A stretch of DNA of 64,000 bases from Dysidea avara (taxonomy: Eukaryota > Porifera > Demospongiae > Dictyoceratida > Dysideidae), in assembly GCF_963678975.1 (NCBI RefSeq), contig NC_089276.1, positions 27,175,555-27,239,554 of the forward strand, given 5' to 3'. This document shows positions 1 to 64,000 of this stretch, piece after piece. The notes beneath the pieces were generated by a model. The model had not been told where the DNA came from, ran no database searches, and saw only the letters and a list, made by a program, of their open reading frames with translations. The position numbers and the translations under genes were made by a program. The first letter of the stretch is position 1. Every line of letters begins with the position of its first letter.

Positions 1-1559
1 ACCTCTGTAATCTGACACTGGCTGACTGTTTGCTGCACCAATAACACTTTGTCTGTTTGATATTGTTTTAAGTTTTTTTGCCCCATTTAGCATCTAGTTT
101 TAGCATAAGCAACATGTCTTTGATTGTTCACAATTTTTATGGAATCATAGCGTTGATCTCTATTCAATGCCATTTTAAGTATAATGTATGCATGTTTACA
201 GGTATTGTATTATAGTCTCATCATATATGGGAGTGCCGTACTGGGTGATCACTACATAAGTTATAACATCCTGACCACCTGTAAGCGTTCAAGCGTTAAT
301 CGGATGGCCACTTAACAAATAATAACCCAGTGCATTCTAGAGAGCTAACTAGGTAAGACAGACACATTGCTCAATGCCATACATACCCTATTGCTAGGTA
401 CTGGTCAATGTGTTGGTTTAAATCAAACCATTTTGTCCACAAAGTGGTGTGACTTATATTAGCTATAATATTATGTTGTACTTCTAAAACATTTGTCTGC
501 CGGGAATGTAGAAACTTAGTAAGTGTTCTTAATTCTTATTTGTATTTATTTTATATAGTGTATTTTACTGTGTATTGTCAAAAAGCTATACCGTATAGTG
601 AAAGAATTGGCAGTTTATATTGAATAGTAGAGAATAGTGTAAATACCATTAGTTGAAACAGCCTTATAATATCATGTATAGATGTATAGATCACCAGTAA
701 GCACTGTTTAATGCCAGTTCCTTGCAATACCAAATCGTGATACACCAACGTAACCCTTGGTATACTGTATATATGTACAACAATTGAGGGTGTGTAGAAC
801 TACATTGGAGTTTAAGAAGGGTAATAAGTAAAATATTGCATGCTTAAATCTACTTTTTACCCATAGGCGTTAGCCATACGTGTGTGTTCTACCTCATTTT
901 AGACGAGCAGTGTATTTACTGTATAATGTATACTATATCTCCTGAAGTTAAATTTAACTTGTATAGAGAGGTGGTCTCTTAGCACAGGTGGCCACTACGT
1001 ATGAGACAAGTTTCGGTGTACTGTAATGATATATCTAATAATTATGTTGAGAATATAATCTGTAGTATGTATAGGTGCTATTTTTGCATGATATGTGTGG
1101 GCGGGTGAAAATAGGGCTACTTTTTGCTCTTGTAAATGACTATAACTTTGAAAGCTATGTTAAATGTTACTGTACTCTTCAGAGCAAGAGCATCAATTTG
1201 ACACCAAGTTTGCAAATTTTGAACCTTGTATAAGTGGGATAGATGAGACATTTTAAAGCATTAAATTGGGTGTAAAGGTCATCAAAGGTCAAATCTGAGG
1301 TGGCTCCCTATCAAAAAATAACCTTTATGATACATACAATCTATGTGGTAAATTTCATGCTTTTATCCAAAAGTGCACATAAAAAAGTTCTTAACCCTAG
1401 CTAACAGTTCTCCTGCAGTTAACTAGTCATGCCACAGGAGGACTTGCATACACAAGTGCCTGAGTGGTGCACAGGCATCCCAGTGCTGGTTTGCTGGGTG
1501 GCAATAACTGTGATTCGCACAGCTGCCATAGGCTTGGCTTTGTTGTGTGTGTGTGTGCA

Positions 1560-1591
<32 letters not shown>

Positions 1592-1822
1592 TGTTTGTAT
1601 TTTGTAGAAAGTATTTTTGTAGGTGTAGTATTGTATGTACATACCATACATGTATGCATGTTGTGTATGGGATATGTTGCACTATAATAAGGTACCCTAT
1701 ACTCTAGATGTACTTGTAATTGTTTGCTTTTGTGTAAGTGTGTTTTATCCTTTCACTAATCATTACTGAAATATACGTATTTCACAACACAAACCAGAAC
1801 TTTACAATCATTTCTCATTTAG
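1..1822. other. Gene-free upstream stretch
   Basis: I see no supportable coding exon here. The stretch is AT-rich single-copy-looking DNA with one microsatellite near 1537-1592. It lies upstream of the CARD exon and may contain 5' UTR exons of that gene. A strong donor-like site (AG then GTAAGA) sits at 353 but has no recognisable exon attached. Confidence 0.4.
1537..1592. repeat. TG/CGTG microsatellite
   Basis: A run of TG dinucleotides passes into repeated CGTG units. Short open frames on both strands here (Thr/His-rich on one strand, Cys/Val-rich on the other) are products of the repeat and not genes. Confidence 0.9.
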
Positions 1823-2169
1823 GGAGGTTATGGCAAGACAATATCACATACAAGATCATTATAGAAGCCTGATCAGTGAACTTCAGGTTGACCCAATCCT
1901 GCCGTACTTGAAGGATCTAAAATGGCTGACCACAGATGAATATGAAACTCTCATCTCACCAATGATGAACCGTCGACAGAAAGCTGAGAAGATTTTATTA
2001 CTTCAGCCGAGGAAGACAATAGGAAATTACAATGGGGAGGAGATACTTGTAAAGAGCATTATTTGGAGTGGCCAGGAAAAATTAGTACGGCAGTTGGGAT
2101 GTACTGATGAAGATATACGTCTGATAAAAGGGCAGTGTCCTTACCGTATTGAGCCTGACCATCCTCAAA
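1823..2169 (+). other. Exon 1: CARD
   Basis: The acceptor TTTAG ends at 1822 and the donor GTGAGC starts at 2170. ATG at 1830 begins a 113-residue segment. Residues such as LISELQ, DPILPYL, LTTDEYETL and KAEKILLLQP match the helix pattern of caspase-recruitment domains (alternating Leu/Ile with a helix-3 'T-x-x-E-x-E' type block). A chain continuing upstream cannot be excluded, but the CARD is complete from this Met. Confidence 0.85.
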
Positions 2170-5100
2170 GTGAGCTTGTTATTATTCTAACAGTTATTTA
2201 AGTAGAGTTTGTTACGTTAGTGCTTAAATTGCTAGAATGGAGTTACCAACAATTCTGGTATATAATGAACAGTACATTTAAACAGTATTTGGGGACTGGG
2301 ACATTCCCTTTCTTATAGAACACCTTGGGTTGTAGATATCTGTATACCTAAGCACAGTAGTTCCAAGTCAGTATAATAGTAATACATCTCGTATGTGTAG
2401 TGTGTATATGCAGTTTCATGTGCTATTGCTCAGTAGTGGATGTTGTGTTACAACAGGAAGAGGTATTTATTAATGTTATAAAGTTATTTATGTCAACATT
2501 GGTTGCTATGGAACATTAATGGAGTACAAATGTTTAAAAGTAAGTACATGTAGGCATATGTCTACTTATGTAGTTGTGCTTACTCGTATGAATCCCTTAG
2601 CCAACACTTTCTCTCAGATGTACTGCTATTGAACTCATACGTGGTCAATAGTATACACCTCTTCTACCCAGTCAGTAGAAATACGCGTTGTACATTACAT
2701 ATTATTGGTATGTACCATGAAACCACCTAACTTCAAAGCCAAATTCCAGGGTACATATCTTATAAACCCTGGCTGGCCATGGTACATTTAAGTTAAACCA
2801 TGGCTGGCTATGGTACATTTAAAATAAACCATGGCTGGCCATGATACATTTAAATGTACCATGGCCTTGATATATCTGATGAGGTAACATTGTTTGTTTT
2901 TATAAGAATCCTGGCAGTATTCGATTGTGGGAGTTTATTATTACTCACGTGATGAAAACCATGAACCCGATTTTGCATTCTACAGCACTCATACGAAGGC
3001 GATTCGACACCCTTACAACCCTATGAGTTGACAAACGGAAGTTTAAGGTAAGAACTAGTGTCATGGTTAATTTACAATCGCGTGTCCGCGTGTTTGATTA
3101 CGTACCACGCCCATTTTTCGTATATCACGAGGTAACCACTCTACAGCAAAGCTTACCCCTCTAGATGTTTAGAAAACATTGTAAACAGTGGTTAAACGAT
3201 GTAGCAACTTTGAAACACTTGTTAAATCACAAAATTGAGTGTTTCCGTGATATTCATAGGATTTTCCCCGTTTATGGTAACAAACGTAACTGCAACGTTA
3301 CTTGCTGCTGACCCATAATCGAATTTTACAAGACTCTCTATATAATAAATCCAGCGGGTTGCCTCATATTGGCTTGGGTGATTAGTCGCCCACCACAGTA
3401 GGCTATTAGCCTACATGGTACATATCAGTTGTATCACGTGCCCTCGTGATTTGCCTGATATGTACACCCACGCTCTCGGGCCTAACGGCCCTCGAGCTTG
3501 GGTGTACATATCAGGCAAATCACTCGGGCACATGATACAACTATTACATGTAACCTCTTTGAGCAGGCATGATAAAAAATGTTTGTCATGCTGCTTCACT
3601 TACTCATTTCCTTTACTATGGAGTTGGGTGTTGATTTCTACAAACCACAAACTTAGAAAGTGCAGCTGCAGCAGCAGTAGCAGTAGTATGCAATAATTTT
3701 GGTAGCATAGCCAGTTAGGATCTATCTGGGGTATCATCTAACTAGGTCTGTGACACTTGAAGAGATCTTATTGTACTTATCATAAACAGAATGAGGAGAT
3801 AGTTTTCTGGTTAACCAAGGCTTACTTGCTAGAGTTTTAATAGAATACACTTATAAGCCTTTCTTCTCATGCGGTCTTCTTGTGATCACGAGACATGAGT
3901 ATGGGGAGATACACATACTGTCATGCTCACATCAAACACTTAAACTTTACAAAGAAAATTTCAACTCTTTCACTGCTTCAACTGGATTTATCCAGTTTGA
4001 CACTATAATAGGCACTCGACCACAATTCTAATGCGCTACCACTTCTATCATGCGTTTTATAGTACAATGCACTTACCCTGAAATGTGCACACCCACAGAG
4101 GTCCCAGAAATTGGGATAACCGGATCCTTCATGCACTATTGCGGGTTTGTTACGTAATACCGCAAAGTTTTCTTGTTAGAAAAGATGACTGTTATGCATC
4201 CTCGAGTTGATAGTCATCTTTTGAAGTCCACTGGATTGTTATTGATAGACTAAGACAGCCAAGGATCACTGTCAGCTGTTTTTCAGAAGTGTGGTGTGAT
4301 TCGCTCATGTGCATATACGCATGCGTGATACAAGATTTGGGATAAATCTCGAAGAAACCAGCCAAAGAAACAATCTCCCAGTAAGGAGACTGTTTAGAAT
4401 AGCTGTATGGACTGTAATACTTACCTGTAGCAATTTTATTTGTAACTGAATACTTATTTAAGCTGCATTACCATATTTTTCAGTTTTGTAGTCTTGTAAT
4501 TACTTAGCAGTTTTATTTACATAAACAAAAACAACCTAGTCGAGGTCCTTAGTCTATAGCGATTACTTAGAGGTATGGTAACTAAGTGCTATAGCGTACA
4601 GTTAAGCTTGTATAGTGCAATTTGTAGCAGACTGTATGGTCTGCCGGAAAATTCAGCAGTGAAAGGGGTATTACAAAGAGTTACACCTGGTTTAGGTACT
4701 TGATTACTTACTTATGCACATATTAAAAAAATGATCTGATGTACTTTACTGCTATGTAAAAAAGTGTTCTCGGTCTTAATTATGACATTGTAAACATGAC
4801 TTTTCAATTAGAGTCTTTTGTTATTAGTGTGTGTTCTATTAGAGCAATGTTTTGCTCTTATTTCATTTTGTAGATGTATTGTCCTTTTGAATTATTGGAG
4901 GAGCAGTGTATAAACCCATGTGGTAATGTGTTATATGGCCCAAGAAGGCAGTACGCCACACCAGTGTGTTATTAACAGAAAGAATGATAGTGCAATTTTC
5001 ATGTATAAGTAGCTCCGTGTAGCTTTTATGAACTGAATCAAATTTTACTATGGAAGTGTCCTCCACCTTCAGTAGTCCACCTACTACTTACTTTAAGCAT

Positions 5101-8100
5101 ACAATTAATGCTCCAGGCATTCTCAAGATATGAGTTTTCATAAGTTAGCTTAATTTTCTTTAAGTTATCCTTTTCCATCTTTTTCTTCATTTTGCATCAG
5201 AGGTGATACAATAAACAGTTGTAGAGTTATTAATGATTATTTACAGAAAATAAAGTCATGCCTACAGGGTAAACTGCTCATAAGAAGAAGCTGAAAATCG
5301 CTATGTGGATAGATTAACTATTGAATGTCAAGCCCTTTGTGGAATAAAAGCAGCAACTACAGACTGATATATAATGAAAACATGAGCACATGTAGCAGCT
5401 TGGTCACAATTAAGGTTTGTAAAAACAAATTACAGGCAAACAGTTAATAGTGACAAACTGAAAACTGCTGTGTAGGTAGTCTATCCATTATAACTTTAGC
5501 ATTTCGAAACTTTGTGGTTGTAAACAGTGAATCGGAGTAGCTAAACAATTTTTACAGAGTAGGTTCAATATTTTCTAACAGAATATATAGTCATTGGCAA
5601 GATTTGGTTTAAAATTTCCTAATAAAACATCACATTGGGTTCAGTGTTGACCAACCGAGAAAGCACATTAGAAGAGGTTCAACCTGTTAGGTGAATCTGA
5701 AGAAGCTTTAAACATGACATCAATAGAACTTCTATATACAGTACTAGTACAGCCAAGCTATGAAAAAAGACCCAAGATGAAAAAAGAAAGGTGGCAGTCA
5801 AGAAATACTCATTGCAACCATTTCTTGGCTGCCACCTTCAAGCTTACAACCTTGGTTGTTTATTTAAAGAGATACACACAATTTGGATGCTTTGGTATAA
5901 ATATCACTTCTTTGTATGTGTAAAGCCTTAACTGTGTTAATGCCAACTTTTATCATGTACTGTATGTAATAGTTATACCATGGCTGCGAGGGATTTTGCT
6001 GATATATACACCCAAAGCCCGAGGGCCGCAGGCCCAAGGGCTGCGGATGTATATGTCAGCAAAATCCCAAGCAGCCATGGTACAAGTGATATATATCACT
6101 TGGGGCTTACTCACCTAATAGGTGAAAGAACTAATGAGAACTCATCCCATTTGTTTTATACAGTAGCATCTGAAGATCAATTGTGGTTTTAATAGCGTGG
6201 GCTAATAGCCATCAAAACGTTGTCCATACGTTAAAACGTCATTAATACGTTACTATGCTTCAACACGCAATGTTAGAAAATTTGCGACTGTGGGATGGAG
6301 TTTATATTGTTATCATTTTGGTACTAAGTTAAGCCAACTAACTTCGCTATTGGGACAGTAAGTAAGTTATTATATTAAGTACTTAGAACTGTAAGTTACT
6401 AACCTATTTCAATGTAGCAGTAGTAGCTTTGCTGTTCCATGGACTGTTCAAAGGCTGATACGCGGTGGGTAGAAATACGCATCCACAATTGCCCAAACAG
6501 TTGTTTTTTGCCTTCATTATCCTTTAGTAACAACCAACTACTCTATCTTAGCCTATGTACTAAGCTTAGCAACCTCTACAAAACCGAGTCCCACAATTCA
6601 AAGCTCTATGTCGCTCAATATAACGAGTCAAAGTGCATCGATTCTTTGGTATCAAAGTCATTGGCAAACCGCTTTCCCATGATATTGCCCGGGCAATATG
6701 CGAGTTAACCACCGAGCGGTGCCTTTGAACGCCCACACTAAAGTGGTATATTAATCCCTATTTTAGTCATGAGTGAAGTACGGATTAAATGTCCACTAGT
6801 ATATCTTCTGGCGTAGGCGACCTCCCTTGTTTCACTACTTTTTATTACTTTGATCCCTAATCAAAAATTAAAAAAAATTATTCTTAATACATGTGTATTT
6901 GTTGGGTGAATTTTCTATTAGGATGGCTGTTCTATTAGAGTATTTGATCATGCATTCTAAGCACATTAGGCTTTTGTCAGTTCACTGGGTACTAAGATCA
7001 TTCATTATGTTTATTGTAGCACTACCTGGTTTCTATGGATACACTCCACGAAGTCCTACTGTGATGAGTCCCACTGTAATGCAGTATCATCAAATTCCTG
7101 CCACCCCAACAAGTCCACTACTAACTCCTGGTGCTATGATGAACTATGGACCAAATGCAAGTGGAAGGAACCAAGGTGGTAAGCTAATATATCACATTTA
7201 TCTATAGTAAGTGTTGTACCATAAAATGAAAGGTTTCAAATGAAAGTTTTTTTTTCAATTTGCTAAACTCGCCCAACTTTTGTATATTAATAGCCGTAAT
7301 GGAATCTAAAATATTAGGGTGCTGTATTTTCCAGTTTCTATTTCAAAGTGGATCTTATATAGTGACCTATCAAAGCTCATGTCAGTGACCCTAAGAATCA
7401 GAGCAGCTTTTATTGATCCCAGAGTCTTTTGAATGCTACAAGGATGTATCATTCCATCTTGCTGTTTGTTCACTAGGGCCTGGGCCTGCTATGATCCTAT
7501 ACTGTCACAATGATGGTCCTGCATCTGATTATGTACTAACACTATCTGACTTCTTGAGTACTTGTGGAGTGGACTGTGACATTGACCAGTACCACGCTAA
7601 CGACAACATCACTGACTGGGATCAGTGGTGGGAACGGAGGATAAATAATGTTATTGCAAGGAATGGGTTTATTTTATTTGCTGTAGCATACAATGACCAT
7701 TTGAAAAAGTGTATGGCTGAGTCAAGAAGAATCCAAATGAGTCATGGGTTTATTAGTGGGTTGTTGTTGAGTAGTATGATAGGAGATCGTAACAAGACTA
7801 GCCGTATTATCCCAGTGTTTCTTGATGCTGTCAATGGTGCACTCCTTCCTGGTGTTCTCTCTCAGAGGACTAGCTACTGTGCTAATATTAGAGTCTTGGA
7901 GACTACTGTAAATGGTCCTGGCAGTGCTGAAATTTTGGATATGCCTGGATTGGAGTCTCTTAGAAGTTTGGTGTTCAGACTTACTGGACAAGTAGAAGTG
8001 GAAAAACCAATGGTTGCTCCTGTGCCACAAAATTCACGTGAGTTCATATCTGTTTACTAAAAGCACATACTAGTAATAGAGTTTGTTGTTGGCGGAGGGT

Positions 8101-9189
8101 ATACCGTCTAGCCAGAAATTTTTGCGTGACAATTTTCACAGATTCTGCAAGTAATCATGGCTTTGTGAAAATACAATCGTGAAGTACTATTGTGTACTTT
8201 AGCAAAGCATTCATGAACATTTTCTAGACGTTCATGAATTAAAAATTGTGAAAATTAAAAGGTTTCCTCCCTTGAAACTTTCCTGCTAAACAGTAGTACA
8301 GTGTATGTATACATTGAGCTGAACCCTCAAAAACAAATAATTCCAGGACTGCTAGGCAAACGAAAATAAAGGTTTTGACAATTTAAAAAATCTATATCTA
8401 ACTGCCTGTGTTTTCTTGTTTCTAATATTGTATTTGATGTTCTAACTCATTTCAATGTCTGACAACCAATCAAAATTTGCACCATATATTTCCTAGAGAA
8501 GCTATAGGAGTGAACCACCGCCTTTTAAAAAAAATTGTACTAGACCCAATCCACACATGTATGCTTTAATACTGTCACCACTAATTCTGTTATTGGCTAA
8601 AATGTTATTTTTCTGAAGAAAATCCACTTTTTACAATTTTACCTGTTTTCTGAGGGCTCAGCTCAACTTGTAGTTTCTGTCCACTCTTTAAGCCTTCCTT
8701 TACCAGTAAATCATTTACTGGTATTAACAGTTATGCCCTATGTTTGAGAACACTTTGTTAGCACCTACAATTAAAAATGATAGTAGTAATTGCATATTAA
8801 CTTTTTCTAAAGCTGAAGTTCATGTTTGAGGTTGTCATATTTATGTCATTCATATTCCCTCATTATTCAGTGATGTTTTGTCATATTTAATAGGTTCTTA
8901 CACTCTACCAGTACAAGAAAATGAAAACCAGATCCCTGCTGGTGCTTCAGCCAAACCAGTTGCCTTCATCACAGACGATCAATTACGAAACCTTGCTGGT
9001 CAAATTAATCGAAAGAATAAAGGTTGGAGACCACTAGCTTTGCAACTTGAAGTCAAATATGCAGACATCACTAAAATTGGAAAGAGCTGTGAAGAGGACA
9101 AACAAGCTTATGAGATGCTTAAGTTGTGGAGAGGCACTAACTCTACAATCACTATCAATGACTTGCAAGAAATAATAAATAAATTGTAG
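1823..9189 (+). CDS. CARD-SEFIR-like-Death domain adaptor gene (4 exons)
   Basis: Proposed exons are 1823-2169 (ATG at 1830), 7020-7178, 7477-8037 and 8894-9189. All three introns are phase 1 with GT-AG ends, and the joined frame is exactly 452 codons including TAG. Domains in order: CARD (about residues 8-95), a Pro/Thr/Tyr-rich linker (about 114-166), a SEFIR/TIR-like domain (about 168-330) and a Death domain (about 379-450). There is no signal peptide, membrane segment or catalytic domain, so it looks like a cytosolic adaptor bringing together CARD, SEFIR and Death-domain partners, as MyD88 (Death-TIR) or Act1 (SEFIR) do in other animals. The function is inferred from domains only. The 4.85 kb first intron is the weakest link: phase fits, but transcript proof is lacking. 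An upstream exon is possible because an acceptor precedes the ATG. Confidence 0.8.
2170..2700. other. Intron 1, 5' part
   Basis: Intronic stretch following the CARD exon donor. I see no exon or named repeat in it. Confidence 0.4.
2755..2865. repeat. Short tandem repeat of about 33 bp
   Basis: Three imperfect copies of a unit containing CCATGGCTGGC...TGGTACATTTAAA lie head to tail. The last copy is followed by its own inverse (ACATTTAAATGTACCATGG), which makes a small hairpin. Confidence 0.75.
2907..3047 (+). other. Exon-like segment inside intron 1
   Basis: An acceptor-like TTATAAG precedes 2907 and a strong donor GTAAGA starts at 3048. Joined in phase 1 to the CARD exon it stays open for about 43 codons and then meets TGA. 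It also holds a CACGTG box and a CpG-richer patch. It could be an alternative 3' coding exon, a non-coding first exon of a CARD-less transcript, or nothing. Confidence 0.3.
3413..3551. repeat. Palindromic element, GC-rich core
   Basis: A near-perfect inverted repeat centred at about 3483. Outer ends are ACATG/CATGT, and the arms carry TGATATGTACACCCA and a GGGCC...GGCCC core. It shares its core with the hairpin at 5977-6081. The frame open across it on both strands is a by-product of the palindrome. Confidence 0.85.
3552..5740. other. Intron 1, middle part
   Basis: No exon I can support. A minus-strand open frame at 4863-5066 has no splice context or recognisable domain. One copy of the dispersed CTCTATTAGAG-type motif lies at 4832-4845. 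Confidence 0.35.
5748..5875. repeat. Partial copy of the AGCCAAGCT inverted-repeat family
   Basis: CAGCCAAGCTATGAAAAAA followed by an inner inverted pair (GGTGGCAGTCAAGAAAT / ATTTCTTGGCTGCCACC) matches elements at 16761-16993, 40310-40404 and 41849-41965. The distal end is not preserved. Confidence 0.6.
5977..6081. repeat. Palindromic element, GC-rich core (second copy)
   Basis: An inverted repeat with ends ACCATGGCTGC/GCAGCCATGGT. Its core GATATATACACCCAAAGCCC runs into GAGGGCC and its inverse. It is the same family as 3413-3551. Confidence 0.85.
6082..7019. other. Intron 1, 3' part
   Basis: Near 6200-6260 there is a cluster of ACGTT-containing words. Short plus-strand frames at 6439-6708 and just upstream of exon 2 lack splice support or homology; the frame running into exon 2 is intron read-through. 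A dispersed-motif copy is at 6926-6942. Confidence 0.35.
7020..7178 (+). other. Exon 2: Pro-rich linker
   Basis: The acceptor TTGTAG ends at 7019 and the donor GTAAGC starts at 7179. It encodes about 53 residues rich in Pro, Ser, Thr, Tyr and Met (for example TPTSPLLTPG), with no fold expected. It contains repeated SPT and TP/SP motifs that could be proline-directed phosphorylation sites (inference). Phase 1 on both sides makes it a symmetrical exon that can be skipped without shifting the frame. Confidence 0.8.
7477..8037 (+). other. Exon 3: SEFIR/TIR-like domain
   Basis: The acceptor ACTAG ends at 7476 and the donor GTGAGT starts at 8038. It starts with the beta-A strand AMILYCHND, followed by LSDFLSTCGVDCDIDQYH, then DWDQWWERRI, a hydrophobic strand GFILFAVAY, and later RIIPVFLDA and an LPGVL segment. 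The 'D-Q-Y ... D-W-x-x-W ... I' pattern is typical of SEFIR domains, including the bacterial-type ones, more than of classical TIR domains. No TIR NADase catalytic Glu context was recognised. Confidence 0.75.
8894..9189 (+). other. Exon 4: C-terminal Death domain and stop
   Basis: The acceptor AATAG ends at 8893 and the stop TAG is at 9187-9189. After a 24-residue linker come TDDQLRNLAGQI, GWRPLALQLEVKYADI and ILKLW-type helices ending in TINDLQEIINKL, the usual six-helix Death-domain pattern with the conserved Trp in helix 3 (GWRPLA). The protein ends right after helix 6. No AATAAA is visible close to the stop. Confidence 0.88.
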
Positions 9190-10180
9190 CCTGTATTTCA
9201 TGTGTTAAAATATTTGTTACTGTTAATGCATGTAGTGTGTATCGTATATAGTATCTATAATTAATTGTGATTATTAGTGCCTACCTGGACTGCAGGAATT
9301 CACAAAATCAAGTTATGTGTCACTGAGTATAGTAACATTTATATAGCTAAATTTCCCAGTATTAAGTTAGCAGGTACATGCCTGTTTAATAATGCCGCAA
9401 AAGAATCATTTTTACTGATTGTATAAAGTGTTTTGTACTTTTGTTACTGCATGACAATGGCTAAAGAAGCTATTCTTTACATCTAGCCCCCAGGAGGGGG
9501 TAAGTATATGTTTGTATTTTCCGTGGTGCAGCTAGCTTTTTTTGTTGTCTAAGTTCCCAATAATCAGTGAAAAGTCATTCACAACTATAGTTTTTTGGCT
9601 ACAACTATCCCCTTTTTAGCTCCTGGTAACTGCTAAGAATATGTGTTTGAGTTAGCTACTATATGGAGTTCCCCAATGCTTCTAACAAGTATCTATGGAA
9701 GTCACATGATGCACCTACTTTACTATGGTTACTTGCATGAACTCTAGCTAACACTCTCAGCAGTATACTTTAATATGGTGTTTAAAGTCAGGATTCCTGG
9801 TGGAGTATAAAATAGGAAGGATGATATAATTGTCTTGTTTCTGTTTGGTAATAAGATGGAATTAATATTGGAATATTTGATGATAATCTGTGTTTACCAG
9901 TCTACAAAATTCCTCTGATCCATTCTACTGTTCACATTGTTAGCTAAAGCAACATGCCATAACCATCTTAGATCTGAAAGCCACAATTGCTTTACTCACT
10001 GAAACTCACAGCTCCCTAGACCTTGGTCAAGTCATTGGAGCAAGTCTGTATCAATACCTGATGAATCAACATCGGTACATTGTCCCTAACAATAAACCAT
10101 CATCATTTTTAGTCACTACAGGTATATATGTAGCTATGAGGACAAGAAGTACAACACAGTCATGTATGGCATTAACAACA
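9190..10180. other. Intergenic stretch after the CARD-SEFIR-Death gene
   Basis: AT-rich, presumably including the 3' UTR. I see no gene. From about 9950 the sequence may already belong to the 5' part of the retroelement relic that follows. Confidence 0.35.
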
Positions 10181-11680
10181 TCTGAATCTGGTTGTCTGGA
10201 AAATGACTTACAATGAATTCGCCAAAGTTGATCTTCCAATTCAGGCCAATTTAGTCACAGATTGCTTCTGATTGGGTAAGTACAAATCTGATGTTTCACA
10301 TCCCTCTCATTAAGTTCCTATGATCCACAGAAGCCACATAACCAAAACTGCCTCGTTCCAAGCTCCAGTACAAATCAAATCTGATTTGACACCCACTGAA
10401 AGGAAAGCTAAATCTGTACTACTAAAAGAGAGATGGACATTGGTGCGATTAGGCTTTAACAAAAAATTAAAATCAGAAACAAAGGCATTTTCATTGACAA
10501 CAAACTTAATTGACAGTACCAAAATTAACATTCTGAACTATGTCATTCTGGTCATAATCCTCCACTCCCTCTAATGACATCTACCATCTTCTGCAACATC
10601 TGCAGCAGCTCAATGACTGCTATTATAAGAACATAAGAAGTGTTGTTAACAAATTAATTATCCTCACTTCAAACTATGATTTATTCCCAGGATTTTGACA
10701 TTGTAACAATTACTGGGACCTGGCTTTCCAACAGCTTTTTGGACAATATTGTCAGTAAAATTCTCCCCTCTCCCAATCATTGAGTTAAGGTAGAACTTTC
10801 ACAAACCTCTATCCTATTTTTTGTATGCTTGCCTCCCAATCCTACTCCACTATCACAAATCCTATCCCTCTCAAGCCATTTGTCCCAGTTTTCACCATCC
10901 TGCAACATTATATTGTTAGGCGACTTCAACCTTAACTGGGATACTCTTTGTGAAAATTCTTCAGTTGGCGATGCTTTTATGATCTCCTCCTAACAAACAT
11001 TGAGAATCTCATTGGAAGTATTTCAGTCTGCCCAAATGATAATGAACAAATATCTTCTGCCCATCATGTTTGGACTATCTCATGTCAGGCCAGAGTCATC
11101 AGACAACATGTATATGACTATTCCAAAGCAGACTTCCTCAGTATGAATGAATACATTTTCAACTCTAACATTATCAACTGTTTTTACATTTCCAATATCG
11201 AAACTACCTGGACTATTATCAAGTATGTTATTTACGAAGCTATGATGTTGTTTATCCCCAAATTCCCGTTCCGCTCTAAACAATACCCTAAGTGGTTTAC
11301 CAAAGATTTACGTCACAAATTAAAATGTTTGCATACTCTTAAAAAAACCTACAAGTGCTCTATACCACAATGCAACATGACTAAGTCAAGCTGAAGACTC
11401 ATTCCAGCACAGTGCAGCTATGGTTAAATCCAGTTATGAAACTGACCTCATCACTAGCACTCAAACCCTGCCATCTATCGTCATATCAGAAGTTTTTCTA
11501 AACCTGCAGCTTCTGTTTTGATTCTACCGCACTAACATCTCTAGAGCAAATCTCTTCAACCAATACCTTTTCATTACAACATTCTGGGTACTGGATTTGT
11601 GAAAGGGATCTTCCACACACATACAATAAGAATTCTAGCCTTTGGCTTAAGATCATGAGCTGTCAAAGTTGGCAACACAA
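10180..11680 (+). mobile_element. Decayed non-LTR (LINE, CR1/L2-like) retrotransposon
   Basis: Frames are broken by stops and shifts, but blocks typical of LINE ORF2 remain in order. An endonuclease start near 10660-10740 reads like NKL..LxxxxDxxSQDFDIVTITGTWLSN. At about 10915-10950 is LLGDFNLNWDTLC, the endonuclease GDFN motif. At about 11287-11350 is KWFTKDLRHKLKCLHTLKK, the linker before the reverse transcriptase. Just upstream (10320-10574) a Lys/Arg-rich stretch with DLTPTERKAKSVLLKERW resembles the end of a LINE ORF1-type protein. No reverse-transcriptase core (YADD) was found, so the copy is 3'-truncated or eroded and inactive. Confidence 0.75.
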
Positions 11681-11900
11681 CAAAAATAGTGTTCCAATAG
11701 TGTTCCAATTCTACCTATATACTAACTCTGTCTTTAGTCAGTATTGAAACAACTAATTCAAAAAACTCAAGGCAAAACAGAGCACAAATAACTCCAGTGC
11801 TATTCAGTATTGGGGCTTGTTATCTGATTTTGTTTGAGCCTAAGTGAAATTTTGTAGAAGTAGTTCCAACACAAAAACATATAGATGGAATAAATACAGG
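11680..11900 (+). repeat. Dispersed repeat shared with 42180-42420 (inverted)
   Basis: Words such as AAATAGTGTTCCAAT, GTCAGTATTGAAACAACTA and GTAGTTCCAACAC recur in reverse complement and the same order at 42180-42420. It may be the 3' end of the retroelement above or a separate repeat. Confidence 0.65.
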
Positions 11901-12638
11901 CAGTATTTGTGTATAAGAATCATGCTGTGTAATTTGATGTGTGTGGAAGACCCCTTTATGTAAATCTGTTTGCTTTCATTTACAGCCATAACATGATAAT
12001 TTTGTAGGCTAATCTTGTGCTCAATTTTGTAATGATATGAAAATTTATTCAACCTATACAAAAGCATGTGAACCAATTATAGTTTAGCTAAGACCACACC
12101 CTCTTACTTATTTTCACACTCATTTTGTACTGATTTCTTCTATTTAATATGCTGATTTACCAACTCTATACTCTCAAGATTTTGCTTGTGAAGCAACTAA
12201 TCCTGGGGCCTTATGATCAAAAAGCACTGCAACACTCTGTCAAAATAAAATATTAACAAACAACACTTTCATGTTTGATCATGATTTTTTTATCATTTGC
12301 TGGCTATTTACTGGCATAATTCTAAAATGTGTTACCAAATGCCATAAAATTTAATTATCATTAATTATTTTGCTGGTGCAATGTCTGTCAAGAATTTGTA
12401 CCTCATGAAAGTGGTCCAATTTGAGATGTGGTAGGGTGTAGATTTCAGTGGTTGTTTGGAAGATGTATAACTAAATACATAATTGCATTGTAATGCCTTA
12501 ATTTACTTCCCTTGTTATTTAGCTAAATCAGTGCAGTTACCACCTCCCAATTAATTCAGATAATATAACAGATAATATAACTTTGACAGACTACAAAAAA
12601 GAAAATGCTATTAGAAAAAAGTGAGTTATATAATTGTA
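11900..12638. other. Gene-free stretch
   Basis: AT-rich DNA; nothing recognised beyond low-complexity A/T runs. Confidence 0.3.
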
Positions 12639-12643
12639 GCTGT

Positions 12644-13381
12644 CAGTGGCGTAGCCAGGAAAACATTTTTACCGAGGCAAAGTTTATACAATGGCATAAT
12701 TGAGAGGATCTGCTTCTGACTCAACTGATTCACAAACACTTTCAAGTTTGGGTGGTACGGCATTTGCAGGTTGACTCTCATGGAAAAAAACTGTTTCAGA
12801 GTGCTGTTTTTACATGTCAAAAGTACTGAATGCTCCGGCTTAGTTAATGTTACAGTATATATACCGTGCTTCAATTACTAGACTAACTCAACACAAAAAC
12901 CTGACGTAATTATTTAAATTGGCATGTGGAAGCTATTATTTGATTGTAACTGCTAATGCATGATATGATCAATTTAGTAGCTCAATGCAATGCCATGCAG
13001 TTGACTCACTGGAACTTTTGAAAAAGTAATTTAAAGACATTTTATCGTGATTTAGACCAAGCAGTGTAATGAGAATAGTGGCTATAATCTGTACTGAATG
13101 CTCTATTAGAGTATATTGCGATGACTGCTCTATTAGAGTATCTCGATCTTTTTGATACAAATTCAAGTAGCTGAAAAGTGGTCCAGCCATTTGTCACCGT
13201 GGGCTCCGGCCCTGCTTAGTACTACATCCATATAGATTCTATTATGTGTGATACAGTACTGAATGCTGTAGTAGTAACTGAGTAGAAAATTCAGGATGCC
13301 ACTGAAAGCTCAGGCCTGCTTAGCCTGAATTGCTGAGCATTTTTTACCGAGGCAGCTGCCTCAGTGGTAGCTACGCCACTG
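12644..13381. mobile_element. TIR element, CAGTGGCGTAGC ends, 5-bp target duplication
   Basis: It starts CAGTGGCGTAGC and ends with the inverse GCTACGCCACTG. The inner terminal sequence TTTTTACCGAGGCA is also inverted. GCTGT flanks both sides (12639-12643 and 13382-13386), a likely 5-bp target-site duplication. No transposase frame remains, so it is non-autonomous. Two copies of the dispersed CTCTATTAGAG motif lie inside (13098-13115 and 13123-13146). Confidence 0.85.
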
Positions 13382-13428
13382 GCTGTGTCTTGCTAATATA
13401 TAAGTTGTGTGTCTATATATTTCTTAAG

Positions 13429-13690
13429 AGCCAGAAATGTATGATCTTGTCACAATTGTAATTCCTAAAGCAGAATGGCAAGATGTTGCTTTATTGTAAG
13501 ATACTCGAAGTTGATGCAATAAGGGAAAAAATACCACAGTAGCCCCCCCAATAATGTTGTTGAGAACTGTTGAAAGTCTCCAGGATAAGCACTGAACAAG
13601 GAAAGACATGGTCAATATTACTGGAAAAGCTCAAAAAGGTTGAAGAACGTGCCTCAGTGGTAGAAGATATCACTGAAGCATTGCCAAGAG
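13429..13690 (+). pseudogene. Broken Death-domain exon
   Basis: After an acceptor-like TTCTTAAG, the frame reads YDLVTIVIPKAEWQDVALL and then meets TAA. The +1 frame continues with DAIREK, three in-frame stops (near 13540, 13553 and 13561), then ISTEQGKTW, LLEKLKKVEE and VVEDITEAL. Together these follow a Death-domain pattern (W-x-D-V-A-L, D-A-I-R-E-K, T-W-x-x-L-L-E-x-L) of a family separate from the Death domain of the gene upstream. At least one frameshift and three stops make it a relic. No other exons of a parent gene were found beside it. Confidence 0.7.
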
Positions 13691-13699
13691 TACATAAAG

Positions 13700-14320
13700 C
13701 AGTAAACTCAGTGCCATTAAATTTTGGGTATTTAAAAGCTGCAGTTTTTGCTCCTACATTAACACATGTTTATATGCTGCATACACACATAATACTCATT
13801 GTACTATACACCTCTGTACACATAATTATGTAGCACAAATATTTACTCATGTACGTAGTTGTGAGCATTACATTTAATTTTGTGTGATTTCAATCATTAA
13901 ACATAGAATTAATTTCTAGCATATAATTATAGACATTTAGGCACTTATCATCTTATAGAGTAGTAGATGACAACATAAGTTAATCATGATTTGTGACTGG
14001 ATTTTGGAAAAACGATCCAAATTGCACATTAGAAGTTTCGAGATAAACGGTTTTAAAGAATTCAAGCCAGCATAACTCTCCAAGGTTAGCAAGCATGCAT
14101 ATGAATTTACACAAAAGATGCATCAATCTATTACCTTTCAGGCCACTTCCAGTACTTGTAGCTGCTTGTAGAGTTTCCCACCAAATAAGATAGAAAATCT
14201 GAGCAGTTGGATGAGCGAAGTAGTATCATGAGTGCTCACAACTTTACAAGTGTGCATAACATTAACACACAAAACTGAAGTTACAACTACATTACAGTTT
14301 AAAATCTAAACCTATATCCC
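13700..14320. other. Gene-free stretch
   Basis: Nothing recognisable between the Death-domain relic and the fold-back element. Confidence 0.3.
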
Positions 14321-15793
14321 GGGTCATTCCATGCCAAATCAACAAAAAAAAATCCTGACCTCTTTGGACTTTCATGAAATTTGGCATAGACATGGACTCT
14401 ACTAAGAAAACTTGCTCACACCAAATTTGGCCCATCCTATTCTATTGATCTCCCTTTAAGATATGACCACTCCAAGTTTATTACAAAAAAATACATGGGT
14501 TTAATAAAATAGCCATAACTTAGTCAGTGATTGTCACAAAATCTTTCTGTTTAGAGTTTTGGAATGTTCATTAAATTCTCTTTCAAGTGATATATAATGC
14601 ATTATAATTTCTCAAAGGAAAAGGTAAGCCACCAAAATGTGACTTTTTCCTTTGATCTTACTTTTTTCAAAAAGGATATTTCAATTAGTTTCATTTTTTT
14701 GTTCAAATATTCTTTTAATACCCTTCTTTCATGACAGTAAGTGTGAAGTTGGGATGGCAAGTAGATCATGAGTTATGGCTAAATACGTAATTTTACATAC
14801 TACTGGGGATATAAGTATAAACGCTACTACAACATTATAAACTTTACAATTAAATTATAGTATGGAATCTCATCAGAATGTGGTCAAGTTGCAATACACA
14901 TACAGTTGGAGGCATAGTATAGAAGTATCATAAGGTGATTAAACAGAAGTATATCAATACTCACCATTGCTGAAACCACACCAATATCCCCTATTGTTAT
15001 GTATATCGATGCAGTTATGATGACAACATGATTTTGGCGCAAACACCATCAGGAGTCCATAATAGAGATTTTATGAACTCCTGATGCCATATAGTGGGAG
15101 GCTTTGGTAGCAAATTATCTACAATACATAACAATAGGGGATATTGGTGTGGCTTCAGCAATGGTAAGTGTTGATGTTTCTGTTTAATCATCTTATGATA
15201 TTCTATACTATGCCTCCAACTGTATGTGTATTGCAACTTGACCACATTCTGATGAGATTCCATACTATAATTTAATTGTAAAGTTTATAATGTTGTAGTA
15301 GCGTTCATACTTATATCCCCAGTAGTATGTAAATTTAGTCATAACTCATGATCTACTTGCCATCCCAACTTCACACTTACTGTCATGAAAGAAGGGTATT
15401 AAAAGAATATTTGAACAAAAAAATGAAAGTAATTAAAATATCTTTTTTTGAAAAAAGTAAGATCAAAGGAAAAAGTCACATTTTGGTGGTTTACCTTTTC
15501 CTTTGAGAAATTATAATGCATTATATATCACTTGAAAGAGAATTTAATGAGCATTCCAAAAATCTAAACAGAAAGATTTTGTGACAATCACTGACAAAGT
15601 TATGGCTATTTTATTAAAACCGTGTAGTATTTTGTAATAAACTTGGAGACGTCATCTTAAATGAGATCAATAGAATGGGCCAAATTTTGGTGTGAGAAAG
15701 TTTCTTAGTAGAGTCTGTATATGTCTATGCCAAATTTCATGAAAATCTGAAGGGGTCGGGATCTATTTTTGTTGATTTGGTATGGAATGACCC
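14321..15793. mobile_element. Large fold-back element
   Basis: Two near-identical inverted arms of about 690 bp (about 14321-15011 and 15119-15793) surround a spacer of about 100 bp, which itself holds a small hairpin (AGGAGT...ACTCCT). The ends are GGGTCATTCCATGCCAAAT and its inverse with scattered mismatches. TCCC flanks both ends (14317-14320 and 15794-15797), a possible 4-bp target duplication. No coding capacity. Confidence 0.9.
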
Positions 15794-16007
15794 TCCCATG
15801 AAATCAATCCAAATATCACAAATGAAGAAAACCCTTGAACACTGTGAAATCAAAACACGTGTATATATATTCATTTGGAAATTTATCTTGGTTGACACAC
15901 GTAACAATACTATAGCCAACATAAAATATTTATAGGTTGCTTGAATTCATTATTATTGGTTAAACAGAATATAAATTCCAAATCATAATGTATTATGTTG
16001 TTCATTG

Positions 16008-16171
16008 TCAGTGCCAGTTTATTCCTCCACTTTTTCCACCGAAGTAGCCACCACCACCACCACCACTTCCCCATTGTCCACCACCACCACCACTTCCCCA
16101 TTGTCCACCACCACCTCCCCACTGTCCTCCTCCCTTGCCTCGTCCACCTTTCTTACCACTTCCACCCCAAC
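16008..16171 (-). other. FAM98 last exon, Gly-rich tail
   Basis: The acceptor CATTTAG ends at 16172 and TGA is at 16010-16008. It encodes about 54 residues: a basic GKKGGRGKGG stretch, three QWG units spaced by Gly runs, YFGGKSGG and a terminal INWH. It replaces the RGG/YGG-rich tail of vertebrate FAM98A. The Trp-rich frame seen on the same strand is a shifted read of this exon. Confidence 0.85.
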
Positions 16172-19100
16172 CTAAATGTGGTAAGTAATATTATGTAACT
16201 TGAAATGTACACTACGACACATAGTAAGGTGTCGAGAGGCTAGCATGCCACACCAATGTAGTATTAATTACTTTGTTAAAACCCTTTGAAACCTGAAAAG
16301 TGTGTTTTTGTGGTATTTTTAGATGTTAGATTATTTACTGTATGCTCTAAATTCTTCTCCACAGTTACAGGGAAACTTTTTAAGCTGTGGAAGTTACAGT
16401 GCTGTGAAGTTATCAAAAAGAGTTTCATGGGTCACCTGTTGTTAACAGGAAGAACAAAATGCAATACACATATGTGTGACTCTGTATGTGCTCCTTTATC
16501 CTAATGATCATGAGTTGTGGACAGGATACATGCAAATTTGAATGAAATTGAAAATATGAATGACTAAAGTTTTGGGTTTTGTCTACATTCTTTCTCCTTT
16601 TTACACACTTTGCAAAACCATCATGACACAAATATGTTATCAAGTTATTTCTGAAATTTAGCACACATCAAGGGGACCCAAAAGCAAACGTCAGTACCAA
16701 TTTTTGTGCAAATCTGATAAACATTCAGAGTTATGTGTGTAAAAAAGCTGTTGTCATGATAGCCAAGCTGTGAAAAAGGGTGTATCCCCAAAAAGACGGG
16801 ATCAAAAAAGTTTCAAAATCAAAAGTGACAGCCAAGAAAAGGCAGCAATGATGCTAACGCTGATCGTTTTTAATGATGAGTGTTATCATTAAAATGATCA
16901 ATCACCATTGGACCCATTTCTTGGTTGCCACCATTAATTTCACAACCTTTCACCTTGGCTTTATTGGAGGATGCACCGTTTCATAGCTTGGCTTAGCCAG
17001 CAATACGATAAAAACTTGCATATTATTTCATTGTAGCATGTGAAATTTTACAATTTTTTCTAAACATCATTGTTCTCAATACACATGCTTGTGTGAACAA
17101 GTTATCATGTTTTCAATTATGCCCTATTAGGGTAACTGCAATCATATGAGCAGAGCTTCAATTTCCAAGTTAAACTTGCATTTTTTCTTTGATCAGACTT
17201 TTTGATCATACCATTTTCACAAGTCCTTTTTCCTACTCACAAAAGGCAACTACCTTTTAGCTTTTTGTCATACTTTTACGTTGAAAGCCTTATACATGTA
17301 TGTTCAGATGCAACCCACTAAGGCATCAATTAATCAGCAAGAATTGGTTCAAATCATAGAAGTTTGTTGGAAGGAGTTGGAGTTGCTCTGAAGACATTTA
17401 TGAACTTTACCCATGCCTAACCATCTTCCAAGCTTTCATGAAGGAGTGATGCTGGTTTTGGGTGATATTTTTGGATCTGCGTGCCAGTTCAATCATAAAA
17501 GTGTTCATATAAGTGAAGTTGTTCAAACAAATGAGGCCCATTCACGTGTATACTCCAATAGAACATACACGTTCTCTAACAGATCGTTCACCTAATGACG
17601 AAATACACTAATAGAGCAGTCACTTATAACTATTTGGATAATGGATGGAGATTCGGGTAATTGAGTGTACCAGAGTGCTAATTGTCATAAGGTGTTGCTT
17701 GTCTTGTTGGGCAACTCATTGATTGTTACTGACTGACTGACTGACTGACTCACCTATGATTACTGTAAGCAGTACGAAGATGATGATACAGTACCTACTG
17801 GAACAAAGGGCCATAGGAAAAAGCTACTGTACCATGTTTATGAAACAGAAAAGCATTAAGCATGAGTAGAGTAGCATATTTGCAAGGAGAGCCTTGTCTG
17901 CATGGCATGTACATTTGAATGCACAGGGAAAAGTGGATCCCAAGGGGTGACGGTTTACATACTACACAACCAGATGACCTACCTCCTTGTACTCTACCGC
18001 CTCCACCTCCTCTACCTATATAAGGTAAGACATCACATGAGCATATTGGTCTCTGTAATTTACCTTGTCTCTGTTGTTGAGGGGCTTCTGTTCTCTGTTT
18101 GAATGATGGCATTTCTAGAGGTGGACGTGTCTCATTGGGCCTTCCACCACGGTCAGGAACTCTTCCTTGTAGTAAAACCTTATTAAGGATTACAGAAGGG
18201 TTAACAAGAACATATCACAGGACTATTGCAGTACAATTAAAAATATAAGGAATCTGCTCTAAAATTTGGAATATTATACAGTAAGGTAGCAACCGTTTTG
18301 TAGGGAGCGGAGAAAGAAGGGGGTGGGCTGTAGCCCCTGTCAAAAAGATTATGAGGGGCTTAGCTCCCTAAAATTATCCATAGTTATCATCGAGTAATTG
18401 CGCTGATTGTATTACACCAAATAGCTAACTATACAACTACCTGCAATTACAGTGAATCAACGGACTCTATATGAATCAAGATCGAGATTCCCTAATAGAG
18501 CAGTCACCCTAATACAACAGTCAAACTAATAGCAAGAGTTAATAATAAGAGAGGAGAGTGTCTAACGCTGTATAGGCCTGTAATAGATGATTGCGCAGAA
18601 GTTAAACGGCTTCCTTTCCGTGTAACGTACAGGCTTCTAGTATTTGTTCGTTTCCTTACCGCAATTAGTTTAGCCGCACCGTGATGAATCCTCGAGAATA
18701 TTCGAAGACTGAACTAAAGACTGAGCTGTATGTACAGGGAACAGTGCTCCTTCAATTGAAGAATGCTCAAAGGTAGGGTAACATGGCGACGCAGTGAAAA
18801 TTCGAAGCGATACTCCGCCTTTGGTTCAGTGTTTATTGGTTTCTCAGACGCTCTCCCCCAGAGTTATCTTCGAGGTTAACAGCCACACTTCTTTACGCAA
18901 CAGAGCGATGCTCTTCGTGGTGAACTTGAACATCGAATTGAACGCACGCCCTTGTGTCTGGGATAGCCTTTGTGGTTAAATGCGAAAATATACTAGCCAG
19001 TCTGTCGTTACGTGGAAAAGAAGCCGTTTAACTTCTGCGCAATCATCTGTTACAGGACTATACGGCGTTAGACACTCTCCTCTCTATATTATTAACTCTT

Positions 19101-22100
19101 GCTAATAGTAATTAATAAACTGCTAAAATCACTCCCAGATTAATCTCACAGGGCCTAATTTTCAAAATTTCCTGAGAGGGGGCACGCCCTCAACCCCCCC
19201 TCAGACTGCTCACACACTAAACCATATCATCCCCTAGATAAGCTCACCACCCCCTAAATAAAGGTGTCTCCTCCGCCTCTGCATTGAGGCTTGTACTCAC
19301 ACAAAGCACAACTCGAGCAAACCACTTCAAGCTACAAATTCTATCTTTTTGACTATTCTATAGCTTTGTGTTTTCATACACAAATTCTCTACACAAAGCC
19401 TCATCATGGCTGCTCCTAATTTTCGTTCGTATACGAAGGGGCATGCCCTTTTCCAACTCTCTGGTAGCTTACAAATAGGCCTGGTTATGTTGTTATACAC
19501 ATGTTACAGCAACATGGTTTCAGTGACTGGACATACCCCCTTAAAGTAAACAAGACGAAAACAGAAAGCTAACCTTTAATGTAGTATGTAAGCAGCCTTT
19601 ATTCATTGAATGAAGGTTTATTTTCTGTACGTCAAAGCTTGTTGACTTACATGGGTGTTGGACAGACATACCAACCTACATGCAGACATGCGGTTTTTGT
19701 CAAACCAATTTCAGGAAACCAGGCATGTACCAGGTTAAAAAAAATATAGGTCAGAAACCCGTACAGTACTAAACACAGCAGGCAAGTACTCTAATAGAAC
19801 AGTCATGTATTTTTTTGTACAGTACTATAAAAGTACCACCTAAGACCTTGTAATTCCTGCATGCCTACAAATTCCCAAGAATCATTATGGCATGAATGCG
19901 GTTGCATATGCTTGTTGTGTACTTCAGCCTCTAGCATGTAAATTTCATTGGACTACCATTGTTCCACCATCACTGACAAGTTCATAATTGAGGCTATATA
20001 CTCTATTATTAGGAGGTTTCACTGTAGTAGGCTTATAGCTTTGCTCTAATGGACTATTAGGATTTACACTATAGATATAAATACAAGTATGTACCTTGTT
20101 TAACACTGACTGAGTGTTCTGTCTGACCACACCTCTACTAGCTGGTTGTATCACAGTCAGGTCTGACCTGTAGTTGGACTGGTGTTACTGGTAGGACATG
20201 TGTACTACTACAGTACCTTGCAGCCAATATTCTAGCTACACTGACTGGAGCTTCTGATTTGAGAAGTTTCTGATGTTCTTGTAACACTTTAGCTAGATCG
20301 TTATCCTGTGGGTAAGAATGGTTTAGTACAACGGAACATTACAAATTTGAGCCCCGGTATTCTTCAAACCACTCTTATTAAACAGTCATCCGCATAGCAA
20401 AATATCGTATTACAAGATGCAACATACATCAATTGATACCACCCTATTCTAACACACAACTGGTGGAAGCTATAAACGATAGGTCAGCTCAAGTGATGGC
20501 TGTGTAATGACTAATATGTGTTTCAGGCAAGCTCCATTCAACAACAACACAATGATTGTTCAGTTAGAGTACATTTAAGATTGTTCTGAGTATTCTATTT
20601 GAGCATGCCAATCTCTACTTTGCAACCAGTGCTACGGCTACTACCATAGTGCTTATTAATGGCCCTGCCGTATATACCTGTAGGAGCTTTATTACTAGAT
20701 GATAGTCAAAAAATAGAGCACTGGTACATATTCAAGCTTGCATTTGATGACAAACAGCAACTTGTTTATATATTGTACATATGTAAGTATAGTTTTAGTC
20801 ACTCACTTTTGACTTGTCAGACCATCCAAAGGACTGTCCAGTCAACTGAACTCTCATGATCAACATGGTTCGACGATTGGCATACTCACGAGTCAAGGAA
20901 TCATTGATCCGATCAAGATTGGCCTATAGCAGAACACAAAACAATTTGTGCATGACTTATGCACATACTAAACAGTATAGAACCTATTGGAATTTCTGAA
21001 GTCTGTGTCTTTCACAAAGCCAATGCATGTACTGCTCAGGTCTCTATGACAAACACATTCCCACCATGGAGGTCACACTTACCCATTGCTCCACAGTCAA
21101 TGGTTTAGATACTAGTGGCTTGCTAATGTGATCTGGTGTGGCCTCTGATAACGCTTGCTTGGTCTGTAAGGAGGATCACCTAATCCACCATGCAAATCCC
21201 ATTGCTTCACTAACCTTTCCAATTACCTTCTCCAATACTTTACGAGGAGGCGTGTCAGCAGGAGGAGGAGTGGTGATGCCATAGCAATTTAGGATGGCCC
21301 TTAACTGTTCCTCCACTGGACTACCCTTAGGCTACAAATTATTATGACAATTTAATTCACAAGACTAAAACAAGACAACAGCCATTTATCACAACACTGA
21401 GAATTAATTTATAGCTTTGATAGTATTCAAATTTGGGGCCCTTAACACAATACAGTGGAACCTCCCTTAATGGTCACTTGAGTTGGGTGGTCACCTCAAC
21501 ATAACAGCCATGTGACTACGGTCCCGACCGATTCCCAATCAGTTTGTACAGAAATAGTTTGCATTAAGTGGTCACCTCTATAACACGTATAACAGCCAGC
21601 TTTAGCAGTCCCAAACAGCACTTCACTACACAAAAGGCCTCTTACAAAGCAGCCAGCTATAGCCATTACGGTGAGTAAACTAGCTGCACTACTTCATACT
21701 TCTGTAATACGGAAAAGTTATAAACTCACAGTATAGAAAAGCTTGTGGCCACTCCATGGTTTTGCCTCTTTGAGTGATTCTAATTAAAGCTCACATCACG
21801 ATCTTGATTCCTGGATTTGTAATTGTGTAGTTAACATTAACAGTTCACCGTCTTTAAGGAAGTCCCTGTTTTTACTTCACAGACTTTGTAGCTAGGAATC
21901 ATAATCAGCTCAATTGCTGTCTCCAAACTCAGAGGAGCTTCAGGCTCTTTTCTGCTAATTTGTCTGCTATGTAAGTAGGCGGTGTACTGGAGTGTAGCTA
22001 AATGCATTTTTATGTAACTAAACCTCAGTTTATGGCCTATGGCTGCTTTATGGAGGATATTGAGTTAGGCAGCCACCTCTCTATAAAGGCCAAATATTTC

Positions 22101-25100
22101 TGGCCCGAAGGTGACCACTTTAGACAGGTTCCACTGTATAGCAAATTCCATACAACCACACAACCAACAAGAAAACTGTTAACTGTCACATTATTCAAGT
22201 GACCATGAAAATTAGACTACGCTAGAATGTTTGTACAGTTATCAACTTAACAGTTTTTACTCAAGATTACCTTGACAACAGCTTGCTTGTCTTCCTCCTT
22301 CAGAAGACGTGATACTTGTAACTCCGACAACAGGTAACTTAGCAACAACATCCTGTTGTCATCCTTGTTAAGAGCTCCAATATTACTGGTCAGTGATGAA
22401 TAGGGACACTGTAGCTCTTGGAGAAACCCCTTCATCTCTAAATTAAATGTGTCCTGATCTTCAACACCTGTACACAGTAAACATGTACCAGTATACAGCA
22501 CTGTTACCTAATGTATGTCAACTGTACAGTATATTGTGACAATTAATTTAAGGTGCCTATAGTTATATGGTGTGACTGCTCTTAAATCACTACTGTCATC
22601 TTGTTATTATAGACAGTCTAACTTGAATAACATGTCATGCGGAATAATATTTTTACATACACTGTATGTACACACACTTGACCACAACAAAACCAATACT
22701 CGTGGACTTTAAATAATTCTCACTATAGTAACTTATTGAGTACTGTATGTAGGTCCCCAACATGACCGAAGTGTACTTCATGACATCTCTAACTATCAAA
22801 ACAACATTCTGTTAAACTATGATAATGGCTTGTTTTCTAATATTTATCACAACAAGGAAGTGGGAGGCGATGGGCAACAAGGAAAAAGGAAGTATCTAGC
22901 ATTGCTTTGTAATTCAATAACAAATTGGCCACCACTATATCTTGTGTACTATAATGTTTAAACTTGCCACCGTGGCAACCACATAAACACAACTACTTGT
23001 ATGCATAAATGTTGGACATAAAGCCACATATGTATGTAGTATACTCTCAAGTCAACAGCACATACATGAATAGTTGTATACATACACATACAACTTCTTT
23101 TAGGATTGACAAAAGACTTTGCTGTCTGCTGTCTGCCATTTAACATGGTCTCAAAGTTATATCCCAGGATTATAAGTGGTCTTGACAAAATAGACAGTGG
23201 AGTCTACAATACAAAACTTCTTGGAGCCCCTTAACTGTTATGATTATGACAAGCAGACATGGATACCATACCCTGTGGAGGAGACACACTTTCTTCCATC
23301 TTATTAGTCTCCTTCAGTTCACTACACAATTGTACTATGATCTGACAATAATGCCGAGAAGCTAGTCCCTCTTGAACTGCTTTACTAAGAGCAGCTGTAT
23401 CAGATAGTTCACCTTCATATCTACAAGAGACAAGCAACATTAGCCCCAAACTGTACACAGTACACACTACAGATATAACACAGGCTGCCACTACTCAGAG
23501 AACTGGAGAGCTGGATTCAATACATGCTATAGTTGGATTTATTGTCCAGAGTTTCTCTCTGATACTTAACCCACTATTACATGAATGCTGAATACAGAGA
23601 AGTTGAATGTATTGCATGTATTGTGTGTACTGTGGTTGGCATGCCTCGGGACAAAGTGACATCGAAGTGAACAAATCAAGCCTGTAGCCTCAAGCATCAT
23701 TGAGTTACAAAGCATTGTTTAGTTAGTCAGTTAGTAGAAAATTCTGTTAAATTGGAAATTTTAAAAAATTCCACAGAAACTTGCTAGAAAGATTTGGGGT
23801 CGCTTTGAAGGCATTTTTTGGGTTTGGTTATGCTTAGCCAATACCGCCAAGCTGTTTTGAAGGAAAAGTGAGGCTGTTTTTCAAGTGATTTTGAAGGGTA
23901 AGAAAGCCCAAAACTCTTTATGATCCTTAATATACAGTACTATCACACTGTATGACAAGCTCAAAGTAATTAATAGCATGCTATGTATTATCTGCAAAAT
24001 TCATACATACAGTGGTTGATCACTTCAAGGATAGTATTAACTAGGGTTGGGACGAAGCTTCGAATGTTCGGTAGGTTCGAAGGTTAAGCAAACTTCGAAT
24101 TATAAAACTATCCTTCGAAGCTTCGTAATGCACTCATAACCTACAAAAAGAATTACGAATAAACATTCTGTTCTTTATTGCAGCAGCTTATTCACCTTGT
24201 ACGATCGATTTTCATCTTGCGCGATCAATGTCACTTGCCACGCCCATTTTTTAGCCAATGAAAAATTTTCTTTCTACTGTGGTAGAAGGCTTTAATGCCT
24301 TATAAAGTGCATGAAAAATGTCCTTAAAGCCATTAGTTGGTATTTACCTATACATGATTGCAGTATAGCAGACACGCCCATTTGCAATCGCTCGATCGCG
24401 TCATTCAAAACTATTATCCAAATGCTTACAAACTTATTAGAAATATAAAACTTAAGCATAAATACAAGAAAACCTACCAACACCGAAGCTTCGAATATTC
24501 GAATATTATATTAGCGAATGTTCGAATATAAATTTCAAGCTTCGTCCCAGCCTTAGGATTAACTAGTCGATTGATTTTCAGTATTAGCACTTGTTAGGCT
24601 TTTTGGTTAGTCTGGCACTGCCCACCCCTACACATAAGGGTGTGGTAAAAATACAAATACCATATCATTTCAAAAGGAATTCAACTAGACAGCATACGTA
24701 ACTGCTGGTTATGTCAGATGATTGCCCTTCAATTTGAACAAAAGCTTTGCGTTGCCAAGGTGATTTGTGTGTGAACGTCACTGGCACACACTAATTGGCT
24801 AATGCCGAACTTGAGGGGCAGAAATGATTTAGTACCTGTATTTTACCAGACTCTTACTTTTGGCAAAGGGGCGAATGGCGCCAGACTACCTAGTTTTTGT
24901 AAACCTTTTCCAGTCGAGTAGCCAGTCCATTGGATATTGATCCCTTCATCTAGTAACTCAAGGGATGGCAAAATTAAGGTTTTATGAAAGAGTGATGATA
25001 CAAAGATCCATAGGCTAACAATAAGTAAATGGCATCTACAAGGTCTGGGGCATGCCCATCCAGGAAATTTAGACTCTCTCGGACTGTGCATTCTCAGGTA

Positions 25101-27193
25101 CCTGAGAATAACTAGAGTACAGTATGAGAATAACCAGCAGTAATCTCAAGTTATTACTGTTCCTGATACATTCTCAGGAACAGTTCTTAGCTACAGTACC
25201 TGTCAAAATACACACGTCATGTATATCACAGGTGTATTAAATTTTTGAGGGGGCATGCTCGCCTCCCCTCTCTTACGTGAACCCTGCTAAAATAGGTCTG
25301 GCTGATATGGTGAGATGCTATAATATGATACCGTACCATAAAACCTATCATTTGATAAAGTAATAAGATGTATCCCCCCCCATGAAGAGGTACCTGTCTC
25401 ATGCTAGCAGGCATTTCAGCACATCGAGCAATACATGTACAGTTTTTATTTTACTATTAAAAGTAGATTGTGTACTGCCTACACCATGTGTGGTACATGT
25501 AGTGCAAGTACTAGAAGAAACTAAATTTATGGAAATTTCAGCATGTCAAAATGACCTGATGTACTAAATTTGAAGGGTCCGCAACTCCCTTGAAATCCTG
25601 TACGCCACATTTGAAATCTCAAGAAATCTTGAAACCCTTAGCATCTTTTTTGCCATATATTTTAGTAATCTATGATGTAATCTTATGTAACGGACGGTAA
25701 TGTCCAGATATACTATCCGTATTACTTCGTGTCAATCTTGAACTGCTTCTACATTGTAGTTATGATGATGATTCCTTTATCTGTTTCTGTAAGAGAAGTT
25801 TCCTGGGCTACGTAACTAATTAGTCAGTAAAGTAGCCCATAAGTTGCTACTCCGGAAGGTGCGATGGCAATATGCTGGCTATGCAGTGCAGTAACAGCCA
25901 TGATTATTGTATTCCCACCATGATTCTGAGTGAATCTATCAACTAATACCCTTGGCTATATAGCAAGGAGTCTAGGCTGAAATCTCAGGGCTACACATTC
26001 CCTTAGACCTGAGCCATCTAGCTTGATCTAGTTAAACTCGACACACTTGAATTGAAAGGACTGATCAACGGCAGAGAAGATGGCACACACCTAAGCAGAA
26101 ATCTAGGCCTGTCATTTTAAGGTTGAAACTCTGTTTTGTATGTAAACTGAATAGCAGATACTTTGAAGGGAATGCTCCAATGGCATTCCAACATCTTGAT
26201 ACTGATCAAACCTCACTACATAACATTTTGAATTAAATAAAGCTCTGCAAATTAGCGTGTGGAATTTACAGTGTTTCCGTGATTAAGCACAAAAGGGATG
26301 TCACTCCAACAGCTACTGTACTACAATTTGTAACCATGGTCATAGTAAAAACAATAGTCGACAAGAGCAATTAAGGACAATGACGAAACTGTTTTCCAAA
26401 GATTGTCAAAGCTACACACAAATACACAGTGCTTGAAACTATAAATAAGGTCAAAAAATGGCCTTGAAAAGTCAATAGAGGACTTGCAGCGTGACGTAAA
26501 TCGTCGTAATTGCTAAGCAACCGTAGCTGTCGGCCATGTTTCGGGACAGCGTTTTGGCTGAAAGGTGCTTTCTCAGGATTTGGTACAGGCTGTAATGAAG
26601 CGAATCAGTGTTAAGTTGTGTTGTAAATACCACCAAGCTCGTTAAAAAAGGCGAAGAAGTTAGAATCGGTGAGTAATGTATCGAAATTTAATTAGCCACC
26701 TATTTCACGAAGCTAATGATAAGATCTTCTATTTCGAAACCAGCCCCGCTTCCCAGTGCCACTATACCCAGGGCTTAGTGAATAAATCTCGATACCTTCA
26801 TTCTGACCCAATATGCGCCATACAAAGTTGTCCCGAAACATGTCCGCCTAGCAACCGTTGCTTCACGCGTGCAAGTCCTCTATGGGTAATTATCAGTTTT
26901 GACTGGCTTTGACCATGGTCACAAATTGTTGTGCAGAGGCCATTAAGCACAACAACGCCAACCTTTGCTTGCGTGCAAACGTATGTCTTATTGCTGCACT
27001 AAATAGGCGGTGAGTTAGTCGTGCCTGGAACCAACAGTTTGTCAGTTGGCTTGGTGAATGAATGACACAAATGACATAGAGGATGACATAAGCTTACTAC
27101 AACACAACTGCCAGTCCCACTAGTTAATCCTCACCCTAGTGCTGCTAAAGAGTCTAACACATCATTCGCTAGTGCAGTTTGGAAGTCTGACAT
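16008..27193 (-). CDS. FAM98 family protein (complete, 11 exons)
   Basis: Exons on the minus strand: 27193-27135, 23420-23272, 22467-22271, 21331-21215, 21163-21083, 20923-20807, 20305-20217, 20167-20095, 18178-18064, 18015-17983 and 16171-16008. All junctions are GT-AG with matching phases and total 398 codons including TGA. FAM98A/B are subunits of the DDX1-RTCB-RTRAF tRNA-splicing ligase complex and RNA-binding proteins. The N-terminus (MSDFQTALANDVLDSL, ALGYEGELSD, FLQELQCPYSSLTS, LLLSYLLSELQ) is the CH-like FAM98 domain. The middle keeps GQSFGWSDKSK and GRVPDRGGRPNE, which are highly diagnostic. The tail is Gly-rich with GRGGGG and three GQWG repeats. Length (397 aa) lies within the family range. 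The exon 10 donor (GAG/GTAGGT) is the least certain, and further small Gly-rich exons between 16172 and 17982 are possible. Confidence 0.94.
16761..16993. mobile_element. AGCCAAGCT TIR element in FAM98 intron 10
   Basis: Ends AGCCAAGCTGTGAAAAAGG and CCGTTTCATAGCTTGGCT are inverted; an inner pair around GGTTGCCACC/GTGACAGCCAAG is also inverted. No coding capacity. Partial relatives lie at 5748, 40310 and 41849. Confidence 0.75.
17330..17500 (+). repeat. Fragment of interspersed repeat family A
   Basis: GTTGGAAGGAGTTGGAGTTGCTCTGAAG-type sequence followed by a CCTAACCA and GGTTTTGGGTGATxTTTT block aligns with 23760-23900 and 44740-44880. Confidence 0.45.
18529..19105. mobile_element. TIR element (about 95-bp ends) in FAM98 intron 8
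   Basis: TAATAGCAAGAGTTAATAAT, then GAGAGTGTCTAACG and GCGCAGAAGTTAAACGGCTTC, recur inverted at 19010-19105. The interior (about 18690-19000) is more GC-rich than its surroundings and open for about 60 codons, but it has no recognised domain. Three dispersed-motif copies lie just outside the left end (18484-18530). Confidence 0.8.
21453..22136. mobile_element. CAGTGGAACCT TIR element, TA target, in FAM98 intron 3
   Basis: It starts CAGTGGAACCTCCC after TA (21451-21452) and ends AGGTTCCACTG before TA (22137-22138). The TA duplication fits the Tc1/mariner class. The interior has GTGGTCACCT-type repeats and no transposase. A shorter relative with the same ends is at 45308-45538. Confidence 0.85.
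23636..23930 (+). repeat. Interspersed repeat family A
   Basis: Begins GGCATGCCTCGGGACAAAGTG and continues through AAATCAAGCCTGTAGCCT, a TTAGTTAGTCAGTTAG block and GCTTAGCCAATACCGCC. It is colinear with 44560-44900 and, inverted, with 33890-34200 and 48985-49170. Possibly a SINE or MITE; class not determined. Confidence 0.6.
24044..24557. mobile_element. hAT-like MITE with TTCGAA-rich ends, in FAM98 intron 1
   Basis: The left end GGGTTGGGACGAAGCTTCGAA is mirrored by CAAGCTTCGTCCCAGCC on the right. ATTAACTA flanks both sides (24036-24043 and 24558-24565), an 8-bp target duplication as expected of hAT elements. No transposase frame. Confidence 0.85.
24566..26470. other. FAM98 intron 1, middle
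   Basis: No exon recognised on either strand. A small inverted pair (ATTCTCAGGTACCTGAGAAT, with a related GGAACAG copy) lies at 25090-25185. Confidence 0.35.
26471..26895. mobile_element. TIR element in FAM98 intron 1
   Basis: CAATAGAGGACTTGCA, GCAACCGTAG and CATGTTTCGGGACA on the left recur inverted at 26828-26885. Arms are about 85 bp and imperfect. The ATG on the minus strand in the left arm is not the FAM98 start. Confidence 0.65.
27135..27193 (-). other. FAM98 exon 1 with start codon
   Basis: ATG at 27193 on the minus strand opens MSDFQTALANDVLDSLAAL, ending phase 2 before donor GTGAGG. The split Gly codon is completed by exon 2 (GG plus A) to give the LGYEGELSD block found in FAM98 proteins. 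The 3.7 kb first intron is the longest in the gene. Confidence 0.9.
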
Positions 27194-27390
27194 TTCGAAT
27201 TCCCTCCTTCACTTTTGTTTAGTCACAGTGATTTGTGGTGCGAATTAAATAGAGCTAATTGTCTGGGCGTGGCGTCATTCACGTGAGCCATATCACGACA
27301 GATCAGCAGATTTGCAGACTACGAACGGCTGCAGCTATTAAAAAACAACCGCTGAGACACCTTATAGTCTGTCCAGTAGTTTGTGTCCAA
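27194..27390. promoter_or_regulatory. Probable bidirectional promoter
   Basis: About 200 bp separate the FAM98 ATG (minus) from a candidate first coding exon on the plus strand at 27391. The interval holds GGCGTCATTCACGTGAGC (CRE-like and CACGTG boxes) and GGGCGTGGC (GC/KLF-like), and no clear TATA box. Direction and activity are inference. Confidence 0.45.
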
Positions 27391-27451
27391 ATGAGTAGCG
27401 CGGGACAGACCGCAGGTGTCGATCAGCCGGTGATGCAGCCAATTTGCTCAG
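27391..27451 (+). CDS. Candidate first coding exon of a divergent gene
   Basis: ATG AGT AGC GCG opens a 20-residue segment (MSSAGQTAGVDQPVMQPICS) with unusually CpG-rich codons. It ends phase 1 at a donor AG/GTAGCT. The frame upstream is open too. I could not find its next exon, since no downstream exon with a matching phase and recognisable product was seen, so identity is unknown. It may be a short first exon whose gene was disrupted, or a chance frame. Confidence 0.35.
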
Positions 27452-27694
27452 GTAGCTAGTCTAGCATTTTTATCTTCCACTGCTCGTGCCCTATGCTTGC
27501 CTTGCCCTTCCAGATTGAGGCCCCATGTGCATTCCTGTGCTACCCACTGCAGCTGCATGTATGGTAAAGCTAAATGTGCTGCCAGGGCTGCTTTGCATCA
27601 TTGATAAAAGTGGACAGTATGCGGAAATATCCGGATTATTTTGTCCATAAATGCGCCGTAAGCGAGACAGATTGCACAAACGTATAAAATAGTT

Positions 27695-28336
27695 ATGTAT
27701 GCAGCAGTGTTAGCTCTGCTCTGTGCAGCTTCATGCTACGCCGGAGAAGGAGAAAGGTACAGACTGAACGTGGTGGAAGATGTCTGGATAGAGAGATCAA
27801 CCAGCAACTATAACTACCATAAGTATTTGATCACGGGTAAACATCCTGGGTACCCAATAAAGCGTTCCTTGGTGAAATTCCAAGATGTTCCAAGCAGCTG
27901 CAGCGTTGTCAACCATGCCATGATGTACCTGTACTACTGGTACTCTCACAAGGCCAGCTGGCAGTCAACAGCTCAAGCCCCATTCATCACCCGTACAATA
28001 CAAGCTCACAGAGTGCTCAAATCTTGGAAGGAGTCTGAAGCTACCACTATTAAGCGAAACCGTTACAATTATTGGAGCAGACCATATCTTGGTTTGGATG
28101 ACACTGATGCCAATGACTGTCCAACAGGAGAAGTGAAGATTTACGCCGATAGACCAATTGGCTTTGTTGAGCTTGATGTGACATCTGCAGTGAGAGATTG
28201 GAAAGCTGGGAAACGAAACTATGGCCTGCTTCTTTGGGCTACTAATGAAAACGTAGATGGCCGTGACACAAGATTTGCTAGCAAAACTGACACTGATCCA
28301 AAGAAGCATCCATACATCATGGTGAACTGTGACTAA
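27695..28336 (+). CDS. Secreted DNRLRE-domain protein (intronless)
   Basis: A single open frame of 213 residues. Residues 1-16 (MYAAVLALLCAASCYA) form a signal peptide with a short hydrophobic core and an A-x-A-like cleavage site. Residues 20-212 match a DNRLRE-type beta-sandwich: an early EDVWIERS strand, KRSLVKFQDVP, a middle LYYWY strand, IYADRPIGFVELDVTSAVRDW, and the family signature GLLLWATNENVDGRDTRFAS followed by HPYIMVNC. DNRLRE/CBM96-type modules are extracellular and often carbohydrate-binding. Ligand is unknown here. Three Cys remain in the mature chain. The start was chosen because the signal peptide begins there. TATAAAA lies only 12 bp upstream, too close to be an ordinary TATA box for this ATG. 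No intron interrupts the domain. Confidence 0.85.
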   Translation: MYAAVLALLCAASCYAGEGERYRLNVVEDVWIERSTSNYNYHKYLITGKHPGYPIKRSLVKFQDVPSSCSVVNHAMMYLYYWYSHKASWQSTAQAPFITRTIQAHRVLKSWKESEATTIKRNRYNYWSRPYLGLDDTDANDCPTGEVKIYADRPIGFVELDVTSAVRDWKAGKRNYGLLLWATNENVDGRDTRFASKTDTDPKKHPYIMVNCD

Positions 28337-30235
28337 TGGGGCTTGACTGTCATGCCACACAATGTGGCTATATGCATCATACACAGAACTTTACTAGTAA
28401 GTGGCTGTATTAGGCAATCTATATATGATGAGCATTTTTGAGTAATATTTTTCGTAATTATACTTTATGCACAGTTCATTTACTTACTTGTTGGATGTAT
28501 TATAATTGAAAAGGGTGTGGTACCAAAAGGCTCAGTGTGTATACATCCAAAAACGGCCTTGCAAACACGACATGTTTACTGCTATGATGTATAAAAGTAA
28601 TAGCTACTAAAGATTCACTACTCAAATACAAGGGTAATTAATTAGCTAATGGTACCACAAAACCTTAAAATCTAATACCATGACGAAAAACATTCGTACC
28701 AAGAACAACTTTACATTATCGTAGTGTGTAACAAGGTTGACCTTTGAAGAAAATATTCTAACTATCATGTGTTTATTCAGCTGTGACACACAATGAACAT
28801 ACTTATGGTCTAAGACCACAACCACACATTATACAAGGAATAACCACAAGCTCATTGTTCAGTTGTTGTGGTACTACATGCGTAATTGTGACCATAAATC
28901 TTGGATTATTACATCACCTCTTGTTTACTTAATTTGCAATTTAAAATAGTATAGCACATAATAAGCATTAGCTGTAGTGGTATGATGATCATTAGCTGTA
29001 GTGGTATGATGATCATTTGCGCATAAACGCCAGACTACTCTGCTTTTTGTGTAATATAAGCGGTCACATCAGATCTGCAATCATGCATGTAGCTATAACA
29101 TGTACATAAAGGGGTTCAATAATATGATACACATACTTGTATCGGTTGCTGTATAATGCACACTGCAGTTGCATGGCCAAAGTCAGTTGCTATTCTAGTA
29201 TTTTGGGGGCGAAAATTTTTTCCTTCCAAAAAATTTCAGAACCTCAATTTTCTCTTCCTGACATTGTAAGTGACACCTGCAATGCGCAATGGTAAATTGT
29301 TAAAATTCCCATCAAGCAACATACAAAATCTTACAGTACATGTACACACCACCGTAAAAATGCTATCAGAATCAGTCACAGATACATAGTCTATTTAACA
29401 AACCAATTTCCCTGAATTATGGGGTGAGCCTGATCATGAGTAGGTCCCACACTAGTGAGAGTACAATAAATATTCCATATTTGGTCTGTACAGTCAACGG
29501 AATCCAGAATGAGTGCAAGTTACAATGAATATTCTATATATGGTCTGTACAGTTGACAGTGTCTGGGACATGTACAAATTTAAATACAAAGGTCCTATCA
29601 ACCATCACACAATCAATTTGTTTTAAATTATTAACTGGCACAAAATTTATAATTACGACCGCTACACTTCTAATCAAAATAGCTATTAAAAATGCCAAAA
29701 TATTGTACTCAATAATTAGTCCTGAAATATCATCATCAATTCCAGAATTCCTTCATGCCTATAGAAATAGTAAAAACACTGAAAATATACAATAACGCAC
29801 ATGGTAATCCATTTGAATACCCTCTATAGTTACGACAATCTATTGTAGCTAAGTTTTGTTCCTACATGCAATATACAAACTCATTGCATAATTGTAGGCT
29901 TTTTCTGCTGCTATCATGATTACTTCTTACATGTGCTGGTTGGCGTACTATAATATGTAACCAAATTTATTAGCATTTTACAAGCTTGCTACTATCTTCA
30001 AGACTTATCATCGGTTAAGTATAACTAGCACATTCCCTGCAGCATACTAATAAGGAGTATATATGTACTGTAGAAGAACATAATAAATAGTAGTGAAATC
30101 ACTAGATGTCAGTTTTTGCTCACTCCACTCCTCACATTCGTCATTTTAGCAGCAGACTGCAAGTTCTGAAGGCCTTTAGCTGGCAAGACTCAATAAAACC
30201 AATTTCAGAATGTGTAAAACCAAAAATATGTCAGT
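28337..30235. other. Intergenic stretch with small duplications
   Basis: No gene supported. It contains a 24-bp direct duplication (CATTAGCTGTAGTGGTATGA twice, about 28968-29016) and a diverged pair of about 70 bp (ATATTCCATATTTGGTCTGT and ATATTCTATATATGGTCTGT, about 29460-29560). Confidence 0.5.
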
Positions 30236-30322
30236 ACAGTAGTCCAGTCCAGTGTTCCAGTCCAGTAGTCCAGTGTTCCAGTCCAGTAGTCCAGTGTTCC
30301 AGTCCAGTAGTCCAGTCCAGTG
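30236..30322. repeat. CCAGT minisatellite
   Basis: Units built of GTCCAGTCCAGT and AGTGTTCCAGT are repeated head to tail. The preceding about 130 bp matches the right end of the fold-back at 45769-46622, so this is probably an isolated terminus of that family. Confidence 0.8.
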
Positions 30323-31936
30323 ATTAGTTACACCCCTATAATATCCCCAGATCTAATCTCAGAAAGTGTGCATGTGGCTGAATTTCTTAGTTTATACTAT
30401 ACTATAGCTTGCTATAGCTAGTTTGATTTCTGTGTGAATGTACCATCACTTAAATGCCCTCAGATCTAATCCCAAGAAGTCTGATTTTAAACATTTTCTT
30501 GCTTTGAAATTAGCATACCTTTAGCTTGTTTTGGAGAAAATGAGAAACAATATATTTGTAACCTGATTTTGGAAAACATAATTTTTGGGCAAAATTTACA
30601 ATCATAGATAAATAATTTTATAGTTCATTATATAATACATAATGGCAATAACTCACCAACTATGCGGGCCTGAATATGGAGACATTCGCAGAACTAGAGC
30701 ATCCAGAACACAAGCAACTTTCACAAATTCAGATAGGTTTTTCTCGAAACACGCATATTTTAACTTTGCCAACCACTCCAAGTCAATAACGTACATGGTC
30801 TTAAGTTACTCCATTGTCCACTCAAGGCCTCTAAAGCACTGTGTGGGCTTTGACATACCTACACAAGTATGTCTCTAAAAAGCAGACCAATTAGTGTGAA
30901 ATTATTAGTCAGATACTGTAGTCATTTCATGCTGGTGTTATTTTAAAACTAATTGCTATGTACTCAAACAGTACAGCTAGTTTCCCAATCAGGTCACATA
31001 TACTGTACAACTATCTCAAGATAAAGTTGAAAAAGTGATAAGTAGTAAAGAGTCAGTTTATATAGATGGACTGTTATGGTACTTTTATATGCAACATGTG
31101 TGCAAGTGTAAATGTGGGGAGTTGGAATCATGAAGCCAAAACACCATAGAAAGACTTAAGAGTATTAATTAAACTTTGCATTTACCAAAAACATGGTTAT
31201 ACATTACCCTTTGGTTATATTACTACATATAAGTCCTACCATGAATCATAAAAATTTTGTCATCAAAGTTTCACTGTTGGCTGCACCAATGAAGTGACAC
31301 TTGAAATTTGTCCACCATCTTCTTGTGCACCCATCAGAAAATTTGGCAGGGTATGTTATAGTAAATTTCATTACGCTTTAGCACAATGAACATCCCCAAT
31401 TGCAAGCAAACTAGTCAATGGAATCAGCTGAAAATAGTTAGATAGATAGATTAATTATTTTAGAAAGAACTTCCAGTGGTTTACAAGGAATCAAATTAAA
31501 TACCACTGATGAAAGTCAACTAGTTGTAACAAGTGCTAGATCGAGATACTCTAATAGTGCATTCACCTTGATAGAACATTCAGCCACATAATGTGTCACT
31601 CTATTAGAATGTTCAGGTACAATCAAAGTACGTACATGTGTACTATGCTATACATGTACATGCGTGCCTGTGTACGTAGATGGCAAATGTTCATGACTCT
31701 CTGTACTTTTACTGGCAAATTCATACAGTACACTATACATACAGTACACCTAGATATACGTACAACATATGGTACACTACAGTATACACAGACCACTCAT
31801 GATATACAGGATCAAAGGATCCATACAGTCTGGAGACAGCTAACACAGCTAGGAGCGCGCTGCAGCTTCATACTTCAGTAATGGGAGGCTATAGTAGTTT
31901 AACACTCTTAAAGATAAAACCCTCTTGTCTTCATAG
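30323..31936. other. Gene-free stretch upstream of the kinase pseudogene
   Basis: AT-rich. Two dispersed-motif copies (31544 and 31598). No exon recognised. Confidence 0.35.
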
Positions 31937-32450
31937 AGATCGTGTTATGGGGCAGTTTATCAGAAGTACGATCTCAAAAAGAATGAGAGAAACGCTGGAT
32001 GTGTCAGTTCTGCCGGCCAAGATCAACATGAGCAAGGTATACTGAGGCCCGATGAACCTGCGAATTGTAGAAACCATTGGTAAGTGCATTTATGGTTCAT
32101 AATATAGATCCATGATGGAAATACATACAGTCAACCTGCTTTTCCTGCCTGCATGCTCACAAAAGTAGCATTCTGGCTACACATGACTATATATTCATGC
32201 AGGCTCGATCATGAGTACATGCCTTGTTATAGTAACTGCTACCAGAAGTAGTGTTTTCATTGGTTTGGTCCTCTATCTACTTGCTAGCACTGTGGACCCT
32301 CCCAGTTCAGTGTACGTGGTAAGCATGTTATTCAGGATGCATGCACTGACAAAGCTCATTTTTTTCTGGTTAAGCATTAATTGTCCCAGGGTGGCTTTAT
32401 TACTTTATTGTTGTTGTTATAGGCACTGGTACTCTTTGCAAAGTAGCGAC

Positions 32451-33136
32451 TACATTATTAGACTATCATAAGTTGTGAACTCACTTGATGTTTTATGCCA
32501 ATCATCTAGATGTTCTCATGTATACTTTAATTCAGTTAAAGGGAGGAAAACATACTGTACATACTAGGAAATGTCTATTCAACCAGCCAGACTGCTTTAT
32601 TTTCTTTTGTGTGGGCTTTGGGATAAAAGGGTCTGGTACACCTACATTAAGAATTCTGTGTAACATTGCACTGCAGTCAGGGTGAATGTTGATTACTGCT
32701 GATTGGTGAAGCCCTAAACTTCACAGACCTGTTAAAAGTGTTGCATGTGCCCTTCAGCTTCAATACAAAAGAACGTGGTCATGCTGCACCTTTTAACAGG
32801 TCTAAGTAGTTTAGGGCGTTACACAGAATTCTTAATGTGGGTGTACCAGACCCTACTTTTCCCACCCCCACACAAAAGAAAAGCAGTGGTCTGGCTACAT
32901 GAGACTACCTGTATTATGCATGTACATATGGTCAAGGCACACTTTGCAGTAGTGTGGTGGACTATGAGAAACCCATTGCGTGTATATGTGTATACCTTTT
33001 CGCAATCTGGTCACATATTGCCTAGGATGTACAGCATGTGTTCTTACCTTTAACACTTCTTTAAAGTATATGAGAGCATCTACACAATTGCATAGAACAT
33101 CAAATGAGTTCACAACTGATGATAGTCTAATAATGT
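32451..33136. repeat. Inverted repeat inside the kinase pseudogene intron
   Basis: Arms of about 240-300 bp (32451-32690 and about 32815-33136) share TACATTATTAGACTATCAT, GTTGTGAACTCA, AGAATTCTGTGTAAC and GGTCTGGTACACC in inverse order. The right arm, minus strand, has an exon-like piece (33109-33048) with acceptor TTATTAG and donor GTAAGA. It reads SVVNSFDVLCNCVDALIYF; the left-arm copy of this frame is broken. Confidence 0.75.
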
Positions 33137-33498
33137 ACAGTATAATCACTCTTAGTTATACTGTCGCAACAGTGTTTTCGGTAAAATACTATACACAGAG
33201 TGCAATTTTGGCCATGTCTCCTACACCAAAATAGGTAACTTAGTGTAATTCTATATCATGGTAGTGCATGAGTTCATGTTCAGTTTGTCATTTTCTTTGT
33301 GTATTGTGTGAGGTGACCCTCTACTTCTGTGCCAAATTTTTGTAGTTAGATATTGTTGCATAAAATTATTTGGTTTACAGGTGAAGGATATTTTGGCACA
33401 GTGGTGCTTGTCCAAGACACTACTGGCAGGTTCAATGCTCTAAAAGTGATGAAAATCTCAAAGATGATTAAAGAGCAGCAAATATAGCATAATATTAA

Positions 33499-33783
<285 letters not shown>

Positions 33784-33889
33784 TAATTTACCTAGTTGTT
33801 TATTGGATAAATGTGATGCTGTACTTAATTTTGCTGAGCTTGACATTGACCTTATCATACAGTATGATAGTACTGTATAGTAGGGACCA

Positions 33890-34405
33890 CAAAAGGTGGG
33901 CATGGCCCACAAAAACATCACCCAAAAACCAGCCTCAATTTTCCTTGATGATAATGAGTCAGTATTGGTTAGGTAAAACTTAACCTAAACAAGCTTTGAC
34001 GAAACACTTTCCACATGTTGCTACAGAATTTTTGAAATATTGTTAAACAATTTTCTACTGACTGAGTAACTAACTCACTGACTGACTGATGCCTTCAGAC
34101 AAACGTAGCTTGACAAGAGCTAAGGGATTTTTGACATTGCTTCAGCCCAAGAGGTGCATTTTGGCATACCGCAGTACGTACAATGCATTCTTCATGGACT
34201 TACCAGTGTCCCATTCATCTTTGCTGACAGCAAAAGGTGTCAATTTGGCGGTAGCATGTAATGACTCCCCTTCATAATAGAAATCATCCATATTTTCATA
34301 GTGGCTATTTCGATGCAAAGGTGCTTTTCGAACAGTTCTTGATTCGTAATGCTGTGTAATGGGTTGAATATAGCTGACAATGAAGCATAATGGATACTCC
34401 ACTAT
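33890..34405 (-). repeat. Interspersed repeat family A (inverted)
   Basis: Inverted relative to 23636 and 44520 and in the same sense as 48985-49450, with which it shares GCATTCTTCATGGACTTACC and TCATCTTTGCTGACAGC. It is inserted in the kinase pseudogene between the DFG and APE exons. Confidence 0.65.
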
Positions 34406-34494
34406 TCAGATGATAATTAGTAGCTGGGTTGCATGGCACTATTTCTTTCTTTTGATGTAGTATGCATAATTTTATTTTACAAGTAAATACAAGG

Positions 34495-34690
34495 AATTTT
34501 CAACTAGAGTAGGGATCATAGCACATCAATAAAAAGCACTGAAACAAGTTGGAGTAGTCCATGATACTAAATCACAGTAAAACAATAAGAAGTGTTATAT
34601 CAGAAGGGATATAACACTTCTTATTGTTTCACTGTGATTGTTTCACTGTGTTTTACTGTGACACATGCTACTACTACTCAAATTGCATGG
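34495..34690. repeat. Hairpin element related to 43001-44457
   Basis: AACTAGAGTAGGGATCATAGC and a hairpin built of CAATAAGAAGTGTTATATC and its inverse match the left end and the inner hairpin (about 43720-43806) of the larger TIR element, without the intervening DNA. Confidence 0.65.
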
Positions 34691-35127
34691 TTATATAATC
34701 TTCAATAGTTGTAATTCAGAACTGCTAAATGATGGGTTGAATAGGTTTTACTTTACAGCATTGTAATTAATTTTTCACATAATGCCTGATCTTCAGCTTT
34801 TCACATGTTTCAAGAAGCAGCACTGTAGTAATTAAGCTTATAATATTACTGCCATTGTTGACAAGCTTTTAGCAATAGTCAAGTCATGTACACTAAACCT
34901 CTCAAATAAGACACCAAAGCACTTGTCCATGGTCATTTGTATTAGTGTACACACATTTAGATCTCTGGAGTCAGGACACGTAGGACATTTTAGAAGCGTC
35001 CAAAACAAGAGAGTTCTACTGTACAGTCAAAATAAGAGAAGTGGAACTCAGAAAGTGCATGCTTGTGTGTTTGTGAAAGTATGCATGTTTTATTACAGTG
35101 CATCTGATGAAAACATGTGTGTTTTAA

Positions 35128-35259
<132 letters not shown>

Positions 35260-36089
35260 TAAGCAGCAAGTCTACAATGTACTGTACATAATAGTATCGA
35301 CAATACTTGTGTTTAGTGATACTCCATTCGTTGACGAACATCCATTTCTTACTTACAAGAAAATTATCTCTTCTATACCAGATTCTCCTCTATATGTGGA
35401 ATCCCCAGCAAAGTCAGTATAATAAGTTTCCAATGAGGTTACAACATGTTGATTAATTTTGTGCTTCATACTTTGCAGGGATATTGTGAAGAAACTGTTA
35501 ACACATGATACAACAAAGCAACTGGGCTGCATGCAGGTATGCTGGCAGAGACAAATATTGATTTGACCAATTGTAGTAACCGTGACCTTTTGCTTTCAGA
35601 ATGGAGTTGATGAAGTAAAAAACCATCAGTGGTTCAAGTCGATAGACTGGGATGAAATCCTAGGGAAAAAAGCAGAAGGTTTGTTGTTAATTTCTGTTAT
35701 GCTTTTAAGTTATTCCCCTTTCCCTCCCATTTAGGCTCCAATTATTCCAAAACATGCTCACGGTGGTGACACTTGTAATTTCAGTAAAAGTAATTTAAAG
35801 AAAATGAGTGGTATCAACCCCCATGACGGAGGCCCAGGAAGCATTATTTAAAGATTTCTAGTCAAATAAATGGCTTTCTAGCAATCGTGACTACCTAACC
35901 AATTTCTGTATTTTATTCTAAGTGCTTCATGCTTTTTTTTGTACAATTGAAATGAATTGTATTGAAACTTTTGTTATACAATAATTAAAAACATAATAAA
36001 CAGTTCATTGTAACGAAATGATCAACAACTTTTTGGCCAGTTTGTACTACCTGTAGTCCATTATGGCATCCATAGTCTCTCCATAATCA

Positions 36090-37372
36090 ATGTTATTTGA
36101 GGGAGATAGCTTTATGGAGCCAGGGACATTCCAGGATGAGATGGCTCAATCTTCTGCTGCACACACCCACGGCCAGTTGCCTGTACAACAGTCTCCAGTA
36201 CTTCAGGTGAACCAACTTCAAGCTGAGGTTTCTACAGTACATGACATCACTGAATCATGTCACGTTCAAAAGTGTAGGCAGTTATACATACCTGTGGATG
36301 CAAGTTAATTGGTGAAGCCTAATTCCAGCCCATGCAGTAGTCTGTTTCCTTTAGAGGAGTACAACCAAACGAGAGCTCAAGCTAGCTTCCTGACACATGA
36401 AGAATTTGAATGGGATTTAACAAGTCTTCTGTGCTGATTCAGGACAGTATCGGCATAGATGGTCAAAAATACATTTTTTGCATATGTCAAGACTAATGAT
36501 GAAGTAAGTATTGGTAGTAACTTTAATGTTCACTTGTGTAGATTTGGGGCACTTGTTCGTCATTGGACTATGCATTTCAAGGCTAAGCATTCTTATTTCA
36601 AGCAGCTCTCTCACTCAGTGGGAAACTTTGTGAATATCACTCACTCTCTGGCCATTGAGACATCAACTTCTCCAGTGCTACTTTAATTTGGATACAGAAG
36701 AAATTCCAGAAAAGGAGAGTTTCTTGGAAGTTGGTTCAGGTATGGTGAAATCTAAATGGAATCAGTGTTATCCCTCAATTTCAAAACTCTGAGGCTATCC
36801 TAATAAGAGAGATGAGGGTTCTCTAATGGTATCATCAGCAATGCCAAAGTGTTCTGCTTCGCAGAGTATAGGCTTACAAGTAACAGGTTTTGGAGACCTT
36901 GTACAAAGTGCATGCATATATACATGAGTGTGTGTGTATGCGTGAGTAGGTGTGTGTGTCTGCACGTGTGTGTATGTGTGTGCGTGCATGCGAGTGTGTG
37001 TGTTTTGTGAGCATGCAAGTTCAGTAGTGAATAGAGTGTGTATTATTATTGTTGTACATATAGGGTCAGTAGTATCCACTTTTTAATGAGCAGTTTGATT
37101 TGACAACATTTAGTGGACCCTCTAATCATGATTTAACAATATCTACTGTGTACCGGTATGTTTTACATTTTTGTGATTACAAAAGTCTCAAGTATTTTCC
37201 TTTTATAGATGTAAATGGGCAAAATTCACACGGAAGAACACAAGATATCAAGTGGAGTCATCATTGAAGTTGTTCATGATGAACCTGTGGTTGGAATATT
37301 CCATATAGTTTTTTTTTACATAGTCAATGGAGAAAGACTAACATTTTGTGTTGACTAGTACTGTTACCACAC
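36090..37372 (+). pseudogene. Relic of a transposon-associated metazoan protein
   Basis: At 36540-36660 the frame reads FGALVRHWTMHFKAKHSYF and then KQLSHSVGNFVNI. At 37216-37368 it reads GKIHTEEHKISSGVIIEVV, HDEPVVGIF and NGERLTFCVD. Both blocks resemble a recurrent, poorly named protein found in many copies in invertebrate genomes and commonly linked with transposons (recognition from memory of the pattern, no search run). Upstream, 36090-36308 is open but unrecognised. Stops, a frameshift near 36685 and a TG repeat in the middle show that it is broken. Confidence 0.5.
36924..37010. repeat. TG-rich microsatellite
   Basis: Imperfect TG/CG/TGTA runs. The His/Thr-rich minus-strand frames over it are artefacts of the repeat. 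Confidence 0.85.
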
Positions 37373-37379
37373 ATTAAGT

Positions 37380-40300
37380 CTCATTGTTGAGCTTACATAT
37401 TGCATAACCATTCCTTTTCTCAGTTCTAAACTCATTTCCCATTCTAGTTTATTTATACACAATTCAGTACATGTGCACACATCTTGTGTGCCTGAATTAT
37501 CACAATGCATTGTAATTTTGTTGTATGTTCTTTGTGTTCTTGTGTGATTCGTTTTTGTACACTTTTGCTAAACGAACATGGAAATACCCAAGTTTCTTTG
37601 TACTACTATGCATTGTTGTTCAGTAAAAATTGGGTTACAAGATATAGCATCTACAAATGTCATGAAATAGCTATAGTTAACAATATTTTACAAGCACCTT
37701 TATACCTTGATTTGGTTACATTTCATTACTATCCATTAAATATTGAATTGCCTCTTGATACTGAATTGCAACCCTAGCTATTTAGCAGTGCATGTGATTC
37801 AATCTGCGTCATGTTATGCAGTGCCACTAAACTTGTCGATAACCTCTGATACCTCACTATCTGGATGGAGCTTGATGCACTGAAGTGTCAAGTTAATATA
37901 CATTAAACAAAAGTTGCTTAAAATCCTAGGAATAGCTAGATGTTTGAGGCTTTTTTTTTATGTTTGAGATTGGCATATCTCAATCAAGCTACAGTCTATA
38001 AAAATTCCTCTACCTCAGGCTGGCATCCAATTTTAGTAAACCTATGTGATATACGGAAACTTCCTGTGCGAAAGTCAGCCCTTACTTGTTTTTTGTTAGT
38101 CACACCTTTCCTTGTATGGCTTTAATTGCATAACCGTGTGCTATAAAATAATTTCATTGCACATGTGCATGGCTACTGAACTCGATAGTTCCATCTATGA
38201 TAGCTCTTTTCAGTGTCTCACTGCAACTATGCCATACTCTGGACTGCGTACGACAGAGAACTATGCCCAATTTCAACAGATGCTTTTACAACATTTATTT
38301 CACTGGTGTTTCATTCAGCTTGTCATATGTGATGGAGACTGAAATGTGAAAATACAATCTGTTCTTTTTTATCATGATAGCTACAAATGAAATTATGGTT
38401 GTATAGAATTTTTTTGTAGCATTGCACTAGTTGTGTGTTGTAAGCTGTCGATGTTAGTACCACTATAATGCAACTCTCTGCATCCATGCAGGTGCCAGCT
38501 AAGGATGCTGATTATTTTGTTAAGCACTATTTTCAAGTCAGTTACTGCTGGATCACTTTTAAAGACTGCAAAATTATAAACATATTTTGGCAAACCATTA
38601 TTTATCCAAACCCCCAGCATGCATATAGTTGAACAACCCAATAGCTCTTTGCGAGCATCGTTGATCATCTGTTTGAATCACAATAAATAATGTTATTGGA
38701 ATGTTAATTTTAAAATAATGTTAATGTAAATGTAATAATGTCGATGTTATTATAATAATAATGTTAATAATGATAATGTCAAATAATAATGTTAATGTTA
38801 TTGTAATGTTAAATCAGGCGTTCTTCGTGGTCATTGTGCTGCTCTTGAATGAACTTGTGTGTAGCCCATATACGCCTGTAAAGTTAAAAAGCATCCGCAG
38901 ACTGCGTGTGATTCCTGTAGTTTATTTACTCACATGCTGGCACAGGCAATGCCAAGGAACACTAAGGCCACTAACAACTTTTTGCTTCTAGTGCATACCT
39001 CTGGTTGACCTGTATTTATAAAGATGTGGTATTTATTAATCACCACCTACACATAAACAACTTGTAAGAAAAATTATGGATGCACAACTTGTGACCTCTC
39101 AAACCACCTCATTTAGCTACAAACATTGTTGCTGTTTATACAGATGTGTCAATTATAAATTAAAAAAACAAAACTTCTGCTTGTTGATTGGCCAGAACCA
39201 GTTGCAAAATATATACTACACAGTGAAGCCCCAAAGATTTATATGATGTGCATGGCCTCAAAGGTGAGGTCATGAAGTACATCTTTGTGCATGGCATTAA
39301 GTTTAGTTCACTGGCATTCAGCTGCCATGCAATGTTTAACAAGAACCATATAGTCAGTCACATATGTAGGATGCAAACATAGGTTTTATATACAATTTAA
39401 AGTATGTAACAATTATTGTGAAATATACGTCATAGATAGATTAATGTATTGCAAATGATGACTGACTCATTAATTAATGTAAACAGACAAACAAATAATT
39501 AAGCAAATATTTTGTGATGTGAGTTAATTTTACCAACAGATGGTAGCTAAAATGATCATGATGGAAAGGTTATTTCAACCACTTAGTTAGAGGTTGAAGA
39601 GAGTAGCTATAGGGCATCTGGGTAATATGACTATATCTATACAAAGATAAATAAACAAGTACATCCTTGGGTCATTGCTACCACAAAATTGGTCGTTTGA
39701 ATCAACCCAAAACTTTGGGTCGCGTTCATACCCATACAGTGTAGCCCAGCCAATTGCATACATGCACCCCTGCTACATTCTACGTATGTATTAGCTATGT
39801 GCAATATGAGGGTATATAGCAGAGAATCATAACCATGTAAAATAACAAAAATAAACATATGGCAAACTCACTTTCAGGGGTACTGGTCATGATGGGCATA
39901 GCGGCACCTATCATGTATATAAGAAAAACTGATTCAATGAGCAATGCCGGGCAACTATGCAGCTGAACTAACCTGTCAAGAAAGTAATAGAGACTAGAGT
40001 CTGTACTAGAGTGTACATTATCTAAGATCGCGAAGTCACCATATAGAGAGTTCAGCTAACAACAAGTCACCCAATATGAGACTATAATGAGAGTTTAACT
40101 ACAATCAAGTCACCCTGTAGAGAGTATAGCTACAAACAAATCACGTCCACCCAGCTCTTGTCTTCCTCCTTTCTGCAGTAAAGAAAAAGAGCAGACCACA
40201 GGATGGCTTTGGGGATACAAATACAAAAAGAAACGGTATCTATACAAAAAGCACCAAACTCAACAGAATTGTCATTGTTAAAATGTTTGCCATTAATCTA
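37380..40300. other. Gene-free stretch
   Basis: No supportable gene. An AT-rich low-complexity block of AATGTTAAT units lies at 38690-38815. A 36-bp exon-like piece on the minus strand (39868-39904, between TGATAG and GTGAGT) is too short to name. Confidence 0.4.
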
Positions 40301-40309
40301 CCATTCTAC

Positions 40310-40404
40310 CATCACAGCTATTTCTTGGCTGCCACCTTTTATTTCACATGTTTTCCACCCTGGCCTTGTGGGGCCGCACCCCTTTTCACAGCTTGGCTGT
40401 TTTT
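40310..40404. repeat. Right-end fragment of the AGCCAAGCT family
   Basis: ATTTCTTGGCTGCCACCTTTT through CCTTTTCACAGCTTGGCTGT matches the right half of 16761-16993. Confidence 0.6.
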
Positions 40405-40459
40405 GTGTAGATTATGTTACATACAGGTACATTACAGTTTGTATGTTGTCAAATTCTGT

Positions 40460-41520
40460 GTATTTCAAATGCTACTGAAAAAAACCCAAAAATTGTTCCA
40501 ACTGGAAGCTACTAAAGGAGGTGGGGAACTCAAGTAGTCCCTAGATGATGTTGTCCATCCCAGGCTCCAATCAACCAGCAGTTATTGAATCATACAATCC
40601 TTCACATTCCCCTGTGATGCCAATTGCAATTTTGGTAGGATAAAATGACAATGTATGACCTGTATTGTAGTTTCCACTTCAGAGTTAAGATCAGACCCAT
40701 CAGTATAATATAGTCACAGTTAGTTCTATGTACTGTAATCACAGACACAGGATACTGATATTATTACAAGGTCCAATATTTGTCAAGCAGCTAAATAGCT
40801 CACAGCATGAATACGAAATCTGCAAATCACAAATGATTTCTCCATAATTCTACACATCTCTTTGATTAAAGTTACAAAAATTTAAGGTTTAGGCAAATCC
40901 TGCTTACTCGAAAATATAAGAAATTCAGTGTGCCTGTAGAAATTTTTGTAAACTTTGATTTACAAATCTCACAATAATTTGGACCACACACATACAGTAT
41001 AAGACTGTCATCTGCTTCACATGCTTTTATTTGTTTGTGAGGTCCCCTAGGGAAATTACAAGCTAACACCAAGCACCAAAATAATTTTGCATGTATTTAT
41101 TGAGGTTTGTACTTTTCTTATATAGAGCTACATGTGAGAAGTGATGTGGGTTGTAGTTTAATTCATTAATCTACCTCCATGATAACTAATTATAACTATA
41201 GACTAGTTTTATGAACCACTAGATACAATATTCAAATTTCGTTGGCTACTTATAGCTTTCTCAATTCTGTAGATAACATCTCAATAGCTTTATCCCTGTC
41301 TCTGGGGCAACACAAGATGCGGCAATTGCGTACCTGAACCATGGGCATTTAACTGGATAGCAAGGTGTAATGGGCTTGTTTCTGCTAATTAATATTACAT
41401 TTTGCATGTCACAAACATCTGTGAAGGTACAATGAGCTGCATGTGGTCTAATTAAGTTAGGCATTGAAACACAGGGTGTCATGGACCTTTGGGCTACTAG
41501 ACCCTGTGTTTCGATGTCTA
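40460..41520. repeat. Dispersed repeat family B
   Basis: Blocks CCAAAAATTGTTCCAACTGG, GATGTTGTCCATCCCA, TTTGTGAGGTCCCCTAGGGA and AGCTACATGTGAGAAGTGAT occur in this order here and again near 47270, 53340, 58500 (partly inverted), 60720 and 63730. No coding capacity recognised. Confidence 0.7.
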
Positions 41521-41848
41521 ACTATCATTTAAATTATATCTCCATGGAATGATGCCTTAAAGGGTTTACTCCTAGTTTACTGGGATTGTGTGATAGCTAC
41601 ACAGTCCAGCAAGGTGTTTTAATTATCACATCTGACACAAAACTAAGTGTTGATTACAACAACAACAGCACATACAACAAATAACAGCATCAGCAAATTT
41701 TATGAGCTATTCTTAGTACAATATGGTACTTTGCATCGGAGGATCAAAGTACCGTATTTAAGAGTGCTTTATTAGTAATAGAGTATAGAAAGGGTACTTA
41801 TGACCAATAAAGAACAGTTATGTAGTAGATACAGTACTGCACAAAAAC

Positions 41849-41965
41849 AGCCAAGCTATGAAAAATGGTTCGGCCTTTAAAGCCTGGGTGTGAAATCAAA
41901 GGTGGCGGCCAAGAAATGACTGCCTGATATTAATAACTTTTAATAATGCACAAAGCCATTATTAA
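41849..41965. repeat. Left-end fragment of the AGCCAAGCT family
   Basis: AACAGCCAAGCTATGAAAAA, then AAAGGTGGCGGCCAAGAAAT, as in the left half of 16761-16993. Confidence 0.6.
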
Positions 41966-42179
41966 AATTTAATACACAGCATAATTCATATATATACAAA
42001 TACTGCCTCATGTGAAGGATAGACTAGCACTCTAAAGACCATAGCGTTGTACACGTGCTCTAGAAATTTAATTCAGTGTCATATAGACTAAGCTGGAAAT
42101 GTCCCAACCTAATCTCGTAGGCCAGGTCCTTGAAACTCTCAATGCTTGGTATAAGCACCTGTGCCTTATACTAAAATTA

Positions 42180-42420
42180 AGGCTTAAGATTGTGGATTTG
42201 GATTTATTCCGTCAATGTTTTGGTGTTGGAACTAATTTTACCTATGCTCAGACTAAATCAGACCACAGCCCCAATACTGAATAGCATTGGAGTCATTTGT
42301 AGATTTGTGGTCCATTTCCTCTTGTTAAAGGGACTTTTTTGAATTAGTTGTTTCAATACTGACCAAAGACGGAGTTTGTATAGGTAGTATTGGAACACTA
42401 TTTTTGCTGTGTTAGCATCA
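42180..42420 (-). repeat. Dispersed repeat shared with 11680-11900 (inverted)
   Basis: Reverse-complement counterpart of the block after the LINE relic, sharing AGTTGTTTCAATACTGACC and GGTGTTGGAACTA. Confidence 0.65.
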
Positions 42421-43000
42421 ACATCATTGCTTAATTTAGTTTATTGCTAAATTTTCTTGTTATACGGTACTTTGGTATTGATTGAGTACTTTTCAGACCA
42501 TGGTCATGTGATTATTGGTGGTAAAAATGTGGAACATTTGGGAAGTCATTTACTACATGACATACTTTAATTTCACCAAACAACCCTTACTGTAATTATT
42601 CACTGACAGGTGATTATATGTAGCTATAGTTTAGTATTGGTAGCTAATGATTACTCATCTCTACTAATACTCATTTTGTTTTTTTTTTAGTATTATTGGG
42701 AGATGCGCACACGCAGTCCCCCACTAACAAAAATTATGCACCTGAGTCTCCCACATTTGGGGAGATCACAGATTTCAGCCAGGCAGGGTGCAATGCACTG
42801 GCCTCAACCTGAGGGAACCACCTTCTTGATCATGGTACCCCATGTGCCAGGTATGTTATCCTCCATTAACAGGTCCCTTCTTATATACCTTCATGTGTGA
42901 CATTTGATTGTGGGTTTCAGTTATGGCATCATATGTATGTATACATATATGTTATTCATTGCATTAAAAGTATAATGTGGGACAAGTACATAAGAAATTT

Positions 43001-44457
43001 GGAATTTTCAACTAGAGTAGGGACCATAGCACATTGATAAAAAGTAGCGAAACAAGCTGGAGTAGCACAAGATATGTGACTGGATCTACGAAAACCATTC
43101 TTATCACCCAAGACAGGAAGTTTGATTTTTTCACACAAACACAAAGCTTAAAGAATGCACTATCAAGTTTCACTGCCACAGTCGACCAGAGTGAAGTGGT
43201 CTGCTTTTGCAGGCTGCTTTTTTAGAGCACAGTTACGAGCCGTACGAGTGGTCAGGGGTCTTGATGGAGCCCTGGCCAACCAGGAGATGGCTGTGTGTGG
43301 CTGTACAGCTCCGTGGTGTTGGACAATGACCTGTGCTGTAAATTTCCTTTCATTTTAGCCAGTTCTGAGCCCCGAATGGCCTATAACTTGGCTTAATTCA
43401 TCCCAAACATGTTTCTTTTCAATTTTTGAATACCATCTTGCCTGCCTTCCAGGGCCCCCGCCTCCCACCCTTCTGGAGCTCGCCTGATACAGACAACCTC
43501 GGTTTAAAAACTATCCAAAATGGTGGAAATTTAGCTGTTGACTACTTCTTCACTGGATGATCAGGAAGGTAAGAAATTGTTGCAAAACGTGTGAAAATTT
43601 GGTATGCGTAGCTACCACCATTGGCAAGCTACAGCACACTGAATATTTAAAACCGACGTTTCTCAATACTTTTAAATGGGCGATAAGACCGGTTTTCCAA
43701 GAGACAGTCACATATTAAATCACATTAAAGCAATAAGAAGTGTTGTATCCCTACTGTAATGGAAATGCACAGTAGGGATATAACACTTCTTATTGTTTTA
43801 CTGTGATATAGGGCCCAAATGAACTTAAGTGAATTCGAAGGTTTGTTCGAACAAACAAACATTCGAATGTGGGTTGAACAGTTCGAACTATAGCTACTAA
43901 TTAGATAGTGATACAGTTCAGCTATCCATCTTGCTGTGTTCCATAATGATGTGGGGGAAGCTAGACACATGGTATTTGGCATTTAATTAAGTTATGAGTT
44001 GATGGTTTAGTGGTGGTCACAGGCCATGCCTCTATGAGGTTTTAAGGTTTCTATGTGATGCCAGCCACTTGTCTCAACTATATAGCAGTAGTAAAATGTA
44101 TTTAAAACCTAATAACCACAAGTAAATAACCACAAGTAAATAACCACAAGTATTTTTACTTGTGGTATTCAATTTCAAGTTTTCTCAGTAAAACTGTTGA
44201 GTCAGTACAACTGTATGTGTGTGTTGCAAACTTTTGAGACATGTATTTAACATTTAATATGCTGTGATTTATAATTTGTAAATAGGAAACAGCTCCATTT
44301 AAAAGTTCGAAAGATTTGTGAACTTTGGTTGATGAATGTTCGAACCCTGACAATCCAAGTTCGTTTGGGCCCTACTGTGATATACCATGCACTATTCCAA
44401 TTTGTTTCAATACTTCTTATCAATGTGTTATGTTCCCTACTCTAGTTGAAAATTTCA
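43001..44457. mobile_element. TIR element with AACTAGAGTAGGGA ends
   Basis: TTTTCAACTAGAGTAGGGACC and, inverted at the right, CCCTACTCTAGTTGAAAATTT, followed inward by GCACATTGATAAAAAGTA and its inverse. TIRs are about 90 bp. Contents: an unidentified GC-richer stretch (43190-43510), a hairpin (43720-43806) and a nested hAT-like MITE. No transposase seen. Confidence 0.8.
43809..44374. mobile_element. hAT-like MITE nested in the TIR element
   Basis: TAGGGCCCAAATGAACTT at the left and AAGTTCGTTTGGGCCCTA at the right are inverted. CTGTGATA is duplicated exactly at both flanks (43801-43808 and 44375-44382), an 8-bp hAT-type target duplication. The interior has several TTCGAA words. Confidence 0.92.
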
Positions 44458-44519
44458 AAAATTTTGTGTACTTGTTTTCTTGTAGAATAAAATTATTATG
44501 ACTGGTGAACCCATGTCAA

Positions 44520-44900
44520 AGGAAAGAAATGGTGCCACGCACCCCAGTGAAGAACGCATTATATGTACTGTGGTATGCCAAAAGGCATGTGGCCGGCTGA
44601 AGCGACAACAAACAGTGAAAAAATCAAGCCCGTAGCCTTGACTGTTATGAAGTTACGCTTTTCTGAAGGCATCAGTCACTTACTCAGTCAGTCAGCCACT
44701 AGAAACTTCCGTTTGATAAAATTTAAAAAAAATCTGTAGCAACTTGTTGAAAACATTTCGCGTCAATCTGAAGGCTTGTTTGGGCTTAGTTTTACCTAAC
44801 CAATACTGCCTCATTGCCATTAGGGAAAAGCAAGGCTGGGTTTTGGGTAATGTTTTCATGGGCCACGCCCAAACCTTGGTCGTCCCTACTATACGGTATG
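44520..44900 (+). repeat. Interspersed repeat family A
   Basis: Colinear with 23636-23930, from GTGGTATGCCAAAAGGCATG through the CAGTCAGTCAGCC block to the GGGTTTTGGGTAAT stretch. Inserted into duplicated segment copy 1. Confidence 0.65.
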
Positions 44901-45307
44901 ATTACACCATACTCTGTCATAGTGTTCACAATCTTTCAGCATCAACAGGTAATTTTCAACTTTAGTGATAATGCTTCTCCCAGAACTCATTTCTGTTCAC
45001 TATTAGCAGTAAAGATATTGTAATACTCTTTGTTTTTATTACTTACATCAATCAAACTATCAGTCCAAATGTGATGATCAAGTTCAGTAGAACTTTGATA
45101 TGTGTACCTGAAGAATTACACACAAATCAGATTCAGTAGATCCTTTCAGCAAACTCAACATATATCAAACTGTTTATATAGTGTATATATAGCAGAAGTG
45201 TTTATACCTTACATGGTATAATCTGTACATGTATTCAGAAACTGTTGAAATCCTCCAAATCACTATACTCTCATGTAACCAACCACTGGTAACTGATGTA
45301 ACCATTA

Positions 45308-45538
45308 CAGTGGAACTTTAGTTATCTGAACCCTTTGGGACCAGGGATGAACAGGTCCAAAAGTCTTAAAAAGTCCATATCTCTGAGACTGTACCTTAAA
45401 ATAGCATAAAGAAAATATTTATATTTCAACTACCCTAATAGAACAGTCATTACTCTAACAGAGCAGTCATTTCTGTGGTTCGGTTAACCAAGAATCTGGA
45501 TATTATTAAGTGGGGTCCAGATAAAAGAGGTTCCACTG
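45308..45538. mobile_element. CAGTGGAAC MITE with TA target and two empty sites
   Basis: Starts CAGTGGAACTTTAG after TA and ends AGGTTCCACTG before TA. The same flanking sequence without the element is seen at about 63012-63024 and, inverted, at 51378-51390 (CCAATTATTTCTTCT). It carries two dispersed-motif copies in tandem (45431-45475). Confidence 0.92.
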
Positions 45539-45768
45539 TATTTCTTCTGTTTACTGGAGACACAGATAGTCACTTGACTGATATGGTAGAGACATTACAA
45601 TGAATGAAATCATCTCCTCATAAGTCATAACTGTTAATGTGATGGCTAGGAAAGTAATAGCTGAAATGTATAAAATAATACAAATACATACCAGATACTA
45701 GTATACCAGATACTAGTATACAATATAGTTAACTACGTAGATACTATACAGATAGGGTGCTACTATTC

Positions 45769-46622
45769 AGTGAACTGGACTATTGGACTGATAAATTTTT
45801 GGTTTTTGTACATTTTATAATTGGATTTATTTATTTATTCATTATTATTACTGGGCAGGCGGTGTTTACTGATTATTCCTGGGGGAAAATTACAGGAGGG
45901 GTAGATTTATGGAGTCTTGCTAGTAAGCACCCGTAGGGCACCTGCAGCCCACTTCTAAACGCTGAAGAAATATGCAAAAACTGTATTTCACTACCATTCA
46001 TTGTGCCACTATATACAGCACTTATTCTTTCCCTGATGTGTAGCTAGTAATGCTGCAGGCAGGGCAGGGAATGTGACAGCAATGTTTAACCAGCTATCAA
46101 CTTGCCTGTAGACAATATCCTTCGAGGTATTTTTAGAGCAAGCTAGAGAAGCAAGCTAGTCTCACTGCCAGACTTCTGTTTAAGTGCAGGGACTTACCAA
46201 TTACAGATTATAAGCATCCATGCTAAAAAAATCTCTAATTGGTAAGCCCCTGCACTGAACTAGAGGTCTGGCCACATGAGACTAACTTGCTCCTCAAGCT
46301 TGCTCTAAGGATACCTTGAAGGATATTGTCTACTGGCACGTTGATCGCTGGTTAAATATTGCTGTCACATTCCCTGCACTGCCTGCAGCATTACTACACA
46401 CCAGGTTTAGGAATAAGTGCAGTATAATGGCATAATGAACAGTAGCAAAATTATTAAGAGACAGTTTTCGCATATTCCACTATTTGTCTTCAGCATTTGC
46501 AGGTGCCCTAAGGGTGTTTACTAGCAAGACTCCATAAATCCAACTATAGAATGTGCAAAAACTAAAAATATGTCAGTCCAGTAGTCCAGCCCAGTAGTCC
46601 AGTCCAGTGTTCCAGTCCAGTA
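45769..46622. mobile_element. Fold-back element with CCAGT-repeat end
   Basis: Arms about 45769-46225 and 46230-46622, with the centre near AATTGGTAAG. The left arm has an extra about 60 bp (45835-45895). The ends carry the CAGTCCAGTAGTCCAG motif, which is expanded into several units at the right end and into a minisatellite in the isolated copy at 30236-30322. Confidence 0.85.
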
Positions 46623-47270
46623 CGTAAATCAAATCATTTGGCCAAATCCATCGCGAGATGATGAACTAGCTGATGTGAGAACGGGAAGCCAGTTGGAAAT
46701 GCTATCCCAAGGAGTGGCTGGAGTGCTTATAACTGTGGGACACATTTCGAAGATCTCCAAAGTCAGCTTGATCTTCATTGCGTGGTGGTACGAGCTGACC
46801 TTCATCTCAAGTTCTAGTTATTCAATGTGCTCGTCTGATCATCTAAAATAATTGGCAAAAATAACTTGGCAAATTGAACGCTGTTCGCCAAAGTTTTTTA
46901 CTATACGGTACGTGCCTGGAGTAGTGGGATTGAATGGGGTAGATCGGCTAAACTTGAAGTGCACTCTCGAATGGTATTAGTGAAAACTTTGGTGAGTGCT
47001 TGGTTAAACTTTCAATACAAAATGTATGCGATCATGTGTGCGTGTCCAACCTCCTCTGACATTACTGGTTGTGTACTCTAGTAAGCTGTTGTTTGCCTTA
47101 TTTGGTAAACCATCCAGCTACTCACAGTCGTCAGCTACACAGTCACCACATTACTACTATTTTCGACATATTCCTGGACTACTACAGTTTCCACCTCTAC
47201 TCTTGAAATTCTGTGAAGTAATAATATTATTAACCACTAGTAGCTAGGTGATAGATTTGATTTTATAAAT
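46623..47270. other. Unassigned, somewhat gene-like stretch
   Basis: On the minus strand, an ATG at about 46800 opens about 50 codons of moderately GC-rich sequence (MKVSSYHHAMKIKLTLE and onward) ending in TGA near 46640. I recognise no domain and see no splice partners. Confidence 0.2.
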
Positions 47271-47960
47271 AGAGTTGCTCTATTAGACTATCTCATGTTT
47301 ACCAAATTTCAAACGTCACTACAGTTTTTAATAACTTGTATACAACACATCTACATGTAACATTTGGGGGTTAGTGCATCTTAACTTTGATTTGCATGTT
47401 TTGGACTTCACATTTATAACCAACTGTTTACTGTATGCAACTACTTTACATGCTTTCATTCGTTTGTGAGGTCCTCTAGGGAACCTTTGCAAAAATTATA
47501 AGCCAATTGAGGCATTCCATGTATACAGGCTGTGCTTGTTGAGGTTTCTACTTTCCTTATATGAAGCTACATGTGAGAAGTGATTGTGGGTTTTAATTAA
47601 TTTCATTAATCTACCTCCATAGCCCCATTGCAGTACAAACATTTTGTGTGTCACAAACATCTGTGAATATGTACAAGAACGAGCTGCAGTCTAAATAAGT
47701 TAGGCATTGAAATACAGGGTTCCATGAAATTTAGGCCCTGCAGTAGCCCCTTTGCTTCACTCAGGTGCCACAACACAGGACCTTTGGGTTACTAACTTCC
47801 ATAGACCCTGTGCTTTGATATCTAACAATTTTATATATCCCCATGAAGCGATGCTTCAAAGGATCTACTGGAACTGTATGGTACATTATTGCACTTTGCA
47901 TGGGAGGATTAAAGTGCTGTATTTTCCATACTGTACCAATTAGCTGTCATACAGCACAGC
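47270..47960. repeat. Dispersed repeat family B (copy 2)
   Basis: Shares GTCACTACAGTTTTTAATAA, GTTTGTGAGGTCCTCTAGGG, GAAGCTACATGTGAGAAGTG and TTAGGCATTGAAATACAGGG with the copy at 40460-41520 and with 53340-54790. Confidence 0.7.
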
Positions 47961-48985
47961 ACTGTGGATAATTAGGCAAATACAGTACAGTTATGCAGAA
48001 CAGTTATGTAAGGAATGAACCCCACTCAGACTGCACAATTGGTCACGTGCATGAAACTTTAAGGTTACAGGATAGTGAGCAACTGTCAACATAAAAAGGC
48101 TTGGTGTTGTGTTGTGTATCAGCTGGTAACAGGCTTAAATTGTTGGGAGAATCATAGCGTACTGACTGGACAGTTACAAGGTACAAGAAAACACACGTAA
48201 CAGTACAAGATAACATAGATACAACACACTGGCACACCTGTAAGCGCATGCGTAGTTTTGCTGACTAATGGCGATGTTTTCCTGAACCAAAAATCAGGGC
48301 TGCCAAACTAGTTGTTAACATTTTGTATACACAGACTACTAGTTTGGCTTCTTGTCTAAGGCCTGACGGAGCCATTTGTTAGAAATAATGTTTCTAGTGC
48401 TTGTGATATGAATTTAAAAATTAATTTTGTGACCAGTGTCTTGTTTAGGCCATATTGTAGCCATATTTCAGCAACTATACACACTATTCACAAATCCTCT
48501 TGTCAGTCCCTCACAAGTGATGTTCTTCAAACCTTAGAATTGTTAGTAAGTTCTCATGGTTTTTCATTGGTCTGATTTTTGGTTCATAGTTTTCACTAAT
48601 CGACATAGGGACAACTCATGTTTCCATAACAACATTTGAATTCCATGTCAATTTATGAGAAGTTAAGAATGCATAAATATTTGATAACAATGGATTAAGA
48701 AAAAATCAAAACCCTAATCATGAAAAATGATTGATAGTGTACATGTGGGTTTGCAGTATCCCGTAACCTTAAACTAGCCAGACTAATCTTACCAGTTGGT
48801 TCTATGACTAGAAATAGATTACATGAACACTTACTAATATGGAAAAATGATGACATGATGGATCAAGTACATGAAACTATCAAATCTAAACTAATTCTAC
48901 TAGTTTGTTCTATGACTACAAATAGATTATACAATCACTTACTGATAGTCTGATCACCAGAAATTAAGCAATTTGGGTATTCAAG
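47960..48985. other. Gene-free stretch
   Basis: Nothing coding recognised. A diverged direct pair (GGTTCTATGACTAGAAATAG and TGTTCTATGACTACAAATAG, about 48798-48925) is present. Confidence 0.4.
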
Positions 48986-49450
48986 AAAATTGCCCCATTC
49001 TGAAACGCTTTCAACAAGTTGCTACAGAATTTTAAATAAATTATATTTAACAGAATTGTCTACTGACAGACTGACTGATGCCTTCAGGAAAGTGTAACTT
49101 GATAACGGCTAAGGCTACAGGCTTGATTTTTTCACTGTTTGATGTCGCTTCAGCCCGAGAGGTGCCTTTTGGCATACCATAGTACCTACAATGCATTCTT
49201 CATGGACTTACCAGTGTCCTCCTTTGTGTCCCATTCATCTTTGCTGACAGCGAAAAGTGCCATTTGGTGGTAGCACATGATGGCTTCCCTTCGTAACGGA
49301 AATTGTCCGTATTTCTTTATTGTGGCTATTTTGCTAGTAGAGGTGTTTTTAAACAGTTCTCGATTTGTACTGCTGTGTAACGGGTTGAACATAGCCGACA
49401 ACAAAAGCGTAACGGATACTTCACTTTGCAAACAATAATTAATGGGATCA
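48985..49450 (-). repeat. Interspersed repeat family A (inverted)
   Basis: Best match to 33890-34405, in the same sense; inverted relative to 23636 and 44520. Confidence 0.65.
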
Positions 49451-50214
49451 GTGGAAAAAGGGGTAATCCACATTTTGAGATTTGCCATTTTGTAAAAAAC
49501 AAATTTGCTTGGTTAGGCATAGTAATAATGTTTCCACAAAAATTTAACAACAGGACTTAAAAGTTCAAGTGACAATCAAATTATATTTATATAGGTTTAT
49601 GGCAATTCAGTAATGTCAAAAATTCTATTTAATTCCCACTATACATCCATTTTATTTTTCAAATGTGGCTTACTCCCTCTTCCATTGACCTCTTCCATTG
49701 ACCTCTTCAATTGATAGCTGGGGCACATGGCGCCATTTCAAATGTGGTATGCGTGGGTTCTCCAGTCATAATTTTATTTTACAAAAAAGACATAATATAT
49801 ATACACCTACCTGGGAACAGGTGAGCATATATATTCACCTGTGGTTTGAGGCACATGACACACTACTGCACGTCATGCCCATTTGCAGGCCAATAGCCTG
49901 CCACAGGTTCCAGTACTATCAATCACCTAAGCTAGTCAGGCTAAGAGTCCTCCTGCGCCAAGTGACCAATCATCCCAGTACATAGGCATGGCAAACCGGC
50001 TGGCATGCCCTTACTAATCGAACAGTCAATTACTCTAATAAAGCAGCCACAGTATTCAGAGAAGTACTATGAAGATGTAAATAAGGATTTTTATATGCTT
50101 TAACAGTGATACAATGTATATTTGGTGGAGGGCAGCAATTCTTAGTAGGTATTGACCTTTTCTTTTGCTGGCTCTTCAACACCGCCCTACCAAACCCTAT
50201 CTAAAAATATCTTA

Positions 50215-50420
50215 CTATACCTACGTACATATGCCCAGTCACCCCAGCCAGTGCAAGTACGATTGCTGGATTCATTTTTATAGACATACGTGGAGACTTT
50301 GATGATGGCTGCTTGTGGTTAGCAGCAGAGAATATCATTACTGTATCTGTTGAAATGAACAGACAAGTCCTAGCAATATACAGAAATACGTTTACTAAAT
50401 ACCACAATCGATTTTGTGCT
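50215..50420 (+). repeat. Diverged direct duplicate of 51780-51975
   Basis: Shares TTTGATGATGGCTGCTTGTGG, AGCAGCAG and CAAGTCCTAGCAATAT with 51840-51975. This copy is open for about 55 codons (GDFDDGCLWLAAENIITVSV), the other has a stop and shift. No family recognised. Confidence 0.5.
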
Positions 50421-50660
50421 GTGAGCCAACTCCATCGCTAAAGGAAATTCTACACGCCAAACTATGGCAAAATAAATGTAGTTAGTTTGCTTTGTTACTT
50501 TGCGTGTGTGGTGTCTTTCTACTCTATGGTGCATGTTAATTACGAGGCATGATAGACAGTGTTTCCACATTCTTACATCCTGTACAGGGAAAATGTTTAC
50601 TTTTTGAAAAGATGTCTGTATAGTATTTAGTTAACTATATGTATACTGGTGTCTGGTATG

Positions 50661-51223
50661 TACCGTATAGCAGGTTATTTTTGAAACAGAAATTTTCGCA
50701 CAAGAAGCAAAATCTGAATTTCGAAAGATTTTAATTTCGAAGAGTGCATATTTCGAAGTCCGGATGGATTTCAAATCGTAAATGGAAATTCATGACACAA
50801 AATTAATTATGAAGATGCGTGAATGCTTGCCGAAAACTGACTTACTGATGGAATAATCTTGTGCACTGGAGAGAAGACTGAGGGAGTCTCGAGTGGAGTA
50901 AATTCACTGGCACGATCACGCTCGATCATAGCTAGCTATCCTACCCGCTCGCATAGACACTAGGCATCAATTCCGGCCACTCTGGATCACCTGTTTTCTG
51001 GTTATTGGTACAGTAATGATACAGTTTGCCCATTATCATCAGCAATACTGAGCTAAAAGTCGAGGAATACACAAACGAATCGCCGAAAGTTGGACGGTTG
51101 CTTTCACTTGTGGGAATTTATTTTCAAAAAACAACCGGACGTGGGAATTTATTTTTGAAGAGAAAGGCCTCTTCGAAATATCCGAAAATAAAAACCTTTC
51201 CAAAATTACCAGCTATACGCTAC
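50661..51223. mobile_element. TIR element with CGTATAGC ends and TTCGAAA-rich arms
   Basis: CCGTATAGCAGGTTATTTTTG at the left and CAAAATTACCAGCTATACG at the right are inverted; ATTTCGAA words occur in both arms. No transposase recognised. Confidence 0.6.
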
Positions 51224-51239
51224 GTATTTGTTTAAAAAA

Positions 51240-51490
51240 AAATACATTTATACATTTCAGCTATTACTTTCCTAGCCATCACATTAACAGTTATGAGGAG
51301 ATGATTTCATTCATTGTAATGTCTCTACCATAACAGTCAAGTGACTATCTGTGTCTCCAGTAAACAGAAGAAATAATTGGTCACATCATTTACCAGTGGT
51401 TGCTTACATGAGAGTATAGTGATTTGGAGGATTTCAACAGTTTCTGAATACATGTACAGATTATACTATGTAAGTATTATTTACTCTTGA
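51240..51490 (-). repeat. Duplicated segment, copy 3 (partial, inverted)
   Basis: Reverse complement of 45220-45680 (GAGGAGATGATTTCATTCAT, GTCTCCAGTAAACAGAAGAA). It lacks the MITE present at 45308-45538. Confidence 0.85.
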
Positions 51491-51574
51491 TGTAAGGTAT
51501 AAAACATTTTTGCTATATGTACCTCTATGTGATATATATATATATGAAGAACTTTGCGTGGGAGTATCAAAGCA

Positions 51575-51695
51575 AAAACAGTGTTCTATATTCGCCATAA
51601 AAGCCCAAGTGTTCTATATTGGGCAGTTATAGAACACTTTAATAGACCACAGTTCTATATCAGGTAGTTATAGAACTGCCAGGTCTATTTTGGAG
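51575..51695. repeat. TTCTATAT hairpin cluster
   Basis: Adjacent short hairpins (GTTCTATATTGGGCAG with ATAGAACAC; GTTCTATATCAGG with GTTATAGAAC). Function unknown. Confidence 0.5.
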
Positions 51696-52139
51696 GTTGA
51701 TAGCCTACTTTGAGTGAGTAATCACTCAATTCTGGTCAGTACAACCAATCAACCAAACCAGTGTAGGCTGATAGCCTGACTGCACTGGCTGACTAGTCAA
51801 CCCAACCAGTAAGAGCAAAACCACTGGATTTAATTTATAGACACACTTGAAGATTTTGATGATGGTTGCTTGTGGTCAGCAGCAGTGAACGTTCTTAGTA
51901 CATTTTGCTCACATAAACGGACGAGTCCTAGGAATATCACGGAAATATGCTTATGAAAGTACCACAATCAAAAACTTTTGGTATGGAAGGGACTAGACTC
52001 ACAAAAACGACTAAGGCAACAGTGCAACGCAGGCGAAACACAGGCGCAATGCCTACTCTACCGATGATAACATTCCTCCGTGAGTTTCTAATTGTTTCAT
52101 GTGCCTTGTGTGTACCTCAAGTTGACAGTTCTCTATACC

Positions 52140-52308
52140 AGATAAAGCACCACCTTTCGGTTGTGCTATATGGGAAATACAGCACTCAAAGAGTGGTCTC
52201 GAGACGAAATATAACACTCGGCTTCGCCTTGTGCTATATTTGTCTCTCGCCCACTCTTTTCGTGCTATATTTCCCATATAGCACTCGCGGCAGTGCTTTA
52301 TCTAGTAC
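52140..52308. repeat. Palindromic element (ATAAAGCAC ends)
   Basis: GATAAAGCAC, GTGCTATATGGGAAATA and AAAGAGTGG recur inverted in 52235-52308. The open frame that crosses it (51947-52366) has repetitive content and no domain. Confidence 0.75.
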
Positions 52309-52802
52309 ATATATATACCGTATTTCCTTGTATAAAAGCCACATTCAAATAAACGCCTGGTCCTAAATAAACGCCAGTGGGCGCTACCTTAATACAAGGG
52401 ATAGGACAAGATTACAATAGCATAATTTGTAGAAAAATCCTTACTACAAGCACTGAAATCCGTGACTTGTCAAAAGTATGTTAACAGCAGCTGCTTATAG
52501 ACTCTATTTAGGCTGTTTTGGGTGGGTAATCAATCCCATATACTCCACCTGGTTTTCTAATATACTCCACGCCTTCAGGCGCAATATAACATATGCTCAA
52601 AACCCAGGTATATCTATTCAGTATGCATTTTTCACATGCAGTGATGTAACGAGGGCACTTATTTTGTAACATGAGCATGCATAGTTGCCATGGGGATAGT
52701 ATTATTACAAGAAAACCAGCTGGTTTTGCCAAGCCTACAGCAGAAACAACCATGATGAGGTAAGTAATTTGAGTATAATGTAAAATAGAGTTTAAAGCAG
52801 TT

Positions 52803-52925
52803 ATACGGGCACAATATGGATTTATAAACTCTCAGGCCCTTAGTAGCACCCTCACTTTGCTTGTGTGCTACAGATTCAGGCCTTCAGGTTTATAAATTTT
52901 ATAGACTCCACATTGTTCCCATGTA
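52803..52925. repeat. Palindromic element (GGGCACAATATGGA ends)
   Basis: GGGCACAATATGGATTTATAA and, inverted, TTTATAGACTCCACATTGTTCCC flank a GGCCCTT/AGGCCTT core. Confidence 0.65.
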
Positions 52926-52938
52926 ACTATTATATATA

Positions 52939-53110
52939 AACCATGGTTACGAGGTGTATTACACTTACATACATCATGAGGTCTGAAGTAAGAGAAAATT
53001 TACTGGTGATAAACCCTGAGTCAAAGCCGAGGGGTTTATCACCAGTAAAGTTCTGATGACTGAAGAGGAGGGGTGCATATAACTGCAATACACTGAAGTA
53101 AGCCATGGTT
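52939..53110. repeat. Palindromic element (AACCATGG ends)
   Basis: AACCATGGTTACGAGGTGTATT and TACTTACAT pair with AATACACTGAAGTAAGCCATGGTT. The inner stem is TTTACTGGTGATAAACCC and its inverse. Its end motif resembles that of 5977-6081. Confidence 0.8.
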
Positions 53111-53339
53111 CATATGATATAAACATAAAATACTCTAATATAATAGTCAACCACACTACGCTGGTTGTGTACTCTGAAATTATAGTAAACTGAAGCTTCC
53201 TTATTTTCCAGTTACTCTAACAGAACAGTCATCAGCTACACAGTCACCACATATTACTACTATTTCAACATATTCCTGGACTACTATAGCTTTTATCTGC
53301 TATTGAAATGATGTAAAGTAATAATATGAATAATTACTA

Positions 53340-54790
53340 GCCACTAGGTAATAGATAGAGTTGTTCTATTAGAGTATCTCATGGTTTACCAAATTGCAAA
53401 CATCAGTACAGTTTTTAATGACCGGTATACAACAGAACATGTTTACGTGTTACATTTAGGCTAAAGTTTATTGGCCTCAATAGGCAGGTGGGTGTATAGA
53501 CAGGTGGATTAGTGTATCTTAACTTTTGTTTCAGTTACAGTTTGTACATTGTCTACCACATTAGACCAAATATTATTCGCAAAGTCTAACTAGGTAGCTA
53601 CCTTATGAAATGTTCTTGTCTTTCACTAACTATCAGATTATCATGTTATGATATTTGATACTTGACAATGTTGTTGTATGTGGTCCACTCGTACACATTT
53701 GAGTATTTCATTAAAGTTTTAACAGGAAGCCCATGCATGTTATCATTTGCTGTATTCGTATTCTATAAAGGAGTTGGGGAGCTCAAAGCAGTTCCCAGGA
53801 TGTTGTCCATCCCAAGTTATACAAACAGGCTCCAATTAACAGTTGCTGAACTTTATTCTTGGTAGGATAGTATGACATCAGTCTGTTATGATTTTGATCT
53901 AAGACCTGTATTGTAGTTTCCACTACAGATCAAACACATCAGTATATTACAGGATAACATTATCACAGTTAGTTCAGTGGAGTGTTATACCATACAGTGG
54001 GTGGGTATTGTAGTGAGGTCTATTTTTTGTGAAGCAGCTAAAACAGCCTCCAACATAATTGTTTTGTGATTAAGACATCTGTAAAACACAAATTACTTCT
54101 TCATAATTCTATGCAACTCCCTGGGACAAAGTTACGACAACTTAAGAATATAGAAGGTTTAGACAAAATTCTTCCCACTTAAAAATATAAGAATTCAGTT
54201 TTCCAACAAAATTTTTATGAGTTGAACTTTGATTTGCTTATTTTATTTATTACATAATTATATAGTGTGCATAATAGGACAGGTACTACCAGCAACATTT
54301 GTAATGTGTGGTAAACACTCTAGGTATACACAATACACTACATGAACCTTATTGGTGCCACATTCTTTTTTGAATGAGTGCCTTGAAGCATGATTATATT
54401 ATCTATATGCTTAAAGTATAGACAAGTGATGTGTCAGGTTTCCAATGTTGTGTAGGAATTTTTGTCACTAGATAGCTACAAGATTAAACTTAGTGTAAAG
54501 TGTGCACGTGCATGACTCATTGTAAACAGTCCTTCACCACAGGGCAGGTACCAGTGATAGTTCACAATAATTTAGACCTCCCACATAACCCACTGTATAG
54601 TATACAAATGTACTTTAACGCTTGTCTGTGAGGTCCCCTAGGGAACCTTTGCAAAAATTGTAAGAAAGGAAATATCGTTCTCTGAACTAGCACATTTGTA
54701 AAGGTTTGTACTTTCTTATATAGAGCTACCTGTGATAAGTGACTGTGGGTTTTAGTTAAGTTCATTGATCTACCTCATTACTCTATTGGT
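53340..54790. repeat. Dispersed repeat family B (copy 3)
   Basis: The longest copy. Contains the TACAGTTTTTAATGACC, CAGGATGTTGTCCATCCC, GTGAGGTCCCCTAGGGAACC and AGCTACCTGTGATAAGTGAC blocks. Confidence 0.7.
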
Positions 54791-54996
54791 TATTAGTGAT
54801 TATTAGTAAACTCCAGTGTTCCTCCTTGGTAGTAAAACCCTGTGAATTGTGAGAGTAAAGAGAACGTTATTCACACATATTTGGTTGAAGCAAAGGTAAT
54901 ATGAAACATATGATAAACTATAAACACAACAAAAATTGAAATCATACCAACTTATTTGCTTGTAGTTACATATGTTTATTAAGGGATAAAGGTGTG

Positions 54997-55683
54997 TTAA
55001 GGTGGCTGGGAACAGTTTCCGTATGGCTTCACCATGAAATTTACAGGGCCTAAAACAAGCAAGCTATCTTCATGAAGTGCATTGAACTAACAGAAATCTA
55101 TGAAGCAGTTTGTTCTCTACCATTTACAACAAACAGGAGTTCTCTGGGATGCGTGTAGCGTAAGTTACAAATTTAGCCCTTCAAAGTGAACTCTTCCTCC
55201 GCGCTTGACGCTATGGGGCTGGATTCGCTGTTAGACACTATTTACCTGATTATCTATCATTGTGCGGAGGTAATTTTCCTACCAGGTCTTTAGTTCACGC
55301 GTTAATTCTACCCATGTCACACAAAGATTTGAAACGTTTTTTTTTTTTTTAAATTCGCCACTGCGAGGTCGAAGCGAATACTAAAAATCGGCTTCCGCAC
55401 AATTGCAGCTTATTTACTACTGATTGCCAATCCAAAATTCGACAGTTGTATCTTGAAAAACCGGCAACTAGTTCATTTTTGTATGGAGGCTTGTAATAAT
55501 AGTGCGTGGCGATCTTGTTAAATGCTGTGATGATGTGTGCTTACGCAACATAATTATATTCATTTGCAAATGACAGGAACTGGTGGTCAACCACAGTAAT
55601 GATTATATTTAAGCCTCATAGCTAATGTAATTGCTTACATAACACTGTTGAAACCTTATGAAAACTGTTCCGAGCCACCTTAA
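54997..55683. mobile_element. TTAA-flanked TIR element
   Basis: TTAA then GGTGGCTGGGAACAGTTT at the left; AAACTGTTCCGAGCCACC then TTAA at the right. TTAA duplication points to a piggyBac- or Kolobok-type non-autonomous element. The interior has a 12-T run and no transposase. Confidence 0.85.
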
Positions 55684-56244
55684 TCCCACCACAAGTAGGA
55701 TGTCACCCATGGCCAAGGAAAAGATAAGGCTGAGGTGAGTATAAGAAAGATACAAGTGTAGCTTCAGTTTGAGCATGCAACTAATACAACACTGAGATGA
55801 AACTGGAGATCCACCAATTAAAGTATCATCATAATGTCATTATGGAAGACACAGATGAAAAGGAGTACCAGGTAACTATTTTAAATGATGAACTGGGGAA
55901 GATTGTAGCACTTTCTGAAGCTAGCAATGAGCTAGGATGATTAACTCTTTGGCTTTTCCACATCTGTTTGAATATATTGTATGTTGTGAATGGAAAGTAG
56001 CTGATTATAACATGATTTGCATTTAAAGTTCCTTTTACTGTAATGTACAGTAACATTGTTTGATTGATTAATTTACCAATTGAAATAACATAACACTCTC
56101 ATAAAATTGATTGGTTTAGTCCATATAGCAAAGGAAAAGAAGAAGTGGTTTCATCCAAAGGTTTTGGCCTAGCAGAAGGAGTGGCGTCATGAGTGAAGGA
56201 GGAGGAGGATTGCAATGGCAGAGAGGAAGTGGAATAAGGTGCTC

Positions 56245-57215
56245 ACATATGTGACCGTCTCAGCAAAAACCCGACTTGTTCACACAATTAAAAAAAAAAA
56301 TTTATTCACTCAGCAATATCAGCAGTGTCCAAGGAATGGACCACCACAGTTTCAGCCTTCTGTAGTGTGTAGTTTTGGAATTATAGCGATAGATAGTAGG
56401 AAGAGCAGGGTAATCGATTTGTACAGCGACTATACAGAAAATAAACAGCAGGCGCTTACATTCGCAGCCATAACTTCCGTTTGGATTAGCCTACAACATT
56501 GTAATTTGGCTTAAAACGTTCACCATGGATCAGTACATCAGCCAATGTATAGTATCAGCCCTGTAGATACTTGCGCATATGGATATGAAGGCGGTTTTGT
56601 AGAAGAAATGATGACAATCTTGCTTACGTTTACCACATCGTAAACAAACGCACGTGATATGCATACCGTTGGAGCTAGAGAAACGAAACAAAGATTTTTG
56701 AACTCTCCATGAACATGCGAATAAGATGGTATATAGGTTTAATCAATTTGACTCTTTCTTCTTTGAGTACTGGCCCAATAAAAACTTGCGTAGTTTTTTT
56801 GTAGCATGCGTAATTTTACAAATTATTTTTAAATTTCGCTTTTCTCAATACGCATGCTTGTGCGAATAAGTCGGGTTTTTGCTGAGTGACCATCTCAGCC
56901 AAAACTTGCCAAATTCACACAACTTCCAATAATTTTTTTTTTTTGACAGTATCCCTGGATCACCAATAGTCTACAGCACTGGAATTTAGCTTAAAATTTT
57001 CACCATGGAATTACCAATCAACTAATAGCCCTGTAGTCACTTGCACATATGTATATATATGAAGGTAGTTTTATTGAAAACAAACTGTATGTCAACCACG
57101 TAGTAATTAAATGCTCATGACATGCACACCCTTAAGGCTAAAAAAATGAAACAAAGATTATCGAACTCTCCACGAGTAGGCAAATAAGGTAGTGCATCGT
57201 TTTATTCAATTTGAG
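56245..57215. repeat. Tandem pair of repeat family C
   Basis: GTGACCGTCTCAGCAAAAAC at 56251 and GTGACCATCTCAGCCAAAAC at 56886 begin two diverged, colinear units that share TTCACCATGGA, TAGCCCTGTAG, AAACGAAACAAAGAT and AACTCTCCA. The first unit carries an inverted pair at its ends (AAAACCCGACTTGTTC / CGAATAAGTCGGGTTTTTG). Confidence 0.75.
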
Positions 57216-57989
57216 TATTGCTGCTTTGTTTTTGTCTGCTTTATCAGACAGGCACCTGAGAGTGAAAACTGGAGACAAAGCCTATATGAGGTGCTTAAAA
57301 TGAGCCTTCTCTGAGTAGCTAATGACTCGATTAAAACCTGTATAATTTTATGGGAGCCTATAAAACATGGAATATGGAATAACAGAATAGCAGAAAATAA
57401 TAGAATAAGCAAAAGTTAGATTATGCAAATAGTTATAAAGAGGCATGCCAATAATCCTTGATAGTCAGCCATACTTGAGAGAAGGTTTCAATGGGACCGA
57501 ATGAGATGAATACTATTGGCTCGTGACCATGAGCTGCCAACAACGAGTATCACTGTCAGATGCTACGGTAAGGGTGGAAACAAATAACAATACAGACAAG
57601 CAGATTATTAATAATTCGGTTCTGTTTTTGACATAGATGCCATTGAAATACATCCAGTAAAAAAATGCATGCTATGTATAAATAACTTTATGCTAGTTTT
57701 AATCACTTCAGTAAACAGTGAAGGGAGACTCAAATTGAAATATCTAATTTACCAATGGATTCACCATGAGAGTCATTGTTTCATTTATGTAGCACTAAGC
57801 AAATATAAGTTATATGTGTTTGTTTACGTTGTGACGTACCTCTATCAATGCCATTTCTAAGCATGAACAGCCTTTTTGCTTAACAGAATGGGTGTAGACC
57901 AAAAACTATACCTTGATGAATGCCCCAGTTCATGGTGAATAGAATGACGCAAGTTCCAACTCTGTAGCTCGTTGCACTAGAGATTGATG

Positions 57990-58190
57990 ATCAATTAAAA
58001 AAGCACCTGTAATTTTTTCCAGTATAGGCACTGTACAAATCGATTGTTTTGCTCTTCTTGTTGTCTATCGCTATAACTCTGAAAGCACTTACCAGAGATA
58101 AGGCTGAAACCTTAACAGCCCATTGGTTTTTCTTCTTCCAGACAACAAAAAAGTCACAAAACAAAGTATAGGTTTTCACTCAGTGGGTCA
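57990..58190 (-). repeat. Repeat family C fragment (inverted)
   Basis: CAAATCGATTGTTTTGCTCTT, TATCGCTATAACTC and AAGGCTGAAACC match 56350-56450 in reverse complement. Confidence 0.65.
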
Positions 58191-58499
58191 TATTTATCAC
58201 AGCTATGAGAAATATTAGGTATAGCTACCTCAATAGCTTAATCATGTATGGTTACACTTAATAACACTAAAACTAGCCAAACACTAATAATATTTGCTAC
58301 TAGAATAATAAGCACTCCTTTTATGTTAGACGTGATAATTAAATACCTTATTGGACTGTATAACTACCATATAGACTGTCCTAGTAAACCTTATTGCTAG
58401 ATTTTACAGTTAAATACAACAATGATGCTGTGTAAGTAGATAAACTAAAACCCACAATCATTTATCATACATAGGTCTATATAAAGAAAGTGCAACCTT

Positions 58500-59000
58500 A
58501 ACAAGTATAGCTATATCCCAGTGGTAATGTTTCATATTTGGTGTATAATTTTTGCAAAGGTTCCCTAGGGGACATCACAAGGAAATGTAAGCATGCAAAG
58601 TAGATTTAATTTCTGTTCAGTGGTTATTTATGTGGGGTTCAAATTATAGTTTGCCCCCCCCAGCACACACACTTTTGGGCCAAGTACTAGTAGCCAATCA
58701 GCCACAGTTATATACACACACAGAAATACATAATTACATATACATGTAAGTGTTGACTTTGCTTTATCTTTATGGTTTGTCAAACTCTGTATACTATATA
58801 TGCTACTGAAAAATCCCAAAAATTGTTTGTGTAATGTCCATTTAGAAGCTACTTTAGTGTTCTTGACTTTCACTTACATAATGTTCTATTTGCTGTATTG
58901 CATTCTATAAAGGAAGTGGAGAACTCAAAACAGTTCCTAGATGATGTTGTCCAACCCAAGTCACATATAAGATTCCATTCAACAGTTGCTGAATCATATA
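58500..59000. repeat. Dispersed repeat family B fragments
   Basis: AAGGTTCCCTAGGGGACATC at 58558 (inverted sense) and, from 58800, CCCAAAAATTGTTTGTGTAA and GATGTTGTCCAACCCA in the forward sense, so the copy is rearranged. Confidence 0.55.
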
Positions 59001-59460
59001 ATCCTTCCTTCACATACTAATGCATAGAGGTTATCTGTTTACAGTATGTCATTTTAAGTTAGTAACAGTTACTAGACACCATGTTTTAGAGGCAAATATC
59101 AATGGGACCCATACGAGGAAATAAACTTTTTGCAATTTTGCATAATCGAAGAAAGACTTGTGGGAATTTGCTACACCGAGTGAGTTACTTAAATTAATAG
59201 CCAATTGAAGAGCAAGAATAAAGTGGAGTGGGTTAACTTAGCGGTACAAGCCAGCAAGCAGCTGGAGTTTAATGGCCCTGTTTCTTCCAGCTGTGAAGCA
59301 ATATTACTAAGCAACAAATAGCATAACAAATGCACCACAGCTTTCTTATTTTCACTATCGTTCTTCAGATTGTAACTCACTCTTGCTTTGCACATTCACA
59401 AAGATAACCTGTAATTATACAGAAAATATTTAGTGTGACATCAAACAGATGACCTCTATA

Positions 59461-60103
59461 CAGTAACGGACAAAAAAAAAAGTTCCCATTCCATTTGCAT
59501 TTTATGTTTTTGGTGAGGCGTTTCTGTTTTGTTAGCATTTTTAATTATTGCTGAGAATGCGTTTATGGTTACATAATTAACAGTGTTCCATCAATAAAAG
59601 TGAGTTAAAGTATATAGAACTAGATCATGCATTAAAATATAACTTTTAGAAAAGGAGATATTAGTAGAGTTAGCAGAATCCTGGCTGGTTTTGCTTTCTG
59701 GCACATGGTAGCTTCATAGCAACAAACCTGTGATTAAAAAACAATAAAACTAATTGTTCAACAATTGTACTAACCTTCTGTAGGTTTTGTTATTTTGCTT
59801 AGTGTTACATTGGCTTGTTTAAAGCTGATGCGAATGTTTAACTGCCAACTAGCTTCCATCCCAGACTCCTTGGAGCACTGTAGCAACGATTTGGCTGGCC
59901 AATGGTGCACAGTATTATTCATCGTCTCAAATAACTTTGCAATGGCTTGTACAACTGTTTGCAAATTTCACAAACACTTCAAAAATGGTAAGACTGATGC
60001 TAGCATTTTTATTTTTTATTCTGTTCTGAAAGCGTTTTCTTAGCCTTCTATTGCATGCAACGGAAACGGAACACCAATGGAACAGGAACTTTGTCCGTTA
60101 CTG
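59461..60103. mobile_element. CAGTAACGGAC TIR element, TA target
   Basis: CAGTAACGGACAAA at the left and TTTGTCCGTTACTG at the right, each flanked by TA (59459-59460 and 60104-60105). GTTCCCATTCCATTTGC also pairs inverted. Two opposite open frames of 64 and 82 codons overlap at 59770-60043. Neither resembles a transposase. Confidence 0.85.
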
Positions 60104-60424
60104 TACATATACTCTAAGTATTTCTGTCCAGTACATGCTAAGACTCCCACAACTTGTGATGGTTTGAATAAATTTTATTCTTGGTACGATAAAATGACAT
60201 CAGTTTGTTATGATGTTGATCTAAAACCTGTATTGTAGTTTCCACTATAGATCAGACCAATCAGTATATTATATACTATATAAAAACATTATCACAGTTA
60301 GTTCAGTTAGTTCTTTGTAGTCACGGATACAGGACACAATGACACAGGTTTAGTTCTACCATAAATCTGACCAGTTACAGTATAAATTTTTGTTATTGTG
60401 AAATCTGCAAATTATTGCTCCCTC

Positions 60425-60720
60425 TCAGGGCTCAACCCAGAATATTAACCTAGAGGGGGCGAAGTAAGTTGCTTCGGATTCTAGGGGGGTCTGGGGGCAT
60501 GCTCCCCCAGGAAAATTTTGAAAATTTAGGTGTAAATATACTCAATTTTGGTGAAATTTTACTGTGATGCCATTGAATATTGACCATTGGATTATACAAC
60601 TTTGGGATCAATTAAACCTTTCCATTTCTCAAGGCTTTAGGTATAAACCTAGGGGGGGCAATAGCTAACCCAGAGGGGGCCTGTGCCCCCCCCCGCCCCC
60701 CCCTAGATTAACCCCTGCCT
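60425..60720. mobile_element. G/C-run MITE
   Basis: CAGGGCTCAACCCAGAATATTAACC with AGAGGGGGC at the left and GCCCCCCCCTAGATTAACCCCTG at the right are inverted; GGGGGCATGCTCCCCCAGG follows inside. A non-autonomous element of a kind often seen in invertebrate genomes; superfamily not assigned. Confidence 0.6.
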
Positions 60721-61000
60721 CTTTGGTTAAAGGGTTAGGCAAATTCTGCTCACTTGCAAAATTCACTGTGCCAGCAGAAAATTTTGATTTGAAAATTTCA
60801 TAATAATTTGGACCTCATACACATAACTCGCTGTACAGTATACAAATCTACCTTGCGTTTGTTTGTGAGGTCTCCCAGGGAACCTTTGCAAAAATTATAA
60901 ACTAAAATAAAGCACCAAATTTTGCCAGATGTGGCTTTGAGGCTTATACTTTACTTACAGTATACACAGCTACATGTGAGAAGTGGTTGTGGATTTTAGT
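60720..61000. repeat. Dispersed repeat family B (fragment)
   Basis: GTTTGTGAGGTCTCCCAGGG, then GAACCTTTGCAAAAATTATAA, and GCTACATGTGAGAAGTGGTTG. Confidence 0.65.
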
Positions 61001-61382
61001 GCTGTTCACTTTCACTGAATAACCGATTAATCGAACGGAGATTTCCAATAAATAATTCAATAACTGGTGATAAGCTGATAATCGGCTCCTAATTATTTCA
61101 GTCAAATACACACTAGAATTTTGAGTAGCTTTTGAGTGCTGAACATACCAATCACTGTAATTTGGTGACTGGATCTTGGTATAATGCATTTCAATAAAAA
61201 TCAATCTGACAAGCACATGTGCTCCATAAAGAAATATTTACTGTTTTAAAGCCATGCATAAATAGTGACATTTAACTGTACTGATTAACCGATTATCATC
61301 AATTCAATTATTGTTGACCAATAAACGATTAAAATTTTGCATGTGTTCAATTCTAGTGGGTTTTAGTTTAAATCATAATCTA

Positions 61383-61610
61383 CTACTACTAAAAAAAATG
61401 TTCATTTAAAAATGAAGTAGAGATCTACACAATAAATAGTGAAACAAGAGATGAATGATGGTATTACAGCATAGCTCGGTGGGGGAAGTCTCTACTGTAT
61501 AATTGAACAAAATAATTGTTATGCCAAAGTAGGGACTTACCCACTGAGCTATGCTGTAATACCATCATTCATCTCTTGTTTCACTACTTTTTATCACTTG
61601 AATTCCTACT
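61383..61610. mobile_element. Hairpin MITE
   Basis: AGTGAAACAAGAGATGAATGA, GGTATTACAGCATAGCT and its exact inverse (AGCTATGCTGTAATACC, TCATCTCTTGTTTCACT) form a long stem. The CACTACTTTTTAT end recurs near 6835. Confidence 0.8.
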
Positions 61611-62329
61611 TAATTTTAATTAGTTTGTTTAGTTTTTGTTGTTGTAGCACAGCTAGCTACAGTGTAACTTGTGACTGTTCTATTAGAATATCACGCATGA
61701 CTATTGACTGTTGTATTAGAGTATCTCGAGTCAGCCAAGGGGTGTGTAGCTACGTGGTTAGACCAGTAAGGTAGATCATAATCTTGTTTACTGTTAAGTA
61801 AATCCATACTCTGTTGCTATTAGTCCACCTAGATCATTATCTGATGGGCATGGTCGTGGACCTATCACGAATGGATCCCAATCGCAAAGTCTAGCTACTA
61901 TATCTCTTATAGTAGCGCTTGGTCTGAATTGCTTCTGAAATTCAGCTCTAAAACAATTTTGTGACATCTAAGTATGCTGCTGAAAGAAAGTGTTGATATG
62001 GAAAATTAATGCCTTGATATGACTTCCTTGGATGAAGAAGATGAGCACTTTGATTGAAGATAAAAAAGACAAAGTGCAGAGTGAGATTCGTTGGAACCCC
62101 AAAAGACACATCCCACTGGAGAGTTTGTTATCATGGCATAAAATGGTGGCTGTGCGCTGCTTTGTTTGGCCTCTATCCTTGCTACTGCGGTCAGTCAGGC
62201 AGTGAGGAAAAAATTCCAGTTTAGGCACTTTTTAAAAATTCTATATCCGGCACCTTTAAATGTATTGTTATATTTAAAATGCTGTATTAGTACTAGTACT
62301 ATACCATAAACGTGATTTTCATCGGATGA
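61611..62329. other. Gene-free stretch
   Basis: Two dispersed-motif copies (61672 and 61703). No exon recognised. Confidence 0.35.
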
Positions 62330-63700
62330 GTTATGCGCAAACACAGTTCCCCACTAACATTATTATACACCTTAGTCTCCCACATTACAGGTCCTGGAGA
62401 TCACAGGCTTCAGCCAGACAAGGTGCAATGCACTGGCCTCAACCTGAGGGAACTACCTTCTTCAGTGATCATGGTATCCCTTGTGTATCCTCCATTAACA
62501 GGTCTTATTATATACCTTCAAGTGTGATGTTTGATTGTGTGTTTCAGTTATGACATCATATGTGTATATACATTAAAAACTATATAATTTCATACTTTGG
62601 TCATACTTCATAACTTTCAGTATCAACACGTAATTCTCCACTTTATTGATAATGCTTTTCCTAGAACTAATTCTATTCATTATCAGCAGTAAAGATACTG
62701 TAACACTCTTTGTTTTTATTACTTACATCAATCAACATATCATTCCAAATGTGATGACCAAGTTCAGTAGACCAAAACTTTGATACGAGTCGTGATGTGT
62801 ACCTGGAAAGATTACACAGAGATCAGATTCAGTAGATCCTTTCAGCAAACTCTCTGCTTTAAGGACTTTACATATATCAAACTGTTTATATAGTGTATAC
62901 ATAGCAGAAGTGTTTATACCTTACATGGTATAATTTGTACATGTATTCAGTAACTGTTGAAATCCTCCAAATCACTATACTCTCATGTGACCAGCCACTG
63001 GTAACTGATGTGACCAATTATTTCTTCTGGAGACACAGATAGTCACTTGAATGTTATGGTAGGGACATTACAATGAATGAAATCATCTCCTCATAACTAA
63101 TAATGTGGTGGGAAATAGCTGAAATGTATAAACGTATAAAATAAAACAAATACATACCAGGTACCAGTATACAATATAGTTAACTACGTAGACACTATAC
63201 TAGTGATGCACCGATACCGATACTAGTATCGGTATCGGCCCTATTTTGGCAGTATCGGACTTGTATCGGTAAAACTATAAATGCCCGATACCAACCGATA
63301 CTTTAAGTGACGTCAGTTAATTACTTATCAAGATGGCGGCATACATAGCGCATTGAACGGAGTTGAGCAAAAGCTGATATAAGCCATGAATTCCTTACAA
63401 GAAGCCAGCTACTAGCATTATTAGTACAGTGGAAACTGAAGTAAGCCACGAAATAAGATTCATTGAAGCCATAAACTTATCTTTGCGTAATTGATAGTCA
63501 CAAAACCAGCAAACTGCAGTTGATGGGATTAGCAAATGAGTTTAGTAAGCTAAATCACTAGCTGTTTCTTGTAAGAAATGCCTGTGGGGCAAAGTATTGG
63601 TATCGGATTGGTATCAACCATTTCTGGCCTCAAATGTATCGGTATCGGATCGGTAGTGAAAAAATGGTATCGGTGCATTACTATACTATACAGACATCAA
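62330..63700 (+). repeat. Duplicated segment, copy 2
   Basis: Colinear with 42690-45760 but without that copy's insertions. It is itself interrupted by the MITE at 63201-63683. The roughly 150-bp block at 62330-62480 is among the best conserved. Confidence 0.8.
63201..63683. mobile_element. hAT-like MITE with GGTATCGG ends
   Basis: TAGTGATGCACCGATACC and GGTATCGGTGCATTACTA are inverted, with many sub-terminal ATCGGTATCGG words. CACTATAC (63193-63200) and TACTATAC (63684-63691) form an 8-bp duplication with one mismatch. Duplicated segment copy 1 shows the uninterrupted site at 45741-45752. Confidence 0.9.
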
Positions 63701-63729
63701 AGTAATCATGTCCCTATACAGGGTAGTTG

Positions 63730-64000
63730 ATGAGTCTTACAAAGATGTGTACACTGTCAACATAAAATACTTCCCATTCAAAAATATAAGAATTCAGTTT
63801 TCCAGCAGAATTTTTTTTGTGACTTAAACTTACTTCACAATAATTTGGACCTCACACATAACCCACTAATCTAATTTACATGCTTTCATTTGTTTGTGAG
63901 GTCCCCTAGGGAACCTTTGCAAAAATTATAAGAATATAATGGCACCAGTCACAAAACTGTTCGTTCAGGTTTGTACTTTTCTTATATAGAGCTACCTGTG
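63730..64000. repeat. Dispersed repeat family B (runs off the window)
   Basis: AATATAAGAATTCAGTTTTCC, GTTTGTGAGGTCCCCTAGGG and TATAGAGCTACCTGTG as in 53340-54790. Confidence 0.7.

Follow-up and report, generated by a model that had tools for sequence, protein, structure and literature searches.

The window, a 64,000-nt stretch of DNA (C5:27175555-27239554) in a 550.8 Mb assembly of 108 contigs, carries on its forward strand four exons that join into an uninterrupted protein of 451 residues, in which a CARD, a Pro/Ser/Thr-rich linker, a SEFIR domain and a Death domain follow one another. We conclude, with moderate confidence, that this gene encodes a soluble cytosolic adaptor that would dock on receptors through its SEFIR domain and use its CARD and its Death domain as recruitment arms. 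A neighbouring gene copy has the same domain order, which makes the three-domain combination credible at the level of sequence. The parts of the window gene are:

1830..2169, + strand: exon 1 (coding), CARD, residues 1-113; donor GTGAGC at 2170, and a possible upstream acceptor that ends at 1822
2170..7019, + strand: putative intron 1, 4850 nt, phase 1
7020..7178, + strand: exon 2, Pro/Ser/Thr-rich linker (17% Pro), symmetric 1-1, 159 nt
7477..8037, + strand: exon 3, SEFIR domain (Pfam, bSEFIR model and paralog profile), symmetric 1-1, 561 nt
8894..9189, + strand: exon 4, Death domain (Pfam and Death profile) and stop codon

The sequence-only reading had proposed four exons, all joined in phase 1, that encode 451 residues, and this model is borne out by GT-AG borders in phase 1 at all three junctions and by a continuous frame that ends in TAG. 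Its start lies elsewhere than proposed: position 1823 is the first base past the possible acceptor, and the coding sequence opens with the ATG at 1830, which has G in both the -3 and the +4 position. Uniformly symmetric exons had also been claimed; exons 2 and 3 are indeed 1-1, and exons 1 and 4 are terminal in the model. When all GTs in the 64-kb window are ranked by a generic, approximate donor matrix, the three donors stand at the 98.2, 99.3 and 98.7 percentiles. The pyrimidine content 5' of the acceptors (84th to 93rd percentile) is less telling. Two AATAAA motifs, at 9174 and 9178, lie immediately 5' of the stop codon. Two inverted-repeat (fold-back) elements lie within intron 1, at about 3427-3542 and at about 5963-6095.

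Open frames expected by chance were gauged from 60 first-order Markov simulations of 64 kb. The frame of the SEFIR exon (221 codons) is longer than the longest frame in every simulation (largest 215), and a chance origin is rejected for it. For the CARD frame (143 codons), 27 of the 60 simulations contain a frame as long, and its length alone is unremarkable. Because frame length cannot reject chance here, the CARD exon is judged to be real by homology, which points to a tandem copy and, weakly, to other CARD exons in the genome. An assembly search with the window CARD exon retrieved the upstream copy described below at E 3.2e-10 and next a place at C1:62130271 (9.0e-4), which overlaps a match with a CARD-model score of 39.1 bits; of the 14 matches listed, the 11 others have E above 0.01, and several of these overlap places on the genome-wide CARD list.

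Domain assignments from single sequences range from clear to marginal. Against the curated Pfam cut-offs for Death (PF00531, 22.6 bits), SEFIR (PF08357, 23 bits) and CARD (PF00619, 23.9 bits), the whole protein scores 32.7 bits for Death (8.1e-8), above cut-off, and 20.8 bits for SEFIR (4.9e-4) and 18.6 bits for CARD (0.002), both below. Searched exon by exon, the three domains named in the sequence-only reading divide: Death is clear (31.0 bits, 2.8e-7), SEFIR barely passes (23.5 bits, 7.6e-5) and CARD falls barely short (22.6 bits, 1.1e-4). Taken by itself, this last match would be open to doubt. The sub-threshold scores of the window CARD and of SEFIR in the whole protein weigh against the adaptor reading. 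Exon 2 has a chance-level Pfam match only (E 1.5), and NCBIfam gave no match for the three domain exons at E up to 1. Act1/CIKS carries U-box-like and TRAF-binding segments; a U-box is absent from the Pfam matches of the window protein. No TIR family was listed for the window protein at a Pfam E limit of 10, a search in which the HMMER filters drop most matches above about 0.1. A TIR domain in place of SEFIR is rejected for the window exon, given that no TIR match was listed and that the paralog profile described next finds SEFIR proteins only.

Single exons are poor queries against the PDB. The CARD exon has the ASC CARD as its top match, at E 0.018 only, and the SEFIR exon finds no SEFIR structure, its best match being an aldo/keto reductase (0.12). 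With the Death exon, an AAA ATPase (0.045) comes narrowly ahead of IRAK3 (0.054), so that any single nearest relative of the window Death domain is tentative. AlphaFold models of two single exons have mean pLDDT values of 45 and 33, too poor to use.

For SEFIR and Death, profiles built from paralogs perform far better than single exons in the PDB. The SEFIR profile was built from 11 exons, namely the three on C5 and 8 of the 18 others identified in the genome (21 in total), among them one from a receptor-like gene and one from a Death-SEFIR gene. This profile matches five PDB sequences with the limit at E 1: TRAF3IP2 is best (5.6e-7), followed by two with IL-17RA (5.1e-6) and two of a 'Sefir domain protein'. 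The Death profile, from three exons (the window exon and those of the upstream cassettes a and b), finds LRDD/PIDD first (1.2e-7), FADD and RIPK1 next, then THOC1, CRADD (E 0.0017), ankyrins and TNFRSF25, and closes with a few chance-level matches; the 33 PDB matches listed at E up to 1 include no chain of MyD88 or IRAK. The CARD profile, made of two copies (the window exon and its upstream counterpart), yields five weak matches with the limit at E 1, all between E 0.009 and 0.016; four are CARD9 sequences and the fifth is ASC.

The SEFIR exon also matches the PADLOC bSEFIR model (4.9e-6), over exon residues 6-57 only. This match and that of the profile to the 'Sefir domain protein' structures are what speaks for an enzymatic role, in which the SEFIR would be a TIR-like effector domain triggered by CARD or Death assembly, as possibly in bacterial SEFIR defence proteins. 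We regard such a role as highly improbable, considering that no TIR match is listed for the window exon, that the best profile matches are Act1 and IL-17RA, and that the glutamate of a WWER motif in the window, which may be the counterpart of the glutamate in TIR NADases, is replaced by Asn and Val in two other SEFIRs of the genome (L020 and L030, respectively). No relatives of the SEFIR exon were confirmed in prokaryote and viral contigs. The two PDB entries, 5y8f and 5y8e, are presumably bacterial, and with the bSEFIR model they constitute the likeness of the window SEFIR to bacterial proteins, one of SEFIR-type sequence match; the window SEFIR differs in being part of a gene assembled from exons, next to death-fold domains of animal type.

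The strongest support for the domain combination comes from outside the window. Within 13 kb upstream and on the same strand lie one CARD exon and two SEFIR plus Death exon pairs (cassettes a and b), all in phase 1:

L010:7455-7773 (C5, about 27163009-27163327), same strand as the window gene: upstream CARD exon
L009:2649-3206, same strand as the window gene: SEFIR a
L009:3349-3716, same strand as the window gene: Death a
L009:5423-5986, same strand as the window gene: SEFIR b
L009:6423-6769, same strand as the window gene: Death b

Joined to SEFIR a and Death a, the upstream CARD exon gives a protein of 414 residues with every junction in phase 1. That exon lies 5 kb 5' of SEFIR a and 14.4 kb upstream of the window CARD, to which it is about 32-33% identical. 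Several upstream exons are better examples of their families than those in the window: the CARD exon scores 24.7 bits (cut-off 23.9), Death a and b score 38 and 43 bits (cut-off 22.6) and SEFIR b 32.7 bits (cut-off 23). SEFIR a drew no Pfam match with the E limit at 0.1, in spite of sharing 87% identity with b across the exon; for Death a and b the figure is 65%. Between the window gene and cassette a, identity falls to 43% for SEFIR, 33% for Death and 32% for CARD. In the comparison of a and b, dN is well below dS (0.072 and 0.357 for SEFIR, 0.244 and 0.590 for Death). Between window and a, dN is again the lower value for CARD (0.631, dS 2.396), SEFIR (0.565, dS 2.031) and Death (dN 0.693), with dS saturated or nearly so in each case. 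The upstream gene looks like an old tandem duplicate. Its first exon has an ATG that overlaps a 3' splice-site-like sequence, which makes its start uncertain.

Domain order is conserved between the two copies and spacing is not. In the window gene a Pro-rich stretch makes up an exon of its own, between those of CARD and SEFIR; in the upstream gene the stretch lies within the Death exon, between the SEFIR and Death domains, and a simple scan found no separate Pro-rich linker exon there. Across the window and 70 kb upstream of it, the only further copies found are the CARD exon and the two SEFIR-Death pairs. The CARD-SEFIR-Death reading is supported by this recurrence in a tandem paralog, and because the order is repeated in an apparent old duplicate, it is, as far as sequence can tell, no accident of one gene model.

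So, is this one gene or two? The 4.85-kb length of intron 1 and the alternative end of the CARD frame, at a stop codon at 2199-2201, weigh against a single transcript. The CARD exon could instead encode a CARD-only protein that ends at that stop, next to a separate SEFIR-Death adaptor starting at an ATG near 6923 or 7007, the two genes having been duplicated together. Consistent with this, the CARD frame runs on for some 10 codons beyond the donor before it meets the stop, the frame of exon 2 is open upstream with in-frame ATGs, and SEFIR-Death pairs stand without a listed nearby CARD at three places (L022, C11:18.23 Mb and cassette b). We nevertheless consider two adjoining genes unlikely: in both copies the CARD exon terminates in a consensus-like donor whose phase 1 is that of the next acceptor, and CARD followed by SEFIR-Death on one strand has persisted in both copies despite domain identities of 32-43%. 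The splicing of the CARD to the remainder of the window gene is probable.

A second alternative concerns the upstream cassettes. The single upstream CARD exon may be spliced to SEFIR-Death a or to SEFIR-Death b, giving alternative adaptors that share the CARD and differ in their receptor-docking and Death ends. Two CARD queries, at E up to 0.05 and up to 10, found no CARD between a and b that could serve cassette b, phase 1 would keep both joins in frame, and both a and b close with a stop codon. For such a cluster to work, the last exon of a, with its polyadenylation site, must be skipped, and b may have its own undetected first exon; we think the arrangement quite improbable as an explanation of the locus.

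We return to the single three-domain adaptor. In hydropathy profiles, the maximum over 19 residues is 1.65 for the window protein and 0.94 for the upstream paralog, against 3.13 and 2.90 for two other SEFIR proteins of the genome, L016 and L025. By this measure no transmembrane segment of the IL-17 receptor type precedes the SEFIR of the window protein, and because it lacks a membrane-like stretch it is most likely a soluble adaptor, presumably cytosolic. L016 and L025, both on C12, encode FN3-like sequence, then a strongly hydrophobic segment, then SEFIR; with 24.2 and 16.1 bits, neither reaches the fn3 cut-off of 25. They share with IL-17 receptors the order of FN3-like sequence, hydrophobic segment and SEFIR, whereas the window protein has no transmembrane segment.

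These two genes belong to a wider family. The SEFIR model matches at least 18 other places in the genome, in a list that missed the three C5 exons. L019 has Death then SEFIR, L022 (C14) has SEFIR then Death, and at C11:18.23 Mb a SEFIR is followed by a Death domain 2.4 kb downstream. Apart from these and the two receptor-like genes, most of the places belong to clusters on C14 and C2. Weak TIR_2 matches, all below cut-off, occur in L019, L020, L025 and L026. In a tree of 17 SEFIRs the window exon, a and b group only weakly (52/81). None of the three domain exons of the window (CARD, SEFIR and Death) was listed by the three genome-wide family searches, which counts against the adaptor reading and shows that such lists are incomplete and the window's domains far drifted.

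For the CARD list 150 of 331 candidates were scored, and for the Death list 150 of 653. From the resulting lists, 43 of 150 Death and 36 of 127 CARD places were tabulated for co-location, supplemented manually by one Death and two CARD places, together with the 18 SEFIR places and the three on C5; the remaining CARD and Death rows were compared by eye. Among the matches listed, which miss divergent members, the C5 locus is the only one with CARD, SEFIR and Death within 10 kb. There may be other CARD-SEFIR-Death genes in the genome. A CARD match on the same strand precedes the SEFIR at C3:34.50 Mb (L030) by 28 kb. With C5 queries, tblastn found no CARD or Death exons near L020 (14.4 kb) or L030 (8.4 kb), in a search that is weak, as the same queries overlooked the Death domains that Pfam detects in L019 and L022.

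How might the protein work? Through its SEFIR it would attach to the SEFIR tail of a receptor in the membrane, for which the FN3-like, transmembrane, SEFIR genes of the same genome are candidates, or to other SEFIR adaptors. Clustering of receptors would bring the CARD and the Death domain together, whereupon the CARD could recruit or nucleate CARD partners of the caspase, BCL10/CARD9 or NLR type and the Death domain could do so with Death partners of the FADD/RIPK1/PIDD type. In this it would resemble MyD88 (Death-TIR) or the Act1 of non-amniotes (Death-SEFIR), except that its death-fold arms would be two and of different kinds. The proposal that the protein is a signalling hub is a reasonable hypothesis.

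Known adaptors combine these modules in part. CRADD/RAIDD has a CARD-Death architecture and is not known to carry SEFIR; it resembles the window protein in carrying CARD and Death on one adaptor, to which the window protein adds SEFIR. MyD88 is analogous in pairing receptor docking with a Death domain, whereas the window protein has no listed TIR match, has the reverse order and has a CARD in addition. A close likeness is to Act1/CIKS (TRAF3IP2), in its non-amniote form a soluble SEFIR adaptor with a Death domain, and the window SEFIR family is closest to the SEFIRs of Act1 and IL-17 receptors, as the best PDB match of the profile indicates. According to the available text of one report, Act1 of most non-amniotes carries a Death domain (PMC7190641, citing Ryzhakov 2011), placed N-terminal to SEFIR; in the window protein Death is C-terminal and CARD N-terminal, and the same text mentions no CARD in Act1. 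The Death-SEFIR order of non-amniote Act1 is found in the separate gene L019 of this genome. ACTL-1, an Act1-like adaptor of C. elegans, is described there as acting in a complex with IRAK and MALT1 (PMC7190641). Docking between the SEFIRs of Act1 and the IL-17 receptor is described as occurring via helix alphaC (PMC4014126).

Early-branching animals offer further pairings. Trichoplax has MyD88-like proteins, two with TIR and CARD and one with SEFIR and Death, and so pairs two such modules; no CARD+SEFIR+Death protein is described in the accessible part of that account (PMC6321704). The genome study of Dysidea avara counts 39 CARD, 128 Death and 14 TIR genes and gives one SEFIR gene in its text or two in its table, and in the available sections it does not mention the CARD+SEFIR+Death combination (PMC12909245). 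Gene annotations of sponges may already contain this architecture without comment. In Amphimedon no IL-17 was found, yet an Amphimedon entry for the IL-17 domain in Pfam is noted in the available text of the same source (PMC8353272). If the host is a sponge, it may by analogy lack IL-17. The sequence-only reading knew of no described protein with the three domains in this order. We found no report of CARD, SEFIR and Death in one protein in open-access PMC text; parts of the combination are familiar, with Death+SEFIR in Act1 and Trichoplax and TIR+CARD in Trichoplax, and for this reason the domains are less foreign to each other than was supposed.

The same reading saw in the phase-1 exons the product of exon shuffling, an idea that gains some support here. 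Each domain has one exon, and all junctions are in phase 1 in both gene copies. Among the 18 other SEFIR places, 10 of the 14 consensus donors near frame ends are in phase 1; these 14 donors occur at 10 of the 18 places and the remaining 8 have no consensus donor, a count that is illustrative, as the places are paralogs and not independent. The pattern fits a movable 1-1 exon module. One module per exon, all in phase 1, would be a clear case for the assembly of an adaptor by exon shuffling.

Animal innate immunity runs on a small set of interaction modules. A tentative extension of the adaptor reading, and one we hold to be doubtful, is that the locus preserves, in tandem, an early-animal adaptor that couples SEFIR receptors to CARD and Death assemblies, with alternative cassettes on a shared CARD. 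If true, one receptor signal would reach both inflammatory and cell-death arms, which vertebrates split over separate adaptors (Act1, MyD88, CRADD/FADD). If the three-module protein is real, the separation of IL-17-type, CARD and Death pathways would be partly not fundamental, one lineage having used one adaptor for them. The candidate receptors and the Death-SEFIR and SEFIR-Death genes of the same genome would make a SEFIR pathway that predates IL-17, or does without it, directly testable.

Upstream of the window lies a tandem paralog of the predicted CARD-SEFIR-Death adaptor gene, in which a CARD exon is followed by two SEFIR-Death cassettes, with phase 1 throughout. Its parts, in two upstream stretches of contig C5 (L009 and L010) of the Dysidea avara assembly (G000), are:

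G000:C5 about 27163009-27172323, whole paralog
L010:7455-7773, CARD exon
L009:2649-3206 and 3349-3716, first SEFIR-Death cassette
L009:5423-5986 and 6423-6769, second SEFIR-Death cassette

Intron 1 of the window gene holds two long palindromic fold-back elements (3427-3542 and 5963-6095), which are alike (72% across 78 nt, compared in inverted orientation) and are perhaps small mobile elements. Two other open frames occur in the window:

27662-28336 (+), 224 codons, with a start that looks secretory and a match to CBM96 (36.1 bits against a cut-off of 26)
17795-18214 (-), whose first part gives a match of 40.5 bits (against a cut-off of 30.5) to the C-terminal end of DUF2465

SEFIR and Death also occur together elsewhere in the genome, and neither SEFIR-then-Death locus has a CARD nearby among the matches listed:

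C3:23.70 Mb (L019), Death exon then SEFIR, the order of non-amniote Act1
C14:10.62 Mb (L022), SEFIR then Death
C11:18231904 and 18234333, SEFIR then Death

SEFIR exons cluster on C14 and C2, apparently as expansions. The whole assembly has at least 127 CARD matches (E <= 0.001), with dense exon clusters on C1 and C7; on C10, a CARD exon and a Death exon on one strand, separated by 0.8 kb, possibly form a CRADD-like gene.

C14:2.62-2.84 Mb, SEFIR exon cluster
C14:10.62-10.75 Mb, SEFIR exon cluster
C2:51.97-52.29 Mb, SEFIR exon cluster
C1:62.0-62.6 Mb, CARD exon cluster
C7:26.0-26.4 Mb, CARD exon cluster
C10:27281678 and 27282517, CARD and Death exons

Finally, two loci on C12 (L016, 25.33 Mb; L025, 25.82 Mb) encode FN3-like, transmembrane and SEFIR segments, the fn3 score falling below the cut-off in both, and are candidate IL-17-receptor-like genes in the same genome as the window gene.
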